NCBI GenBank assembly: GCA_017619755.1
Contig: JAFZRU010000047.1
Coordinates: 30,121 to 94,120 of the forward strand
Reading direction: 5' to 3'
DNA from: Prevotella sp.
GTDB taxonomy: Bacteria > Bacteroidota > Bacteroidia > Bacteroidales > Bacteroidaceae
Length of the DNA stretch: 64,000 nt
In this document: positions 1 through 64,000 of the stretch, piece after piece
How positions within the stretch are numbered: the stretch's first letter is position 1
Layout: every line of letters begins with the position of its first letter
Program-made: the position numbers and the translations under genes
The notes under the pieces: generated by a model
What the model was told of the DNA's origin: nothing
The model's database searches: none
Seen by the model: only the letters and a program-made list of their open reading frames with translations

Positions 1-528
1 CCTGAAGCAGCCGAATGGTACGGTGTCGGTCTCCGTCACCGTGGGGCACCCTATCCTGAAGAGCGATGGCCCCGTGCCGAATGGATGGCTCATGCAGAAG
101 GCGATGGCCTGGCAAAGGGTGCTGTCGTCGGCTGGGATGGTGATGCACACCCCTCCCACGTTGGCCGCTTTCAACTCAATCAGTTTTCTCACAAGGGTGG
201 ACATGTAGTTGACGGGGTAGATGCAATGGCAGTCCATGCGCATGATGATGTCGCCCTTGGCGGCCCTGATGCCTATGTTCATGGCACACGGCACAATGCG
301 CTTCTTGTTTTCCAGCAGCTTGATTCTTGAATCTTTATGACACATGCGCTCGATGATGTCACGGGTGCCATCATCGCTCATACCATCGACGACCAAAATT
401 TCCATTTGGCTCGCCGGGTAATCTTGTGCTGATATGGAGTTGAGGCAATTCTCAACGTGTAGAGCTTCATTCAATACCGGTATGATGACCGACACGAAAT
501 GGGCTGTGGTATCGGGCTGCATGTCCAT
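1..528 (-). CDS. Glycosyltransferase family 2 (partial, 3' end outside window)
   Basis: The minus-strand frame is open from an ATG at 528 to the window edge (176 codons). The N-terminus carries the GT-A nucleotide-sugar fold: a VSVIIPVLNE beta strand, then VVDGMSDDGT, the usual acidic stretch binding the nucleotide, and MRMDCH in place of the DxD metal motif. Family members transfer a sugar from a nucleotide donor to polysaccharide, lipid or protein acceptors. The acceptor cannot be told from this part, and the C-terminal half, where any membrane helices would lie, is missing. A second ATG two codons in (522) is an alternative start. A good promoter lies about 140 bp upstream, so this looks like the first gene of a leftward unit. 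DxD is replaced by MDCH, which suits several Bacteroidetes GT2 enzymes and does not by itself argue for inactivity. Confidence 0.88.
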   Translation of the reverse strand, partial: MDMQPDTTAHFVSVIIPVLNEALHVENCLNSISAQDYPASQMEILVVDGMSDDGTRDIIERMCHKDSRIKLLENKKRIVPCAMNIGIRAAKGDIIMRMDCHCIYPVNYMSTLVRKLIELKAANVGGVCITIPADDSTLCQAIAFCMSHPFGTGPSLFRIGCPTVTETDTVPFGCFR

Positions 529-664
529 TTACAAGAGTTGTTATGACTATGACCTATTCCATTGTTACCACATCGCCTCCTGTTAATTTGGCAATGTGCT
601 GGAAATCAGATAGAAATGATGCGAAAAGCTATGGTTGACATCGCAAAACTTTCCTATTGGTGTG

Positions 665-696
665 CAAAAGTAGCAATTTTTCCGCATCAAACCAAA
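665..696 (-). promoter_or_regulatory. Promoter for the leftward glycosyltransferase gene
   Basis: Read on the minus strand, a TACTTTTG -7 box (665-672) is preceded by TTTG (693-696) with a 20-bp spacer, matching the Bacteroidetes sigma-ABfr consensus. It would give an untranslated leader of about 130 nt before the ATG at 528. It lies in the 473-bp gap between the glycosyltransferase and rpsL (529-1001), which otherwise holds only AT-rich sequence and the rpsL promoter region. Short ORFs in the gap show no coding character. Confidence 0.6.
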
Positions 697-908
697 AAAT
701 AAGTGTAAAAAGTAAATTATTAAGGTTGAAAATCCATGCCTTTGTGTTTTGGCGTCCTCCTTGTGCGGATTGTTGTCCAGCACACGCTTCAGTGCTTTGT
801 GATGCTATTTTCAAGTTAAAAAACGCTTCAATAGTTAAATAAATTTAAATCTTCGCATCTAATGGGGGTTTGAAATCCATATAATTAGGAATATTCATAC
901 AAAGTTAG

Positions 909-916
909 TACCTTTG
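909..916 (+). promoter_or_regulatory. -7 box of the ribosomal operon promoter
   Basis: TACCTTTG fits TAnnTTTG exactly and lies 86 bp upstream of the rpsL ATG. No clear TTTG sits 19-20 bp upstream, so only the -7 half is well supported. It is the best promoter candidate for the str-S10-spc-alpha transcript. Confidence 0.5.
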
Positions 917-1001
917 CAGCCCAAATGGTGTGCCGGAGGTATGCCATATATTAATGTGTAAACAACAATACAACAATAAATATCAACAAAAAATTAAAAA
1001 A

Positions 1002-1382
1002 ATGCCAACAATTTCGCAATTAGTAAGAAAAGGCAGAAAGGAATTGGTTGACAAGAGCAAGTCGCCTGCTTTGGACGCATGTCCGCAGCGTCGAGGCGTA
1101 TGCGTTCGCGTCTATACCACCACTCCTAAGAAGCCTAATTCGGCAATGAGAAAAGTTGCCCGTGTAAGACTGACCAACCAGAAGGAGGTGAACTCCTACA
1201 TCCCCGGTGAGGGCCACAACCTCCAGGAGCACAGCATCGTGCTGGTGAGAGGCGGTCGTGTAAAGGACCTTCCCGGTGTACGCTACCACATCGTTCGCGG
1301 CACGCTCGACACCGCCGGCGTGGCCAACCGCACACAACGTCGCTCGAAGTACGGCGCCAAGCGTCCCAAGCAGAAGAAATAA
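1002..1382 (+). CDS. rpsL: 30S ribosomal protein S12
   Basis: A 126-residue S12 of normal length. It sits at the decoding centre, where it monitors codon-anticodon geometry. The start at 1002 (MPTISQL) is the conserved family start; an in-frame ATG at 930 would add 24 unconserved residues. The two loops that mutate to streptomycin resistance are wild type here: TTPKKPNSA around Lys42/43 and [12 protein letters not shown] around Lys88. It is the first gene of the operon, followed by rpsG after 157 bp. Confidence 0.98.
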
Positions 1383-1539
1383 ACTATAACCGGAGAAGGT
1401 TAGAAGAGCAAAAGACGCTAAAAACCATTCATTCACAACTGTTTTGCTGGAGAAATGTCACTAAAGGTTGAGTAAATGCTCTCGTGTGAGCGTTGAAGAA
1501 CAAGACACAACAACCCAAGCAGAAATTATTTCAAACAAT

Positions 1540-2016
1540 ATGAGAAAAGCAAAACCCAAGAAGCGTGTGGTCCTTCCCGACCCCGTCTTCAACGACCAGA
1601 AGGTCTCCAAATTTGTCAACCATCTCATGTATGATGGGAAGAAATCCATTTCATACGAAATCTTCTACAAGGCTCTGGACATTGTCAAGGGCAAGATGTC
1701 GAAGGAGGAGAAGACCCCCCTCGAGATATGGAAAACGGCTCTCGACAACATCACTCCCCAGGTGGAGGTGAAGAGTCGCCGCATTGGTGGCGCCACATTC
1801 CAGGTGCCTACTGAGATACGCCCTGACCGCAAGGAGAGCGTGTCGATGAAGAACATGATCAACTTTGCCCGCAAGCGTGGTGGAAAGAGCATGGCTGAGA
1901 AGCTGGCTGCTGAAATCATGGACGCTTACAACAATCAGGGCGGTGCCTTCAAGCGCAAGGAAGACATGCACCGCATGGCAGAGGCCAACAGGGCCTTCGC
2001 ACATTTCAGGTTTTAA
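1540..2016 (+). CDS. rpsG: 30S ribosomal protein S7
   Basis: A 158-residue S7, the primary 16S 3'-domain assembly protein, next to the E site. It begins MRKAKPKKR and holds the conserved [14 protein letters not shown] and [13 protein letters not shown] segments. The ATG at 1540 is chosen because residues encoded upstream (from a TTG at 1468) are not conserved. In many bacteria S7 represses its own str operon by binding the rpsL-rpsG spacer. The 157-bp spacer here is long enough for such a site, but I see no obvious 16S mimic. Confidence 0.98.
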
Positions 2017-2052
2017 CACACACACAGGATAGGTATTTAAGGTAAAAAGAAA

Positions 2053-4176
2053 ATGGCAAAGCAAGACTTGCATCTCACACGCAACATCGGCATCATGGCT
2101 CACATCGACGCCGGCAAGACGACGACTTCCGAGCGCATCCTCTTCTATACTGGGAAGACCCACAAGATAGGCGAGGTGCATGACGGAGCCGCCACAATGG
2201 ACTGGATGGCCCAGGAGCAGGAGCGTGGCATCACCATCACCTCCGCAGCCACCACTTGCGCGTGGGAATGGAATGGCAAAAAATTCAAAATCAACCTCAT
2301 CGACACTCCGGGACACGTGGACTTCACCGCCGAGGTGGAGCGTTCCCTGCGCGTCCTTGACGGAGCCGTGGCAACCTACTCCGCCGCCGACGGCGTACAG
2401 CCCCAGTCAGAGACGGTGTGGCGCCAGGCCGACAAATACAACGTGCCTCGCATAGGTTATGTGAACAAGATGGACCGCTCGGGAGCCGACTTCTTCGAGA
2501 CGGTGCAGCAGATGAAGGACATCCTGGGTGCCAACCCCTGTCCGGTTCAAATCCCCATCGGCGCCGAGGAGCATTTCGTCGGCGTTGTGGACCTCATCCG
2601 CATGAAGGCCATTATTTGGAACGACGAGTCCATGGGTGCCGAGTACGACATCGAGGACATCCCCGCCGAACTGATGGACGAGGCTGAGGAGTGGCGCGAC
2701 AAGATGTTGGAGACCGCCTCCAACTATGACGACGCCCTCATGGAGAAATACCTTGACGGACAGGAAATCAGCGAGGATGAAATCATCGCCGCCATCAGGA
2801 AGGGCACCGTGGCCATGGAAATCACTCCCATGGTGTGCGGCTCTTCTTACAAGAACAAGGGTGTGCAGCCGCTGCTCGACTATGTCTGCGCCTTCCTTCC
2901 CTCACCCATCGACGCGGTGAACATCGTGGGTACCAACCCCGAAACGGAGGAGGAAGAGGACCGCAAGCCCTCCGAGGACGAGCCAACATCCGCCCTGGCC
3001 TTCAAGATTGCCACCGACCCCTATATGGGACGCCTCGTGTTCTTCCGCGTTTATTCCGGAAAAGTGGAGGCCGGCTCCTACGTCTATAACCCACGCTCGG
3101 GCAAGAAGGAGCGCATCAGCCGCCTCTTCCAGATGAACTCCAACAAGGAAATCCCCATGGATTCCATCGACGCTGGAGACATCGGAGCAGGAGTGGGCTT
3201 CAAGGACATCCACACCGGCGACACCCTCTGCGACGAGGCTCACCCCATCGTCTTGGAGTCGATGACCTTCCCCGACCCCGTGATTGGCATCGCCGTGGAG
3301 CCCAAGTCGCAGGCCGACGTTGACAAACTCGGCATCGGACTGGCCAAGCTTGCTGAGGAGGACCCCACCTTCACCGTGAGGACCGACGAGCAGAGTGGAC
3401 AGACCATCATCTCCGGCATGGGCGAGCTGCACCTCGACATCATCATCGACCGCCTCAAGAGGGAGTTCAAGGTGGAATGCAACCAAGGCAAGCCACAGGT
3501 GAACTACAAGGAGGCCATCACTCGCACGGTGGAACTGGAAGAGGTGTACAAGAAGCAGACCGGCGGTCGCGGAAAGTATGCCAAAATCCTCGTGCAGGTG
3601 GGCCCGGTGGACGAAGACTACGACGTCAAGGCCAACGGCGGACTTCAGTTCGTCAACGAGGTGAAGGGCGGCAACATCCCCAAGGAATTCATCCCCTCCA
3701 TTCAGAAGGGCTTCGAGCAGGCCATGAAGAACGGCATCCTCGGAGGTTATCCTATGGACTCGCTGAAAGTGACCGTCGTCGATGGCGGCTTCCACCCCGT
3801 GGACTCCGACCAGCTGTCGTTTGAGATTGCCGCCATCCAGGCCTACAAGTCAGCCTGCGTGAAGGCCAAGCCAGTGCTCATGGAGCCCATCATGAAACTC
3901 GAGGTGGTCACACCGGAGGAGAGCATGGGCGATGTCATCGGCGACCTCAACAAGCGTCGCGGACAAGTGCTCGGCATGGACGAGGCACGTTCCGGCGGCC
4001 GCATCGTGAAGGCCCTTGTGCCACTCGCAGAAACCTTCGGCTACGTCACCGCCCTCCGCACGATCACATCGGGCAGGGCCACCTCCTCGATGGAGTACGA
4101 CCACCACGCACCGCTTGCCAGCGGCCTCGCCAAGGAAGTGCTCACCGAAGTGAACGGACGTGCCGACTTGGTATGA
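2053..4176 (+). CDS. fusA: Translation elongation factor G
   Basis: A 707-residue translocase GTPase. The G1 motif AHIDAGKTT is near residue 17, the switch II DTPGH follows, NKMD (G4) is present, and domains II-V run to the end with no gap. It moves tRNA and mRNA through the ribosome and works with RRF in recycling. Its place within the ribosomal operon marks it as the housekeeping copy, not the starvation-linked EF-G2 known in Bacteroides. It starts 36 bp after rpsG. Unlike the enterobacterial str operon, no tuf follows; rpsJ comes next. Confidence 0.98.
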
Positions 4177-4187
4177 ACAAACAACCC

Positions 4188-4243
4188 GTGACGTGCCCGC
4201 TACGACTTAGCGTATGACTCTTAAGCCGCTGCCGGCGCGTCAC
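4188..4243 (+). promoter_or_regulatory. Possible structured leader before rpsJ
   Basis: The 93-bp fusA-rpsJ spacer contains an outer inverted repeat GTGACG (4188-4193) / CGTCAC (4238-4243) enclosing a perfect CGCTA / TAGCG hairpin (4198-4212). In enterobacteria and some Firmicutes the S10 leader binds L4 or otherwise controls the S10 operon. A similar role here is inference from position only; the fold does not resemble the E. coli leader. Confidence 0.3.
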
Positions 4244-4269
4244 ACAACAACCATCAAACCAACAAAATC

Positions 4270-4575
4270 ATGAGTCAAAAAATCAGAATCAAACTGAAGT
4301 CCTACGACCACAAGCTCGTGGACAAGTCGGCCGAGAAAATCGTCAAGGCCGTGAAAGCAACAGACGCCGTCGTGAGCGGCCCCATCCCCCTGCCCACGCA
4401 CAAGCGCATCTACACCGTCAACAGGAGCACCTTCGTCAACAAGAAGGCTCGCGAGCAATTCCAGCTCAGCGACTACAAGCGCCTGATCGACATCTACAGC
4501 TCCACAGCAAAGACCATCGACGCCCTGATGAAGCTCGAACTCCCCAGCGGCGTGGAAGTGGAGATCAAAGTATAG
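4270..4575 (+). CDS. rpsJ: 30S ribosomal protein S10
   Basis: A 101-residue S10, a 30S head protein that also acts as NusE in antitermination. It starts [14 protein letters not shown] and carries the family [11 protein letters not shown] loop. Length is normal. It is the first gene of the S10 segment, after a 93-bp spacer that may hold a leader structure. Confidence 0.98.
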
Positions 4576-4614
4576 TACATTCATATTCACAACAACCTTT
4601 AAACAACAATTGAA

Positions 4615-5229
4615 ATGCCAGGATTAATAGGAAGAAAAATCGGAATGACATCCGTTTTCAGTGCCGACGGCAAAAACGTGCCGTGCACTGTTATCGAAGC
4701 TGGTCCATGTGTTGTAACCCAGGTGAAGACGAACGAGAAGGACGGCTATGACGCTTACCAACTCGCTTTCGGAGAGGCTAAGGAGAAGAATACCACCAAG
4801 CCCCTCATGGGTATCTTCAAGAAAGCCGGGACAACACCCAAGAAGCACTTGGCCGAGTTCAAATTCGACGAGGAATACAACCTCGGAGACACCATCACCG
4901 TTGAAATCTTCAACGACTCCACCTACGTTGACGTCACAGGCACGTCCAAGGGTAAAGGTTTCCAGGGCGTCATGAAGCGCCATGGCTTCGGCGGTGTTGG
5001 ACAGCAGACACACGGCCAGGACGACCGTGCCAGGAAGCCGGGCTCCATCGGAGCTTGCTCCTATCCCGCCAAAGTGTTCAAGGGCATGAGAATGGCCGGA
5101 CACATGGGATGCGACCGCGTCACCACCAAAAACCTCAGAGTGTTAAAAGTCATCCCTGAGCACAACCTCCTCCTCGTGAAGGGCTCTTGCGCCGGATGCA
5201 TTGGTTCAACCGTCTTAATTTGGAAATAA
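4615..5229 (+). CDS. rplC: 50S ribosomal protein L3
   Basis: A 204-residue L3, which reaches toward the peptidyl transferase centre and starts 50S assembly. The conserved [13 protein letters not shown] and [26 protein letters not shown] segments are present. The last dozen residues ([13 protein letters not shown]) depart from the usual GxxGxYVxI ending. The stop overlaps the rplD start by one base (TAATG), implying translational coupling. Confidence 0.98.
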
Positions 5230-5858
5230 TGGAAGTCAACGTTTTAAACATCAAAGGTCAGGAGACGGGCCGCACGGCCACTCTGAATGACGAGATTTAC
5301 GGCATCGAACCAAACGACCACGTGCTCTACCTCGACGTCAAGCAGTACTTGGCCAACCAGCGCCAAGGCACACACAAGGCCAAGGAAAGAAGCGAGCACA
5401 AGGGCAGTACACGCAAGCTCGGACGCCAAAAGGGCGGCGGCGGTGCACGCCATGGTGACATCAACTCACCTCTGATGAGAGGCGGCGGACGTGTCTTCGG
5501 ACCGCGCCCACGCGACTACCGTCAGAAACTCAACAAAAAAGTAAAGATTCTTGCACGCAAGAGCGCCCTCTCCTACAAGGTTCAGGAGGATGCACTCATC
5601 GTGGTGGAGGATTTCACTTTCGACGCTCCAAAGACTAAAGAATACTTAAATGTTGTTAAAAATCTTAAAGTCGATGGCAAGAAAGTGCTTCTCGTTTTGC
5701 CAGAAGCAAATAAAAACGTATATTTGTCGGCTCGTAACTTGCAGCGCAACGAGGTCATCCTTGCATCATCACTCAATGCTTACAAAGTTTTGAATGCTGA
5801 TGTTCTTGTTGTGACCGAAAATTCGCTGAAGACCATCGACACAATCTTAACTAAATAA
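5229..5858 (+). CDS. rplD: 50S ribosomal protein L4
   Basis: A 209-residue L4 lining the peptide exit tunnel. The tunnel loop with [29 protein letters not shown] is present. The ATG at 5229 shares a base with the rplC stop; the longer in-frame start at 5187 would lie inside rplC and is rejected. In enterobacteria L4 represses the S10 operon through its leader and through RNase E. Confidence 0.97.
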
Positions 5859-5873
5859 TCAAGGAGAAAAGAC

Positions 5874-6167
5874 ATGGCATTTATTTTGCGTCCTCTGGTC
5901 ACTGAGAAGATGACCAAGGTAACCGACAAGCGACCCAACCGTTATGGTTTCATCGTTCGTCCGGAAGCTAACAAACTCCAGATACAGGAAGAAGTCGAGC
6001 GTCTGTACAATGTTACAGTGGTCGACGTCAACACGTTGAAGTATGCCGGCAAACGCGTGCAGAGATACACCAAGGCCGGAATGGTAAAAGGCCAGAAACC
6101 CGCCTTCAAAAAGGCTATCGTCACTCTCAAGGAGGGCGAGACTATAGATTTCTACAGCAATATCTAA
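5874..6167 (+). CDS. rplW: 50S ribosomal protein L23
   Basis: A 97-residue L23, located at the tunnel exit, where it docks trigger factor and SRP. It has the typical LRPLVTEKMT start, the YGFIVRPEANK strand, and the VxxVNT and GKRVQRYTKAGM segments. A Shine-Dalgarno-like AAGGAG precedes the ATG by about 7 bases, unusual for this operon. Confidence 0.97.
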   Translation: MAFILRPLVTEKMTKVTDKRPNRYGFIVRPEANKLQIQEEVERLYNVTVVDVNTLKYAGKRVQRYTKAGMVKGQKPAFKKAIVTLKEGETIDFYSNI

Positions 6168-6174
6168 ATAAAAA

Positions 6175-7005
6175 ATGGCAGTACGTAAATTAAAGCCCGT
6201 TACACCGGGCCAAAGACACAAGATTATTGGTACCTTCGAAGAGATTACTGCATCGGTACCAGAGAAGTCTCTCGTCACAGGCAAGCGCGCCACCGGAGGA
6301 CGTAACAGCTCCGGTAAGATGACCGTCAGATACAGAGGCGGTGGCCACAAGAGAAGGCTGCGCGACGTAGATTTCAAACGAGAGAAAGATGGTGTTCCAG
6401 CAGTCGTGAAGACTATCGAGTACGACCCCAACCGCTCTGCTCGCATCGCGCTGCTCTTCTATGCTGATGGCGAAAAACGCTACATCATTGCTCCCATTGG
6501 ACTGAAGGTGGGTGACCAGCTCAATTCTGGCCCCGACGCCGTTCCCGAAGTAGGAAACGCCCTTCCTTTGGCCAATATTCCGGTTGGTACAGTGATCCAC
6601 AACATCGAGTTACGCCCGGGACAGGGTGCCAAGCTCGTGCGCTCCGCCGGAAACTTCGCTCAGTTGACTTCACGAGAGGGTGACTATTGCGTCATCAAGC
6701 TCCCCTCGGGTGAAACACGCAAGATCCTCAGCGCCTGCAAGGCCACTGTGGGTAGCGTAGGCAACTCCGACCACGCCCTGGAGCAGTCGGGCAAGGCCGG
6801 TCGCTCACGCTGGCTCGGCAGAAGGCCGCACAACCGCGGCGTCGTCATGAACCCGCACGACCACCCGATGGGCGGTGGCGAGGGACGCCAGTCTGGAGGA
6901 CACCCGCGCTCACGTACCGGACTCTATGCCAAGGGACTCAAGACTCGTGCTCCCAAGAAGCATTCCAACAAGTACATTATCGAGAGAGCTAACAAGAAGA
7001 AATAG
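6175..7005 (+). CDS. rplB: 50S ribosomal protein L2
   Basis: A 276-residue L2, needed for subunit association and peptidyl transferase. The OB and SH3-like domains are intact. The C-terminal motif [17 protein letters not shown] includes the conserved histidine (H229 in E. coli). It starts 7 bp after rplW. The stop is TAG, which together with other TAG stops shows the amber codon is read as stop in this genome. Confidence 0.98.
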
Positions 7006-7021
7006 TTAACAAGAGCATATT

Positions 7022-7288
7022 ATGAGTCGTTCAATTAAGAAAGGTCCATATATCAACGTAGCTCTCGAGAAGAAAATTCTCGCCATGAACGAGAGCGGCA
7101 AGAAAACTGTTGTAAAGACTTGGGCCAGGGCATCGATGATCTCACCCGACTTCGTGGGTCATACTGTTGCAGTTCATAACGGAAACAAATTCATCCCTGT
7201 TTACATCACAGAGAACATGGTGGGCCACAAACTCGGAGAGTTCTCTCCAACGAGAAGGTTCGGCGGCCATGCCGGCAACAAGAAGTAA
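7022..7288 (+). CDS. rpsS: 30S ribosomal protein S19
   Basis: An 88-residue S19, a 30S head protein contacting the A-site finger and forming a dimer with S13. Starts [11 protein letters not shown] and carries [29 protein letters not shown] and [16 protein letters not shown] in two conserved blocks. Normal length and spacing. Confidence 0.98.
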
Positions 7289-7322
7289 GCAGCATCACCA
7301 TTGAATAAAAAAGAACAACATA

Positions 7323-7730
7323 ATGGGAGCAAGAAAAAAACTCGCGGCCGAGAAAAGAAAAGAGGCCGCTAAAAACCTCTACTTCGCCAAACTGGTAGGG
7401 GTTCCCTCATCCCCCCGGAAAATGCGTTATGTCGTCGACATGATACGCGGCATGGAGGTCAACAAGGCACTTGGCGTGCTCAAGTTCTCCACCAAGAAAG
7501 CTGCCATCGACGTGGAGAAACTCCTCCGCTCGGCAGTCGCCAACTGGGAGGCCAAGAACGACCGCAAGGCCGAGGATGGAGAACTTTTCGTCTCCAAGGT
7601 CTTCGTCGATGAGGGCGTCACATGGAAGAGAATGAGGCCCGCGCCTCAAGGACGTGGATACCGCATCCGCAAGCGCAGCAACCACGTCACGCTTTTCGTA
7701 GATACAAGGAATAATGACGATAAAGACTAA
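7323..7730 (+). CDS. rplV: 50S ribosomal protein L22
   Basis: A 135-residue L22. It binds all 23S domains and its beta hairpin narrows the exit tunnel. The conserved [14 protein letters not shown] block and the hairpin with [16 protein letters not shown] are intact, with no macrolide-type deletion near the tip. The N-terminus is about 15 residues longer and Lys/Ala-rich, and the C-terminus is acidic (NNDDKD); both are common in Bacteroidales. Confidence 0.97.
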
Positions 7731-7735
7731 AGAGA

Positions 7736-8464
7736 ATGGGACAGAAAGTTAATCCAATCAGCAACCGTCTGGGAATTATAAGAGGCTGGGATAGCAATTG
7801 GTTCGGAGGAAAGAACTTCGGAGACAACTTGCTGGAAGACCAGAAGATTCGCAAATATCTCAACGAGCGTCTTGCTTCGTCGAGCATTTCCCGCATCGTC
7901 ATTGAGCGCACCCTCAAGCTCGTCACCATCACCATCTGCACCGCCAGGCCAGGCAAGGTCATCGGCGCTGGAGGCAAGGATGTGGACAAGCTGAAGGAGG
8001 AACTGAAGAAGCTTTCCAACAAGGAAATCCAGATCAACATCCACGAGGTGAAGAAGCCCGACCTGGATGCCACCATCGTAGCCAACAACATCGCCCGCCA
8101 GTTGGAGGGAAAGATTGCCTATCGTCGTGCCATCAAGCAGGCCATTGCCAACGCCATGAGGGCTGGAGCAGAGGGCATCAAAGTCCAAATCACCGGTCGT
8201 CTCAACGGCGCCGAGATGGCTCGCAAGGAGATGTACAAGGAAGGCAGGACGCCTCTGCACACTTTCCGTGCCGACGTGGACTACTGCCAAGCTGAGGCGC
8301 TCACGAAAGTGGGTATCCTGGGCATCAAGGTGTGGATCTGCCGCGGTGAGATTTATGGAAAGGTGGACCTGGCTCCCAACTTCACACAGGAGAAGAGCGG
8401 TGGTCGCCGCGAGGGCGGCGGACGCCAGGGACGTGGCGGCCGCAAGAGAAACAATAACCGTTAA
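7736..8464 (+). CDS. rpsC: 30S ribosomal protein S3
   Basis: A 242-residue S3. The KH domain with [15 protein letters not shown] is near residues 65-85 and the C-terminal mRNA-entry domain follows. It helps unwind mRNA at the entry tunnel. The C-terminus ends in a Gly/Arg-rich tail (about residues 220-242), typical of the group. The start lies 5 bp after rplV. Confidence 0.98.
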
Positions 8465-8478
8465 AACAAGAAGCTACA

Positions 8479-8907
8479 ATGTTACAGCCAAAAAGAGTAA
8501 AATATAGAAGACCTCAGGACGGACGCGGCAAGAAAGGCAACTCCCACCGGGGCACTGAGCTTTCCTTTGGCTCGTTCGGCATCAAGACGCTCGAGCACAA
8601 ATGGATTGACAGCCGTCAAATCGAGGCTGCGCGTGTGGCCGTGAACAGGTACATGCAGCGCGAGGGTCAGGTGTGGATCAGGATTTTCCCGGACAAACCC
8701 ATCACCCGCAAGCCCGCAGACGTGCGTATGGGTAAGGGCAAGGGCGACCCCGCAGGATGGGTGGCTCCAGTACAGCCCGGACGTATTCTCTTCGAGGTGG
8801 AGGGCGTCAGTTTCGACATCGCCAAGGAGGCTCTTCGCCTGGCAGCCCAGAAACTTCCCGTTAAAACCAAGTTTGTAGTACGCCGTGACTATGATAAAAA
8901 CGCATAA
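8479..8907 (+). CDS. rplP: 50S ribosomal protein L16
   Basis: A 142-residue L16, positioned near the A-site tRNA elbow and last to join the 50S. It starts [16 protein letters not shown]. The conserved [15 protein letters not shown] loop contains the arginine-proximal region that is hydroxylated in some bacteria. Normal length; 3 bp separate it from rpmC. Confidence 0.98.
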
Positions 8908-8910
8908 ACG

Positions 8911-9105
8911 ATGAAGATAAATGAAATAAAGGAGCTCTCCACTCCTGACTTGGAGGAGAGACTTGAGGGTGCAGTGGCCAACCTTCAGCAGTTGAAGCTC
9001 AACCACGCCATCACTCCACTGGAGAATCCATCTCAGATAAAGTTGGTGCGTCGTGACATCGCACGTATGAAAACCGTTCTCCGTCAAAGAGAGCTTAACA
9101 AATAA
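8911..9105 (+). CDS. rpmC: 50S ribosomal protein L29
   Basis: A 64-residue two-helix L29 at the tunnel exit. Starts [11 protein letters not shown] and ends with the [16 protein letters not shown] helix typical of the family. It lies tightly between rplP and rpsQ. Confidence 0.96.
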
Positions 9106-9107
9106 CA

Positions 9108-9374
9108 ATGGTCCAGATGGAAACAAGAAATTTAAGAAAAACGAGAATGGGTGTTGTCGTGAGCAACAAGATGGATAAAACCATTGTTATCGCGTCCAAA
9201 TTCAAGGAGATGCACCCCATCTATGGAAAGTTCGTGCAGAAGACAAAGAAGTATCACGCGCACGACGAGAAGAATGAGGCCAACATCGGTGACACGGTGC
9301 TCATCATGGAAACCCGTCCCTTGAGCAAGACCAAGAGATGGAGATTGGTTCAAATAATTGAAAAAGCTAAGTAA
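9108..9374 (+). CDS. rpsQ: 30S ribosomal protein S17
   Basis: A 88-residue S17, a 16S 5'-domain assembly protein with an OB fold. The core [16 protein letters not shown] and [14 protein letters not shown] are conserved. Two starts are possible: ATG at 9108, used here, and ATG at 9117 giving [10 protein letters not shown], which is closer to the usual Bacteroides N-terminus (85 residues). Nothing in the sequence decides between them. Confidence 0.96.
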
Positions 9375-9376
9375 TC

Positions 9377-9742
9377 ATGATACAGGCAGAAACAAGACTT
9401 AATGTTTGCGACAACAGCGGCGCTCGCGAGGCCCTCTGCATCCGTGTACTTGGCGGCACCCGCCGTCGTTACGCCAGTGTGGGCGACATCATCGTGGTGG
9501 CTGTGAAGAACGTCATCCCATCGAGCGACCTGAAGAAGGGAGCCGTGTCGAAGGCGCTCATCGTTCGCACGAAGAAAGAAGTACGTCGTGCCGACGGTTC
9601 ATACATCCGTTTCGATGACAATGCTTGTGTGCTGCTCAACAACGCTGGCGAGCTTAGGGGAAGCCGTATCTTCGGCCCCGTGGCACGTGAGCTGAGGGCG
9701 GTCAACATGAAGGTGGTGTCTCTCGCACCCGAGGTTCTTTAA
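9377..9742 (+). CDS. rplN: 50S ribosomal protein L14
   Basis: A 121-residue L14 forming part of intersubunit bridges B5 and B8. Starts [19 protein letters not shown] and ends with the [11 protein letters not shown] block. Full length; it starts 2 bp after the rpsQ stop. Confidence 0.98.
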
Positions 9743-9766
9743 ACATTTTAATTAGCACTACACCAA

Positions 9767-10087
9767 ATGATCAAGTTACATATCAAAAAGGGCGACACCG
9801 TGACGGTACTTGCCGGCGAGGACAAGGGAAGGACCGGGAAGGTGCTGAAGGTGGACCGCGAGAAGATGCGCGCCATCGTCGAGGGTGTCAACATTGTCAC
9901 CAAGAGCGCCAAGCCGTCTGCCAAGAACCCGCAGGGCGGTTTCGTGAAGGTAGAGGCTCCCATCCACATCTCCAACCTCAGTCTCATCGACCCCAAGAGC
10001 GGCAAGCCCACACGCATTGCCATCAAGGTCAACGAGGATGGCAAGAAAGTACGCATCGCTAAAAAATCAGGGGAGGAGATCAAATAA
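9767..10087 (+). CDS. rplX: 50S ribosomal protein L24
   Basis: A 106-residue L24, one of the two proteins that start 50S assembly. The KOW motif ([19 protein letters not shown]) sits at residues 7-25. Its stop codon overlaps the rplE ATG (TAATG), indicating coupling. Confidence 0.97.
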
Positions 10088-10641
10088 TGAATACAGCACA
10101 GTTAAAGAAGCAATACACAGAGGTCATCGCGCCGGCCCTGATGAAGCAGTTCAACTACAAGTCGGCCATGCAGATCCCCACGCTCAAGAAGATTGTCATC
10201 AACCAGGGCTTGGGCGACGCCACCCAGGAGAAGAAACTCATCGACGTGGCTGTGAACGAGCTGACGCTCATCACCGGCCAGAAGGCTGTTGCCACTTACT
10301 CCAAGAAGGACATCGCCAACTTCAAGTTGCGTAAGAAGATGCCCATCGGTGTCATGGTGACCCTTCGCCGCGAGCGCATGTACGAGTTCCTGGAGAAACT
10401 GGTTCGCGTGGCGCTCCCCCGTATCCGTGACTTCAAGGGCATTGAGACCAAGCTTGACGGCCGTGGCAACTACACCCTCGGCATCGAGGAGCAGATCATC
10501 TTCCCGGAGATCAACCTCGACACCATCGAGCGCATCCAGGGTATGAACATCACCTTCGTCACGTCAGCCAACACCGACGAGGAGGGCTTCGCCCTGCTCA
10601 AGGCTTTCGGTCTTCCTTTCAAAAACGCTAAAAACGCATAA
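10087..10641 (+). CDS. rplE: 50S ribosomal protein L5
   Basis: A 184-residue L5, which binds 5S rRNA and forms bridge B1b. Conserved segments include [35 protein letters not shown] and the C-terminal [16 protein letters not shown]. It is coupled to rplX by a one-base overlap. Confidence 0.98.
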
Positions 10642-10644
10642 ACC

Positions 10645-10947
10645 ATGGCAAAAGAATCTATGAAGGCCAGGGAGGTCAAAAGAGCACGCCTCGTGGCCAA
10701 GTATGCCGAGAAGAGAGCCGCCCTGAAGCAAATCATCGCCAAGACCGATGACCCGGCTGAGGCATACGAGGCAGCACGCAAGCTGCAGAGCATCCCTCGC
10801 AACGCCAACCCCATCCGTCTGCACAACAGGTGCAAGATCACCGGACGTCCAAAGGGATACATGCGCCAGTTCGGCCTCTCACGTATCCAGTTCCGCGAGA
10901 TGGCATCTGCAGGCCTCATCCCGGGCGTGAAGAAAGCCAGCTGGTAA
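10645..10947 (+). CDS. rpsN: 30S ribosomal protein S14, zinc-free form
   Basis: A 100-residue S14 of the long, cysteine-poor (C-) type. The CxxC zinc-ribbon cysteines of the short form are absent; only the single Cys of [20 protein letters not shown] remains. S14 completes the 30S head. With the zinc-free rpmJ at 16014 it gives a ribosome needing less zinc. It starts 3 bp after rplE. Confidence 0.97.
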
Positions 10948-11013
10948 TGGCATCGAGAAGCATTAACTTTTAATATTGTCGGGGGAGTCCCGATCAATTA
11001 AACTTTATATTTT

Positions 11014-11409
11014 ATGACAGATCCAATAGCAGACTATCTGACAAGGCTCAGAAACGCAATCATGGCACATCACCGTGTCGTGGAGGTGCCGGCGTCAAAT
11101 CTCAAGAAGGAAATCACCAAGATCCTCTTCGAGAAGGGCTACATCCTCAACTACAAGTTCATCGAGGACGGCCCTCAGGGCACCATCAAGGTCGCGCTCA
11201 AGTATGACCCCGCGACCAAGGCCAACGCCATCAAGAAACTCAAGAGAGTTTCCACTCCTGGTCTCCGCAAATATACGGGGTACAAGGACATGCCGAGAGT
11301 AATCAACGGATTGGGCATCGCCATCCTGTCCACATCCAAAGGTGTAATGACTGACAAAGAGGCCAAGGAGCTGAAAATCGGCGGCGAGGTCCTTTGCTAC
11401 GTCTATTAA
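11014..11409 (+). CDS. rpsH: 30S ribosomal protein S8
   Basis: A 131-residue S8, which organises the 16S central domain and is the spc-operon repressor in E. coli. Starts MTDPIADYLTRLRNAI and ends GGEVLCYVY. The 66-bp spacer upstream holds a small hairpin (TCGGG / CCCGA), too simple to be called an S8 site. Confidence 0.98.
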   Translation: MTDPIADYLTRLRNAIMAHHRVVEVPASNLKKEITKILFEKGYILNYKFIEDGPQGTIKVALKYDPATKANAIKKLKRVSTPGLRKYTGYKDMPRVINGLGIAILSTSKGVMTDKEAKELKIGGEVLCYVY

Positions 11410-11427
11410 TCATGGGAGGAAAGACTT

Positions 11428-12000
11428 ATGTCAAGAATAGGTAAATTGCCCATCGTCATCCCTGCTGGCGTGGAAATCAAGCAGGACAAAGCCACTCACG
11501 TCATCACCGTGAAAGGCCCCAAGGGCGAACTCTCGCAGAAAGTGGACCCCTCCATCAACGTGAACATTGAGAATGGCGAGATGGTGTTCTCCATCAACGA
11601 GGACAGCCCCGTCAACGTGAAGCAGAAGCAGGCCTTCCACGGCCTCTACCGCGCACTCGTCAACAACATGGTTGTCGGTGTGAGCCAGGGCTTCCAGAAG
11701 ACCCTCGAACTGGTGGGCGTGGGATACCGCGTTTCCAACCAAGGCAACCTCTTGGAATTTGCTCTCGGTTACACGCACCCCATCTTCATCATGCTTCCAC
11801 CAGAGGTGAAAGTGGAGACCAAGTCGGAGAGAAACCAGAACCCTGTCATCATCCTCGAGTCCTGCGACAAGCAGTTGCTCGGACTCATCTGTGCAAAGAT
11901 TCGCTCCTTCCGCATGCCTGAGCCTTACAAGGGCAAGGGTGTCCTGTTCAAGGGTGAGGTCATCCGCAGGAAGTCGGGTAAGTCGGCCTCGGCCAAGTAA
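11428..12000 (+). CDS. rplF: 50S ribosomal protein L6
   Basis: A 190-residue L6 near the GTPase-associated centre. It is built of two repeated domains; MSRIGKLPI starts the first and the PEPYKGKGVLF block closes the second. A GGGAGGA run at 11414-11420, 7 bases before the ATG, is one of the few Shine-Dalgarno-like sites in the window. Confidence 0.98.
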   Translation: MSRIGKLPIVIPAGVEIKQDKATHVITVKGPKGELSQKVDPSINVNIENGEMVFSINEDSPVNVKQKQAFHGLYRALVNNMVVGVSQGFQKTLELVGVGYRVSNQGNLLEFALGYTHPIFIMLPPEVKVETKSERNQNPVIILESCDKQLLGLICAKIRSFRMPEPYKGKGVLFKGEVIRRKSGKSASAK

Positions 12001-12018
12001 CTTTAATAATTTACGATT

Positions 12019-12444
12019 ATGACAACGAAAAAAGTAGAAAGACGAATCAAGATAAAGTACAGAATTCGCAAGAGGGTGAATGGTACTGCCGAGCGCCCGC
12101 GCATGACTGTTTTCCGCAGCAACAAGGGCATCTATGTGCAAATCGTGGATGACTCCTGGGTGAACACTGAGAAGCCTTTCGTCTCCTTGGTGACGAAGAA
12201 GCACCCCAAGCGGAAGGTCGAGGTGAAGAACTATCCGAAGGGCAAGACGCTTGTCTCCGCCTCTTCCTTGGGTATGGAGAAGATGCCGAAATCACAGCAG
12301 GCAGAGAAGGTTGGCGAGCTGATTGCCGAGAAGGCAAAGGCTGCCGGCATCACTGCAGTGGTGTTCGATAGAAACGGATATCTTTATCACGGCAGAGTGA
12401 AGCAACTGGCTGACGCAGCCCGTAAAGGTGGACTTAATTTTTAA
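12019..12444 (+). CDS. rplR: 50S ribosomal protein L18
   Basis: A 141-residue L18, which carries 5S rRNA into the 50S. The core [20 protein letters not shown] and the C-terminal [20 protein letters not shown] are conserved. Family members are usually 110-120 residues. The extra length is a Lys-rich insert at about residues 50-75, after [12 protein letters not shown]. Confidence 0.96.
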
Positions 12445-12450
12445 GCGGTT

Positions 12451-12963
12451 ATGGCAATAAATAGAGTAAAAATCAACAGTGAATCAGAGTTGAAGGACCG
12501 CCTGGTGGCTATCAACCGCGTCACGAAGGTGACAAAGGGTGGTCGCACGTTCACATTCGCAGCCATTGTCGTCGTTGGCGATGGTAATGGTGTCATCGGA
12601 TGGGGACTCGGAAAGGCCGGCGAGGTCACCGCAGCTATCGCCAAGGGCGTTGAGGCTGCCAAGAAGAACCTTGTGAAGGTTTCCGTGCTCAAGGGTACCA
12701 TCCCTCATGAGATAGAGAAGTCTTTTGGCGGTGCCACAGTGTTCCTCAAGCCCGCAGCTCCCGGTACCGGGATGGTTGCCGGCGGTGCCATGCGCGCCGT
12801 GTTGGAGAGCGCCGGCATCACCGACGTGCTGGCCAAGTCGAAGGGTTCTTCCAACCCTCACAACCTCGTGAAAGCCACCATCAGCGCACTCTGCGAAATA
12901 CGCGACGCCTACACCGTTGCCGGAGAGCGCGGCATTTCCATGCAAAAAGTTTTTAGAGGATAA
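12451..12963 (+). CDS. rpsE: 30S ribosomal protein S5
   Basis: A 170-residue S5 at the mRNA entry and decoding site. It has the dsRNA-binding-like N-domain ([15 protein letters not shown]) and the C-terminal [16 protein letters not shown] block. The loop that mutates to spectinomycin resistance (VTKGGRTF) shows no deletion. Confidence 0.98.
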
Positions 12964-12968
12964 GGAGG
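12964..12968 (+). promoter_or_regulatory. Strong Shine-Dalgarno site of rpmD
   Basis: GGAGG, 7 bases before the rpmD ATG and starting right after the rpsE stop codon. It is a near-perfect anti-SD match in a phylum where initiation mostly ignores SD sequences, so it may help reinitiation at this very short gene. Confidence 0.5.
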
Positions 12969-12975
12969 TTTAGAT

Positions 12976-13152
12976 ATGGCTACTATCAAAATCAAGCAAG
13001 TCAAGAGCAAAATCGGTTATCCGGTTGACCAGAAGCGTACCTTGAAGGCCCTCGGCCTTCACAAGATCTCCCAAGTGGTGGAGAAGGAGGACTGCCCGAC
13101 CATCCGTGGCATGATTCGCAAAGTGCATCACCTGGTGACCATAGTTGAATAA
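12976..13152 (+). CDS. rpmD: 50S ribosomal protein L30
   Basis: A 58-residue gene found by translating the rpsE-rplO gap. The protein starts [20 protein letters not shown] and ends VHHLVTIVE. The family [12 protein letters not shown] ending is clear. It sits 12 bp after rpsE, in the standard spc-operon position, with a GGAGG site upstream. L30 is a small 50S protein near the 5S rRNA and is not universal. Confidence 0.96.
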
Positions 13153-13182
13153 TCATCACAACATTATTAAAAGCGTAAGATC

Positions 13183-13629
13183 ATGAAATTGCATACGTTA
13201 AAACCCGCTCCAGGTTCCACACACTCGCGCCGCCGCATCGGTCGCGGCCCGGGCTCAGGTTTGGGCGGCACTTCCACTCGTGGCCACAAGGGCGCCAAGT
13301 CCCGTTCCGGTTACAAGAGAAAGATTGGTTTCGAGGGTGGACAGATGCCTCTCCAGCGCCGTGTGCCGAAGGCTGGTTTCAAAAACATCAACCACAAGGA
13401 GTATTTCGCTGTCAACCTCTCCACTCTCCAGAAGCTTGCCGAGAGCAAGAACTTGACGAAGATTGGCATTGAGGAGCTCAAGGCCGCTGGCCTGACCAAC
13501 GGCAAGGAGCTTGTGAAAATCCTTGGCATGGGCGAGTTGACTGCAAAGTTGGAAGTGTCGGCTCACGCCTTCTCGAAGACTGCAGAGGCCGCCATCAAGG
13601 CCGCCGGTGGTATCACAACTATAATCTAA
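13183..13629 (+). CDS. rplO: 50S ribosomal protein L15
   Basis: A 148-residue L15 that contacts several 23S domains and is a late-assembly protein. The N-terminal extension with GSTHSRRRIGRGPGSGLGG and the globular C-domain are both complete. It ends 4 bp before secY. Confidence 0.98.
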   Translation: MKLHTLKPAPGSTHSRRRIGRGPGSGLGGTSTRGHKGAKSRSGYKRKIGFEGGQMPLQRRVPKAGFKNINHKEYFAVNLSTLQKLAESKNLTKIGIEELKAAGLTNGKELVKILGMGELTAKLEVSAHAFSKTAEAAIKAAGGITTII

Positions 13630-13633
13630 GTAA

Positions 13634-14974
13634 ATGAAAAAGTTTATCGAGACACTGAAGAACATTTGGAAGGTGGAGGACTTGCGCCAGCGTGTCCTCA
13701 TCACCATCCTGTTCACGGCTATTTATCGTTTCGGTTCGTTCGTCGTGCTTCCCGGCATCGACCCGGACAAGTTGAAGAACCTGCAGGCCCAGACCGAGGG
13801 TGGCTTGATGTCGCTCCTCGATATGTTCTCCGGTGGTGCTTTTTCCAACGCGTCGATATTCGCGCTTGGAATCATGCCTTACATCTCCGCTTCGATTGTC
13901 ATGCAGCTGCTCGCCGTGGCTGTGCCTTATTTCCAGAAGATGCAGCGCGAGGGTGAGAGTGGCAGGAAGAAGATCATGTGGTACACCCGTCTTCTGACGG
14001 TGGCCATCCTTCTCTTCCAGGCTCCCTCTTACCTCATCAACCTGAAGATGCAGTCTGCCGGAGCGTTGAACCCGGCCATCTCCTGGAACTGGTTCATGTG
14101 GACGGGCTTGATTATCCTCGCCGCAGGCAGCATGTTCATCCTCTGGTTGGGAGAGCGCATCACCGACAAGGGTGTTGGCAACGGCATATCGCTCATCATT
14201 ATGATTGGCATCATCGCCCGCCTTCCGAGTGCTTTCATGCAGGAGGTGACCAACCGCTTCACTGAGGCAAGGGGCGGCGGCATCGTGATGCTCATCATCG
14301 AGTTGCTCATCCTCTTCGCCGTGGTGTGTGCGTCCATCCTGTTGGTGCAGGCAGTGCGCAAGGTTCCCGTGGAGTATGCCCGCCGCGTGCAGGGCAACAA
14401 GACCTACGGTGGCGGCGCCCGCCAGTACATCCCCCTGAAGCTGTTCGCCGCCAACGTGATGCCTATCATCTTCGCCCAGGCGTTGATGTTCATCCCACTG
14501 GCTCTCGTGCAGTATTCCACCAACAGCACCAACTATGTGATGCGTTCACTGCTCGACCACACAAGTCTGCTGTACAACGTGATTTTCGCCATCCTGATCA
14601 TCGCGTTCACCTACTTCTATACAGCTATCACGCTCAACCCGACGCAGATGGCTGAGGACATGAAGCGCAACAACGGGTTCATCCCCGGCATCAAGCCTGG
14701 AAAGCCGACGGCCGACTACATCGACACGATCATGTCGCGCATCACACTTCCCGGTTCGCTCTTCATCGCCTTCATCGCCGTCATGCCGGCGCTGGCCAGC
14801 CTTCTGGGTGTACCCCAAGGCTTTGCCCAGTTCTTCGGCGGCACCTCGCTGCTGATTCTCGTTGGTGTGGTCATCGACACGCTGCAGCAGATTCAGAGCC
14901 ATCTGATGATGCGGCACTATGACGGCCTGCTCAATTCCGGGCGCACTCGTTCCAACGGCGTGTCGGCTTATTGA
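13634..14974 (+). CDS. secY: Preprotein translocase subunit SecY
   Basis: A 446-residue inner-membrane channel protein with about ten hydrophobic helices. The plug and lateral gate regions lie in TM2-TM7 and the MPYISASIVMQLL helix is typical. It exports Sec substrates, which here include most proteins of the later accessory clusters. It ends VSAY. Its stop overlaps a TTG that would start map too early; the true map ATG follows at 14980. Confidence 0.97.
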   Translation: MKKFIETLKNIWKVEDLRQRVLITILFTAIYRFGSFVVLPGIDPDKLKNLQAQTEGGLMSLLDMFSGGAFSNASIFALGIMPYISASIVMQLLAVAVPYFQKMQREGESGRKKIMWYTRLLTVAILLFQAPSYLINLKMQSAGALNPAISWNWFMWTGLIILAAGSMFILWLGERITDKGVGNGISLIIMIGIIARLPSAFMQEVTNRFTEARGGGIVMLIIELLILFAVVCASILLVQAVRKVPVEYARRVQGNKTYGGGARQYIPLKLFAANVMPIIFAQALMFIPLALVQYSTNSTNYVMRSLLDHTSLLYNVIFAILIIAFTYFYTAITLNPTQMAEDMKRNNGFIPGIKPGKPTADYIDTIMSRITLPGSLFIAFIAVMPALASLLGVPQGFAQFFGGTSLLILVGVVIDTLQQIQSHLMMRHYDGLLNSGRTRSNGVSAY

Positions 14975-14979
14975 CGCAC

Positions 14980-15780
14980 ATGAACATATTTCTGAAGACA
15001 GAGGACGAGATAGAGCTGATGCGGCGGGCCAACCGGCTGGTAGGCCTCACGCTCGCCGAATTGGCACAACATGTGAAACCTGGTGTGACCACGCAGCAAC
15101 TCGACAAGATTGCTGGCGAGTTCATACGCGACCACGGAGCGACGCCCACCTTCAAGGGGTTCCCCAACCCCTACGGTGGGCCGTTCCCCGCCAACATTTG
15201 CACGTCGGTCAACGACGTGGTGGTGCATGGCGTTCCCGGTGCCTCCACCGTGCTCAAGGATGGCGACATCATCTCCATCGACTGCGGCACGTTGCTTGAC
15301 GGCTATAACGGCGACTCGTGCTACACGTTCTACGTGGGCGAGGTGAGTGCTGAGGTGAGACGCCTGTGTGTCACCACCTATGAGGCTCTTTACAAGGCCA
15401 TCGATGTGGCCGTCGCCGGAAACCGCGTTGGCGACATCGGCGCCACGGTGCAGGACTACTGCCAGGAGCGTGGTTACGGCATCGTTCGAGAGCTGACCGG
15501 CCATGGCATCGGTCGCAAGATGCACGAGGACCCCATGGTGCCCAACTATGGACGCCACGGCAACGGCCCCCTGTTGAAGGCGGGCATGTGCATCGCCATC
15601 GAGCCAATGGTGACCATGGGCAACAAGGCCATCTACTTGGACGATGACAAATGGACGGTGCACACACGCGACGGGTTACCCGCGGCACACTACGAGCACA
15701 CGATTGCCATCAGAAGGGGCAAGTCGGAAATTTTGTCTTCTTTCGAGGAAATAGAGTCAATAGTAGGAAAAATCAGTTAG
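14980..15780 (+). CDS. map: Methionine aminopeptidase, type I
   Basis: A 266-residue metalloprotease that removes the initiator methionine. The five metal ligands are in order: D in [14 protein letters not shown] (two Asp), H in [15 protein letters not shown] in AIEPMV and the last E in AHYEHTIAI. No N-terminal zinc-finger extension (type Ia). ATG 14980 is chosen over the TTG at 14971, which overlaps the secY stop. Confidence 0.97.
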
Positions 15781-15784
15781 CAAT

Positions 15785-16003
15785 ATGGCAAAGCAAGCTG
15801 CAATAGAGCAGGACGGCACCATCGTGGAGGCTCTCTCCAACGCGATGTTTCGTGTCGAGTTAGAGAATGGATGTCCCATCACGGCCCACATCTCGGGCAA
15901 GATGAGAATGCACTACATCAAGATTTTGCCCGGCGACAAGGTGAAGGTGGAGATGAGCCCCTACGACCTTACGAAGGGAAGGATAGTGTTTAGATACAAA
16001 TAA
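15785..16003 (+). CDS. infA: Translation initiation factor IF-1
   Basis: A 72-residue OB-fold protein that blocks the A site during initiation. [20 protein letters not shown], then [23 protein letters not shown]-like core (here [12 protein letters not shown]) and the [15 protein letters not shown] end are all conserved. It starts 4 bp after map. Confidence 0.98.
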
Positions 16004-16013
16004 TACGTGAGTT

Positions 16014-16130
16014 ATGAAGACAAGAGCATCAATCAAGAAGCGCACTCCCGAATGCAAGATCGTACGTCGCAAGGGTCGCCTTTTTGTCATCAACAAGAAG
16101 AACCCTAAGTACAAGCTTCGCCAAGGGTAA
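16014..16130 (+). CDS. rpmJ: 50S ribosomal protein L36, zinc-free form
   Basis: A 38-residue gene found by translating the infA-rpsM gap: starts [20 protein letters not shown] and ends PKYKLRQG. Only one cysteine is left of the CxxC-Cx4H ribbon, so this is the C- type. L36 is the last small protein added to the 50S. The operon position is standard. Confidence 0.95.
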
Positions 16131-16191
16131 GCATCAACTGGGCTACAGGCCCATTAACCAATCAAACTTTTTTTAATCATCAAACAGTAAA

Positions 16192-16572
16192 ATGGCAATA
16201 AGAATTGTTGGAGTAGATTTGCCCCAGAACAAGCGTGGCGAAATCGCATTGACCTACATCTACGGAATAGGTCGAAGTAGTTCAGCAAAGATATTGGACA
16301 AGGCTGGCGTAAGCCGTGACCTGAAGGTCAACGAGTGGTCTGACGACCAGGCAGCTAAAATCCGTGAGATCATCGGCGCTGAGTACAAAGTTGAAGGTGA
16401 CCTCCGCTCGGAGGTTCAAATGAACATCAAGCGTCTCATGGACATCGGCTGCTACCGTGGCGTGAGACACCGCAACGGTCTTCCTGTGCGCGGACAAAGC
16501 ACGAAGAACAACGCTCGCACTCGTAAAGGAAAGAAGAAGACTGTCGCTAACAAGAAAAAGGCTACCAAGTAA
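16192..16572 (+). CDS. rpsM: 30S ribosomal protein S13
   Basis: A 126-residue S13 of the 30S head, contacting P-site tRNA and the 50[26 protein letters not shown]-type start (first residues as stated here up to [10 protein letters not shown]), and the [25 protein letters not shown] region at the end is split between two conserved blocks. First gene of the alpha segment, after a 61-bp spacer. Confidence 0.97.
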
Positions 16573-16593
16573 TCAAAAAGAATCGTTTAGATC

Positions 16594-16983
16594 ATGGCAA
16601 AGAAAACAGTCACTTCGAAAAAGAGAAATGTCAAGGTGGATGCTCTCGGACAGTTGCACGTCCACAGTTCTTTCAACAATATTATCGTTACATTGGCCAA
16701 CGGCGAGGGTCAGGTCATCTCATGGTCGTCTGCCGGAAAGATGGGCTTCCGTGGCTCGAAGAAGAATACTCCGTACGCCGCCCAAATGGCCGCAGAGGAC
16801 TGCGCAAAGGTTGCGTTCGACCTCGGTTTGCGCAAGGTGAAGGCTTACGTCAAGGGCCCCGGAAACGGTCGTGAGTCCGCCATCCGTGCCGTCCACGGTG
16901 CCGGCATCGAAGTGGTGGAGATTGTTGATGTCACCCCGCTGCCTCACAACGGCTGCCGTCCCCCGAAGCGCCGTCGCGTGTAA
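16594..16983 (+). CDS. rpsK: 30S ribosomal protein S11
   Basis: A 129-residue S11 on the 30S platform near the E site. It has the [20 protein letters not shown] core and the [19 protein letters not shown]-terminus, where Asn-Gly can isomerise to isoaspartate in E. coli. Normal length. Confidence 0.98.
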
Positions 16984-17046
16984 CATTTCATCGCCCGCGC
17001 CCTTCTGATGGCCGGGCATATCCAAACAAGATACATTTTCAATAGT

Positions 17047-17652
17047 ATGGCAAGATATATAGGACCGAAATCAAAAATTGCGCGCCGCTTCGGAGAACCG
17101 ATCTTCGGCGCCGACAAAGTTTTGTCCAGGAGAAACTTCCCTCCTGGACAGCATGGCAACAACCGTCGCCGCAAGCAGTCGGAGTATGCTGTCATGTTGG
17201 CAGAGAAGCAAAAGGCCAAGTACACCTACGGCGTGCTTGAGCGCCAGTTCCGCAACATGTTTGAGAAGGCCGCCAAGGCTGAAGGCATCACTGGTGAGGT
17301 GCTCCTTCAGAATTTGGAGAGCCGTCTCGACAACGTGGTGTTCCGCATGGGCATCGCCCCAACTCGCGCTGCTGCCCGCCAATTGGTGAGCCACAAGCAC
17401 ATCGTCGTTGATGGGCAGGTGGTCAACATTCCTTCATATTCAGTTAAGCCCGGACAAGTGGTGGGCGTGCGTGAGAAGGCCAAGTCCCTCGAAGTGATCG
17501 AGGCCTCCCTCGCAGGGTTCAACCACAGCAAGTATGCCTGGATTGAGTGGGACGAGAGCTCCAAGAGCGGCAAGTACCTGCACAAGCCGGACCGTGCTGA
17601 CATTCCCGAGCAAATCAAGGAGCAGTTAATCGTTGAGTTGTACTCCAAATAA
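17047..17652 (+). CDS. rpsD: 30S ribosomal protein S4
   Basis: A 201-residue S4, primary binder of the 16S 5' domain and part of the mRNA helicase site. [17 protein letters not shown] is the family start; an ATG at 17008 would add 13 unconserved residues. The S4 RNA-binding domain ([20 protein letters not shown]) lies in the middle. In E. coli S4 represses the alpha operon. It lacks the N-terminal CxxC zinc site. Confidence 0.98.
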
Positions 17653-17663
17653 TCATTAAATTA

Positions 17664-18653
17664 ATGGCGATATTAGCATTTCAAAAACCCGACAAAGTCG
17701 TAATGTTGGAGGCGAACGATAAGTTCGGTAAGTTCGAATTCCGTCCTCTCGAGCCAGGCTTTGGCGTTACCATCGGCAACGCCTTGAGGCGAATTCTTCT
17801 CTCCTCCCTCGAGGGCTATGCCATCAACACCATCAAGATTGGTGGCGTTGAGCACGAGTTCTCGTCGGTGCCCGGAGTGAAGGAGGATGTGACCAACATT
17901 ATCTTGAATCTCAAGCAAGTGAGGTTCAAGCAAGTAGTAGAAGAATTCGAGAATGAGAAAGTTAGTATCACCGTGGAGAATTCCACAGAATTCAAGGCTG
18001 GTGATATAACCAAGTATCTGACTGGATTTGAAGTGTTAAACCCAGATTTGGTGATTTGTCATTTGGATGTCAAAGCGTCGATGCAGCTCGACATAACCAT
18101 CAACAAGGGTCGTGGCTACGTTCCTGCTGATGAGAACCGCGATTTCTGCACCGATGTCAACGTAATACCAATCGATTCTATCTACACCCCAATCCGCAAC
18201 GTCAGGTATTCTGTAGAGCCCTACCGTGTCGAGCAGAAGACTGACTACGACAAACTCGTATTAGAGGTGTCGACGGATGGTTCCATTCACCCGAAGGATG
18301 CGCTCAAGGAGGCTGCGAAGATCTTGATCCACCACTTCATGCTCTTCTCGGACGAGAAGATCACGCTGGAGAGTCCCGAGACCAACGGCAACCAGGAGTT
18401 CGACGAGGAGGTGCTTCACATGCGTCAACTGCTCAAGACCAAGCTTGTGGAGATGAACCTCAGTGTTCGTGCTCTCAACTGCTTGAAGGCAGCCGACGTG
18501 GAGACGCTTGGCGACTTGGTGCAGTTCAACAAGACCGACCTGCTCAAGTTCCGCAACTTCGGCAAGAAATCGCTTTCAGAGCTTGATGATTTGCTCGAGA
18601 GTCTGAATCTTTCGTTTGGAACCGATATTTCAAAGTACAAACTTGAAAAGTAA
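17664..18653 (+). CDS. rpoA: RNA polymerase alpha subunit
   Basis: A 329-residue alpha subunit. The N-terminal dimerisation and assembly domain (about 1-230) includes [18 protein letters not shown]. An acidic linker follows, then the C-terminal domain (about 255-329) with [19 protein letters not shown]-type helix-hairpin-helix, here written [13 protein letters not shown], used for UP-element and activator contacts. Position between rpsD and rplQ is standard. Confidence 0.98.
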
Positions 18654-18661
18654 AACGAAAA

Positions 18662-19153
18662 ATGAGACACAATAAGAAATTCAATCATTTGAGTCGTACT
18701 GCAGACCACCGCAGCGCCATGTTGGCCAACATGACCATTTCGCTGATCATGCACAAAAGAATCACTACGACTCTGGCCAAGGCCAAGGCGCTGAAGAAAT
18801 ACGCCGAGCCGCTGATCACCCGCTGCAAGGACGATTCCACGCACTCACGTCGTGTCGTCTTCAGCTATCTTCAGAACAAGGAGGCCCTCAAGGAACTCTA
18901 CGGGCCCGTTGCCGAGAAAGTGGGCGACCGCCCCGGTGGCTACACCCGCATCATCAAACTCGGTCACCGTTTGGGTGATGGTGCTCAGACCTGCTTCATC
19001 GAGCTTGTTGACTTCGACGAGAACATGGCCAAGACCCCGAAGGCTGCCAAGAAGACACGCCGCAGCCGCAGGTCTTCAGCAAAGGCAGAGAACGCCGCAG
19101 AGGCCACTCCCGCCGCAGAGGCCGCTCCCGCAGAGGAGACAGCAGCTGAGTAA
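18662..19153 (+). CDS. rplQ: 50S ribosomal protein L17
   Basis: A 163-residue L17, located near the tunnel exit. The core (about 1-120) starts [20 protein letters not shown]. It is followed by a Lys/Arg stretch and then an Ala/Glu-rich low-complexity tail (about 130-163), a common Bacteroidetes extension with no known role. It is the last gene of the operon and is followed by two terminators. Confidence 0.97.
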
Positions 19154-19177
19154 TCACCATTAACTTCATATCAGGAA

Positions 19178-19205
19178 GCCCCCGGCAATGCTGTCGGGGG
19201 TTTTC
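19178..19205 (+). terminator. Rho-independent terminator of the ribosomal operon
   Basis: A nine-base-pair stem, CCCCCGGCA (19179-19187) with TGTCGGGGG (19192-19200), one G-T wobble, a 4-base loop and a following TTTTCTGG. It lies 25 bp after the rplQ stop. Confidence 0.88.
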
Positions 19206-19330
19206 TGGCTCATGTCGTCTTCTCCGAACTAAATGATGAGCGTGTCTTTTAAAAACTTTTTCATCTCCAGTTTTCCTATCCCATTTTATATTCTTCTAAT
19301 ATAGAAATTTTTCTTCTATCTTTTCAAAGA

Positions 19331-19356
19331 AAAGGCCACCTATTGGTGGCTTTTTT
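19331..19356. terminator. Bidirectional terminator between convergent genes
   Basis: AAAGGCCACC, a TATT loop and GGTGGCTTTTTT form a symmetric hairpin with a T-run on each strand. It separates rplQ from the convergent gene ending at 19356. The bases between the two terminators (19206-19330) hold only AT-rich sequence. Confidence 0.85.
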
Positions 19357-19913
19357 CATAGAAATTCGAAGCCCACTCCTTTTTTCTTTCCACAGACGTA
19401 TGCGATGGGCGCACGACCTTCTTGGACGAGATGGTCAAGATAGAGAGGCTCTCCTTCTATCACTAAGCTACACTGAAATGTGTCACCAGGGTGGAGGCGG
19501 GTCTTCTCTGATGCCACCACGCGAAAGTCGAGACCTCCCATATATTCAATGTCGCAGATCCTCCCCGGCAACCAAATGAGACGTACACGGTCACCGGGAT
19601 GAAGTTCTTCTGTCACGCTGAGCCTGCGGCTATACACGGGGTCGCTCTGCTGCTCTTCTGGCAGCATGGCGTTTTGATGATACTCATTCCAGTCGTGATA
19701 TCCTAAGAATTTTGCCAGGATGTTCAACGTGCTGCTGCGTGGCTGCCCCCCATTGGAAAGGTAGCCCCAAAGACGCTTCAGTGTTGTGGCACTTAGCATA
19801 ATATGAAGCCGTGCATAAATACGTTTGCTAAGATAGTCAAAGTCTCGGGGGGTCTGCATTTGGCAAGCCAACGCATTCTCTATGTCTCTCCGAAGTTTCT
19901 CTATTTCATTCAT
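19356..19913 (-). CDS. Conserved hypothetical, kinase-coupled; possible DNA- or RNA-binding protein
   Basis: A 185-residue protein without signal peptide. I do not recognise a named family. The N-terminal half (about 1-80) is helical and resembles an HTH-like fold (LSATTLKRLWGYLSNGG, then RSSTLNILAKFLGYHDW), seen in many Bacteroidetes hypotheticals. The C-terminal half (about 100-185) is beta-rich with HPGDRVRLIWLPGRICDIEYM and a DTFQCSLVIEGEPLYLDHL stretch. Its ATG (19913) overlaps the kinase stop as ATGA, so the two genes are translationally coupled and probably work together. An upstream ATG at 19931 is possible but lies inside the kinase. Inference: a cytoplasmic effector or substrate of the kinase. 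Confidence 0.7.
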   Translation of the reverse strand: MNEIEKLRRDIENALACQMQTPRDFDYLSKRIYARLHIMLSATTLKRLWGYLSNGGQPRSSTLNILAKFLGYHDWNEYHQNAMLPEEQQSDPVYSRRLSVTEELHPGDRVRLIWLPGRICDIEYMGGLDFRVVASEKTRLHPGDTFQCSLVIEGEPLYLDHLVQEGRAPIAYVCGKKKGVGFEFL

Positions 19914-21244
19914 CTTATCACCGTTTTCCATTTTTTTGAAGCGAGATCTTTTTGATGCTGGTTCAAGGCAATCATTATTTCGACGATTTCATTTTCTTCA
20001 AACTTCCCCCTCAAGGTCTCTTGATATTTTATTTTCGCTTTATCCAAAACCGCATTGTTTTCGACAATCCCGATATACATTTCAGGATTGATTTCTTTAT
20101 AAATCATCGTGCCAAATTTCCACATCGCCTCATCCACAACTAAAAAGCCTTTTTGCTTGGCATCATCAATTCGCTGTTTTCGCTCGGATTCGACTTTTTC
20201 CTTTTCTTGCATCCGGATGTTTTCATTGGTCAAAATCGTCAAGCTGTCTGTTAGTTTCTTGACAGTTTTTCGCTGTGCAGATTGCTCGTTTTTTGCCAAC
20301 CGGGTTTCCTCCTCCAAAATGGTCATCTTTATCCGTTGTGCATCCATTTCCTTGTCCTGTGATTCCAACAACATTTGCTGGCTTTGGGTGATTTGGCGTT
20401 GGATATGCCATTGCCAAGCCATCCAACCTACAGTGGCCATCAACAGAAGGAAAGGAAGTGATATGGTGAAGAATAACATGCGCATCCGTCTCTTTTTGAA
20501 CCTCTGGATGTCATCCCTTATTTCATCTACATTCTGGTATCGTTCCTCTGCCGGTCTAAGGCATCTTTTGATTACCTTCTGATAAATGCCTCCAAGATTC
20601 ATCTGCCCAAGTATGATTCCCAAACTATATATATCGTTCCGAACATCGGCTTTCGAATATTGCTTCTGTTCCGGAGACATGTACTTGGGTGTGCCAGCAG
20701 GCTGTTTGAACACACAATGGCTATCTGAGTCCGCAAGACCAAAATCCACCAGTTTGATATGACCACCATTGGCTGTCACCATAATGTTCGAAGGTTTGAG
20801 GTCTCTGTGTATGATACCCTTGGCGTGGATATGTTTCACGGCCTCCAAAAGTTCTTCTGCCATTCTTCTACGTTGGTGAAGCAAAGTGTTTCTTTTGGCC
20901 AATACTGTTGCTAAGGTTTGACCCTCCACATACTCCATCACGATGCATTCTCCCAAACCATCAACGCTCTCCAGTCCGACAACCGTCACGATGGCAGGAT
21001 GTTGCAACTGGGTCATCAACTCAAATTCTTTTCGTAGTCGTTGTCGGAAGTTTTCTTGTTGGGCCAATTCTGGACGCAATGATTTTAGCAACCACCATCG
21101 TCCATAGCGTTTAGCTTTTGCCACTACATTTATTTCCGATTCATGGATGATTTCCATATCGGTGAAAGTGCGGCTAATCCCTTCAAAAGAATCAATGATA
21201 TAGCCAGAGTCTGAAGAGTCGAAAAGGTCGTTCATAATGTTCAA
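19910..21244 (-). CDS. Membrane-anchored Hanks-type Ser/Thr protein kinase
   Basis: A 444-residue protein. The kinase domain (about 25-255) keeps the ATP lysine (K54 in WWLLKSL), helix-C glutamate (E73 region), HRDLKPSN with catalytic D148, DFG at 167 and GTPKYMSPEQ in the activation segment, so it should be active. The glycine-rich loop is degenerate (HESEINVV in place of GxGxxG). A single membrane helix follows (about 256-278). The outer part is a coiled coil (about 280-365) and a small C-terminal domain, presumably periplasmic. This is the topology of receptor-like bacterial kinases: an envelope sensor with a cytoplasmic kinase. It is transcribed divergently from eight exported-protein genes and coupled to the gene downstream. 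A second ATG three codons in is an alternative start. Confidence 0.9.
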   Translation of the reverse strand: MNIMNDLFDSSDSGYIIDSFEGISRTFTDMEIIHESEINVVAKAKRYGRWWLLKSLRPELAQQENFRQRLRKEFELMTQLQHPAIVTVVGLESVDGLGECIVMEYVEGQTLATVLAKRNTLLHQRRRMAEELLEAVKHIHAKGIIHRDLKPSNIMVTANGGHIKLVDFGLADSDSHCVFKQPAGTPKYMSPEQKQYSKADVRNDIYSLGIILGQMNLGGIYQKVIKRCLRPAEERYQNVDEIRDDIQRFKKRRMRMLFFTISLPFLLLMATVGWMAWQWHIQRQITQSQQMLLESQDKEMDAQRIKMTILEEETRLAKNEQSAQRKTVKKLTDSLTILTNENIRMQEKEKVESERKQRIDDAKQKGFLVVDEAMWKFGTMIYKEINPEMYIGIVENNAVLDKAKIKYQETLRGKFEENEIVEIMIALNQHQKDLASKKWKTVIR

Positions 21245-21271
21245 GTTAATCTTACTCTACTTTGGTATTCA

Positions 21272-21279
21272 CAAATATA
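21272..21279 (-). promoter_or_regulatory. -7 box for the kinase gene
   Basis: On the minus strand TATATTTG matches TAnnTTTG and lies 28 bp upstream of the kinase ATG. No convincing TTTG is seen 19-20 bp further up. Confidence 0.45.
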
Positions 21280-21434
21280 ATAATGTGGCTTTTATTCGAT
21301 TTTTCCGTGCGGAAAGGTTTCCTATCCTCTTTTCTTACTGCGAAGATAGTACATTTATGTTAAACCGCCAATTAATTTTGCCATAAAAAATGAAAAGAAC
21401 CAATTTGGACTAATCTACATCTGCATAAAATAGT

Positions 21435-21823
21435 TATTTTTGCCGCAATGTAAAAAAAACAGCTCACAATGAAACAACTTTCAAAAACTTTTGCTATCTT
21501 TGCAAATGCGGAAGTGAGAAATCCTTCCCTACGGCCATCTGCGTATGCGGGTGGCAGACATCGAGGAGAGCAAACAGGCTTTTACCCGTCTGAGAATCTG
21601 GAAAATTCAAGTGAAAGGGGAAAAAGACTGAAAGCTGTTCCTCCTGTAGAATGTATCTACCGTGTTCCCAAGAATGCGGCTCATATACATACCTACAGGT
21701 GTGAGCTGATTTTCATTCTTTCTTTCACGGGTATTCCAGAACCTTCAGACGAGGAATGTCATGAAGGCCCACACCTCTTGTGTTGTGAAAATAATCTTAA
21801 ATGTTAATGCAACAACCAGCTTA
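21435..21823 (+). ncRNA. Candidate structured RNA or long leader upstream of the exported-protein genes
   Basis: Part of the 579-bp gap between the kinase and the first rightward gene. Two TAnnTTTG boxes occur (21435-21442 and 21495-21502). Downstream sequence is rich in pairable segments. GAGGAGAGC (about 21563) can pair with GCTGTTCCTC (about 21645), GTAGA pairs with TCTAC (21646-21660 region), and ACCGTG (about 21659) encloses GAATG/CATTC and GCTCA/TGAGC around an ACCTACAGGT tip before CACGGGT (about 21727). A 112-codon ORF (21469-21807) crosses the region, but it has no signal peptide, domain or coding-like composition. I cannot assign a known RNA family. Confidence 0.3.
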
Positions 21824-22342
21824 ATGAAGAAAAAAATGATGAAAATAAACGCATTCATATTGGTGCTGGCTACCTTGATGGTCTCACCACATGTCTCTTT
21901 TGCCCAACCTAATGCATCATTACAAGATATAAGGGTGGAATGTCTTGGCGTGGAACATGATGGTTCTCAGACACTTCTTGTACAGGGAATGGGGCATAAC
22001 AAGGCCGATGCCAAGGAACAAGCCAAAAAAAACGCTGTCATGGCGGTGCTCTTCATTGGAGTGAGAAGCGGACTTGGCGGATGTGAAATTAGACCCTTGA
22101 TAACAGAAGTTAATGCCAGAGAAAAATATGCACGTTATTTCGACATCTTCTTTATGGACAAAGGAGAATATGTCAACTATGTGTCAATGGAAGACACACG
22201 ACCACACAGCCAAACAAAGAAAAAAGGAAAGGAACAAAGAAAAATCACTATTACCGTACGCGTTCTGAGAAGCCAACTTGCTGAAAGATTGCAAAACGAT
22301 GGCATCCTAAACGAGGAGAAATCCAACATTGAATATTATTAA
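21824..22342 (+). CDS. Exported protein of unknown function, paralogue of the gene at 23978
   Basis: A 172-residue protein with a signal peptide (KINAFILVLATLMVSPHVSFA, cleavage near SFAQ). I do not recognise the family. A helical segment DAKEQAKKNAVMAVLFIGV resembles the Ala-rich helix of LPP20/FlgT-N-like periplasmic domains, a weak resemblance. It shares this segment, the FFMDKGEYVNYVSM block and the ending ITVRVLRSQLAERLQNDGIL with the protein encoded at 23978. ATG 21824 is chosen because it begins the signal peptide. It is the first gene of a rightward run of eight exported-protein genes. Confidence 0.75.
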   Translation: MKKKMMKINAFILVLATLMVSPHVSFAQPNASLQDIRVECLGVEHDGSQTLLVQGMGHNKADAKEQAKKNAVMAVLFIGVRSGLGGCEIRPLITEVNAREKYARYFDIFFMDKGEYVNYVSMEDTRPHSQTKKKGKEQRKITITVRVLRSQLAERLQNDGILNEEKSNIEYY

Positions 22343-22359
22343 CCAAACATATCAACATT

Positions 22360-23961
22360 ATGAAAAAATCGTTAGTTTTATTGGCTATACTCTCTTTTTT
22401 TGGAGCAGCCAAAGCACAGGATGAATCCAACATGCTCACTACAAGGGCAACATCACTTACAAGAGAATACCTGCGGCCATCACTCACCAGAATTTATCTC
22501 GTTGATGGCTCATCGAATGCAATGGCGGGGGTAAAAGCCATGGAAGATGTGGCACAGAAGAATATGAAGTTTGACATCAATCTCATTGAAAGCCGTATCT
22601 TTCAAATGAATGCCATACCCGAAAACGCCAACAAGGCACAACGTGACTTGCATGTGAAAGCAACTGCGGAAAAAATCATAAGAGAGAAGAAAATTGGCAA
22701 TCAAGTGATGAAGGTATGGTTTCCCGAATTTATCAATGGTAGTTATTCTGTGGAAAAACTACTGCAACGAGGGCAATATGCAGCCACCGACAATGACGTG
22801 CTAAAGCAAAACGCCAGTGCCAGACAAAGTTTGATGTACGAACTGGGAGAGAAACTAATAGACCGCTCATACGTCATTTTTTATTTTGTGCAGGACAAAA
22901 CACGAAATAACGACCCTCAAGTTTCTTACATTCCCTATGTTTACAAACTCGATTTCAACGAACTGGTTCGGACCAATTTCTATAACAACTATTTCAATGT
23001 GAAGGATGGTATCGATCAGTGTGAATTCCCTCTCAAATTCATCACCAACGCACATGATGGAGAAATCAAAACCATCAGTAATTTTAGTGAGGATGATGAC
23101 GAGGAAATCTTCACCAGAATTCGCAAAGTAGCAGATTTTCAGGCCAAGGTGCCAATCATCGCAACCCACCCTGTCAGGGCAAAGATTGGCATAAAAGAAG
23201 GTGTGAAGAAAGGTAAACGATACGTGGCAATGGAGAACAAACAGATGGAGAATGGCAGCATCATCTCAAGGAGAATAGCCACGCTTAGAGCCGGGTCAGT
23301 GGCAGACAACGACAAGAGAGCCACTGGCGACAGTCAAGACCTCTCCAGCTTCTTTTACATCAAGGGAAGCCCCGTGCATGAAGGAATGACATTGGTGGAG
23401 AACCCAGACTTCGGTACGTCCATTGAGGCACAATACAATCTCTCTGAAATCAGCGCAACTTTGGCACTACGTATTTCCGGCACCAAAGGCTCGTTTATTT
23501 ATCTCAAAGCGGGTATGGTGAACAATGAAGATGGCAAGATGATGAAAGTGCATGCCGTAACAAAAGGGGACAAAAACAATTACAAGGAGGAGAATGTCAA
23601 CGTACTGAAAGCAGGTCTCGGACTTGGTTGTGAGTTGAATTTCGGAAGAATGTTCTGTTTCACACCATGCATCGGTGGTGGCATTCTATGGCCTTTAGGA
23701 GCCCAAAAACTCAACATCGAAGGAGGTTCTGTTACTGTAGAAGACAAAACATCAGTGGAATCCTATTATGTGGAGGGGGCTGTGAGACTTGGCTACTATA
23801 TGACTCGTAACATCCAAATCTTTGGCGAAATCGGCTATAACCTCTATCTACTTGGTGATGAATTCAAGTATATGCGGGATTGGTATTCAAAAGAAGAGAA
23901 TATTGAGGCAAAAGACCCTATGGCCATACGCCTTGGAGGAGGTATCAAAATCTGTTTCTAA
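22360..23961 (+). CDS. Exported protein with probable C-terminal outer-membrane barrel
   Basis: A 533-residue protein with a clean signal peptide (MKKSLVLLAILSFFGAAKAQ). No known family is recognised. The first 300 residues are mixed alpha/beta. From about residue 350 the sequence alternates polar and hydrophobic residues in short strands rich in Gly, Tyr and Phe (GLGLGCELNFGRMFCFTP, VRLGYYMTRNIQIFGEIGY), and the protein ends in Phe (GGGIKICF). This pattern suits an outer-membrane beta barrel of roughly 8-10 strands with a large periplasmic N-terminal domain. It starts 17 bp after the previous gene, so it is co-transcribed. Confidence 0.75.
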   Translation: MKKSLVLLAILSFFGAAKAQDESNMLTTRATSLTREYLRPSLTRIYLVDGSSNAMAGVKAMEDVAQKNMKFDINLIESRIFQMNAIPENANKAQRDLHVKATAEKIIREKKIGNQVMKVWFPEFINGSYSVEKLLQRGQYAATDNDVLKQNASARQSLMYELGEKLIDRSYVIFYFVQDKTRNNDPQVSYIPYVYKLDFNELVRTNFYNNYFNVKDGIDQCEFPLKFITNAHDGEIKTISNFSEDDDEEIFTRIRKVADFQAKVPIIATHPVRAKIGIKEGVKKGKRYVAMENKQMENGSIISRRIATLRAGSVADNDKRATGDSQDLSSFFYIKGSPVHEGMTLVENPDFGTSIEAQYNLSEISATLALRISGTKGSFIYLKAGMVNNEDGKMMKVHAVTKGDKNNYKEENVNVLKAGLGLGCELNFGRMFCFTPCIGGGILWPLGAQKLNIEGGSVTVEDKTSVESYYVEGAVRLGYYMTRNIQIFGEIGYNLYLLGDEFKYMRDWYSKEENIEAKDPMAIRLGGGIKICF

Positions 23962-23977
23962 TAAAATGTGGAAAGTT

Positions 23978-24469
23978 ATGAAAAAAATAGTGACATTATG
24001 CATCCTTTTCACCATGATTGCCTGCGTTGCTGCCATAGCCGGAGGGAAAAAGACAAAAGAATATAGATATGAAATAGTTCCTATGGGCGTAGGAAGCCAA
24101 GGAACCACACTGATAAAAGTATATTCGTATGCTAAAAGCGAAAAAGCAGCAGTGGAACTTGCAAAAGAGAATGCCGTTCATGGTGTGATGTTCAAAGGAG
24201 TGGTAGGGGGGAATGGCTCCTCCGCTCAGCCACCTCTTGTAAAACCTGAAGAGAAAGAAATGCATCAAGACTTCTTCTACGACTTCTTCGAGAATGGTAC
24301 ATATTTACAATATGTCAGTTTGTCTTCTGATGGAATAGTGTCCTCAAACGACAGACTAAAAGTGGGAAACCTATATAAAATAGGTATCATTGTGTCTGTC
24401 AACAAAGCCGAATTAAGAAAATATCTTGAGAACGAAGGGGTCATCAAGAAATTTGGTTCCATATTTTAA
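23978..24469 (+). CDS. Exported protein of unknown function, paralogue of the gene at 21824
   Basis: A 163-residue protein. The signal peptide is MKKIVTLCILFTMIACVAAIAG; the Cys after IA could also make it a lipoprotein. It matches the product of 21824 along most of its length: SEKAAVELAKENAVHGVMFKG against DAKEQAKKNAVMAVLFIG, FYDFFENGTYLQYVSL against FDIFFMDKGEYVNYVSM, and a similar C-terminal helix. The two flank the barrel gene, which suggests duplicated subunits of one complex. An ATG at 23966 (MWKVMKK) is an alternative start. Function unknown. Confidence 0.72.
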   Translation: MKKIVTLCILFTMIACVAAIAGGKKTKEYRYEIVPMGVGSQGTTLIKVYSYAKSEKAAVELAKENAVHGVMFKGVVGGNGSSAQPPLVKPEEKEMHQDFFYDFFENGTYLQYVSLSSDGIVSSNDRLKVGNLYKIGIIVSVNKAELRKYLENEGVIKKFGSIF

Positions 24470-24553
24470 TTCAGCGATGAAGGAAAACCCAAGCTTGATT
24501 GAACTATATTGAGAGAAAACTATCTATAAAACGACTTTTAAAAACGAAACAGA

Positions 24554-25423
24554 ATGAAATATTTTCATAACCTTTTCTTGGTTATCGGCCTGCTTATGGT
24601 TTCCATACAGGCCTTTAGCCAAGCAAAAAAACCACAACTCGTAGTTATTCCATCAGATGCACTGATGAACCAAATGGGGCTTCTTCAGTTGGCTGATGAT
24701 ATGGGAGAGGTCAATTATGTGCAAAACTATAAGCAAGCATTCCTTGATACGGATTTGAAAGCATGTATTTCGAAAATCTCCGAGATGTTCAACGACCGTG
24801 GATTTCCTCTCACCATGCTCGAGGCTCAACTCCGTAACGCACAGGGACGCAGCATACCCATTACCATCGATTTGAGGTTGGAACTCAACTACAAGATAAA
24901 CAAGCAAGGACCACGTGACATCCTTTATTTCGAACTATCCGCCATTGATGCCTATAGTTCAAAACAGGTGGGAGCCACCAGTGGGCAAAGCAAGCCTGCC
25001 ATAGGTGAAACTAAAGTCAACCTGCTACAAGAAGCCGTTATCGACAAAATCGACAAGTTCGCTGCAGACCTCGACTCCTATTTTGAGTCATTGGCACAGT
25101 CGGGGAGAGAATCCAGATTAACAATTGAATCGGAGAACCCATTACCTGATGATCTTATCGACGTGGTGGAGGAATGGCTCTCTGCAAATTGTGTCAACGG
25201 CGTATTCTCCACAGACAACATCGATGACAACATCATTCAAGTGTCACAAGCGATGATGCCACTCTATGGCCCCAATGGCAAATCCCTGGACGCTCGAAAC
25301 TTCTACCGTCCTTTAAGGAACGTACTAACCAACCAAGGTCTCAACGTCAAACAAGTGGCAAGCAAGAATGCTTCTTTCTCAGTAGGGGGTACGCTTGGTG
25401 ACGGACATTTCGTTATCGAATAA
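24554..25423 (+). CDS. Exported protein, DUF6175-like
   Basis: A 289-residue protein with a signal peptide ending FSQA. The N-terminal part (QLVVIPSDALMNQMGLL) and the middle (ELSAIDAYSSKQVG) resemble the DUF6175 family of Bacteroidetes exported proteins as I remember it; this was not checked. The middle domain with a DAYS motif followed by an amphipathic helix ending DLDSYFESL recurs in the next gene (LQDAYSGKVF ... VFDYYESQIE). That points to a shared CsgG/LpoB-like alpha-beta domain (inference). It lies 84 bp after the previous gene. Role unknown. Confidence 0.65.
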   Translation: MKYFHNLFLVIGLLMVSIQAFSQAKKPQLVVIPSDALMNQMGLLQLADDMGEVNYVQNYKQAFLDTDLKACISKISEMFNDRGFPLTMLEAQLRNAQGRSIPITIDLRLELNYKINKQGPRDILYFELSAIDAYSSKQVGATSGQSKPAIGETKVNLLQEAVIDKIDKFAADLDSYFESLAQSGRESRLTIESENPLPDDLIDVVEEWLSANCVNGVFSTDNIDDNIIQVSQAMMPLYGPNGKSLDARNFYRPLRNVLTNQGLNVKQVASKNASFSVGGTLGDGHFVIE

Positions 25424-25434
25424 TGTGAACAAAT

Positions 25435-26379
25435 ATGAAAAGATTAAACAAAACTGTGCTATTGTGTCTCATGATGTGGTGGACTATGTTTGCAAGTGGG
25501 CAAAGTCTTAACGTTGCGCCAGCGCACCTGATGTGCGACTATGATGTTCCTGAGAAACTTGACACACAAGTGAGGACAAAATTGCAGCGAGCACTCTCAA
25601 AATATGACATCAGTTCGGAAACGGGAGTGTCTCGATTCGCCATGGTGCCGTCGGTGGCAATCATCGACGAGCGTACAACAGCTACAGTTCCCGTATTTTG
25701 CGATATGGATTTTGATTTTGTCATATCTTTACAAGATGCATATAGTGGAAAAGTCTTCGCTTCTTTCACAAAGCAAATCACCAGCCGAGGCACCAACAAA
25801 GCAAATTCCATTGCAAAGGGTATTTCTACCCTCAGACTCGAAACACCCGAATTCACAAGATTTTGTAAAGAAGCAAAAGATAAGGTTTTCGACTATTATG
25901 AGAGCCAAATAGAATCCATTATTGCCAAGGCAAAACAAGCTGCTGGACAGCGGAATTTCGAGGAGGCCATTTTCATTTTGGCTGAAGTACCTGAAGACAG
26001 CCCCTCCTTTAATTCTATAATTCTCCCAGTAATGACGCAATATTATATGCAGGAAAGAGATCTTTTTGGTGAGAAAGTTCTTGCTGAAGCTCGTGCAGCA
26101 TGGGCGGCAGCTCCCAATGAGCAGGGTGCAGCCCAAGTAGCAGAAATACTCGCCAATATGCCCCCCTCATGTGCCTCATCGGCATCTGCAAGACAATTCG
26201 TCAGCCAAATAACAAACAAAGTAGAGGCAATAGAAAATTGGGAGCGCAGATACCTTGATAGGGAACAAGCAATGAGACATGATGAGCGAAAAGCTACGAT
26301 TGAGGCTGCTCGCGCCGTTGCTGTTGCTTATGCTAATAGCCAACCACGATATGTGACAAAGGTGTATCTATGGAGATAA
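25435..26379 (+). CDS. Exported protein related to its upstream neighbour
   Basis: A 314-residue protein with a signal peptide (cleavage near FASGQ). Residues about 25-160 carry the same DAYSGK-type domain as the preceding protein. Residues about 160-300 are mainly helical (IAKAKQAAGQRNFEEAIFILAEVPEDSP), resembling a TPR or coiled repeat. The start lies 11 bp after the preceding stop, so the pair is an operon and the products may interact. No catalytic motif is visible. Confidence 0.68.
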   Translation: MKRLNKTVLLCLMMWWTMFASGQSLNVAPAHLMCDYDVPEKLDTQVRTKLQRALSKYDISSETGVSRFAMVPSVAIIDERTTATVPVFCDMDFDFVISLQDAYSGKVFASFTKQITSRGTNKANSIAKGISTLRLETPEFTRFCKEAKDKVFDYYESQIESIIAKAKQAAGQRNFEEAIFILAEVPEDSPSFNSIILPVMTQYYMQERDLFGEKVLAEARAAWAAAPNEQGAAQVAEILANMPPSCASSASARQFVSQITNKVEAIENWERRYLDREQAMRHDERKATIEAARAVAVAYANSQPRYVTKVYLWR

Positions 26380-26478
26380 TTTTCCAATTTATGGTAACAT
26401 TGCACAAATTCCGTCAAACACGTCTGCAAAATAAGCTTTTGGCAAAAGATGAAATAATAAACCTATAAAAACATAATA

Positions 26479-27252
26479 ATGAAAAAAGAAATCTTTTTAC
26501 TATGTGTCTTGCTGGGTGTTTTATGCTCATGCCACAAAACCACGTATATCATACCTTCAAAAGACACATTGGCGTTTCCCATCCAAGGAGGGGAAATTCT
26601 TGATACCATCCATACTGACGGCGATTGGGAGGTGACCCTCAGCCCAGATTGGGTGCAGATAGATATACAAGACAGCATTTTGAAATGCGTCGTGACCGAA
26701 AACAAGGTGGGAAAGAAGCGCGATGGAATAATCACCCTGAGAGGGGATGATACTCAGCAATCCATCACCATCACCCAAGCGTATATCTGTACACACATCA
26801 CTCCAGAAAACACCTCATTGACCTTTGAAAAAGAGGGTGGCACACAAACCATAGGCATCGACACTGATGGTAGTGACATCAAGGTGGATGTGAGCGGAAA
26901 CTTCACCACAAAATATGACAATGGCAAACTGGTGGTGGAGGCACCTGCTAACAACACGGTTTCCTCAACAGGCAAAATCGTACTGACTTGCGACTCACAA
27001 GTTGCCGAAATCAATGTCGCCTTGAAAGGGTTGATTTGTCCCAAATGCGGAGGAAAGGGCCGGTTGATATGCACCAAATGTGGTGGTTCAGGATATGTCT
27101 GGATGGAAAACGATGACATGACCTATGGGTGTACCAAATGTGGAGGTGGTGGCTGTGGCTATCTCGCAGAATATTATAATGATAATGCGGACGATTTGAG
27201 AAAAGGTTCTGGCCAGATGGTATGCCCCGTATGCAATGGACAAGGAAATTGA
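26479..27252 (+). CDS. Lipoprotein with two BACON-like domains and a DnaJ-type zinc finger
   Basis: A 257-residue protein with a lipobox ending at Cys18 (GVLCSC). Residues about 25-100 and 102-180 are two immunoglobulin-like repeats of the BACON type: DGDWEVTLSPDWVQ and ITLRGDDTQQSITITQ in the first, ENTSLTFEKEGGTQTIGI in the second. BACON domains usually bind mucin or carbohydrate, or act as spacers. Residues 187-252 hold four CxxC pairs (CPKC 187, CTKC 198, CTKC 218, CPVC 249), each followed by Gly-rich turns as in the DnaJ cysteine-rich domain, which binds two zinc ions and unfolded protein. This finger is normally cytoplasmic. On an exported lipoprotein it is unusual and could act as a chaperone or thiol site in the envelope (inference). 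Confidence 0.82.
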   Translation: MKKEIFLLCVLLGVLCSCHKTTYIIPSKDTLAFPIQGGEILDTIHTDGDWEVTLSPDWVQIDIQDSILKCVVTENKVGKKRDGIITLRGDDTQQSITITQAYICTHITPENTSLTFEKEGGTQTIGIDTDGSDIKVDVSGNFTTKYDNGKLVVEAPANNTVSSTGKIVLTCDSQVAEINVALKGLICPKCGGKGRLICTKCGGSGYVWMENDDMTYGCTKCGGGGCGYLAEYYNDNADDLRKGSGQMVCPVCNGQGN

Positions 27253-27304
27253 TATGCCTAAAAAATCGTAAAGATAATATTGAATACCTAACAAAAAAAG
27301 AAAA

Positions 27305-28534
27305 ATGAAAAGCTACCCAAAATTATTAGCTGCGGTTTTTTGCCTTATAGGTATAACCGCATACACCTCTGATGACCCGAAAGCAGAGGTAACGGCACTC
27401 GCCAACCGCTTCGCTTCTTATGTGGCACAAAACCAATTGGACTCCATCCGTGCTATTTATCCCGATGCAGCGGAGTGCGATTCTTTTGCTATCAGCTACA
27501 TCACTGATAGTTTGAAAGTGGAGGCCGACTCACAACCTGAAACATTCAAAGTGAGTGTGGGCAATAGTGCCGATTTCGTGATGACAAGAGACAAAGACGG
27601 AAAATGGAGCGTTACAAGTTCGCACGGACTGGTGGCGTTCAATGCCGACGACCTTGCTTTTGCCAAGAGCGTAGGACAATACAAAGAAGGATTGACCGAT
27701 GTCCAACTGGCACGACGGATGAGCGTGAAAGAGTTCAAGGAGAGTCTGGTGTTCAATTTTGTCAAGGACCTGCAGTCGAAAGTGAAGACGGGACGAATCA
27801 ACAGAGATATCCATTTCCCGGAATTTATGGCTGACGAAGGGATAGGTGCTGTCACCGTGACCAATGCAACGGGGAAGACCATCGATGGTAAAGACTATGT
27901 GATTGACATCTTTGCCGATGGGCAACACGGCTCTGGGTCGTATCAGGAAAAAGGGAAGAACATTCCTGCCAATGGCTCCACCGATATTCGTTTCACCTAT
28001 GCCGGCAATAGTTACGTCACCGGAGCCCTGCTGACTTTCGTCATCCCCGACCAGCAAATATTTGTCAAGTATTTCGACGCTAAGGGAAATGAGTTTGATG
28101 AGTATCTCAAGGCTAACAATATTGACCTCGATGTCGTGACAAAAGAACAGAAAACAGATGGCGTTGAAACAGCCTCCACCACGGAAATCCCTGCCGAGGA
28201 GGATGCTGCCGCAGAGCAATTCATACGCAAGTTCTATATGACCTACGTGCTGTCAGATACCGAGTTCGCCCCTGTGGCAAAGAAATACTGTTCACCGAAA
28301 CTCTTGAAGAAACTGAAGGCCGACTATGACTTCGATGATGGTGGCTATGCCATTTGGGATTTCAGAAGCGGTCAGCAAGATGGAACTGGGGCATCGGAAG
28401 TGAAGAGTGTAAAACGGGTGCATGACGGACTCGTTTATGAGATCGAAATTCTCGATATGGGGCATCCACACACCGCATTGGTGTCACTGGTGACGTCTTC
28501 GGATGGTGCCTTCCTCTTCGATGACGTGAAATGA
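27305..28534 (+). CDS. Exported protein with C-terminal DUF3828-like domain
   Basis: A 409-residue protein with an N-terminal hydrophobic signal (LLAAVFCLIGITA). Residues about 25-105 form an NTF2-like alpha-beta unit (FASYVAQNQLDSIRAIYPDA). The centre is beta-rich. Residues about 300-409 (EQFIRKFYMTYV, YCSPKLLKKL, WDFRSGQQDG) match the DUF3828/NTF2-like pattern often found in Bacteroidetes lipoproteins of unknown role. The two ends may be diverged copies of one fold. It follows the BACON-DnaJ gene by 52 bp on the same strand. Confidence 0.65.
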   Translation: MKSYPKLLAAVFCLIGITAYTSDDPKAEVTALANRFASYVAQNQLDSIRAIYPDAAECDSFAISYITDSLKVEADSQPETFKVSVGNSADFVMTRDKDGKWSVTSSHGLVAFNADDLAFAKSVGQYKEGLTDVQLARRMSVKEFKESLVFNFVKDLQSKVKTGRINRDIHFPEFMADEGIGAVTVTNATGKTIDGKDYVIDIFADGQHGSGSYQEKGKNIPANGSTDIRFTYAGNSYVTGALLTFVIPDQQIFVKYFDAKGNEFDEYLKANNIDLDVVTKEQKTDGVETASTTEIPAEEDAAAEQFIRKFYMTYVLSDTEFAPVAKKYCSPKLLKKLKADYDFDDGGYAIWDFRSGQQDGTGASEVKSVKRVHDGLVYEIEILDMGHPHTALVSLVTSSDGAFLFDDVK

Positions 28535-28565
28535 AATGTATTTGATGATATTAAAAAAAAGAATT

Positions 28566-29783
28566 ATGAAAAAGAAATGTTCATTGTTGTTTTTCATATT
28601 GGGCATTATTGTCAATATGAATGCACAGAAAAATCCAGTTCATCTATCTGTTTATTATACTAATAAGGCAACGACTATTAAATATACGGAAACCGATTAT
28701 AATCAACGTGTAATTAAAGGTTATGTTCTTGCTGAAGTTGTAGATGGTGGTGGTTGTGAAACAACTGTTACGGAAAATGGAAGTAAATATTTGATTGAAA
28801 GAGTTTTTGGTTCTGAACCTGAACTATTTCAAGTATCAAAAGCCGATGTTGATATTAAATTATTTGAAATATCCCCTTTTCCTGTGTCAATGATAGGAAA
28901 TGGCTTGAATTTCGCAACAAGTGATGGGCTGAAAGCACGAGTGTTTAAATCCAATTCCAATGGTCATAAATATATGGCTTCTTCGTATTCAAAAGAATTA
29001 GGCACAAGCCTAAGTTCTTGTTATGTGTTATGTATGGAATGCATCAATGAATATGATGGGAAAAAAAATTATGTAGAGAATCCTGTCGCGGTAAAGAATG
29101 GCAACATTTTGAATGATGGTATTTTCCCTATCGTCTGGGCGTCTGGATTAGGATCCGAACGGTCGTCTTATGATAAAACAGGAAAGTTACTCTATAACCA
29201 AAGATGTGATTTTGATGGACAAAATTTAATTGTTGCCTACATCGGCTCTGAGAAAGCCTTGTACTTTGATGGAAAGTTTTACTATCTTGTTGATTCTTCC
29301 ACTCAATCGACTGCAGGGGCAAGAAACGAGTCTTCAACTGCTCAAACACTTGATGACCTGCCCATCTCTGACATTTTGAAACTGATAGAATATGAGGGTG
29401 ATTATGGGGATATTCTCAAAAACAATGGATACAAGTATGTGGGTGAATATTCCACCGCAGCATGTCGTTGTGCTATCTCTACTTGGTGTAGGAATTGCAC
29501 AGCTTCAAAATCAGGAGATGTCCTGCAATTCCAGAAAGGCACATCCTGTATCGTCTGTCATTGTATGGCGATGGGTGATTACCCTACACTCACCATTGAG
29601 GTGTTCAACATCAATGCAAGGGATATCATCGTCAACGAATTGAGAAAAATTGGATTCGTTGAAAATGGAGGAGATAGCAATCAAAGATATTTTAGCCGTG
29701 AAAATGTCGATTATGGAACTGATGCTACCTTGGTGAAGACCAAAAAGGGGTGGAAGTTCAGTCTCTACCCTGTTGCATCTTAA
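28566..29783 (+). CDS. Exported protein of unknown function, cysteine-rich segment
   Basis: A 405-residue protein. I do not recognise it. The signal peptide is MKKKCSLLFFILGIIVNMNA. The first 200 residues are beta-rich. Residues about 310-345 contain seven cysteines in a short stretch (AACRCAISTWCRNCTAS, SCIVCHCMAM), suggesting disulfides or a metal site. The C-terminal 60 residues (NINARDIIVNELRKIGFVE) look like a small alpha-beta unit. Base composition is the most AT-rich in the cluster. ATG 28566 is chosen over an ATG at 28536 because it begins the signal peptide. Confidence 0.62.
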   Translation: MKKKCSLLFFILGIIVNMNAQKNPVHLSVYYTNKATTIKYTETDYNQRVIKGYVLAEVVDGGGCETTVTENGSKYLIERVFGSEPELFQVSKADVDIKLFEISPFPVSMIGNGLNFATSDGLKARVFKSNSNGHKYMASSYSKELGTSLSSCYVLCMECINEYDGKKNYVENPVAVKNGNILNDGIFPIVWASGLGSERSSYDKTGKLLYNQRCDFDGQNLIVAYIGSEKALYFDGKFYYLVDSSTQSTAGARNESSTAQTLDDLPISDILKLIEYEGDYGDILKNNGYKYVGEYSTAACRCAISTWCRNCTASKSGDVLQFQKGTSCIVCHCMAMGDYPTLTIEVFNINARDIIVNELRKIGFVENGGDSNQRYFSRENVDYGTDATLVKTKKGWKFSLYPVAS

Positions 29784-29793
29784 ACACAATAAT

Positions 29794-30228
29794 ATGATGA
29801 AAAAACTATTTTTGATGTCAGCAGCCTTGTTGTGCTGTTTGGCTATATCGGCTCAGAGTATGAAAATGGTGGTTGACACAGGAGGAAATGTAGTTGGGCG
29901 TTATGTTCGAACCAATGCCAACACCTACACGGTGGAAGTGCAGGATACTTACGACGTGCCAAAGGCTGGTAAAAAGGTGGTCACCTTCAGCGCAGCCAAC
30001 GGTCAAGGCATCTGCTACCGAAATCAGGACCGCAAGGGCAACATCAACGTGCGGAAAGGTCCATCACTTAATTATGCCGTAGTGGCCAAGATTCCCGATT
30101 TTGACGATTTGCCGGAATGCTATCCTTGCCTGGGTGAAACCAATGGATGGTACAAGATTAGCATCAATGGCAAGGTTGGGTATGTCCGCCAAGACATGGC
30201 CAATTGGGATGGCATGTGCACTTTCTGA
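29794..30228 (+). CDS. Exported protein with bacterial SH3-like domain
   Basis: A 144-residue protein with a signal peptide (cleavage near AISAQ). Residues about 70-140 form an SH3b-type domain: NINVRKGPSLNYAVVAKI is the RT-loop hallmark, followed by NGWYKISINGKVGYVRQDM. Such domains bind peptidoglycan peptides or act as envelope protein-interaction modules. It is the last gene of the run; its start lies 11 bp after the previous stop. ATG 29794 begins the signal peptide; a start at 29773 would overlap the upstream gene. Confidence 0.8.
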   Translation: MMKKLFLMSAALLCCLAISAQSMKMVVDTGGNVVGRYVRTNANTYTVEVQDTYDVPKAGKKVVTFSAANGQGICYRNQDRKGNINVRKGPSLNYAVVAKIPDFDDLPECYPCLGETNGWYKISINGKVGYVRQDMANWDGMCTF

Positions 30229-30298
30229 TAAACTTTTGACATAGACCTTAATTATATTTATATAATGTGATATTGCCCTTTGTTAATCAAGGTATGTC

Positions 30299-30333
30299 TT
30301 CGGGTGGATTTGCAAAGAGCAAGTCCGCCCGAA
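30299..30333. repeat. Inverted repeat after the exported-protein run; possible terminator
   Basis: TTCGGGTGGATTT (30299-30311) pairs with AAGTCCGCCCGAA (30321-30333) with two G-T wobbles around a 9-base loop. It lies 70 bp after the last gene of the run. There is no clear T-run on the plus strand, so it is a weak terminator at best. Confidence 0.4.
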
Positions 30334-30384
30334 ATGGCTTTCTATGCTTTCTAGGATTTCTAAACTGAACAAAATAATAAGATA

Positions 30385-30420
30385 TGAGGCTGCAAAGGTA
30401 AAAACTTCTTTGCAGCCTCA
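30385..30420. repeat. Perfect 13-bp inverted repeat
   Basis: TGAGGCTGCAAAG (30385-30397) and CTTTGCAGCCTCA (30408-30420) flank a 10-base loop. Each arm contains TTTGCA, the tail of a -7 box, and on the minus strand TACCTTTG (30393-30400) matches TAnnTTTG, so it could be an operator overlapping a promoter. A second, imperfect long hairpin (GGAAAA 30447 to TTTTCC 30499, with CATAGGG/CCCTATG inside) follows. No gene is seen in 30229-30659. Confidence 0.4.
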
Positions 30421-30523
30421 TAATACGTCTTATTTCGGATGGTTTTGGAAAACTATTCCCTTTCATAGGGTTTCCCCTATGCTCTTTTGGGGATTTTCCG
30501 ATGGTGGTGTGTCGTGGTTTGCA

Positions 30524-30638
30524 TACCTTTGCAGCGAAAAATGACATCTGTGCTGCCATACTACGGCGGGAAAAATAGTCAAAAAAGGCTGAATTGTCGC
30601 TTTGTGACGCACAGTGTCGGAAAAAAATGCTATATTTG
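30524..30638 (+). promoter_or_regulatory. Promoter region of the glycine-zipper lipoprotein gene
   Basis: Two TAnnTTTG boxes are present: TACCTTTG (30524-30531) and TATATTTG (30631-30638). The second is 21 bp before the ATG at 30660 and is the likelier one. No TTTG lies at the ideal distance from either. Confidence 0.45.
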
Positions 30639-30659
30639 CACATTCAATATATTACGACC

Positions 30660-31475
30660 ATGAGAAAAGTATTCATCTACACCGCATGTGCAGCCTTCTT
30701 GCTTGCCGGCTGCGGAACATACACTGGCTCCGGTGCGTTCACTGGCGCACATTTCGGAACAATCCTGGGTTCGGCCATTGGAGGCATCTCCGGCGGACCA
30801 CGTGGCAGCGACGTGGGCACCATCATCGGCATGGCCGGCGGTGCCGTGGTAGGTGCGGCCATCGGCAGTGCCGCCGACAACGCCAACCGCCGCGAGGTGC
30901 ACGAGCGCTATGAGCAGGTGCAGCGCAACAAGCAGCAGCGTGACAACGGCCGTTACAACGACAACAGCCGTTACGATGACAGGGATTATTATGACCCCAC
31001 TGGTTCTGGCGACGATCGTCTGTATGATTTCAGCAGCTCCGACTATACGGGCGACTATTCCGCTTCGAGCGCCCGCGTGATGTCTCCGGGTTCGTCGAGC
31101 ATCGAGGAAATCAGCTCCGGCTATTCTGTCAACACCCAGATAGAGGTGCGCAACCCTCGCTTCGTCGATGACAACCGCGACGGCTATATCAACTCCAACG
31201 AGGTGAGCAAGGTGATTTTCGAGGTTTATAACAACTCCTCCCACACGCTCTACGACCTGCAACCTATCGTCGTCGAGTCGTCGGGTGTGAAAAATCTCTA
31301 CATTTCTCCTTCCGTCCACGTGGAGCAGCTTGCTCCAGGCAAGGGCATCCGCTACACCGCCATGGTGAAGACGGGAAGGATGAAGAATGGCAACGCCACC
31401 TTCTGCCTCTCCGTGCTGCAAGGCAACCGCGTGATGTCCAACGTCACCGAGTTTACCGTGATGACCACGAAATAG
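30660..31475 (+). CDS. Lipoprotein with glycine-zipper domain
   Basis: A 271-residue protein. The lipobox ends at Cys16 (FLLAGC). Residues about 25-78 form a glycine zipper with GxxxGxxxG spacing (GTILGSAIGG, GTIIGMAGGAVVGAAIGSAAD), a membrane-associating hairpin found in OmpA-linker and YMGG-type proteins. A low-complexity Asn/Arg/Tyr/Asp region follows (about 80-150). Residues about 160-271 form a beta-sandwich-like domain (IEVRNPRFVDDNRDGYINSNE; the DxNxDGxI stretch resembles a calcium loop). Likely an outer-membrane-associated envelope protein. ATG 30660 is chosen because it starts the lipoprotein signal; a start at 30594 would lie upstream of the promoter. Confidence 0.82.
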   Translation: MRKVFIYTACAAFLLAGCGTYTGSGAFTGAHFGTILGSAIGGISGGPRGSDVGTIIGMAGGAVVGAAIGSAADNANRREVHERYEQVQRNKQQRDNGRYNDNSRYDDRDYYDPTGSGDDRLYDFSSSDYTGDYSASSARVMSPGSSSIEEISSGYSVNTQIEVRNPRFVDDNRDGYINSNEVSKVIFEVYNNSSHTLYDLQPIVVESSGVKNLYISPSVHVEQLAPGKGIRYTAMVKTGRMKNGNATFCLSVLQGNRVMSNVTEFTVMTTK

Positions 31476-31497
31476 AGGCATCTTACTTATCTGTCTT

Positions 31498-31534
31498 CCC
31501 CCATCTCGTCGCCCCATGGGCGGCGGGGTGGGGG
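31498..31534. terminator. Long GC-rich hairpin after the glycine-zipper gene
   Basis: A 16-bp stem with three G-T wobbles (31498-31513 with 31519-31534) and a 5-base loop, 22 bp after the stop codon. Only a short T-rich stretch follows, so efficiency is uncertain, but the position favours a terminator. Confidence 0.6.
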
Positions 31535-31695
31535 ATGACTTTGTGTACCTTCAGTGTATGTTGGATGCCGTGTTTGTGGTGCAAAAATCTTGGTGTGAGC
31601 AAACAGAACCGTTAAAAGATTTTAAAAATTGGCTTATTTGGCGGTTGTGCGCGAAAAAATCTTTCCTCTTTCTCACGTGTTTGGAAAACTTTTCG

Positions 31696-31703
31696 TATCT
31701 TTG
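31696..31703 (+). promoter_or_regulatory. -7 box of a possible short transcript
   Basis: TATCTTTG fits TAnnTTTG. About 360 bp downstream is a plus-strand terminator (32067-32102). Together they define a possible 360-400-nt transcript in a gap with no large gene (31476-32100). Confidence 0.4.
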
Positions 31704-31765
31704 CGGTCTAAAGAGAGAAGATCAGCATTGTTTTGAAGAAGAGTATTTCTGCATTAATAGAATAT

Positions 31766-31951
31766 ATGGTATTTTCCTTGTGCAGACACATGATGACAGT
31801 CGTTCTGATGCTCCTCCTCGGTGGTGGGGCGATGGCGTATGGTTGTGGCGGTATGTTTTCCGCGACAGTTTTTGTGATATGTGTATGCATTTTCGGGGCA
31901 TTGCTTTCTTCTCGACATGATAGGAATATTTTCACACAACTGACATGCTAA
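31766..31951 (+). CDS. Possible small membrane protein
   Basis: A 61-codon frame starting MVFSLCRHMMTVVLMLLLGG. It has two hydrophobic segments (about 9-24 and 30-48) separated by a Gly/Cys turn (YGCGGM). An in-frame TTG at 31733 would extend it by 11 residues with MKKS-type start. It lies just downstream of a TAnnTTTG box. No family is recognised and length alone does not prove coding. Confidence 0.3.
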   Translation: MVFSLCRHMMTVVLMLLLGGGAMAYGCGGMFSATVFVICVCIFGALLSSRHDRNIFTQLTC

Positions 31952-32034
31952 ATATACTACAGATGTCGGGACGGTCAGCGGACTGCCCATTAGGAATATA
32001 CATCGAAAAAGGTAAGAAGTTAATAGTGAAATAA
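31945..32034 (+). pseudogene. Orphan peptide resembling a T9SS C-terminal signal
   Basis: A 29-codon frame whose second half reads QMSGRSADCPLGIYIEKG then KKLIVK. The pattern (D/Q)M(S/Q)GR...GIYI.xGKK.(I/V)VK is that of the last 25 residues of Prevotella type IX secretion cargo. No larger ORF precedes it: the frame stops at 31921. It is probably the decayed 3' end of a lost surface-protein gene. Confidence 0.4.
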
Positions 32035-32066
32035 GTGACCTTTTTTTTAAGTTTTGAATGAATGGG

Positions 32067-32102
32067 GGCTGCGGCGATTGGTTCGTCGCAGTCTCGTTTT
32101 TT
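32067..32102 (+). terminator. Rho-independent terminator on the plus strand
   Basis: GGCTGCGGCGA (32067-32077) pairs with TCGTCGCAGTC (32083-32093), two wobbles and a 5-base loop, followed by TCGTTTTTT. It lies next to the 3' end of the minus-strand HAD gene but has its T-run on the plus strand. Confidence 0.75.
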
Positions 32103-32817
32103 ATGCCCGTCGTCCATGGGGCATCAGCAGCGCAGGCAGTTCGCTGATGCTGTCGATGCGTGCGATGTTGCTATGGTCGAACTCCTCTGTCTGTTCGTGA
32201 GCCCATGTCACCTTGAATGGAATGTGTACGGCCATCCCTCCCAAACTCACCACAGGCTCGATGTCCGACTTGAAGCTGTTGCCCACCATGAGCAGTTCGC
32301 TGATGCCGATGCCGAACATGGCACATAGTTCGCGGTACTGCCTCGGTGTCTTGTCGGCCACCACCTCCACCCGGTCGAAATAGTCCCACAGGCCGGAGCG
32401 CAGCAACTTGTTCTCCTGGTCGAGGATTTCTCCCTTGGTGAACACCACCATCTTGTATCTCGCCATGGCCCTGATGGCCTTCAGTGCCTCCTCCACCCCT
32501 TCCAACGGCGTGGCTGGCAACCTCAGCAGGCTTCTCCCTAACTCTTGTATCTGGAGCAGGGTGTGGGCGCTCACCCTCCCCTTGCTCACCTTGACGGCGT
32601 TCTCCACCAACGAGAGGGTGAATGCCTTGCTGCCATAGCCCAGTTCGGGCATGTTAGCCGTCTCTGTCTTGAACAGTTCTGCGGAGATGTGTGCTGCGTC
32701 TCCGTATGGCGCGAGCAGTGCGCAATAGTCGCGCTCCACGGCCTCGAAATGCGATTGGCAGTCCCATAGTGTGTCGTCGGCGTCGAAAGCCACGAGTTTC
32801 GTTTGTTCGGTTGTCAT
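32101..32817 (-). CDS. HAD-superfamily hydrolase
   Basis: A 238-residue cytoplasmic phosphatase-like protein. All four HAD motifs are present: DADDT (nucleophile D12, acid D14), the Thr of VVFTKG, the Lys of VADKTP and GNSFKSD. The cap inserted after motif I is the C1 helical type. The closest general class is the pyrimidine 5'-nucleotidase (YjjG)/phosphoglycolate phosphatase group; the substrate cannot be read from sequence. It is transcribed divergently from the gene at 32930. Confidence 0.88.
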   Translation of the reverse strand: MTTEQTKLVAFDADDTLWDCQSHFEAVERDYCALLAPYGDAAHISAELFKTETANMPELGYGSKAFTLSLVENAVKVSKGRVSAHTLLQIQELGRSLLRLPATPLEGVEEALKAIRAMARYKMVVFTKGEILDQENKLLRSGLWDYFDRVEVVADKTPRQYRELCAMFGIGISELLMVGNSFKSDIEPVVSLGGMAVHIPFKVTWAHEQTEEFDHSNIARIDSISELPALLMPHGRRA

Positions 32818-32840
32818 GCTTCTGTTTCTGAAATGCCTTG

Positions 32841-32848
32841 CAAAGATA
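32841..32848 (-). promoter_or_regulatory. -7 box for the HAD gene
   Basis: Minus-strand TATCTTTG, 24 bp upstream of the HAD start. The -33 element would overlap the divergent promoter at 32871-32901, and no clear TTTG is seen there. Confidence 0.45.
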
Positions 32849-32870
32849 GTGCATTTCTTTCACCCATGTC

Positions 32871-32901
32871 TTTGCCATAAGGGAAAAAAATCGTATTTTT
32901 G
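32871..32901 (+). promoter_or_regulatory. Consensus Bacteroidetes promoter
   Basis: TTTG (32871-32874), a 19-bp spacer and TATTTTTG (32894-32901): an exact consensus match. The ATG of the next gene lies 29 bp downstream. It probably drives that gene together with glnN. Confidence 0.8.
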
Positions 32902-32929
32902 CAAACAAAAAAGAAAAAAAACTACGATT

Positions 32930-33526
32930 ATGGCAAAAAGTAAGAAAAAGAAGCCGCAGCAGGAGTTCCTTTCCCCGGAGAGGTTCATGCGCGAGCGTGT
33001 TCGCTCCCTTCAGCTCGGCCCGTGTTATTTTCCCACAGAGATGGATGAGCGTGGCGAAGGCATAGCCATTGTTTCCCGCGTGCATACCGGCGGCCGTGTG
33101 AGTTTCGCTGTTTATTTGATTGATTCTTGGTGTACGGGTGTGAAGGACACCTATTTCCGCCTTCGCATGGAGGAGGATGAGTTCCAATCATACGTGGAGA
33201 GGATGGGCGACCATGTGAGGCCGGCGAGTTACAACGAGGTGCACAACCTGATTTACGGAGCCTTGGAGTTCGCTGAAGAGGCCGGCATCCCTCCCCACAA
33301 GGATTTCGCCGTCACCAAATACATGCTGGAGGAGGACACCGATGACATCCCCCTCATTGAGTATTCCTACGGCAAGGACGGCAAGCACTTCCTCGTGGTC
33401 ACTGGCAAGCTGGAGGCCAGCCGCTACCTGCAGTTTATGCGCCGGCATCTGAAGGAGGGTGAATACGACTACATCATCGCCCTTGATCCCGATGAAATGG
33501 ACTTCTCCCCGGAAGAAGACGAATAA
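32930..33526 (+). CDS. Conserved hypothetical protein upstream of glnN
   Basis: A 198-residue cytoplasmic protein starting MAKSKKKKPQQEF. I know this only as a conserved Bacteroidetes/other-bacteria hypothetical type, with VSFAVYLIDSWCTGVKDTYFR and then NLIYGALEFAEEAGIPPHKDF as its hallmarks. The N-terminus is Lys-rich and the C-terminus acidic (PDEMDFSPEEDE). No catalytic motif is obvious. ATG 32930 follows the consensus promoter; the longer frame upstream has no conserved sequence. It shares a transcript with glutamine synthetase (40-bp gap), so a role linked to nitrogen status is possible but untested. Confidence 0.8.
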   Translation: MAKSKKKKPQQEFLSPERFMRERVRSLQLGPCYFPTEMDERGEGIAIVSRVHTGGRVSFAVYLIDSWCTGVKDTYFRLRMEEDEFQSYVERMGDHVRPASYNEVHNLIYGALEFAEEAGIPPHKDFAVTKYMLEEDTDDIPLIEYSYGKDGKHFLVVTGKLEASRYLQFMRRHLKEGEYDYIIALDPDEMDFSPEEDE

Positions 33527-33566
33527 GCATCACATCCATTAAAAGACATACCACGACAAGACAATC

Positions 33567-35756
33567 ATGGCCAACTTGAGATTTCAGGTGGTGGAGGAGG
33601 CGTTCAAGAAGAAGCCCCTCGACGTGACAGCGCCGGCTGAGCGCCCCTCGGAGTATTTCGGGAAATATGTGTTCACCCGCGACAAGATGTTCAAGTATCT
33701 CCCTCGCGACATTTACATGAAGATGGTGGACGTCATCGACAATGGTGCGCGTCTCGACCGCTCCATCGCCAATGCCGTGGCCAAGGGCATCAAGCAGTGG
33801 GCGGAGGAGAACGGTGTGACGCACTACACCCACTGGTTCCAGCCGCTCACGGAGGGCACGGCGGAGAAGCACGATGCCTTCATCGAGCACGACGGCAAGG
33901 GTGGCATGATAGAGGAGTTCAGCGGCAAACTGCTCGTACAGCAGGAGCCCGACGCCTCGTCGTTCCCCAGCGGCGGCATCCGCAACACCTTCGAGGCCCG
34001 CGGCTACTCCGCCTGGGACCCCACCTCTCCCGTCTTCATCATGGACGACACGCTGTGCATTCCCACCATTTTCATCTCCTACACTGGAGAGGCTCTTGAC
34101 TACAAGGCTCCGCTCCTTCGCGCACTCCGCGCCGTGGGGACCGCCGCCACGGAGGTGTGCCGGTATTTCTATCCCGATGTGAAGAAGGTGACGTGCAACT
34201 TGGGATGGGAGCAGGAATATTTCCTCGTGGACGAAGGGTTGTACAGTGCCCGTCCCGACCTCATGCTCACCGGTCGCACGCTCATGGGTCACGACTCCGC
34301 CAAGAACCAGCAGATGGACGACCACTATTTCGGCACCATCCCCGACCGCGTGCAGGCTTTCATGAAAGACCTTGAGGTGCAGGCCTTGGAACTTTCCATC
34401 CCGCTGAAGACCCGCCACAACGAGGTGGCACCCAACCAGTTTGAGTTGGCTCCCATTTACGAGGAGACCAACCTCGCCGTGGACCACAATATGTTGCTCA
34501 TGTCGCTGATGAGGCGTGTGGCGCGGAAGCATGGCTTCCGCGTACTGCTCCATGAGAAGCCTTTCGCCGGCATCAACGGTTCGGGCAAGCACAACAACTG
34601 GAGCCTCTCCACCGACACCGGCGTGTTGCTCCACGGGCCGGGAAAGACACCGGAGGACACGCTGCGCTTCGTCGTCTTCATCGTGGAGACGCTCATGGGC
34701 GTCTATCGCCACAACGGACTGCTCAAGGCCTCCATCATGAGTGCCTCCAATGCTCACCGCTTGGGAGCCAACGAGGCACCGCCGGCCATCATCTCCTCCT
34801 TCTTGGGGAAGCAACTCAGCGAACTGTTGGAGCATATAGAGCGGTCGGACAAGAAAGACCTCTTCACCATGGCGGGGAAACAGGGCATGCAGCTCGACAT
34901 TCCGGAGATTCCGGAATTGCTCATCGACAACACCGACCGCAACCGCACGTCGCCCTTCGCTTTCACCGGCAACCGCTTTGAGTTCCGCGCCGTGGGTTCG
35001 GAGGCCAACTGCGCCTCGGCGATGATCGCCCTCAACACGGCGGTGGCGGAGGCTTTGGCCGATTTCAAGCAGCGCGTGGACGCCCTCGTGGCCAAGGGTG
35101 AAGACCAGACCAGCGCCATCATCGACGTGGTGAGGGAGGACATACGCACGTGCAAGCCCATCCATTTCGATGGCAACGGCTACAGCGAAGAGTGGGTGGA
35201 GGAGGCCACGCGCCGCGGCCTCGACGTGGAGAAGAGCTGTCCGGTGATTTTCGACAACTACCTCCTGCCGGAGAGCGTGAGGATGTTTGAGCGCATGGGG
35301 GTGATGAACGCCAAGGAACTGGCAGCACGCAATGAGGTGAAATGGGAGACCTACACGAAGAAGATACAAATCGAGGCTCGCGTGATGGGCGACCTGAGCA
35401 TGAACCACATCATCCCCATCGCCACGCAATATCAGAGCCAGTTGGCGCAGAACGTACTCAACCTCTTCGAGGTGTTCCCGCATGAGGAGGCCTCCACCCT
35501 CACCGCCCGCAACAAGGGCATCATCCGCGAGATTGCCGAGCGCACGCAGGCCATAGAGACCGGTGTGGAGGAACTTGTCAACGCCCGCAAGGTGGCCAAC
35601 AAGATTGAGGACGTGAGGGAGAAGGCCGTCGCCTACCACGACAACGTGGCCCCCATCATGGAGAAGATACGCTACCAGATAGACAAACTTGAGCTCATCG
35701 TCAGCGACGAGTGCTGGACGCTTCCCAAATACCGAGAGCTGCTGTTCATCAGGTGA
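33567..35756 (+). CDS. glnN: Glutamine synthetase type III
   Basis: A 729-residue GSIII, the large dodecameric form first described in Bacteroides. It makes glutamine from glutamate, ammonia and ATP. It carries the GSIII N-terminal extension (VFTRDKMFKYLPRDIYMKM), the GWEQEYFLVD metal-ligand glutamates, HNEVAPNQFELAP, the GINGSGKHNNWSLS ATP/glutamate loop and NRTSPFAFTGNRFEFRAVGS. The C-terminal 150 residues are helical. Length is normal for the type. GSIII lacks the adenylylation tyrosine site of GSI, so control is likely transcriptional. Confidence 0.96.
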   Translation: MANLRFQVVEEAFKKKPLDVTAPAERPSEYFGKYVFTRDKMFKYLPRDIYMKMVDVIDNGARLDRSIANAVAKGIKQWAEENGVTHYTHWFQPLTEGTAEKHDAFIEHDGKGGMIEEFSGKLLVQQEPDASSFPSGGIRNTFEARGYSAWDPTSPVFIMDDTLCIPTIFISYTGEALDYKAPLLRALRAVGTAATEVCRYFYPDVKKVTCNLGWEQEYFLVDEGLYSARPDLMLTGRTLMGHDSAKNQQMDDHYFGTIPDRVQAFMKDLEVQALELSIPLKTRHNEVAPNQFELAPIYEETNLAVDHNMLLMSLMRRVARKHGFRVLLHEKPFAGINGSGKHNNWSLSTDTGVLLHGPGKTPEDTLRFVVFIVETLMGVYRHNGLLKASIMSASNAHRLGANEAPPAIISSFLGKQLSELLEHIERSDKKDLFTMAGKQGMQLDIPEIPELLIDNTDRNRTSPFAFTGNRFEFRAVGSEANCASAMIALNTAVAEALADFKQRVDALVAKGEDQTSAIIDVVREDIRTCKPIHFDGNGYSEEWVEEATRRGLDVEKSCPVIFDNYLLPESVRMFERMGVMNAKELAARNEVKWETYTKKIQIEARVMGDLSMNHIIPIATQYQSQLAQNVLNLFEVFPHEEASTLTARNKGIIREIAERTQAIETGVEELVNARKVANKIEDVREKAVAYHDNVAPIMEKIRYQIDKLELIVSDECWTLPKYRELLFIR

Positions 35757-35803
35757 GGGCTGCCATGACATCCTCCGATTGTTGAATGATACGACAAATT
35801 TCA

Positions 35804-36940
35804 ATGAATATGAGAAAGGTTTTGCTGCTGTTGAGTGTGCTTTGCTGTTATGTCACAGTCGGAGCACAGGAGTATATTGTCCCTTCAACCAACATCAATG
35901 CCAAGGGATACCCACACGTCTTGCCGGACAATAGCGTGGAGTTTAAAATCCGTTCCAATGAGGACTTGAGCCAGATGAAGGTCTCTCTTGACCCGTCTTG
36001 CCGGTTTGAGAAACAGGCGGATGGCACATGGATGGCCCATACCAAACCCTTGGTGTCAGGCTTTCATTATTATTGGTTCAACTTGGGTGGGATGGACCTG
36101 TCCGACCCTGCCAGCAAGAGCTTTTTCGGTTGTGGCAGGATGACCAGCGCCATCGACATTCCCGAGGAAGGGTGTGACTTCTATGACATCAAGGACGTGC
36201 CTCATGGAAGAGTTGGCATACTCACTTATTTCTCGAAAGTGAGGCAGGCGAACGCCACGGTGTATGTCTATACGCCAGCCAGTTATTCCGATGGCAGCAG
36301 GCACTATCCCGTGCTTTACCTGCAACATGGAGGTGGTGAGGATGAGTCGGGATGGACGTTTCAGGGTAAGACCAACTACATCCTTGACAACATGATAGCA
36401 GAGGGCGAGGCAAAGGAGATGATTGTCGTCATGTCAAACGGAAACATCACTGTTCCGGGGACGGGCTTCGGCTATTCCATCGAGGGAATGAAAGGCTTTG
36501 AGGAAGAACTCACGAAGGTGGTCATTCCTTATATAGACCAACATTTCCGAACCATCCCCGACAAGGATCACCGTGCGCTCTCCGGCCTTTCCATGGGAGG
36601 TGGACAGGCGTTCTTCGTTGGGTTGCAGCACACCGAACTTTTCAGTTATGTCGGTGTGTTCAGCACAGGCGTTTTCGGTGGCATTCGCGAAACCAAGTCG
36701 TTTGATGCAGAGGCGGCCATGCCCGGACTTGTCTCTCAGCATGACAAGTACAACGAGGCTTTGAAACTGTTTTATATCTCCGTCGGCACTGATGACCCAC
36801 GTTTGTCATCTACCCATAAAGCCGTAGCCGATATGAGGCAAGCGGGATTGGCCATCACCTTCAACACCTTCCCCGGCGACCATGAATGGCAGGTGTGGCG
36901 GAAGTCACTTCACGACTTTGCACAGAAATTGTTCAAGTGA
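35804..36940 (+). CDS. Secreted CE1-type esterase with N-terminal CBM48-like domain
   Basis: A 378-residue protein with a signal peptide (VLLLLSVLCCYVTVGAQ). Residues about 25-115 form the immunoglobulin-like E-set/CBM48 domain often preceding family 1 carbohydrate esterases. The alpha/beta-hydrolase domain carries VLYLQHGGGEDESGW (oxyanion region), nucleophile Ser in GLSMGGGQA, and a late His in PGDHEW. Such enzymes remove feruloyl or acetyl groups from plant xylan. An in-frame ATG at 35810 is equally plausible. It sits alone, not in a polysaccharide utilisation locus, so the natural substrate is uncertain. Confidence 0.87.
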   Translation: MNMRKVLLLLSVLCCYVTVGAQEYIVPSTNINAKGYPHVLPDNSVEFKIRSNEDLSQMKVSLDPSCRFEKQADGTWMAHTKPLVSGFHYYWFNLGGMDLSDPASKSFFGCGRMTSAIDIPEEGCDFYDIKDVPHGRVGILTYFSKVRQANATVYVYTPASYSDGSRHYPVLYLQHGGGEDESGWTFQGKTNYILDNMIAEGEAKEMIVVMSNGNITVPGTGFGYSIEGMKGFEEELTKVVIPYIDQHFRTIPDKDHRALSGLSMGGGQAFFVGLQHTELFSYVGVFSTGVFGGIRETKSFDAEAAMPGLVSQHDKYNEALKLFYISVGTDDPRLSSTHKAVADMRQAGLAITFNTFPGDHEWQVWRKSLHDFAQKLFK

Positions 36941-37006
36941 ATCATTGTGATGCAGGCACAAGGTTGACAATCGGTCAAGGATTATTTCCAAGACCATGAA
37001 AAAGTA

Positions 37007-37759
37007 ATGACAATGCATATCAGATTAGAACAGCCCAAAGATTTTCGGGAGGTGGAAAACCTCACGCGAGAGGCATTTTGGAACGTTTATCGTCCAGGAT
37101 GCACGGAGCATTTCGTACTCCATCAGTATAGGACAAATCCCGATTTCATTCCAGAACTTGACTTCGTGATGGAAGATGGCGACAAGGTCATCGGCCATGT
37201 GATGTTCTCGAAAGCGAAACTCATTTGCGACGATGGTTCACAAAAAGATTCTTGGACTTTTGGTCCCATCAGCATCCATCCCGATTACAAGCGCAAAGGC
37301 TACGGCCTGAAGTTGCTTCAATATGCGTTGGAGAAGGCACGGGAAATGGGTGTTGGCTTCCTCTGCATGGAGGGAAACATTGAGTTTTACCGCCACGCCG
37401 GTTTCGGCCTCGCCAGTCAGATGGGTATCCATTATCACGCTGAGCCGAGGGATGCCGAGGTGCCTTATTTCCTTGCTCAGGAACTCATCCCCGGTTGGTT
37501 GCAATCGAACGGCATCACCGAAGCCACCTATTGTCCTCCCAAGGGCTATTTCGTGGCCGACGAGAATCCCGAAGCTTTCGAGACCTACGAAGCCACGTTC
37601 CCTCAAAAGGAGAAAGCATTGATGGAGGGGCAACTACCTCAGTTCTGTCAGAGTTGCGGCATGCCCCTGACTCGTACGGAGGATTGTGGAACGAATGCAG
37701 ATGGCAGCACAAACTTTGACTATTGTCAGTACTGTTATCAAGATGGCCGGTTCCTATAG
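37007..37759 (+). CDS. GNAT acetyltransferase with C-terminal zinc ribbon, cut by an amber codon
   Basis: A 250-residue reading frame. Residues about 5-165 are a GNAT N-acetyltransferase: SWTFGPISIHPDYKRKGYG is the acetyl-CoA-binding motif A, and FYRHAGFG is motif B. Residues about 213-250 begin a zinc ribbon (FCQSCGMPL, DYCQYCYQDG). The frame then meets TAG at 37757-37759 and continues open for 47 more sense codons to TGA at 37903. That extension starts DCTMEEMVEHC and ends GFFPMLKRWR, which looks like the normal C-terminal part of this ribbon domain. A CAG-to-TAG change would explain it. The enzyme core is intact, so the protein may still work. It converges on the minus-strand gene ending at 37917. 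Confidence 0.85.
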   Translation: MTMHIRLEQPKDFREVENLTREAFWNVYRPGCTEHFVLHQYRTNPDFIPELDFVMEDGDKVIGHVMFSKAKLICDDGSQKDSWTFGPISIHPDYKRKGYGLKLLQYALEKAREMGVGFLCMEGNIEFYRHAGFGLASQMGIHYHAEPRDAEVPYFLAQELIPGWLQSNGITEATYCPPKGYFVADENPEAFETYEATFPQKEKALMEGQLPQFCQSCGMPLTRTEDCGTNADGSTNFDYCQYCYQDGRFL

Positions 37760-37903
37760 GACTGCACGATGGAGGAGATGGTGGAGCACTGCGCCCAGTT
37801 TGTGGATGAAGTGAACAAACAAATGCCAAAACCTATGACCAGGGAAGAGTACAAGCAGATGATGCGTGGCTTCTTCCCGATGCTCAAGAGGTGGCGTTCT
37901 TGA
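37757..37903 (+). pseudogene. Remnant 3' part of the zinc-ribbon domain beyond the amber stop
   Basis: The frame of the preceding gene, open after TAG. It encodes a Met/Glu-rich helix and ends with RWRS-TGA. Without readthrough it is not translated, though an ATG at 37769 could start a 44-residue fragment. Confidence 0.6.
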
Positions 37904-37916
37904 TGATTGTCAGAAA

Positions 37917-40900
37917 TTATTTCCTCCACAGTGTGGCGGCACAACCCCTTCGTTGGTCCTTGATGATGTATAGCCCTGCTGGAAGTCTTCGGAGGGTGTC
38001 TTCTCCGCGTCCGAGCATCACTCCGTTGGTGGAGTAAACCACTATGTCGGTGGTGGAGAGGGTGTCTGTCGATGGCAAGGGAATGTCCGTTGCATTCACC
38101 ACGACGGAAGCGGGGTGGGAGAGAGCCGACTCCGTGGTGCCATACATCGCCGTGACGTGGTAGCGGTGTTGCCCGTCGGGCACGTTGGTGTCTGTATGCT
38201 CCATCGTTCCGGCATCCATGGTTGCCACCAGTTCCTCGTCGCGATACACGTTGTAAGCAGTGACCATCACCTTGGCAGCCGGCATCCTGGCCATTGTAGG
38301 ATAGGCGGTGAAGGTGATGTCATCCATCATGAGGCCCGCCTTTCCCTGCGAAATAGACCGCAAGGCGAAATATGTGACCCCCGTGGGCAAATCAATCCTC
38401 ACTTCACGCCAGTCGGTGCTGTTGGCCGTTCCCTCGTATGCTTTTAGGAAATGCTCTGGCTTGTCGTCCGTGGTGGAATACAACACCTCGTATGCTACCT
38501 CTCCGTCGTTGTCCTCCGTTGCGCTGACGAAAAAGCTGATGGTCTGTTCCGTTTCACTAAGATGAGGCGAGATGAGCCATTTGTCAGATGCTTCCCCTAA
38601 GAGCGGGCACATGGCGATGAGGGCTTGCTCACCCGAATATGCCGCCATGGTCTCCACCACGTGGTGGTCGGTCATGTCGAGGCCGGCGTGGTGTGCGTTG
38701 AACACCATGAAAGCCATGGGGGCGCCCATGTTCTCGCATGTGTCGCATCCCTCTGGTGCATACGTGGGACCGCCGTTGTAGTCATGCAGTTTCCATTGCC
38801 CCAAGGCTCCCTGGTGGTTTTCATCAGTGACACCTCCTAATGACATAGGCGGGAACACCTCGGCGTCCTCGAACTCCTCTGTGATGACAAATCCGAAGTC
38901 CGAGGGGTCTTCCGGCATTTCCCACTGCAGGTGCACGTCGGATGCTTGCACCCATGCAGTGAGGTTGGTAGGTCTGGTCACTGAGGGTTGCCTGACAGTA
39001 GCTGTTGCGGTGGCGGTATTGTTTTCCGATGTCTCGTCTTCACGGCACACCACCTTGGCCGTCAGTTCCAACTGTGTGCCAAAGAAGATGGTTGGCACGA
39101 AGTCGAGAGAGCAAGTGCCCTCCCCCTTGAAGGGAGACATGTCGCTTTCTATGGATGCGAGGCCCACCTCTTTCCCGTTGATGATGAAGGCCACGGCACA
39201 ACTTCCTGTCTTCACGGTGTTCAACCCGTTGTTGCGCACGGTGGCGGTTATGGTGGCTTGTTCGCCCACTTTCACCGACTTGGGCAATGAGAGCGCCAAC
39301 AGTTCGATGTCGCAGTCTGGCACGTCCCTCACGCAGATGTCGTCCAAGCAGACGGATGCCGCGGCCTTTTCAGCCTCCACCTCGTAATAGAGCACCACGT
39401 AGTCGTCCTCGGCGAACGTGTTCAGGTCGATGGCCTCCAACACCCATGAGCCGTCCGTCGCGTCGTCAGGCATCATCGTCTGCAGACATGTCGGTTCTTC
39501 GGCGTCCTGTCGTGAAGCCATCACTTTTACTTTCAGTCCGCCACCTGGATGGATGAGATATTGGAAGATCAGCATGGGGTGTTGCGCCCCTTTTAACTCG
39601 ATTTTCTGCGTACCGGCCTTTGCCGTGGCATGGTTGTCCAACGCCACGAACATCGTGCTGCCCTTGTCGTTGTCGGCAGAGAGAGAGGTGTTGTCCCACC
39701 TGGCATTCACCTCCTCCTCTTCCCACCAGTATCCGTCTCCACTGGCTTTGGCAAACGAATGGGTATAGGGCAGTGTGGCGGGGTTTCCTATGATGAGTTG
39801 ACTATGCCTTGGCTCGCCGGCTTTCTGAGCGAAACGAGGCTCCACCTCCACGGAGAGTGTCTCTGCGTAGCCCCAGTCCCAGTAGGAATAGTCAAATTCG
39901 CACCTCGCTTCTCGCGTCGTGCCCACCAATTCATCGCGTCGTCCCTTGCTGTCAAGCACATAGACGCGGTATTCCACGTCCTCCGGGTTGACGTATCCCC
40001 CGTTGGCACCTTCCTCGCTGTCCACGGCCTTCCATGAACAGACCATCCGTCCGCCGCGCAGGTCTTGGCAGTTCACGGAACCTTGCATCACCGGTGCGTC
40101 TCTTCCGATGTATGCTTTGGCTGTCAATGGAAGGCTTTCCCCCACGGCATTGGCGACCACCACCTCGAAGACGTGGATGCCGTCGGTTTCCACCGTCGTC
40201 TCCATATGCTGTTCCGCCCCGGGTGTGGGATGGAGGATGGTTTTCAGGACTTGCCCCGAACTTTTCACCTCTATTTTGTCGATGCTTTCAAGCGGTTCGC
40301 CACCCATCGTCGTGGAGGGTGCGGTGAAGGACACCTCCGCCGTGAGGGCGCCTTTTGCTCCGGGTGTCACGGTCAGTCCTTCCACCTGCGACGGTGCTCC
40401 GCTTTCCACCATCACGGTGAGTTTCCATTGCGTCAGTGTGAGGTAGAAATGGTTTTTGGGGGAAATGGCGTGGAAACCCACGCGGAAGGTCTTTCGCTCC
40501 TGGACGGAGAAAGAGGCATGCCACTCCACCGTGTCGCCTCCGGCGATGTCAGCCGGTTCCATCAGCATGGTGGTGTAGTTGGCGTGCGAGTCGCCCTCTC
40601 CCAACTTCACCTCCATGCGCTCGGAGTATGACTTTCCGGCTGTCGCGGTGAGCGAGAGTTGGTAAACCCTCCCCGGTTCCAAGAGGATGTCGGGCGAGAG
40701 GAGCCAGTCGTCGGCGTCGTTGCGTGTGGAATATGAATACCTCACCAGTCCATTGGAGTCCATCCCCCAAGTGCGGTCGTCGCCGTTGGCATCCACGACG
40801 GTATATTGCTCGAAGGCTTCCAGGACGGCCCAGTTCTCTTCAAACGGAGGGATGATGGCATCGCCGTCTCCGTTGGCTGGCAACGCGGTGGAGGATGTCG

Positions 40901-40955
40901 TCAATATGGCAAAAGCGGCCAGCAGGAGTCTCTTGGATGTGCTCTTCGGTTTCAT
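37917..40955 (-). CDS. Large secreted adhesin-like protein with T9SS-type C-terminus
   Basis: A 1012-residue protein with a signal peptide (LLLAAFAILTTSSTA). It contains two cleaved-adhesin/choice-of-anchor J type beta-sandwich domains, one near residues 35-180 (DDWLLSPDILLEPGRVYQL) and one near 710-920 (DKWLISPHLSETEQTISFF). Between them are fibronectin-like and CARDB-like segments (KVGEQATITATVRNNG near 565-650). A fibronectin-type segment follows (YNVYRDEELVATMD). The last 45 residues (VVYSTNGVMLG, LPAGLYII) fit a type IX secretion sorting domain. It is the last gene of a five-gene leftward operon; its ATG overlaps the stop of the gene before it (ATGA). Probably surface-attached. Confidence 0.82.
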   Translation of the reverse strand: MKPKSTSKRLLLAAFAILTTSSTALPANGDGDAIIPPFEENWAVLEAFEQYTVVDANGDDRTWGMDSNGLVRYSYSTRNDADDWLLSPDILLEPGRVYQLSLTATAGKSYSERMEVKLGEGDSHANYTTMLMEPADIAGGDTVEWHASFSVQERKTFRVGFHAISPKNHFYLTLTQWKLTVMVESGAPSQVEGLTVTPGAKGALTAEVSFTAPSTTMGGEPLESIDKIEVKSSGQVLKTILHPTPGAEQHMETTVETDGIHVFEVVVANAVGESLPLTAKAYIGRDAPVMQGSVNCQDLRGGRMVCSWKAVDSEEGANGGYVNPEDVEYRVYVLDSKGRRDELVGTTREARCEFDYSYWDWGYAETLSVEVEPRFAQKAGEPRHSQLIIGNPATLPYTHSFAKASGDGYWWEEEEVNARWDNTSLSADNDKGSTMFVALDNHATAKAGTQKIELKGAQHPMLIFQYLIHPGGGLKVKVMASRQDAEEPTCLQTMMPDDATDGSWVLEAIDLNTFAEDDYVVLYYEVEAEKAAASVCLDDICVRDVPDCDIELLALSLPKSVKVGEQATITATVRNNGLNTVKTGSCAVAFIINGKEVGLASIESDMSPFKGEGTCSLDFVPTIFFGTQLELTAKVVCREDETSENNTATATATVRQPSVTRPTNLTAWVQASDVHLQWEMPEDPSDFGFVITEEFEDAEVFPPMSLGGVTDENHQGALGQWKLHDYNGGPTYAPEGCDTCENMGAPMAFMVFNAHHAGLDMTDHHVVETMAAYSGEQALIAMCPLLGEASDKWLISPHLSETEQTISFFVSATEDNDGEVAYEVLYSTTDDKPEHFLKAYEGTANSTDWREVRIDLPTGVTYFALRSISQGKAGLMMDDITFTAYPTMARMPAAKVMVTAYNVYRDEELVATMDAGTMEHTDTNVPDGQHRYHVTAMYGTTESALSHPASVVVNATDIPLPSTDTLSTTDIVVYSTNGVMLGRGEDTLRRLPAGLYIIKDQRRGCAATLWRK

Positions 40956-42736
40956 CTCACCATTATTTTCACGGTGGAGCCGTCGGAGCGTCTCACGATG
41001 TTAATACCCTTTTGTGGATGTGTCACCATCCTTCCGTCAATGGTGTATCGGGCCACTTCTTGCGGGGCGGCATTGCTGCGCCGGTCGAGTTCCCGCACTC
41101 CGGTGAAGTCAGTCACCCTCGTCCTCACGGCATTGGCGATGCCTCCTTTGGCTTCCACCACGAAGACGTTGGCGTTGACCAGGTCATATCTGATGGCCTG
41201 CAGCAGCTCCTTCTTGACGGGCATGGCGATGGTGGTTGTGACTTGCGTCGTTTCAAATGGTTTGATGTTGTCCAATGGGATGTCAAACTTGTTCCCCTCC
41301 TGATAGGTGGCGATGGCCACGTCATTGTAAATCCATTCAAAGGAGTTGCTTCCCTTTGCGCCTCCTATGCCAAACTGGCTGAGGTCGTCGGGCAACTCAG
41401 ATGATTTGTAGTTGGCGTAGTAGTTGGACTGCCTCCATGCACTGCCCTTCCCGGCGAGGCTGTCGGCTGTCAGCACGAAAGCTATGGAGGCACCGGCAAG
41501 GTCGATTTGCGTCGTCACCTGTGCTGTGATGTCCACCATCGTCCGGGCTTCATTGAAGGTGGCTGATGCCGTAATGCCCACGAAGGCTCCCTTCTCCATC
41601 TCCTTCTCGAAATCGACGCAGACGTCCTCGCTCGAACCGTAGTAGGGGTCGATCAGTTCTTGTCGGTCGATTTTGCATGACGGTGCACCGCTGAAACCTA
41701 TGTTCTTGTATGCGACGGGGTACATGGGGTCGGTTTTGTTGAAGCCATGGATGGCAATACCCACGAAGCGGTCGCCGTATTTTTCGTGCAGCTTGTCCAT
41801 TCCGACAAGTCCCCTGGGGCACCATCCGCATCCCGTTCCGGTGAATTCCTCCACCACCGGGTTGCGTGGCAACCGCATGGCCACCGTTGTGCCGTTGTCC
41901 TCCGGCGTGCTGTCTTCGCCTCCTGCTATGCGCGTGGCAGTCACGGTCAGTGGAATTGACAGCCCCACGCCGGCAGGCACGCCGTCAAGCTCGGTGGTTA
42001 CCTCCGTGGTCGTTCCGCTGACGATGGGTGTGGTCATGGTGAGCACGTAATGATAGCCTTGCGAGTCGAAGGTGAGGTCATACTCCTCTGCGTCGTGTGT
42101 GCCATGGTTGGTGATGCTGATGGCGATGGACAGCACGCCCTCTGCCATCTGCATGCCGGTGGCTCCGTTCAACTTGAGGTCGTAGGGTGGCATGTTTTCG
42201 CCCCCCACTAAGAGTTCCAGGCTGATGACGCCGTCGGCGGAGATGTCCTGCCACTCGGCATTCTTCGCCGTTTGCAGGAAGGATGTGGCCGGCAGCGGGT
42301 CACCCACTATGGAGACGGCGGCGTCCTTGTATCGTTGGGAGTAAGTGTAGCCGATGTAGAAACTTTTTCCCTCAAGGGGTAGTGACGTGTCGAAGAGCAA
42401 GTCGTTCCACCCTTGCACGGCCACCTGTCCCTCGTTTCTCCTGATGCGTTTGGTGGCGAGGTTCTCTCCGTCGAGTGTCTCCCTCACCCACACGGTGAGC
42501 GAGTCGCAGTATTTGGCGGAGGCCAGTCCCACCCTGATGCCGGTGATGTCGCAGTTGGCATACTTCTCATACACCTCGGGTCGGATGTAAACGGCTGCGC
42601 TCACATCCTTCTTGCCGGTGATGGTGTAAGGGCTGTCTTCCGACACTTGTCCGTTGCTGTATCCCAACGGCACGTTATGGGCGAATGCGGTGCCTGCCAA
42701 CAGGGCGAGGGCCGCCAAGAGCATTGTCTTTCTCAT
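40952..42736 (-). CDS. Omp28-related protein with thioredoxin-like domain and T9SS-type C-terminus
   Basis: A 594-residue exported protein (signal MRKTMLLAALALLAGTAFA). The Omp28 domain lies near residues 295-500, beginning with VVEEFTGTGCGWCPRG; the CGWC pair resembles a thioredoxin active site, and FVGIAIHG and SGAPSCKIDR fit the thioredoxin fold. The N-terminal part is a beta-sandwich with CARDB-like ITNHGTHDAEEYDL. The last 30 residues (YTIDGRMVTHPQKGINIV) match a Prevotella T9SS sorting signal. Omp28 was first named in Porphyromonas gingivalis as a surface antigen. It follows the smaller Omp28 lipoprotein by 46 bp. Confidence 0.86.
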   Translation of the reverse strand: MRKTMLLAALALLAGTAFAHNVPLGYSNGQVSEDSPYTITGKKDVSAAVYIRPEVYEKYANCDITGIRVGLASAKYCDSLTVWVRETLDGENLATKRIRRNEGQVAVQGWNDLLFDTSLPLEGKSFYIGYTYSQRYKDAAVSIVGDPLPATSFLQTAKNAEWQDISADGVISLELLVGGENMPPYDLKLNGATGMQMAEGVLSIAISITNHGTHDAEEYDLTFDSQGYHYVLTMTTPIVSGTTTEVTTELDGVPAGVGLSIPLTVTATRIAGGEDSTPEDNGTTVAMRLPRNPVVEEFTGTGCGWCPRGLVGMDKLHEKYGDRFVGIAIHGFNKTDPMYPVAYKNIGFSGAPSCKIDRQELIDPYYGSSEDVCVDFEKEMEKGAFVGITASATFNEARTMVDITAQVTTQIDLAGASIAFVLTADSLAGKGSAWRQSNYYANYKSSELPDDLSQFGIGGAKGSNSFEWIYNDVAIATYQEGNKFDIPLDNIKPFETTQVTTTIAMPVKKELLQAIRYDLVNANVFVVEAKGGIANAVRTRVTDFTGVRELDRRSNAAPQEVARYTIDGRMVTHPQKGINIVRRSDGSTVKIMVR

Positions 42737-42782
42737 TATTATTCTGGGTTTTCTTAGTGGGGCTTGTCGCTCCGTATGTTTA

Positions 42783-43601
42783 TTATTCGTTCCCTGTCGT
42801 TCCTTCCGTGATGGGGATGACCGGGCATTTGGTCACCTGGCACACTCCTCGGTCGTCATAGACGAAAGCCACGACCGACATGTTCTCGGGTTTCCATTCC
42901 TCGTTGAGTTTGTATGAATATTTTTCCGACCAAGAATCCCCCTCTTCCACTGTGATGTCGGTGCCCCAGGTGCCATTGACGGCGCAGCGCAGCACATGGT
43001 TGTGCACGTACTCGTTGTCGCGGCTGCCGTCGGGCATGAACTGGAAGTCGATGATGCCGTCCTCTATGAGCCATATTTGCAGCTTTCCGACAACGTGACC
43101 GTCCACACCCCGGCCATAGCAATAGACAAAAACCTCTCTTGTTGCCTCATCGTAGATGCATTTGGCCTCTATGGACAGTGGTGCGTTTTTCGCCACTTCC
43201 TCCCTCACGACAGAGCCCCATAGGTTGTAGTCGCAGGTGCCGGTGCGGTCGATGACTCCCATGGGCTGCGACTCCACCTTCCAGTGGTTGTAGTATTCGT
43301 CTCCCACGGCGGTGTAGAGCGAATAAGGCACTCCCCTGAGCGTCTTGGCGAAGGGGCCGCTATGTATTCCCACGGCGATGATGGTGTCGGCGCCGTAGAA
43401 TTGCTGCAACTTCTCGATTTCGAGCGTTGCCGTGGGGCAGTTGACGCACCGCTGCCCGGTGAAGTCCTCTATGAGCACCTTGCGACCCACTGGCTCGGGC
43501 TTGACGTATATCAGCCGGTCGGCCTCTTCGATGTCGCTGCATGCCGTGGCGAGCAAGGCGAGCAGGAGTGCAAGGATATGGATGGGTTTGAGTGGTTGCA
43601 T
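42783..43601 (-). CDS. Omp28-like lipoprotein
   Basis: A 272-residue lipoprotein with lipobox LLATAC (Cys21). The Omp28 thioredoxin-like domain starts VLIEDFTGQRCVNCP, with CVNC at 52-55; HWKVESQPMGVIDR gives the cis-Pro loop (QPMG). It is a shorter relative of the next gene downstream and lacks its beta-sandwich and sorting signal. ATG 43601 begins the lipoprotein signal; the upstream ATG at 43703 falls inside the preceding gene. Confidence 0.86.
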   Translation of the reverse strand: MQPLKPIHILALLLALLATACSDIEEADRLIYVKPEPVGRKVLIEDFTGQRCVNCPTATLEIEKLQQFYGADTIIAVGIHSGPFAKTLRGVPYSLYTAVGDEYYNHWKVESQPMGVIDRTGTCDYNLWGSVVREEVAKNAPLSIEAKCIYDEATREVFVYCYGRGVDGHVVGKLQIWLIEDGIIDFQFMPDGSRDNEYVHNHVLRCAVNGTWGTDITVEEGDSWSEKYSYKLNEEWKPENMSVVAFVYDDRGVCQVTKCPVIPITEGTTGNE

Positions 43602-43605
43602 GGGT

Positions 43606-45255
43606 TTAGAAATTGTAGTTGTATGAGAGGGTGAAGCCTTTGCTTGCTGGAACGTATCTGCAGACACCTCCGGAGCAGTTGAAGCCGGCCCTGGTACGGC
43701 CATAGCCGGCCTGGATGCGGTGTGAGCCCATGTTGCAGGTCACCAGCCCTTGGTAGTAATGTAAGTCGGTCTCGCCGCAGTTGTACATGTCGGAGACGGT
43801 GAACATGAGGTGTGGCAGCACGGAGAGTTCGAGTAGTGCGAAGGCCCAGTCGCCCTCGTCGTCGGGGGTGGCAAGGTATTGCAGTTCCCCTCGCAGCGTG
43901 AGTTTTTTGTTAATCTTGTATTTTCCGTCGGCCACGAAGATGTTGGAGTGTATCATTCCACCCTCTCCCTGCACGATGGTCTGGTTGTAGAACTGGTTCA
44001 TGTACATCAGGTTGAGCTTGAAATCTCTGGTGATGCGCTTGTCCACCTGGATGTTGAGGTCTTGGTAGTAGGTGCCGTCGCCCCATTTCCAGAAGGCGGA
44101 GCCATAACCGTCAGTGGCGTGCGGGCTGTTGGGGGCGTAGTTGTTCCTATCTACAGCGTGTACATGTGAGAAGTTGAGGCGCACGTTGGTGCCGTATTTC
44201 CCGCCTAATAGTGTGTTCCGCTTGAAGTTGTAACCCAGTTCCGCCTGGTATGCCCACTCTCCCTCGGGCTGTGTGGCGTAGGGGTATAGTGCGGCGAGTG
44301 CGTAGGTGTGGTCCAGGGTGAACGCGGGCATGTGGTTGATGAAAGAGGATGTGCCTAACTGCGTCCTCCTTGACCGGAAGGCCATGTTGTCGCTTCGCTT
44401 GGCCTGGAGCAGGAGGCTCATGCCACGCTTGGAGTAGGATGCGGAGAGCATGGCGACGTAGCCCTTGCGGTAGATGAAATTGTTGTCAGCCGAAGGGTCC
44501 TGCGTTTTTTGTGCGTATTCAGCCAGCAAACTGACGTTACCCTTCTGCAACCTTGCCCGCAGGTCGAAGGCGTTGACGTTCTCTGGGAACTTGTATAGGT
44601 GGGTGGCGTCGTACATGATGGGCATTTCCTCCTCCTTCTCGTGCTTGTTGACAAAGGAGGCTCCTATCGAGGCGTAGGTGCCGTTGTCCTGCATGGCCTT
44701 CGACCACTGGTCGAAGTTGAGTTCCACGTCGGCGCCGGAGACAAGGGCGTTGTTGTAGCTCCAATAATGGCGCTGCCACCCGGAAAGGGCCTTCACGGTG
44801 ACGCCCTTGACGGGTTTGGCCATCACGCGGGCGCCGAGGAGCGAGTTGTCCACACCGAGGCTTCGCTCCTCATAGGTGCGGAGGATGAAGCCGCTGCCAA
44901 ACTGCTCATAGAAGTTGCCGAGGGTCACCTCCAACTTCTCGGTGTGCATCTTGGCGTAGATGTTGGCCAGTCCCCAGCCTTTGAAGTCGTTCTCGAAGCC
45001 GGGGAGTGGGAAGCGAAGGAACTCCACCCTTGCCCCGGCGTCCACGTTCTTGCTCAGCACGTGGATGTCGGCATAGCTGTTGGTGAGCGCCCACTCGTCC
45101 TGCTCTTGTGCGCCGATTTTGGTGTCTTCCTGTGGGAAGAGGACATCGCTCTGCACGCTGCCGGTGACGGTGACTTTCTGCCCGTCGTCCACCTGGGCGT
45201 GGAGAAGCAGCGGTGTTGTCAACAGCAGTGCGGTAAGAAAAGATAGTTTTGTCAT
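43606..45255 (-). CDS. DUF6029-type outer-membrane protein
   Basis: A 549-residue protein with a signal peptide (FLTALLLTTPLLLHAQ). The rest is built of alternating aromatic strands typical of a large beta barrel (YWSYNNALVSGADVELNF, AYQAELGYNFKRNTLLGGKY) and ends in Phe (LSYNYNF), the usual outer-membrane assembly signal. It matches the DUF6029 family, a Bacteroidetes barrel of unknown role often found beside thioredoxin-like genes. It lies 3 bp after tlpA-like and 4 bp before the Omp28 lipoprotein gene, so the barrel is firmly tied to the redox genes. Confidence 0.82.
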   Translation of the reverse strand: MTKLSFLTALLLTTPLLLHAQVDDGQKVTVTGSVQSDVLFPQEDTKIGAQEQDEWALTNSYADIHVLSKNVDAGARVEFLRFPLPGFENDFKGWGLANIYAKMHTEKLEVTLGNFYEQFGSGFILRTYEERSLGVDNSLLGARVMAKPVKGVTVKALSGWQRHYWSYNNALVSGADVELNFDQWSKAMQDNGTYASIGASFVNKHEKEEEMPIMYDATHLYKFPENVNAFDLRARLQKGNVSLLAEYAQKTQDPSADNNFIYRKGYVAMLSASYSKRGMSLLLQAKRSDNMAFRSRRTQLGTSSFINHMPAFTLDHTYALAALYPYATQPEGEWAYQAELGYNFKRNTLLGGKYGTNVRLNFSHVHAVDRNNYAPNSPHATDGYGSAFWKWGDGTYYQDLNIQVDKRITRDFKLNLMYMNQFYNQTIVQGEGGMIHSNIFVADGKYKINKKLTLRGELQYLATPDDEGDWAFALLELSVLPHLMFTVSDMYNCGETDLHYYQGLVTCNMGSHRIQAGYGRTRAGFNCSGGVCRYVPASKGFTLSYNYNF

Positions 45256-45258
45256 GGC

Positions 45259-45747
45259 CTATTTCACCAGTTCACGCACCTTGTCTATCAGTTCCTGCTC
45301 CGCTCCCTCGGTGTAGCCGTTGTGGCGGTAAACCACCTTTCCCGTGCCATCGACGATGAGGGTGTAGGGAATCATCTGTATGCCAAGGGCTTTTTGGAAT
45401 TCGCTGTTGGTGTCGAGCAGCACGTCGTAGGTCCATCCGTGATTGTCCACAAGGGGTTTCACCTTGTTGATGTTCTGGGCTTGGTCCACGGAGACGGCGA
45501 AGATTTTCACGCCGGTCTCATCCTGCCATTCCTCATACACCTCGCTGATGGCATCCAACTCGCGGTTGCACGGCTTGCACCAGGTGGCGAAGAAGTCGAT
45601 GATGAACGGCTTGCCGTTATTGGAGAGGGTGTCGGTGCGCACGGTCTTTCCCTCCATGCTCTTGATGGTGATGGCGGGGAGTTGTGCTTTTACTTGGCTT
45701 GACAGGCTGGCGAATGCGATGACCAGCATGATGAAAAATTTGTTCAT
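45259..45747 (-). CDS. TlpA-like periplasmic thioredoxin
   Basis: A 162-residue exported protein (signal cleavage near VKAQ). The TlpA/ResA-type fold has the redox motif WCKPC (Cys57, Cys60), FAVSVDQ and the cis-Pro in QMIPYT. These proteins reduce or oxidise partner cysteines outside the cytoplasm. It is the first gene of the operon and may serve the CxxC pairs of the two Omp28 proteins downstream. ATG 45747 is used; a start at 45801 would lie on the promoter. Confidence 0.9.
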   Translation of the reverse strand: MNKFFIMLVIAFASLSSQVKAQLPAITIKSMEGKTVRTDTLSNNGKPFIIDFFATWCKPCNRELDAISEVYEEWQDETGVKIFAVSVDQAQNINKVKPLVDNHGWTYDVLLDTNSEFQKALGIQMIPYTLIVDGTGKVVYRHNGYTEGAEQELIDKVRELVK

Positions 45748-45773
45748 GGTCGTATTGTTTTGCAATTTTACTG

Positions 45774-45781
45774 CAAAAATA
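45774..45781 (-). promoter_or_regulatory. -7 box for the TlpA-Omp28 operon
   Basis: Minus-strand TATTTTTG, 26 bp upstream of the TlpA ATG. A TTTG lies upstream but only 13 bp away, too close for the usual spacing. Confidence 0.45.
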
Positions 45782-45860
45782 GCGAATAATACCGCAAACA
45801 CGGCGCATGGACTGTTAATTTTTCAAAACACCGCCTCGGAGGGGTGGTTTCTGTTGCAAA

Positions 45861-46373
45861 TTATTTTACCTTCCACACGTTGAGCGTGATGCCCCCTTGC
45901 GACCCGCCCCATGCTGGTTCGCAGATGAAAAGTGCGTTGTTGAGCCATGCGTATTTGCTGTCGGTGGGTGCCTCGAACTGTGGTGCCGCCTTGAAATAGA
46001 ACGAGGGCTTTCCTTCCGGGCCGCTGGTATTGTAAATGATGCCTCTGTTGCGCACGTGGATATAGACTCCGTCGTCGGTCTTGATGCAGTAGATGGCTTC
46101 CAGTTCCGTGCGTCCCTCGCTGTTGGCCAGTTGGTAGTCGGCACCGCCGTTGATGATGGTGCCTTTGATATTCGGCCCCTCGAAAGTGCCTCCTGTGATG
46201 GGGATGATGGTGCGTCTGCCGTGTTGTGTCATGCCTGCCGAATAGACTTCGCCGAGTGTCACTCTCAGTTGCAGGGCAAACTCCAGTTGTGGTGCCTCCG
46301 TGGGTGGAAAGGCTTGTGCGCTGACGGTGAGAGTCAGCATTGTCATCATGACAAGGGAAATGATTTTTTTCAT
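45861..46373 (-). CDS. Exported DUF3237 family protein (copy 1)
   Basis: A 170-residue protein with a signal peptide (VMMTMLTLTVSAQA). The mature part is a DUF3237/UPF0311 barrel-like domain: RRTIIPITGGTFEGPNIKG, then NGGADYQL and ELEAIYCIKTDDGVYIHVRNRG. DUF3237 proteins are mostly cytoplasmic and of unknown function; export is common in Bacteroidetes members. It is the duplicate of the gene at 46671, with the same ITLNVWKVK ending. Confidence 0.85.
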   Translation of the reverse strand: MKKIISLVMMTMLTLTVSAQAFPPTEAPQLEFALQLRVTLGEVYSAGMTQHGRRTIIPITGGTFEGPNIKGTIINGGADYQLANSEGRTELEAIYCIKTDDGVYIHVRNRGIIYNTSGPEGKPSFYFKAAPQFEAPTDSKYAWLNNALFICEPAWGGSQGGITLNVWKVK

Positions 46374-46670
46374 GTCTTTGTTGATTTTGTTGTTGACAAA
46401 TGGTTAGTTTATTCTTTGATAAGTATGGTTCTCCCCTGTGCCACTATGTAGCCAAGGCAATAGCAGCCGCCCTTCACTTCAGCAAGGCAGACAACAGGTA
46501 ATGTGAGCCAAAGTCCTTAAGAGCACTTTGTCGGCAGTCAAGTCCTCGCGCGTCATTCCATTGCATCGTCCAAAATGATGTCGATAGCTTCCAAGATGTG
46601 CTGGGTCTTGAAGTAATCTGCGATGGCCTTTCAAGCCGTCTTTGCACAAAAACAATCCGTACAGGTCAAA
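46374..46670 (-). pseudogene. Degraded coding remnants between the DUF3237 copies
   Basis: Three short minus-strand frames look like broken protein pieces. One ends AIADYFKTQHILEAIDIILDD-AME (46553-46627). One begins MTREDLTADKVLLRTLAH (46479-46556), overlapping the first as ATGA. One ends GYIVAQGRTILIKE near 46420. The first two together loosely resemble a HepT-like helix bundle, a weak resemblance; the third resembles a T9SS-type tail. No intact gene is present. Confidence 0.3.
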
Positions 46671-47162
46671 TTATTTCACCTTCCACACGTTGAGCGTGAT
46701 GGTGCCATTTGGCCCATCCCATTGTGGCTCGCAAATGAAAATTCCGGTGTTGAGCCATGCGTAATTGCCGTTGGTGGGCGCCTCGAACTGTGGTGATGCC
46801 TTGAAAAAGTACGGGTTGTTGACGACAAGGCCCTTGTTGCGCACGTGGATATAGGCCCCGTCGTTGGTCTTTATGCAGTAGATGGCTTCCAGTTCAGTGC
46901 GGTTGCCGTCGGCGCTGGACAGTTGGTAGTCGGCTCCACCGTTGAGGATGGTTCCTTGGATATTCGGCCCCTGGAAGGTGCCTCCTGTGATGGGGATGAC
47001 GGTGCGTGTGCCTTTCGGTGTCGGAATTGAAAAGCTGTTGCCAATAGAAACTCTTAGTTGCATGACAAACTCCAATTGGGGGTTTCCCGAGGGAGGATAG
47101 GTTTGTGCGCCGACGGTGAGGGCCAGCAGTGTCATCATGACAAGTAAACTGATTTTTTTCAT
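46671..47162 (-). CDS. Exported DUF3237 family protein (copy 2)
   Basis: A 163-residue paralogue of the gene at 45861. Signal peptide LLVMMTLLALTVGAQ; the same RTVIPITGGTFQGPNIQG, NGGADYQL and ELEAIYCIKTNDGAYIHVRNKG blocks and the same ITLNVWKVK end. The start at 47162 (MKKISLL) gives the signal peptide; the ATG at 47198 would overlap the -7 box. Most of the differences are in the first 40 residues of the mature protein and in one loop. Confidence 0.85.
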   Translation of the reverse strand: MKKISLLVMMTLLALTVGAQTYPPSGNPQLEFVMQLRVSIGNSFSIPTPKGTRTVIPITGGTFQGPNIQGTILNGGADYQLSSADGNRTELEAIYCIKTNDGAYIHVRNKGLVVNNPYFFKASPQFEAPTNGNYAWLNTGIFICEPQWDGPNGTITLNVWKVK

Positions 47163-47195
47163 GTTGGTTGTTGTTGAATGGTTATTATTACTCTG

Positions 47196-47203
47196 CAAAG
47201 TTA
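47196..47203 (-). promoter_or_regulatory. -7 box for DUF3237 copy 2
   Basis: Minus-strand TAACTTTG, 33 bp upstream of the ATG at 47162. No -33 element at the expected distance. The next 220 bp (47204-47429) are AT-rich and contain only small hairpins, such as CGCC/GGCG followed by TTTT near 47402-47417. Confidence 0.45.
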
Positions 47204-47429
47204 GATATAATTTGGGAATTATAAGCCAGTCGATACAAAGAATCTTCTTTTCTTTAGGGAAAAGTAAAAGAAAAAATGACTTTTAGTAACGATTAAATAA
47301 TGATTGGGGATGATTTTCAACATAAAATGTATCATCATTCATATAATAGCCATAAATGGCTGCAAATAAAATGGAAGGTTAATTCTTCTCCTTTTTGTTC
47401 CCGCCTTCAGGCGTTTTCCTAAGCGTCCA

Positions 47430-47689
47430 GCGTTTCGGACTTCGGATAAATTATAACTCGTCCGAATCTCGTTTTAAAACCGCGTTTCGGACTTCGGATA
47501 AATTATAACTCGTCCGAATCTCGTTTTAAAACCGCGTTTCGGACTTCGGATAAATTATAACTCGTCCGAATCTCGTTTTAAAACCACGTTTCGGACTTCG
47601 GATAAATTATAACTCGTCCGAATCTCGTTTTAAAACCGCGTTTCGGACTTCGGATAAGACAATTTTTGTCCGAATCTCGTTCAAAACCT
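47430..47689. repeat. Five tandem copies of a 52-bp hairpin-bearing repeat
   Basis: Units start at 47430, 47482, 47534, 47586 and 47638. Units 1-4 are nearly identical (unit 4 has one G-to-A change in its first base); unit 5 differs after base 20. Each unit holds TTCGGAC and its inverted copy GTCCGAA about 19 bases apart, and a palindromic GTTTTAAAAC. In unit 5 the loop sequence is replaced but the GTCCGAA arm is kept, which suggests the stem matters. The array ends 19 bp before the promoter of the ATPase gene. Confidence 0.9.
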
Positions 47690-47707
47690 CGTTTCGAGCA
47701 GCGAAAA

Positions 47708-47739
47708 TTTGTATATTTCACGAAAAGTGTTTATCTTTG
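47708..47739 (+). promoter_or_regulatory. Promoter of the ATPase gene
   Basis: TTTG (47708-47711), a 20-bp spacer and TATCTTTG (47732-47739); the ATG at 47766 is 26 bp on. It lies immediately downstream of the 52-bp repeats. Confidence 0.75.
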
Positions 47740-47765
47740 CGGCATTCATACCAAAAAGAAAGTCC

Positions 47766-49208
47766 ATGGCAGGCAATAGGATCATAGGCAGGGAATATGA
47801 GCAGCATATCCTAACGAACATCTGCGAGGAACGTGAGGCTCGTTTGGTTGCGGTTTATGGCCGCCGTCGGGTAGGTAAGACCTATTTGGTGAAGTATTAC
47901 TTCAATGAGCAGTTCGATTTCTTTTTCACCGGCAGTTTTGAAACTCCGATGAAAGTGCAGCTTGCATTGTTCAGGGACGCACTACGTCAGCATAGCGGTG
48001 TGGAGCGTCCTATGCCAAATAATTGGTTTGAAGCCTTTAACCAACTGAAAGAGCATTTGCAGGGATTGCACAAGAAGCGCATGGTGGTGTTTCTCGATGA
48101 GTTGCCATGGATGGCCACGCCCAAGTCCAATTTCCTTGCCGCCTTCACTCATTTTTGGAACACCTGGGCTTCCACGTGCGATGGTCTGAAATTAATTGTT
48201 TGCGGCTCGGCCACCTCATGGATGCTTGACAAGATCATAGGCGACAAGGGCGGGCTTTATGGTCGCTCGTCGCGCTCCATCTACGTGGCCCCATTTCGTT
48301 TGAATGAAATGGAGAAATTCCTCAAACTCCGCAAGGGGATTGTGTGGAATCGCTACCAAATCTTGGAAGTGTATATGATATTGGGTGGCATTCCTTATTA
48401 TCTTGACATGCTGGAGAAGGGCTTGTCTTTCACACAAAACATCGACCGCCTTTTCTATGCCGAGGGGGCGCCTCTACGTATGGAATATGACTTCCTCTTC
48501 CGTTCACTCTTCAAGTCGGCTGCTACGTACCGGCAAGTGGTGGAGGTGTTGGCTGCGAAGAACAAAGGTCTGACCCTCAAGGAAATCAAGAAGGAACTTC
48601 AATTGAAGGATGGCGGTAGTCTGTCGAAGGTGCTGGGTAATTTATGCAAATGCGATTTCATTCGTGAATATGCCGTCTTTGGCAAGAAAGGCAAGGGTCG
48701 CCTCTTCCAGATTACCGACCTTTTCTCGCTGTATCATCTGAAATTTTTGAATGGCAGGAAGGGTCTTGACCCGAGTTTTTGGTCAAATATCAGTGACTCG
48801 AAGCGTAAGGCGTGGACTGGCTATGCATTTGAGCAGGTTTGTCTGCACCATGTCGCACAAATCCGTGAGGCATTGGGAACAAAGGGCGTACTCACCCATG
48901 TGTGCTGTTGGTCTTCTCCAAAATACACCGATAAGGATGGGACCGAATGGCCGGGCGTGCAAATCGACTTGTTGCTTAGCCGTAACGACCATGTCATCGA
49001 CATTTGCGAGATGAAATACTGTCAGGAAAAATATGTGGTGACAGGAAAATACGAAAAGTTGATTAGGGAAAGGAATGCTGTCTTCGCACACAAAACTGAG
49101 AGCAGCGACGCCCTCCATAACATACTGGTCACCACATACGGCCTGAAGTCCAACCTCTACTCCGATGTCTTCCAAAACACCGTCACCATGGAGGACTTGT
49201 TCAAATAA
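47766..49208 (+). CDS. AAA-type ATPase with C-terminal DUF234 nuclease-like domain
   Basis: A 480-residue protein of the archaeal/bacterial ATPase group common in Bacteroidetes. Walker A is GRRRVGKT (32-39), Walker B is MVVFLDELPW (about 111-120), and VCGSATSWM is sensor 1. A winged-helix segment lies near residues 265-320 (KGLTLKEIKKELQL). The C-terminal DUF234 domain has the PD-(D/E)xK signature QIDLLLSR then DICEMKY. The role of this family is unknown; links to mobile elements and defence have been proposed for it. ATG 47766 is preceded by a consensus promoter; the longer frame from 47709 would overlap it. Confidence 0.85.
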   Translation: MAGNRIIGREYEQHILTNICEEREARLVAVYGRRRVGKTYLVKYYFNEQFDFFFTGSFETPMKVQLALFRDALRQHSGVERPMPNNWFEAFNQLKEHLQGLHKKRMVVFLDELPWMATPKSNFLAAFTHFWNTWASTCDGLKLIVCGSATSWMLDKIIGDKGGLYGRSSRSIYVAPFRLNEMEKFLKLRKGIVWNRYQILEVYMILGGIPYYLDMLEKGLSFTQNIDRLFYAEGAPLRMEYDFLFRSLFKSAATYRQVVEVLAAKNKGLTLKEIKKELQLKDGGSLSKVLGNLCKCDFIREYAVFGKKGKGRLFQITDLFSLYHLKFLNGRKGLDPSFWSNISDSKRKAWTGYAFEQVCLHHVAQIREALGTKGVLTHVCCWSSPKYTDKDGTEWPGVQIDLLLSRNDHVIDICEMKYCQEKYVVTGKYEKLIRERNAVFAHKTESSDALHNILVTTYGLKSNLYSDVFQNTVTMEDLFK

Positions 49209-49255
49209 CGAGAGGGGGAGTGTTTAATGAGAACATATAGAAGAAAAAATAGAGA

Positions 49256-52200
49256 ATGAGAGGAAAAATCGACTGTTTTTTGCCCTGTGGCGAGCCGCAG
49301 TTGGCAGAAGCCATGGTGAGCCAGTTGCGTCAGGACAACTGTGTCCGGCATATCTACCTGTTGGTGGATGGCAGCCGTGAGATGGAGGAAATCCCGGAGG
49401 GCTGCACCCCTCTTCCGGTGGACCGTCTGCACTCCACCTCCACCGTTCTTGCCATTGAGCAACACGTCACGGCCCCCTATCTGCTCCTGTTCACCAAATC
49501 CACGTCCGTCACCTTGGGCTTCCGTGCCACCGACCGCCTCCTGCATGTGGCATCTGACTCTGGCGCTCTTTGGGTGTATGCCGACCATCGCTCCGTGGAA
49601 GGAGGCGTGACGTCGCCCCATCCCGTCATCGACTACCAGGAAGGCAGCCTTCGCGACGACTTTGACTTTGGTTCCGTGGTGCTTGTCCGTTCCGACATCT
49701 TGCACGACTACGCCCGCCAGTCCTCCCTTCCCGCCTACGAGCATGCCGGCTTGTACGACTTGCGGCTCTTCATCAGTCGGCAAGGGCAACTGCTCCACCT
49801 CAACGAATTCCTCTATACCGAGAAAGAGTTGGACCTCCGTGCCAGCGGTGAGAAGCAGTTCGACTATGTGAATCCCCGCAACCGTGAAGTGCAGGTGGAG
49901 ATGGAAGCTGCCGTCACCCACCACCTCCGTGAACTGGGTGCGCTTGTGGACTCCACGTCTTACAGCACTCCCGACTTCGGCGAGCAATCTTTCGCCTGCG
50001 AGGCCACGGTGGTCATTCCCGTCTTCAACCGCGAGCGTACCATCTGCGACGCCGTGGACTCCGCCCTTTCGCAGCACACCACCTTCCCATATAACGTCAT
50101 CGTCGTGGACAACCACTCCACCGACGGCACCACGCGGCTTCTCTCCGAGTATGATGACCCACGGCTCATCCACCTCATCCCCGAGCGCACCGACTTAGGC
50201 ATCGGCGGCTGCTGGAACATGGCCGTGCTCGACGACCGCTGCGGTCGCTTCGCCGTCCAACTCGACAGCGACGACCTGTACTCCTCACCCGACACCCTTC
50301 AGCGGGTGGTGGACGCTTTCTACCAACAGAAAGCCGCCATGGTGGTGGGGTCCTACCGCATGTGCGACTTCCATCTCAACACCCTTCCTCCCGGTCTCAT
50401 CGACCACCGTGAGTGGACCGATGACAACGGCCCCAACAACGCCCTGCGCATCAACGGTCTCGGAGCGCCGAGGGCTTTCTTCACCCCCCTGTTGCGACAG
50501 ACGCTATTCCCCAATACCAGCTATGGTGAGGACTACGCCATGGGGCTTGCCTTTAGCCGCCGCTATCGCATCGGTCGCATCTTCGACGAGCTGTACCTCT
50601 GCCGCCGTTGGGGTGGCAACAGCGACGCCGCCTTGAGCATCGAGCGCGTCAACGCCAACAACCTCTACAAGGACCGTCTGCGTACCGTCGAACTGACCGC
50701 CCGGAAGCAGTTGGCAGGTCAGCAAGACACCGACACCGGCGAGGGTTCGCTTAACCGCTTCTTCAACCGCCAGCTCGACCGTTGGGATGACGCCCGTCAG
50801 CGATACCGGGACCTCCACGACGTGCAGACGCGCCAGCTCGACCACGCCGACCATGCCCTGCCGCTTACCTTGCAATGGAACCCGGCGCGCATCGTCTCCA
50901 CCGGAGCCAGTGTGAAGCCCGCATCCATCGAACAGCGGCCCTGCTTCCTCTGCGAGCGCAACCGCCCGGAGGTGCAGTTCGCCAAGTCATTCGACGGGAA
51001 GTTCGACATCCTTGTCAATCCCTTCCCCATCCTCCCCACCCATTACACCATCGTGGCCAAGAAGCACCAGCCACAGCAGATACGCGACAACTACTACGAG
51101 ATACACCGCCTCTTGGAGTTATACCCCCACCTGACCGTTTTCTACAACGGCCCACGGTGCGGCGCCTCCGCTCCCGACCACCTGCACCTGCAAGCTGGCA
51201 CCACGGGGGTGCTTCCCCTCCAGCAGGCATGGCCCCGCCTGTTGCGCGAGGCCACCCCCTTGCATCGTGTCAACGACAGCGAGGGCCTCTTCCTCCTCCA
51301 CGACTACCCCTGTCCGGCCCTGTTTGTGAGAAGCAAGAACAAGGACACCGGCCAGGCACTCTTCAAAAAGCTCTACGCCGCCCTCGACAGCGAGGTGGCC
51401 GACAGCGAGCGGGAGCGTGGCGAGGAACCCATGCTCAACATCGTGGCCTGGGTGTATGAGGGCGAAGTGGTGAGCGTCGTCTTCCCACGTCGCCGACACC
51501 GCCCACGTAGCTACACAGCTCCGGGCGACAGTCGGAGGATGGTGAGTCCCGGCGCCCTTGACATGGCCGGTCTTGTCATCACGCCCCTTGAGGCCGACTT
51601 CCGCCGTCTCGACGCCGCAGAGGTCACCGGCATCCTTCGCGAGGTGGCCATTGGCGACGACGATCTCCAGCGCGTGGTGTCCGTCCTTCGTGACGGGCAG
51701 CAACAGCCCGTAGTGAAAGCCATGGAGCGTGAGCCTTCCGTGTCCGTGGGGATTGTGGCCGGCGACAACATACGTTTCGCCCTCAACAAGCCCTATGTGG
51801 CCAAGGGCGAAATCCTTGAGGGTACACAGGAGGTGGAGTTGTCGGAGGGATGCATCAAATGGAACGGGAGTCTCTACCGCGAACTCCTCTTCACACCCAA
51901 GAGTCCCGACGCGACGTTCTCCCTCTTCGAGGTGACCATCGGCCTCGACTTCCACTGGGAGCGCCGCGAGACACAAGTCTTCCCCGGTGCGCTCAAATTA
52001 GTGGTGGAGGCCGACAAGATTCACGCCATCAACCTGGTGCCTGTGGAGCAATACTTGGCCAGCGTCATCTCCAGCGAGATGAAGGCCACCTCGTCGCCCG
52101 AACTGCTCAAGGCCCATGCGGTCATCTCCCGCAGTTGGCTTCTGGCCCAGATGGAGCGTCGCCGCCAACACAAGGAGGCCACCGACAGTTTCTTCTCCTT

Positions 52201-53035
52201 CATCAAGAAAGAGGACGAAATCATCCGATGGTACGACCGCGAGGACCACACCATCTTCGACGTGTGTGCCGACGACCACTGCCAGCGTTACCAGGGTGTC
52301 ACCCGCGCCACGGAGAAGCGCGTGGTGGAGGCGGTGAAGGCCACCCGTGGCCAGGTGCTCTGCCATGGCGGTGAGATTTGCGACGCCCGTTTCAGCAAGT
52401 GCTGTGGAGGTGTCACCGAGGAGTTCCAGTATTGCTGGGAGAATGTTCCCAAGGCTTATCTTCGTGCCGTGGGTGACAGTCCGGAGGCGGTGCTGCCCAA
52501 CCTTCGCGTGGAGCAGACTGCCCGCAAGTGGATCATGGGCCGTCCGTCGGCTTACTGCAACACCACCGACTGCAAGGTGCTGGCCCAGGTGCTCAACGAC
52601 TACGACACGGAGACCACCGATTTCTACCGCTGGTGCGTGGAGTACGGCCAGGAGGAACTGTCGGCCTTGGTGAGCGAGAAGTTGAAGATGGATTTCGGCG
52701 GCATCAAGTCGCTTACACCAATGGAGCGTGGCCGCAGCGGACGCATCAGCCGTCTGCGGATAGAAGGTGAGAAACGCTCTCTTGTCATCGGCAAGGAACT
52801 GGAGATTCGCCGTGCGCTCAGCACCTCCCACCTGCTCAGTTCCGCCTTCGTCATCGACACGGAGGGCGACGAGGGCGGTCTGCCCGCACGTTTCATCCTC
52901 CACGGAGCCGGATGGGGCCATGGCGTGGGCCTGTGCCAGATAGGAGCCGCCATGATGGGCGAGCAGGGAGCCGCCTACGACGAGATACTCCTTCACTATT
53001 ATCAAGATGCAGAAATAAGAAAACTTTATAAATAA
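49256..53035 (+). CDS. Glycosyltransferase-DUF4922-SpoIID fusion protein
   Basis: A 1259-residue fusion. Residues about 1-230 look like a diverged GT-A glycosyltransferase. Residues about 248-470 are a regular family 2 glycosyltransferase ([36 protein letters not shown]). Residues about 555-790 are DUF4922, with PDHLHLQ (H-x-H-x-Q, near 640), the HIT/GalT-type nucleophile of nucleotide-sugar phosphorylases and nucleotidyltransferases. Residues about 915-1255 are a SpoIID/LytB domain ([42 protein letters not shown]), a lytic transglycosylase acting on peptide-free glycan. No signal peptide or membrane helix is visible, so it would be cytoplasmic, unlike typical SpoIID. It lies 47 bp after the ATPase gene and 5 bp before an AmpG-like permease. 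Confidence 0.88.
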
Positions 53036-53040
53036 GCAAG

Positions 53041-54318
53041 ATGGAAAAGAAGAGAAGCCCATGGGCTTGGATACCCACGTTGTATTTCGCCGAGGGACTG
53101 CCCAATGTGGTGGTGATGACCGTGGCGGTGGTGATGTATATGGAAATGGGCATGACCGACACCGAGATAGCCCTTTATACGAGTTGGCTGGGACTGCCGT
53201 GGGTCATCAAACCGCTGTGGAGCCCCTTTGTCGATTTGTTCAAGACAAAACGTTGGTGGGTGCTTGCCATGCAGTTGCTTTTGGGCGCGGCGTTCGCCGG
53301 TGTGGCTTTTACGGTGAAAACGTCTTTTTGGTTTCAGGGAACGATGTTCTTCTTCTTCCTCATGGCCTTTTCGAGTGCCACCCACGACATCGCCGCCGAT
53401 GGTTTCTACATGCTCGACTTGGACAGTCACGACCAGTCGTGGTTTGTGGGCATACGAAACACCTTCTACCGCATCGCCGTCATCTTCGGACAAGGCGTGC
53501 TTGTATGGTTGGCTGGTGAATTGCAGAAAATATACCCTGACAGCAAGGCTTTTACTTGGAGCCTCATCTTCTTCGGCCTCTCTGCCATCTTCATCGCCAT
53601 CTGGTTGTATCATCGCTTTGTCATGCCGAGGCCTGTTGACCGAAATAATGAGGGGCTGACGGCACGTGACGTGGCCAAGGGCCTGTGGCAGATGCTCTCG
53701 TCGTTCTTCACTAAGGTGCCGGTGAAGCAGGTTGTGTTCGTATTGCTCTTCCTGTTGCTTTATCGCTTCCCTGAAGCCATGCTCACCAAGATGGCAAGCA
53801 CGTTCTTGCTACGCCCGATGGAGGAGGGTGGCCTGGGTTTGACCAAGGAGGCTTTCGGCCTGGCATACGGTACGGTAGGTCTCATCGGACTGCTCTTGGG
53901 CGGCATCGTGGGTGGCATATTGGCCAGTCGAGATGGACTGAAACGGTGGCTTTGGCCCTTTGTCTGCGCCATCACCTTGCCCGACATCGTGTATGTGTAT
54001 CTTGGTTTTGCACAGCCTGACAGCCTGTGGCTCATCAGCACGTGCCTCTTCATCGAGCAGTTTGGCTATGGGTTGGGATTCACCGCACTCACGCTCTACA
54101 TGCTCTATTATAGCCAGGGTGAGTTCAAAACATCTCATTATGCCATTTGCACGGGGTTGTCCTATCTTGGTTTGATGCTTCCGGGCATGGTGTCGGGATT
54201 GATCAAGGACGCAGTGGGGTACCAGACCTTCTTCGTCTTGGTGATGTTCTTCTGCATCATCACCTTTGTCGTAGCGGCCTTCATCAAGATCGACCCTGAG
54301 TTTGGCAAGAAAAAGTAA
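53041..54318 (+). CDS. AmpG-type major facilitator permease
   Basis: A 425-residue inner-membrane transporter with about twelve helices. YFAEGLPNVVVMTVAVVMYM, WLGLPWVIKPLWSPFVDLF and ATHDIAADG are the AmpG hallmarks. In Gram-negative bacteria AmpG imports GlcNAc-anhydroMurNAc muropeptides for wall recycling. It starts 5 bp after the DUF4922-SpoIID fusion, supporting co-function. Substrate in this organism is inferred. Confidence 0.88.
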   Translation: MEKKRSPWAWIPTLYFAEGLPNVVVMTVAVVMYMEMGMTDTEIALYTSWLGLPWVIKPLWSPFVDLFKTKRWWVLAMQLLLGAAFAGVAFTVKTSFWFQGTMFFFFLMAFSSATHDIAADGFYMLDLDSHDQSWFVGIRNTFYRIAVIFGQGVLVWLAGELQKIYPDSKAFTWSLIFFGLSAIFIAIWLYHRFVMPRPVDRNNEGLTARDVAKGLWQMLSSFFTKVPVKQVVFVLLFLLLYRFPEAMLTKMASTFLLRPMEEGGLGLTKEAFGLAYGTVGLIGLLLGGIVGGILASRDGLKRWLWPFVCAITLPDIVYVYLGFAQPDSLWLISTCLFIEQFGYGLGFTALTLYMLYYSQGEFKTSHYAICTGLSYLGLMLPGMVSGLIKDAVGYQTFFVLVMFFCIITFVVAAFIKIDPEFGKKK

Positions 54319-54325
54319 TGACCCT

Positions 54326-55615
54326 ATGAGGCAGAAGAGAATGCAATCGACAACTGTGGTGACCGACGGTCGCTCGTGGCTGTGGCCGCCCCTCTTGGGT
54401 TTTGCCCGCGGCATGGCCGTGGTGGCCTTGTTGTCGGTGTCGATGGTGATGTTCAAGCGCCTTGGCATGAGCAATTCTTGGGCATCGTGCGGCACGGCCT
54501 TGTTGGCTGTGCCATACGTGTGTCGGCAGTTGCTGCGTCCTTTCGTGACGGCCATGCCCCACCGAGGGTGGTGGATGGTGGCCATGCAGTTGCTCTTCGC
54601 CTTGTCTTTGCTGGGCGTCGCCTTGACGGTCACCCCCGGAACGGAGGGCGGTGCGTCGTGGTGGTGGTTGGGGGTCGGTGCCTTTGCCGCCGCCTTTCAC
54701 GACATTCTGGCCAGCGACTATTGCAATGCGCTACGGGGCAACCGCAAGCCCGGCCGCACATTGGTGTTGGCCACGCTGCCACTGCTCGCCGTCGTGCTGG
54801 GTTTGGGCATCACCTTGGTGATAGCGGGCGACATGGAGGTGCTCACGCGTGACGTGGCGTACTCCTGGAGTTTGGCTTTCGAGGTGTTGGCAGGTATGGC
54901 GTTCGTCGTGGCCTTGGTGACGGCTTTGGCCAAGCCTCGCCATGTGGGTGGGGAGGTTATGCCGCTGAAAAAGGCGTGGCGTGTTCAAATGAAGGAGTTG
55001 GAAAGGTGGTGGTGCGCCTCTCACCAGTGGACTTTCGCCGCTTTCATCGTGCTTTTCACCTTGCATGAGTGTTTCATCTTGAAGGGCGTGTTGCTCTTCT
55101 TGGTTGACCCGGGGAGCATCGGCGGTTTGTCGATGGGACCGCAGGAGGTGGCCTTCGCCCACAGCACGGTGGCGGGGATGGCCATGGTGGCCGGGTGCGT
55201 GGCGGGCTTCACCATGATGCGTCGTGACGGTCTGCGCCGATGGGTGTGGCCCATGGTGCTTGCCATCACCGTACCAGACATCCTGCTGCTCTATTTGGCG
55301 TACGCCATGCCTTCCGAGTTGTCGCTTGTCACAGCATGCCTCGCCGTGGAGAGTTTTGGTTGCGGTTTCGGCTTGGCGGGCTTTGTGTGCTACCTGCGTT
55401 ATTATGGTCCGCGTCGCGGCTTGCCGGCCTACGGTGACTCCTGCCTCGCCCTTGTGGCGCTTTCCGCTTGTTTGTCGGGAGTGGTCACGGGATTTTTGCA
55501 AGACTATTTCGGCTATCGCCGCTTCTTCCTCTTCGTCGTCTTGATGGCCATCGTCGCCGCCGCCTCCTTGGCCTTGCTGGGGAAAATTCGGTCTGGTCAC
55601 AAGAAAAGCAGCTGA
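54326..55615 (+). CDS. Diverged AmpG-like permease (tandem paralogue)
   Basis: A 429-residue membrane protein aligned along its length with the preceding permease: FARGMAVVALLSVSMVMFKRLGMS against FAEGLPNVVVMTVAVVMYMEMGMT in two blocks, LRRWVWPMVLAITVPDILLLYL against LKRWLWPFVCAITLPDIVYVYL. The HDIAADG motif has become HDILASDY, so the substrate may differ. ATG 54326 is used, since the longer TTG start at 54302 overlaps the previous gene; ATG 54341 is also possible. Last gene before a terminator at 55646. Confidence 0.82.
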   Translation: MRQKRMQSTTVVTDGRSWLWPPLLGFARGMAVVALLSVSMVMFKRLGMSNSWASCGTALLAVPYVCRQLLRPFVTAMPHRGWWMVAMQLLFALSLLGVALTVTPGTEGGASWWWLGVGAFAAAFHDILASDYCNALRGNRKPGRTLVLATLPLLAVVLGLGITLVIAGDMEVLTRDVAYSWSLAFEVLAGMAFVVALVTALAKPRHVGGEVMPLKKAWRVQMKELERWWCASHQWTFAAFIVLFTLHECFILKGVLLFLVDPGSIGGLSMGPQEVAFAHSTVAGMAMVAGCVAGFTMMRRDGLRRWVWPMVLAITVPDILLLYLAYAMPSELSLVTACLAVESFGCGFGLAGFVCYLRYYGPRRGLPAYGDSCLALVALSACLSGVVTGFLQDYFGYRRFFLFVVLMAIVAAASLALLGKIRSGHKKSS

Positions 55616-55645
55616 GCAAATTGGTAGTGCTCTCCCGCTTGCTCT

Positions 55646-55676
55646 CGTCATGACACCTTGTTGTCATGACGTTTTG
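55646..55676 (+). terminator. Rho-independent terminator
   Basis: CGTCATGACA (55646-55655) and TGTCATGACG (55662-55671) form a perfect 10-bp stem with a 6-base loop, followed by TTTTG. It ends the ATPase-to-permease unit, 31 bp after the last stop. Confidence 0.8.
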
Positions 55677-55677
55677 T

Positions 55678-55755
55678 CGTTATCCCGTTATCCCGTTATT
55701 CCGTTATTCCGTTATTTCGTTATTTCGTCATTCCGATTCCGTCATTCCGTCATCC
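55678..55755. repeat. 8-bp tandem repeat tract
   Basis: About ten units of CGTTATYC or its variants (CGTTATTT, CGTCATTC), one of them shortened to 6 bases, in direct tandem. Degenerate copies suggest slippage followed by drift. It fills part of the 422-bp gap 55616-56037. The rest holds a gene fragment (55774-55851) and AT-rich sequence ahead of the porin gene. Confidence 0.8.
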
Positions 55756-55773
55756 TGTTATAACGCCCCATCA

Positions 55774-55851
55774 TTATCCTGTTATAACGTCATGATGCAG
55801 TCCGTCATGCGCTTCAACAGCCAAGCGCAGGGTGTCTTCAATTGTGATCAT
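55774..55851 (-). pseudogene. Truncated copy of the 5' end of the HD gene
   Basis: Bases 55802-55852 match 62990-63040 at 47 of 51 positions. On the minus strand the copy starts MITIEDTLRLAVEAHDG, as does the HD protein at 63039, then leaves the homology and stops after 25 codons. It is a broken fragment from partial duplication; the match ends at the start codon on one side. Confidence 0.75.
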
Positions 55852-56037
55852 CCACATTTGTAAGTATCATTATTCAGGGTTTTTCAAAATCATCGTCACA
55901 AGTTGGTATTCACTTCATTACGATTAAGTATAAGTCATTTTTCGGTATCGTCAAAATTACTGAATTTTGGGTATTGTCCACATCAATAAAAGGTTGTTAT
56001 TTTGCATCCGAAAAAATAGACGACAATCATCCATTCA

Positions 56038-57432
56038 ATGAAAGGATTATCACTTACAACCATTCTTACACTGTCAACCCTTTGTGTGTCAGCCCAGGAA
56101 ATAGACGACAAAAACGTGGATACCACTACAGGAGCCACACGACAAGTCATTCAAAAAGAGAGGAAGACAGACATCGTGTCTCACCTCCACATTGGCGGTT
56201 ATGGCGAAGCTGTTATGAGCAGAAACTTCTACAGCCAGAGTTTCAACCGCTACAAGAAACCAGAGAACTATGTCGATGACAAGAGTCACGGACGCTTCGA
56301 CCTTCCACACGTATGCCTGAACATCGGCTACGACTTCGGCAAGGGATGGACAATGGGTTCCGAGATAGAGTTTGAGCATGGCGGTAATGGCACTGCCGTG
56401 GAAATAGAGGCTGAAGAGGCTGGTGAATATGAGGCAGAGGTGGAGAAAGGCGGTGAGGTGAACATTGAGCAGTTCTGGATCAACAAGGAGTTCTGGAATG
56501 GCAAGTTCAACATCAAGGCCGGCGAAATCATCGTTCCCATAGGCTACTCCAACGCCTACCACGAACCCAATCAGTTCTTCACCGTTTATCGCCCGGAAGG
56601 CGAGGCAACCATCATGCCCAACACCTGGCATCAGGTGGGACTGTCGTTGTGGGGACGGCTGAAAGACTGGCGCTATGAGGTCCAACTGCTCTCGGGCTTG
56701 AATTCCGAGAGTTTCACGGCAGAGAACTTTGTGCATTACGGTGCCACAAGCCCCTATGAGTTCAAGGTCGCCAACAACTACGCTGGTGCGCTACGTATCG
56801 ACAATCATTCCTTTAAGGGACTGCGACTCGGTCTGAGCGGCTACTATGGCTACACCTTCCGTAACACCCTTCGTACGCCGGGCAGCAAATACGATGACGT
56901 AACGGGAGCCTTGGGGATGGTGGCCCTCGACTTCTCTCTCAACCGCTGGAATTGGATAGTTCGGGGCAATGTGGATTATGCCCACTTCAGCGATGCTGAC
57001 GAAATCTCGGCTTACAACCAAGCCAACTGGACGCACCACAAATACCAGGATGGCAACCCGCACCACTATTCCAACATAGGCAGCAATGCACTGGCGTATG
57101 CCATCGAGGCCGGCTACAATGTCTTTTCGCAATTTCCAAAACTGAGGCAGGAAAACGAAAAACTGTTCATATTCGGGCGATTTGAACATTACGACACCAT
57201 GGCATCGGGTACCTATGAGTCGATGTACAAGTACACCAAGAAATACAGGTGCGCTTTCGGCGTGAACTACTCACCCGTGAAACAAATCACCATCAAGGGG
57301 GAGTACTCCTATCGTTTCTTCGAGAAGCCCGACAACCACGGCCTTGCTTCCGACAGTCCGCTATACAAACAGCCCTACAACAACGAGCCAAGTGTCAGCT
57401 TGGGCGTCACCTACTGTGGGAAATTGTTGTAA
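56038..57432 (+). CDS. Outer-membrane porin (phosphate-selective porin O/P type)
   Basis: A 464-residue protein with a signal peptide (TTILTLSTLCVSAQ). The mature part is a regular series of beta strands: IGGYGEAVMSRNFY near 52, then GRFDLPHVCLNIGYDFGKGWTM and IKAGEIIVPIG (about 155-165), as in porin O/P-like proteins. It ends CGKLL, not in the usual aromatic. It probably forms a channel in the outer membrane. It is the first gene of a four-gene run with imelysin, di-heme and CcsBA genes, so it may pass iron-related compounds (inference). Confidence 0.8.
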   Translation: MKGLSLTTILTLSTLCVSAQEIDDKNVDTTTGATRQVIQKERKTDIVSHLHIGGYGEAVMSRNFYSQSFNRYKKPENYVDDKSHGRFDLPHVCLNIGYDFGKGWTMGSEIEFEHGGNGTAVEIEAEEAGEYEAEVEKGGEVNIEQFWINKEFWNGKFNIKAGEIIVPIGYSNAYHEPNQFFTVYRPEGEATIMPNTWHQVGLSLWGRLKDWRYEVQLLSGLNSESFTAENFVHYGATSPYEFKVANNYAGALRIDNHSFKGLRLGLSGYYGYTFRNTLRTPGSKYDDVTGALGMVALDFSLNRWNWIVRGNVDYAHFSDADEISAYNQANWTHHKYQDGNPHHYSNIGSNALAYAIEAGYNVFSQFPKLRQENEKLFIFGRFEHYDTMASGTYESMYKYTKKYRCAFGVNYSPVKQITIKGEYSYRFFEKPDNHGLASDSPLYKQPYNNEPSVSLGVTYCGKLL

Positions 57433-57473
57433 GATGGAAAATGGATAATTAATAAAATAAAACACCAAGTAAA

Positions 57474-58670
57474 ATGAAAATCAAGAATCTTTTGAAAATG
57501 GCAGCCATTGCTGCCGTCATTCCCTTCGGTTTCGCATCTTGTTCAAGTGATGATGACAATGACACAACAACTGTTACAGGTTCCCAGGCTGCCGTGGACC
57601 AGGCATGCAATGATTGGAAAACGGCTCGTGCCAACTGGGAGAACACCGAAGCCTTCCTCTTTGGAGCAGCCGACGTTTACTCCATCGACCCTCACACCGA
57701 CACTTGGCCGGTAGCCGCCAACGACCTGGCCGACGTGCTGCGTGACGAGAAGGCGATGTCGAATCTCGACAACTTCATCAAGACAGCCAATTCCGGTATC
57801 CTGGGTTATCACGGTTTGGAGTATGTGCTCTTCCGTCAGGGACAACCCCGACAAATCAGTCAAATCACCAACTTGGAGTATGAATACATCTGTGCAGTGG
57901 CCAAGGACCTCTACAACGCCACGGCAACCCTGGAGGCTGCATGGGACTCACGTGAAAGCAATGCCGAACGTCATAAGATTGCCATCAACTATGTGGCAAC
58001 ACACAACGCCATCAATGACGACGGCGATGCCGAAGGTTCCTTGGGCTCGTTCCAAAACTTCGGCAAGGCCTTCAAGAACCCTGGTACCGGCGACTGGGAA
58101 ACGGCTCTCGACGCCACGCTTGAAATCATCTCCGGCTGCCAGGACATCATCGGCGAGGTGGGTGACTCGAAAATAGGACTTCCCTACACGGGTGAGGATG
58201 CCACCTACATTGAATCACCTTACGCCTACAACTCCATCACCGACTTTTATGACAACATCGTCAGTTGCAAAAACGCACTCTTTGGACAGATGGGAGCAAC
58301 ATCACCCATACAGCAATCGCTGATTTATTTCTGTCAGAATGCCGGCAATCCGACGATGGCCAACCAAGCCAACATCGTGGTGACCAAGCTTGATGCTGCC
58401 TTGGCAAAAATCAAGGCAATGAAACATCCGTTTGCCCTCTACTATTCCGATGCCTCGTGCAAGGTGGCCATCGATGCGCTGGGCGAATTGGACGACGCTC
58501 TTGGTGCACTCTCCGAGACATTGGCGGGATATGGAGGCAACAAGACCGTGGAAGCACAGTGCCAAGTCATCAATGAGAACTATGTGGACAACGTGGTGGT
58601 GGCCACCTACCACACTCTGGCCGACAACGCACAAAAGCTCTATCAGTCAATCGTGAATATAAAAAAGTAA
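57474..58670 (+). CDS. Imelysin family lipoprotein (M75-like iron-regulated protein)
   Basis: A 398-residue lipoprotein with lipobox FASC (Cys23). The imelysin domain spans nearly the whole mature chain and keeps the GxHxxE motif (GYHGLE, His113, Glu116). Family members (ICMP, EfeO/EfeM relatives, P. gingivalis and Bacteroides IPA-like proteins) are periplasmic or outer-membrane metal-related proteins induced by low iron; the protease assignment is doubted. The next gene encodes a di-heme protein, a pairing seen in several genomes. Confidence 0.9.
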   Translation: MKIKNLLKMAAIAAVIPFGFASCSSDDDNDTTTVTGSQAAVDQACNDWKTARANWENTEAFLFGAADVYSIDPHTDTWPVAANDLADVLRDEKAMSNLDNFIKTANSGILGYHGLEYVLFRQGQPRQISQITNLEYEYICAVAKDLYNATATLEAAWDSRESNAERHKIAINYVATHNAINDDGDAEGSLGSFQNFGKAFKNPGTGDWETALDATLEIISGCQDIIGEVGDSKIGLPYTGEDATYIESPYAYNSITDFYDNIVSCKNALFGQMGATSPIQQSLIYFCQNAGNPTMANQANIVVTKLDAALAKIKAMKHPFALYYSDASCKVAIDALGELDDALGALSETLAGYGGNKTVEAQCQVINENYVDNVVVATYHTLADNAQKLYQSIVNIKK

Positions 58671-58676
58671 GATGAA

Positions 58677-60383
58677 ATGAACAAACCATTCCTTTTCGGT
58701 CTTGTTCTGATGGGAACCTTCATCGCCGCCGGTTGTTCCGACGACGATGATGCCACAACCACAACGTGGGAAATAGGCGACCCGACAACGACGGACTATC
58801 CGGAAGACTACTACGCCGGGGGACTGCTCGGCACTACATCGGTGAACACCGCCACGGCTTTCGAGCAGCCCTCCAAGGCTGTGGAAAACGCTGGAATGAT
58901 GACGGCCTTCAACGAAGGCGAGTATCTCTTTGAGAAAGACTACAACACCAACACCGATGGTGCCTTCCATGGACTGGGGCCTGTCTATGTGCGTCGAGGA
59001 TGCCTTTACTGCCATCCCGGTTACGGCCATGGCGCACGACAGACGGAATACAAGGCCGACACACACCGAAACGGCTATCTGCTCGTCATCTACGACAAGA
59101 CCACCAATGCTTACATCCGCTCCGTGGCCGGCATGCCGCAGACCGGTGCCGTGAAACCTTTCAAGGCCCCTGTTGACGAGAATCAAATCAGCATCGTATG
59201 GAACAACTACACCGACGAGTGGGGGAACAAATTCCCTGACGGCGAAACCTATTCACTCATCTACCCAGAGGTGACCATCCCCTATAGTGCCCATTATGCT
59301 CCAGTCGTCGTTGCTCGTGGAGGTTCCGACGTGACACTCACCGAAGCAGAATACAACAACGACATCGGCGTGTTGTTGGAGTCAACCATAGGCATATATG
59401 GCACTGGACTTACAGATGCCATCCCCGACGAAGACATCACCGCACAATGGAGAGCTGAAAGTGAGTATTTCAACAGCATCGGCCGCACCGACGCACTGAA
59501 TCCTGCTATGTGGAACCAAGCGACAAACTCTTGGAACAGCTATTACAGCAACTCGCTGCAAGGCGACGGAACGAAGTATGTGCGCCGCTACACCTACGCC
59601 ATGTCGCGTGGACCCATTCTTGATGCCGCCGGCGCAAATGCCATATGGAACATCACCAACGTGACACGCTCCGACCGCCGATATCATTATCTCGACCTCG
59701 CAGGTGTCTATTATGCCACGAAGGCGTCGCAAGACCCGGAGGTGCAGGCAGGCTTCACCGACTACATCAACCGCATGGACCCCGCAAAGGCGCACCCCGA
59801 ATGGCATACTGGCGACCTGCAGAAAGACATTTACACCTATCTGACCAGCAAGTCGCTTGATGCTGAGATGACCGATGCACAGTATAAGAACCTCATGATC
59901 TGGCATCGTGGACTGGCTGTTCCCGCGGCACGCAATACCACCACCACGGATTTCCAAGAGGGCAAGCGTCTGTTCACCGAAATCGGTTGCGCCGCCTGTC
60001 ACCGTCCCTCGTGGCAGACTGGCGAGGACCACATCCAAGACCCTGCCAGATTCTTCCTCTCCGACAGCGACATGCCACGCTATCCTCGTCAGAAGATATG
60101 GCCCTATACTGACTTCGTCCAACATCGTCTGTGGATGAAGAACGACATACGTACAGGTTGGTGCCGTACCACACCGCTGTGGGGACGCGGACTGGCCGCG
60201 AAGTGTGGCAGTGGGGTGGAACGTCTGCACGACTGCCGTGCCCGCAATGTCATGGAAGCCATCATGTGGCATGGCTGCAAAAACGAGGGAGGCACCAGCG
60301 ACGCCTACCATTCCGTCGTGAAGTTTCGAAACCTGACGAAAAAGCAACGTGACCAGATGATTTATTTTATTGAATCCATCTAA
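58677..60383 (+). CDS. Di-heme oxidoreductase (DUF1111), lipoprotein
   Basis: A 568-residue lipoprotein with lipobox AAGC (Cys20). Two c-type heme sites are visible: CLYCH (109-113) and CAACH (about 438-442). TTPLWGRGL in the C-terminal part is typical of DUF1111 di-heme thiol oxidoreductase/peroxidase-like proteins, which are often encoded next to imelysin genes. Hemes would be attached in the periplasm by the CcsBA system encoded directly downstream. The reaction is unknown. It starts 6 bp after the imelysin gene. Confidence 0.9.
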   Translation: MNKPFLFGLVLMGTFIAAGCSDDDDATTTTWEIGDPTTTDYPEDYYAGGLLGTTSVNTATAFEQPSKAVENAGMMTAFNEGEYLFEKDYNTNTDGAFHGLGPVYVRRGCLYCHPGYGHGARQTEYKADTHRNGYLLVIYDKTTNAYIRSVAGMPQTGAVKPFKAPVDENQISIVWNNYTDEWGNKFPDGETYSLIYPEVTIPYSAHYAPVVVARGGSDVTLTEAEYNNDIGVLLESTIGIYGTGLTDAIPDEDITAQWRAESEYFNSIGRTDALNPAMWNQATNSWNSYYSNSLQGDGTKYVRRYTYAMSRGPILDAAGANAIWNITNVTRSDRRYHYLDLAGVYYATKASQDPEVQAGFTDYINRMDPAKAHPEWHTGDLQKDIYTYLTSKSLDAEMTDAQYKNLMIWHRGLAVPAARNTTTTDFQEGKRLFTEIGCAACHRPSWQTGEDHIQDPARFFLSDSDMPRYPRQKIWPYTDFVQHRLWMKNDIRTGWCRTTPLWGRGLAAKCGSGVERLHDCRARNVMEAIMWHGCKNEGGTSDAYHSVVKFRNLTKKQRDQMIYFIESI

Positions 60384-60393
60384 AACAGTATTG

Positions 60394-62580
60394 GTGAACA
60401 AAAAACTCATCTTCGCCCTATACACACTCATCGTGGTGTGTATAGGGTTTGCCACCATCATAGAGAAACATAGCGGCACTGGTTTTGTCAATGAGCATGT
60501 CTATGGTACCTGGTGGTTTGCCGGCCTATGGGTTGTGCTTTCCGTGGCAGCCTGTGCCTATGTGATAAGGCAACAACTGTATAAGCGTGCTGCCGTCATG
60601 TTGTTGCACGTGGCTTTTGTGGTGATCCTGACAGGTGCCTTGGTCACCCATCTTTTCGCCCGTAGTGGCACCATCCGACTTCGTACGGGCATCCCTTCCA
60701 GGACATATATTGACAAGGATGGACACTATCAACAGTTGCCCTTCTCTTTGACACTAAAAGAGTTCAGCATTATCTATTATCCTGGCACTGATGCACCACT
60801 CGACTACCAAAGCGTCATTCAGCATGTTGGTGGAGAAGATGTCCTTGTCTCCATGAACAACATCGGCCACATCGATGACTACCGCTTCTTTCAGTCAAGC
60901 TTCGACTCTGACGGCAAGGGCGTTTCACTTGGTGTAAGCCATGACCCATACGGTATTGCCATCACCTACTTCGGCTACCTCTTGCTGCTGGCTGGCATCA
61001 TCGCCACGCTGCTGTCACGCAAGACACGGATGCATGTACTTTACCGCAAAGCCACGCAATCCCTTGCCATTCTCTTGCCTCTTGCCTTTTATGCCTCATC
61101 TGTCCACGCTGACGACGGTTTGCCCGTTGTCGATAAGGAAATTGCCCACCGTTTGGGAGCCATCAATGTGCTATACAACAACCGTATCTGCCCGCTCAAC
61201 ACTGTGGCGACAGACTTCATCACCAAACTATCGGGCAGTGCTTCATGGGAGGGCTATTCAGCAGATGAGATTTTCGTCAGTTGGATGATATACTATTCCC
61301 CATGGGAGAAACAGAAACTGATTCGTGTGAAGAACCATGAAGTGCAACAGTTGTTGGGCATCAACGGACAGTGGGCTTCCTATTGCGATTTTCTGGATGA
61401 GTACCACGAGTACAAGTTGAAAAAAGCCGTTGAGAAACAGAAGAAAGGTGATGGCTCCCATGGCGGGAAAGCTTTGATGGAAGCTGATGAGAAATTCCAT
61501 GTTGTTGAGATGTTCTATCGTGGACAGTTCATCAAGATGTTTCCATATCGCAGTGGAAAGGCTGTCAACTGGTATATGCCAGGCGGACAGTCGCTACCCA
61601 AGGAAATCCCCGTCAAGGAGCAGTTCTTCATCAAGCAGTCCATGGACTACCTCACAGAGAGTATTGTGACAGGACAGCGTGACAGGGCATACGAGCTCAT
61701 TGCAAAAATCAAACTCTTTCAAAATGAAATGACAAACAATCAGCTGCCCAGTGGGAATAAGACCAAGGCAGAGATTTTCTACAATACGATGCGTTGTCAG
61801 AAATGGCCTGTTTTCTTGGCTCTCACCCTCAGCCTGTTGGTGTGCTTGGCATTGATTGCAACGACATGGAGAGGAACGTGGTTCAAGGTTTTGACTCTTT
61901 CATTCATCGTATTGTTGGCAACGTATGTCATGCTTCTACTCGGCCTACGTTGGTGGCTGAGCGGACACATACCCGTGAGCAACGGCCACGAGGTGATGCT
62001 GTTCATGGCATGGGTGTTGCTCTTGTTGACCATCCTTCTTCGACACCAATTTCCCATTGTCTCGGGGTTCGGCCCACTCATCGCTTCTTTTTGTCTGTTG
62101 GTGGCCATGTTGGCGGGCAGCAATTCGCAGATAACTCCGCTGATGCCCGTGCTACAATCGCCACTACTCTCCATTCATGTGATGACAGTGATGTGCGCCT
62201 ACGCTCTGTTTGCTCTGCAATTGTTGTTGGGTGTGCAGGCTTTCCTCTTGATAAGGAAAAAAAGAAATGATGAGTTGGAGAGGGTCACCGCACTGTCGCA
62301 ATTGTTGCTCTACCCCGCCGTCTTCCTGCTTGCTATCGGCATCTTCCTCGGAGCAGTCTGGGCAAATGTGTCGTGGGGCAACTATTGGTCGTGGGACCCC
62401 AAAGAGTCATGGGCTCTCATCACCCTGATGATTTATGCCGTGCCATTTCACATAAAGTCAGTCGGGATATTCCGTAAGCCCTGTTGCTACCACATCTACA
62501 TGGTGGGGGCCTTCCTTGCGGTCATCATCACTTATTTCGGTGTCAATTATATTTTGGGAGGGATGCATGGGTACATTTAG
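60394..62580 (+). CDS. Fused ResB-CcsA cytochrome c synthase
   Basis: An about 728-residue membrane protein, the system II CcsBA type. The N-terminal ResB-like half has four helices with ARSGTIRLRTG after the third; a periplasmic loop of about 200 residues follows; the C-terminal CcsA half carries the WWD motif WGNYWSWDPKESWALIT near 665. It carries heme out and links it to CxxCH motifs. The start is uncertain: GTG 60394 (MNKKLIFALYT) is used, with TTG 60391 and TTG 60370 as alternatives; the last overlaps the di-heme gene. Its only visible client in the window is the di-heme protein. Confidence 0.88.
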   Translation: MNKKLIFALYTLIVVCIGFATIIEKHSGTGFVNEHVYGTWWFAGLWVVLSVAACAYVIRQQLYKRAAVMLLHVAFVVILTGALVTHLFARSGTIRLRTGIPSRTYIDKDGHYQQLPFSLTLKEFSIIYYPGTDAPLDYQSVIQHVGGEDVLVSMNNIGHIDDYRFFQSSFDSDGKGVSLGVSHDPYGIAITYFGYLLLLAGIIATLLSRKTRMHVLYRKATQSLAILLPLAFYASSVHADDGLPVVDKEIAHRLGAINVLYNNRICPLNTVATDFITKLSGSASWEGYSADEIFVSWMIYYSPWEKQKLIRVKNHEVQQLLGINGQWASYCDFLDEYHEYKLKKAVEKQKKGDGSHGGKALMEADEKFHVVEMFYRGQFIKMFPYRSGKAVNWYMPGGQSLPKEIPVKEQFFIKQSMDYLTESIVTGQRDRAYELIAKIKLFQNEMTNNQLPSGNKTKAEIFYNTMRCQKWPVFLALTLSLLVCLALIATTWRGTWFKVLTLSFIVLLATYVMLLLGLRWWLSGHIPVSNGHEVMLFMAWVLLLLTILLRHQFPIVSGFGPLIASFCLLVAMLAGSNSQITPLMPVLQSPLLSIHVMTVMCAYALFALQLLLGVQAFLLIRKKRNDELERVTALSQLLLYPAVFLLAIGIFLGAVWANVSWGNYWSWDPKESWALITLMIYAVPFHIKSVGIFRKPCCYHIYMVGAFLAVIITYFGVNYILGGMHGYI

Positions 62581-62610
62581 TAAAAATATTCGTGCAGTGC
62601 GGATGGAAAA

Positions 62611-63039
62611 TTATCCTTGTTTTACAATTGGTTCGATGATGGAGAGTGCATTTTCGTGTTTGGCCACAATTCTCCAATGCCCGCCGGCACGGCCACGTTT
62701 GAGGTTGTGGCAGAGGTCGTTGTATTTCACGTGGATGGCGATGCTGTTTCCAGACTTGGCGATACGATTCACGTAGTCTTCGTATGACAGGTCATCGGTA
62801 TGCGTCAGTAGCCGCAGAGCATCCACGATTTCTTCATCCACCCCTTTTTTCAGGAGGTCCTCGAACGTAAATTTGGTGTCCTCCACCACGTCGTGCAGCA
62901 GTCCAGCTATGATTTCCTCACGGTTGCGACCGGCCAACCCTACTGCCATCGGGTGCAGGATGACGGGATTTCCATCAAGGTCTTTCTGACCGTCATGCGC
63001 TTCAACAGCCAAGCGCAAGGCATCTTCAATTGTAATCAT
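62611..63039 (-). CDS. HD-domain hydrolase, small alarmone hydrolase-like
   Basis: A 142-residue single HD domain. The metal ligands and HD pair appear in order: AHDGQ (His15), NPVILHP (His29), GLLHDVVED (His49-Asp50, Glu53) and KYNDLCHNL (Asp about 106). The spacing resembles the (p)ppGpp hydrolase domain of SpoT and Mesh1-type small hydrolases, so alarmone breakdown is a reasonable guess, not shown. It converges with CcsBA. ATG 63039 is used because it matches the truncated copy at 55851 and gives a clean domain; an ATG at 63069 would add 10 Lys-rich residues. Confidence 0.82.
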   Translation of the reverse strand: MITIEDALRLAVEAHDGQKDLDGNPVILHPMAVGLAGRNREEIIAGLLHDVVEDTKFTFEDLLKKGVDEEIVDALRLLTHTDDLSYEDYVNRIAKSGNSIAIHVKYNDLCHNLKRGRAGGHWRIVAKHENALSIIEPIVKQG

Positions 63040-63066
63040 CTTTTTCTGTTTCTTTGATTTTCTTTG

Positions 63067-63074
63067 CAAATTTA
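63067..63074 (-). promoter_or_regulatory. -7 box for the HD gene
   Basis: Minus-strand TAAATTTG, 28 bp upstream of the ATG at 63039. It matches TAnnTTTG; no TTTG at the normal distance. Confidence 0.45.
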
Positions 63075-63203
63075 CATCATTCTTGCCTTATATCGTGGTA
63101 CAAGTTTGGTTTTTTTGACATCACTTTAAGATTATTTCAACAGCATAGGTCGAATCTTTTTTCGCCCATATTAAAATGACATAGTCTTCGCTGCAAAATG
63201 GCA

Positions 63204-63211
63204 TATCTTTG
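63204..63211 (+). promoter_or_regulatory. -7 box overlapping the start of the last gene
   Basis: TATCTTTG lies only 4 bp before the ATG at 63216. If used, the transcript would start at or just after the ATG, so it would be leaderless or begin from a later codon. Confidence 0.4.
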
Positions 63212-63215
63212 CAGC

Positions 63216-64000
63216 ATGAAAATCAACAATGACTTCTTGAGGCAATCGGCAGACACGGTGGAAGGAATCACCCAACTGCTCTCACGCTTTGACGACAAGC
63301 GCGAAGGACTGACGTGGATTTACCTCCTCTCCCTCGCCGACGATGAATGGAAGGTGAAAAGCAGCATCAACGCTATGGCATTACAACTGAACATGCATCG
63401 GCAGACATTGGCGCGACTCATCAACCGCCTCTGCGAGAAAGGATATGCCGCATGGGAAATCACCCCCGGGATGCGACGGCCAAACTTGCTTCGCTTGACA
63501 GCCTGTGTGACAGAGGGTGTGACAGGGAGTGTGACAGAGGATGTGACACAGAAAGCCCACTCTGATGATGCCGTAACACCCATTGAACCAAAGGGATGCG
63601 AAAACCCTGAAAAACCATCTGTGACAGCAGCTGTGACAGAGATGGTGACAAACAAAAAAGAAACAAAACAAAAGAAAGAAGAAAATCCCCCTGCACTCCC
63701 TAAAGAAGAAATAAAACAAAAAAAAGAAAAAACAACACACACAAACGCGCATGCATGCGAGAAAAAACAGACTGAAAATCTCGAAGAGCGACGGCTGCAG
63801 TTCCTCGCCTCGCTGACACCCTACCACGAACGCTATGGCCAAGAGATGGTAACGCAATTCGGCGACTATTGGACCGAACCCAACCACTCCCTCACCAAAA
63901 TGCGCTTCGAACTACAACGCACATGGAGCACGAAACTACGACTCGCCACATGGGCAAGAAACGACAAAACCTTCATACATCATCACAACAACCATGACAA
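63216..64000 (+). CDS. Winged-helix replication-type protein (partial, 3' end outside window)
   Basis: The frame is open for 261 codons from ATG 63216 to the window edge. Residues about 20-90 form a helix-turn-helix region (AMALQLNMHRQTLARLINRLCEKGYAAWEI in two parts) like winged-helix/DnaD-type N-domains. Residues about 98-113 are a four-unit tandem repeat of VTxx. A Lys/Glu-rich linker follows (about 145-185). The last 75 residues (RRLQFLASLTPYH, NHSLTKMRFELQRTW) match the DUF7833-like C-terminal domain found with it in Bacteroidales. Such proteins are often annotated as phage or plasmid replication initiators, but occur widely in chromosomes. The opposite strand has only shadow frames. Confidence 0.8.
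   Translation, partial: MKINNDFLRQSADTVEGITQLLSRFDDKREGLTWIYLLSLADDEWKVKSSINAMALQLNMHRQTLARLINRLCEKGYAAWEITPGMRRPNLLRLTACVTEGVTGSVTEDVTQKAHSDDAVTPIEPKGCENPEKPSVTAAVTEMVTNKKETKQKKEENPPALPKEEIKQKKEKTTHTNAHACEKKQTENLEERRLQFLASLTPYHERYGQEMVTQFGDYWTEPNHSLTKMRFELQRTWSTKLRLATWARNDKTFIHHHNNHD

Follow-up and report, generated by a model that had tools for sequence, protein, structure and literature searches.

Recycling of cell-wall sugars through AmpG, NagZ and AnmK is the route of Escherichia coli, and a shortcut through AmgK and MurU is that of Pseudomonas. Lytic transglycosylases form 1,6-anhydro bonds, and those SpoIIDs whose activity is known are either exported or bound to the membrane. Denuded glycan is a substrate of SpoIIDs (PMC6635528, PMC6221140). 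The SpoIID of Waddlia is reported to act on it as a muramidase, that is, a SpoIID can use water, and with the SpoIID of Bacillus subtilis non-anhydro products did not accumulate (PMC6635528).

In Tannerella forsythia, the reported gene order is xanthan lyase - gtf - gtf - lytB ('amidase enhancer') - ampG - ybbC - murT - murK - murQ. This was reported as a muropeptide/MurNAc operon and had earlier been called glycosylation related (PMC5388701). The function of its AmpG has been shown (PMC5388701, PMC7670621), and disaccharides without peptide are judged to be the main cargo of the transporter (PMC7670621). The same source reports that no AnmK is predicted in T. forsythia, that growth on free anhMurNAc occurs to a restricted extent only, and that the later fate of anhMurNAc was left to be explored. 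The portions of PMC5388701 available to us assign no role to the gtf and lytB genes. Further related literature is found in PMC9928106, PMC6721243, PMC10465942 and PMC9871823. An earlier note on the DNA analyzed here knew of no described pathway of this type. The operon setting was already known from T. forsythia, although we found no function assigned to the GT/DUF4922/SpoIID module (GT, glycosyltransferase) in the available text of the open-access literature (subscription journals were mostly outside the scope).

We confirmed a fused protein with GT2, DUF4922 and SpoIID domains in a Prevotella genome. It is encoded by one open reading frame, with an ATG start and no internal stop, in the 64,000-nucleotide stretch of DNA that we analyzed (the window). 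The features of the locus are:

49256..53035, + strand: fused GT-like / GT2 / DUF4922 / SpoIID protein, 1259 amino acids, without an evident signal peptide
49256..49975, + strand: N-terminal domain (residues 1-240), which may be GT-A-like and degenerate
49976..50740, + strand: GT2 domain (residues 241-495), PF00535, with LDSDD, GEDY and RRW motifs
50741..51745, + strand: DUF4922 domain (residues 496-830), PF16269, Ap4A-phosphorylase-like, with CxxC and HxHxQ
51746..53032, + strand: SpoIID domain (residues 831-1259), with catalytic Glu941 and putative zinc ligands His998, Cys1004, His1008 and Cys1009
53041..54318, + strand: AmpG-like MFS transporter, 425 amino acids, TIGR00901 at 168 bits (under cut-off), MFS_1
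54302..55615, + strand: second, divergent AmpG/MFS-like protein, 437 amino acids, TIGR00901 at 60 bits, rarely conserved

In Pfam, Glycos_transf_2 matched residues 251-380 (E 1.5e-18, 67.8 bits), DUF4922 matched residues 502-648 (E 1.9e-60, 203.5 bits), and SpoIID (PF08486) matched residues 920-1036 (E 4.2e-24, 85.4 bits against a cut-off of 23). In addition, the SpoIID_LytB domain model of NCBIfam (TIGR02669) matched residues 924-1255 with 160.2 bits, over its cut-off of 83.3. The earlier note had described a four-part fusion beginning with another glycosyltransferase. The three parts named above hold. The N-terminal 245 residues had no match in Pfam even with the E-value limit set at 5, and their identity as a glycosyltransferase is only weakly supported by comparison with the adjoining GT2 domain (hhalign probability 41%, pairwise E 2.8e-4). 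Within this N-terminal domain, R133 D134 D135 F136 and F138 G139 were invariant in 21 of 21 aligned rows.

The GT2 and DUF4922 domains both have the motifs expected of their superfamilies. The GT2 motifs LDSDD (DxD-type), GEDY and RRW were invariant in all 21 rows, and the best PDB match of this domain was chondroitin synthase (2z86/2z87, E 4.9e-13). DUF4922 is its own Pfam family, of unknown function. It resembles the GalT/Ap4A phosphorylase superfamily: its Cys, Cys, His and His-x-His-x-Gln were the same in all 18 aligned rows, and its profile matched Ap4A phosphorylase 2 (4i5t, E 3.1e-6). We presume that these Cys and His residues have the metal role that they have in GalT.

The fused protein is one form of a three-part GT/DUF4922/SpoIID module, and the fusion is lineage-specific. 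Among 198 genomes of the order, DUF4922 was present in 43, the GT (at E 1e-40) in 43, and a module-type SpoIID in 43; 42 genomes had all three. DUF4922 was associated both with the GT and with the SpoIID (Fisher p 1e-40 each, uncorrected for descent). Three genomes were left out of the 42: G206 (DUF4922 at E 2.3e-6, no SpoIID), G046 (GT at E 1.6e-65) and G131 (SpoIID alone). Module-type SpoIIDs were sorted by hand by their longer match, of 78 bits or more, and this sorting was borne out by a profile that covered 42 proteins, one from G131 and the rest from the 41 module genomes besides that of the window. Depending on the genome, the parts are fused, adjacent or scattered. All three can be fused, as can GT with DUF4922 or DUF4922 with SpoIID, and the separate DUF4922 and SpoIID genes that the earlier note had suggested looking for were found in other families. 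Its single polypeptide is correct for this locus, and elsewhere gives way to the wider module.

A scan of named genomes gave at least 574 relatives, and we used the best 80 as named loci. Nearly all of these are titled Prevotella, Prevotellaceae or close kin; other families were covered by the further genomes. One full-length fused open reading frame was present in 71 of the 80, and an assembly artefact is therefore unlikely. In the window's genus, DUF4922 was present in 33 of 35 other genomes, and in 24 of these the open frame reached 1200 amino acids or more. Three of the remaining frames were only 296-332 amino acids, and the others were 744-909.

The module sits among genes for the import and salvage of cell-wall sugars. 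As the earlier note had observed, a transporter gene starts 5 bp past the stop codon of the fused gene (at 53041). Its score against the AmpG muropeptide permease model TIGR00901 is 168 bits, under the cut-off of 350, so we call it AmpG-like only. This linkage is conserved: ampG was the next gene in 65 of the 71 Prevotella-type loci with room for it. The second MFS gene, which follows ampG in just 2 of 63 loci with room, was rejected as a conserved part of the module. We clustered the open reading frames around 41 loci, including that of the window, and annotated 10 neighbor clusters by one representative each, such that further glycan genes may be missed. AmpG/MFS-type genes were found at 30 loci, BadF-type kinases at 17, NamZ at 15, MurQ-like genes at 10, and an ABC transporter cluster at 5. 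Unfused module genes are neighbors of ampG, namZ and murQ-type genes, and unfused loci in genomes of the order share the gene order of the T. forsythia ampG/murTKQ salvage operon. There, gtf and lytB are separate genes, in contrast to the one protein of Prevotella. A neighboring gene of ~390 amino acids, without a Pfam match, is one that we take to be MurT. NamZ, MurK, MurQ and MurT had no match in the 80 Prevotella-type loci (the best 80 of at least 574). The window genome has neighboring AmgK-like and MurU-like genes, both under the equivalog cut-offs.

The SpoIID of the module has the active-site residues of a lytic transglycosylase and, by sequence, no evident signal for leaving the cytoplasm. 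Glu941 and the putative zinc ligands His998, Cys1004, His1008 and Cys1009 were kept in 42 of 42 module SpoIIDs, aligned here with residues studied in the Clostridioides difficile SpoIID (PMC6221140). Together with the C-terminal GHGVG, these are features shared with the SpoIIDs of B. subtilis, C. difficile and Waddlia, and both profile and catalytic residues place the domain in the SpoIID/LytB lytic transglycosylase fold. It is not the sporulation SpoIID equivalog (TIGR02870, 124 bits against a cut-off of 234.75). Unlike its relatives, the module SpoIID is fused or linked to a GT and DUF4922, and, judged from sequence, none of the 42 has a signal peptide or otherwise appears exported or membrane-anchored. 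The domain match begins at residue 7-15 in 32 of the 42. A hydrophobicity threshold applied to the first 45 residues was passed by 1 of 42 (L240, inside the domain). In contrast, 20 of 24 non-module SpoIIDs, a hand-picked sample, passed it, and the other 4 look signal-bearing by eye. The two expectations of the earlier note, that there is no export signal and that orthologues keep the SpoIID and HxHxQ catalytic residues, were borne out as far as the aligned sequences show. Conceivably, the fused protein leaves the cytoplasm by a route that uses no recognizable signal and acts on the sacculus, as the exported relatives and the signal-bearing sample might suggest. We consider this very improbable, given the lack of signal peptides and the early start of the domain, and given that the nucleotide substrates of GT- and DUF4922-related enzymes are cytoplasmic in known relatives.

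Genomes with the module mostly lack AnmK. We found AnmK in 5 of 42 module genomes (in one of them as two pieces in one frame) compared to 130 of 156 others (p 7e-18, uncorrected for descent). That is, AnmK was missing from 37 of 42 module genomes and from 26 of 156 others, the 26 of the 198 genomes with neither module nor AnmK. We do not take this pattern as proof because, once shared descent was considered on a tree, the number of independent pairs was too small. On well-supported branches there were 3, of which on average 2.4 were opposite and 0.1 the same, and the inverse pattern was not significant (median p 0.5); the tree behind this control, itself weakly supported, was built from a single gene and included 80 of the 198 genomes. 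The NagZ model NF003740, badly calibrated for this order, had matches in 188 of 198 genomes and over its cut-off in none. Nine of the 42 module genomes had no match as strong as E 1e-20, and 20 NagZ-type proteins from 20 other module genomes all had a hydrophobic segment early in the frame (19 above 1.9, one at 1.80). We therefore recognized no cytoplasmic NagZ in module genomes, although a divergent one is possible. MurQ was in 23 of 42 module genomes compared to 20 of 156 others (matches under 160 bits were counted as other SIS proteins), leaving 19 module genomes without it. AmgK-like genes showed no enrichment in module genomes (30 of 42 compared to 137 of 156). A sink for MurNAc, MurQ-like or AmgK-like, was matched in 41 of 42. 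In the window genome, which is 85.9% complete such that absences are weak evidence, AnmK had no match and the NagZ motif searched for was in none of 8 GH3 frames. AmpG-like import is thus shared with E. coli, and AmgK-like and MurU-like genes with Pseudomonas, whereas the AnmK and cytoplasmic NagZ of E. coli are mostly absent or not recognized.

Based on these results, cytoplasmic salvage of cell-wall sugars is a likely function, and the fused protein is probably a fused route for reusing imported sugars. The best explanation overall, which we favor tentatively and at slightly less than even confidence, would be a cytoplasmic, AnmK-free module handling disaccharides imported by AmpG. AmpG would import peptide-free GlcNAc-anhMurNAc (and GlcNAc-MurNAc). 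The cytoplasmic SpoIID, using the same catalytic glutamate, would let water open the 1,6-anhydro ring to give GlcNAc-MurNAc, chemistry opposite in sense to that of its exported relatives and a replacement for AnmK that spends no ATP. We regard this ring opening as possible, and lean somewhat against it. Because the main imported disaccharides lack the kind of MurNAc-GlcNAc linkage that SpoIIDs cut, the 1,6-anhydro bond suggests itself as the target. The muramidase behavior of the Waddlia enzyme speaks for the use of water, and the B. subtilis result speaks against it. T. forsythia grows only to a limited degree on free anhMurNAc (PMC7670621), so the ring-opening activity would need to favor the disaccharide. 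The five module genomes with AnmK, the 26 genomes with neither, the lack of AmgK enrichment and the 19 module genomes without MurQ also weigh against the explanation. The GT2 domain might then form a nucleotide sugar from GlcNAc and a nucleoside diphosphate, which DUF4922 might phosphorolyse to GlcNAc-1-phosphate, keeping GlcNAc activated; free MurNAc would pass to AmgK/MurU or MurK/MurQ. The GT/DUF4922 step in this form is unlikely. In thermodynamic terms, running a GT backwards is awkward if nothing pulls the reaction. The full scheme, in which SpoIID runs lytic transglycosylase chemistry backwards without ATP and a reverse GT with a DUF4922 phosphorylase forms a split disaccharide phosphorylase, catalytic in nucleotide, with one Prevotella polypeptide replacing NagZ, AnmK and MurQ, seems more doubtful still.

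The earlier reading is partly supported. It had the protein breaking imported glycan, which needs refining: the main substrates imported in T. forsythia are reported to be disaccharides (PMC7670621). It is possible, if unlikely, that SpoIID is a classical lytic transglycosylase or muramidase that cuts longer imported denuded oligomers inside the cell, and that the GT and DUF4922 process the sugars it releases. The intact catalytic Glu and zinc residues, the known activity on denuded glycan and the adjoining AmpG gene would all fit, but the disaccharides offer SpoIID no MurNAc-GlcNAc bond, and the missing AnmK step would stay unexplained. A building role appears similarly doubtful. Here the GT and DUF4922 would build a glycan in the cytoplasm or add sugars to imported fragments, for storage, signalling or protein glycosylation, with SpoIID trimming or transglycosylating. 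This would suit the invariant GT2 motifs, the match to a polysaccharide synthase, the former view of the T. forsythia operon as glycosylation related (PMC5388701), and the ABC transporter cluster, which could be an exporter; however, the commonest annotated neighbors are the salvage genes (BadF-type kinase, NamZ, MurQ-like).

If the AnmK-free salvage reading is true, a wall-cutting enzyme fold would have moved into the cytoplasm, DUF4922 would gain a first function, and the route would suggest how the energy of a glycosidic bond can be conserved. The module supplies three co-inherited candidate enzymes for the handling of anhMurNAc without AnmK in T. forsythia.

Some smaller observations concern the proteins and their carriers. 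His954, Asp1043, Arg1045, Lys1048 and Glu1055 are invariant in module SpoIIDs and specific to them relative to other SpoIIDs. Shorter frames matching the NagZ model (~367-453 amino acids), which could be cytoplasmic, occurred, among the matches listed, only in genomes without the module. By record titles, the named carriers (the best 80 of at least 574) are largely Prevotella-type bacteria from gut, rumen and mouth.

We found that the fused protein encoded in the window is one form of a wider three-part module: a glycosyltransferase (GT), DUF4922 and a distinct long subtype of SpoIID. The fused ORF, described in the earlier note, was confirmed by ORF analysis and by Pfam and NCBIfam matches:

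49256-53035, + strand: fused ORF, 1259 residues, uninterrupted by a stop
residues 251-380: GT2 domain (Pfam)
residues 502-648: DUF4922 domain (Pfam)
residues 920-1036: SpoIID domain (Pfam)

Similarity to SpoIID/LytB reaches residue 1255 (NCBIfam model). The N-terminal 245 residues have no Pfam match up to E 5 and weakly resemble the adjoining GT2 domain (profile comparison, probability 41%). An AmpG-like transporter gene begins 5 bp 3' of the fused ORF. The window genome assembly is 3.7 Mb, with a completeness of 85.9%.

DUF4922 is present in 33 of 35 other genomes of the window's genus, in a frame of at least 1200 aa in 24 of the 33. Among the named loci (the best 80 of at least 574 relatives), 71 have a full-length fused ORF, and the closest named homologues among the matches listed are from Prevotella and its kin. 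Elsewhere in the order, other families mostly have separate genes, often adjoining, for both N-terminal domains (~490 aa), DUF4922 (~310 aa) and SpoIID (~430-450 aa). There are also partial fusions of GT to DUF4922 (loci L167, L169 and L170) and of DUF4922 to SpoIID (L160, L168 and L173). In Prevotella histicola (L123), the module occupies two frames, one with the GT (496 aa) and one with DUF4922 and SpoIID (737 aa). One genome (G094) carries the GT twice, beside SpoIID on contig C1 and as a fusion with DUF4922 on C9.

We surveyed 198 genomes of the order, counting GT at E 1e-40 and sorting the long SpoIID subtype by hand. DUF4922, GT and the long SpoIID each had 43 carriers, and all three occurred together in 42 genomes (raw counts, uncorrected for descent). 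The exceptions were a weak DUF4922 match (G206), a weak GT match (G046) and SpoIID alone (G131). Linkage alone does not account for this co-occurrence, because in at least 10 module genomes, mostly draft assemblies, SpoIID was far from DUF4922 or on a separate contig (e.g., G168, G037, G090, G140 and G186).

We compared the 42 module-type SpoIIDs to 24 others, hand-sampled from the same order. None of the 42 had a signal peptide, as judged from sequence with a hydrophobicity threshold. The domain match begins at residue 7-15 in 32 of them; the remainder are fused, have a frame extending into the preceding gene, or have a late match start. The single protein over the threshold (L240) has its hydrophobic stretch inside the domain. 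In contrast, 20 of the 24 others were over the threshold; three had a hydrophobic stretch 5' of the script-picked ATG, and one (L224), below the threshold, was signal-like by eye.

The catalytic glutamate is kept in all 42 module-type SpoIIDs and all 24 others, and a His, Cys, His, Cys set is kept in 42/42. In our alignment, these residues correspond to E101, H134, C140, H145 and C146 of Clostridioides difficile SpoIID. The accessible part of the work on that enzyme reports that activity is abolished by loss of E101, C140 or H145 and only partly by loss of H134 or C146 (PMC6221140). Module-type SpoIIDs have their own invariants (His954, Asp1043, Arg1045, Lys1048 and Glu1055 of the window protein), and the position of His954 is Gln in 24/24 others. 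These invariants suggest an altered substrate. DUF4922, whose profile matches Ap4A phosphorylase in PDB, kept CxxC, a further His and HxHxQ in 18/18 aligned rows, and the GT2 domain kept LDSDD, GEDY and RRW in 21/21.

Gene context was compared in 41 loci (the window and 40 order-level loci, some ending at contig edges), with one representative annotated per non-core ORF cluster. Neighbours were of AmpG/MFS type in 30 loci, BadF-type kinase in 17, NamZ in 15, golvesin-type in 10, MurQ-like in 10 and ABC transporter in 5. The operon in Tannerella forsythia, in the available text of its description, reads xanthan lyase, gtf, gtf, lytB, ampG, ybbC, murT, murK, murQ, and is co-transcribed under GppX control (PMC5388701). 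Order-level module loci match this gene order; the operon is already known in one species. In searches of open-access literature, we found no function assigned to the GT, DUF4922 and SpoIID proteins. Of the 71 Prevotella-type loci with room, 65 have ampG directly after the fused gene, and four of the remaining six have an AmpG-like frame at another place in the locus. NamZ, MurK, MurQ and MurT had no match in 80 Prevotella-type loci (the best 80 of at least 574).

T. forsythia needs AmpG for growth on peptidoglycan fragments, and peptide-free GlcNAc-MurNAc and GlcNAc-anhMurNAc are regarded as the transporter's major substrates (PMC7670621). According to the available part of the same source, growth on free anhMurNAc is restricted, an AnmK orthologue is not predicted, and the later metabolic strategy awaits exploration. 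We found AnmK in 5 of 42 module genomes versus 130 of 156 others (Fisher p = 7e-18, 198 genomes, uncorrected for descent) and, by family, in 5/27 versus 82/93 (p = 1e-11). None was found in the window genome (85.9% complete). A tree was built from one AmgK-like gene in 80 of the 198 genomes; on it, the minimum number of changes was 9 for the module and 15 for AnmK. Well-supported branches gave only 3 independent pairs (mean 2.4 opposite, 0.1 same), which lean as predicted but not significantly (median p 0.5). One family contains a clean swap: G107 has the module without AnmK, and G211 has AnmK without the module.

Lytic transglycosylases form a 1,6-anhydro bond. In the imported disaccharide, GlcNAc forms one end and anhMurNAc the other, and the sole bond at the MurNAc anomeric carbon is the 1,6-anhydro bond. 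A SpoIID with the same catalytic glutamate, if it admitted water, would open this ring and produce GlcNAc-MurNAc. In the accessible text, water use is reported for Waddlia SpoIID, on denuded glycan, and not for that of Bacillus subtilis (PMC6635528). We speculate, from the chemistry of these families, that GT2 and DUF4922 could then split GlcNAc from MurNAc: the GT would hand GlcNAc to a nucleotide, and DUF4922, acting as a phosphorylase, would recover GlcNAc-1-phosphate. The earlier note had proposed a single polypeptide that breaks imported glycan and re-uses its sugars. Gene context supports the general idea that imported wall sugar is re-used in the cytoplasm; the glycan-breaking specifics are refined here to a possible opening of the anhydro ring. 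The module is of high interest, as it offers three named genes with which to test an open step of a known pathway.

The NagZ model matched in 188 of 198 genomes and passed its cut-off in none; thus, it is uncalibrated for this order. Matches were absent or weaker than E 1e-20 in nine of the 42 module genomes (the window genome G000, G043, G056, G076, G128, G156, G161, G170 and G174). One NagZ-type protein from each of 20 other module genomes was sampled. In all 20, the motif KHFPGHGDT was present and a hydrophobic stretch fell within the first 90 frame residues (19 over 1.9, L343 at 1.80), so these proteins are probably exported. Among the matches listed, shorter frames of NagZ type (about 367-453 aa), which may be cytoplasmic NagZ, appeared solely in genomes that lack the module (including G183, G169, G223, G069, G121, G113, G217 and G053).

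MurQ-like matches of at least 160 bits were found in 23/42 module genomes versus 20/156 others, and AmgK-like matches in 30/42 versus 137/156; 41 of the 42 had at least one of the two. In the window genome (85.9% complete), there was no NamZ, no MurQ above background, and no searched NagZ motif in 8 GH3 frames. It encodes a fusion of an AmgK-like kinase with a RapZ C-terminal domain (L215:2-2328, on G000:C21), adjoining a MurU-like uridylyltransferase gene; kinase and uridylyltransferase are both below equivalog cut-offs. This fusion may point to control of MurNAc salvage by amino-sugar phosphates.

In the window, the AmpG-like gene is overlapped at its 3' end by another, strongly divergent MFS gene of AmpG type (54302-55615); of the 63 Prevotella-type loci with room, only 2 have such a gene after ampG. 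An ATPase_2/AAA protein is encoded at 47709-49208, on the strand of the fused gene and 47 bp 5' of it; the two are probably unrelated. Downstream, 57474-62577 encodes an imelysin (M75), a di-haem oxidoreductase and a ResB/cytochrome-c-assembly protein.
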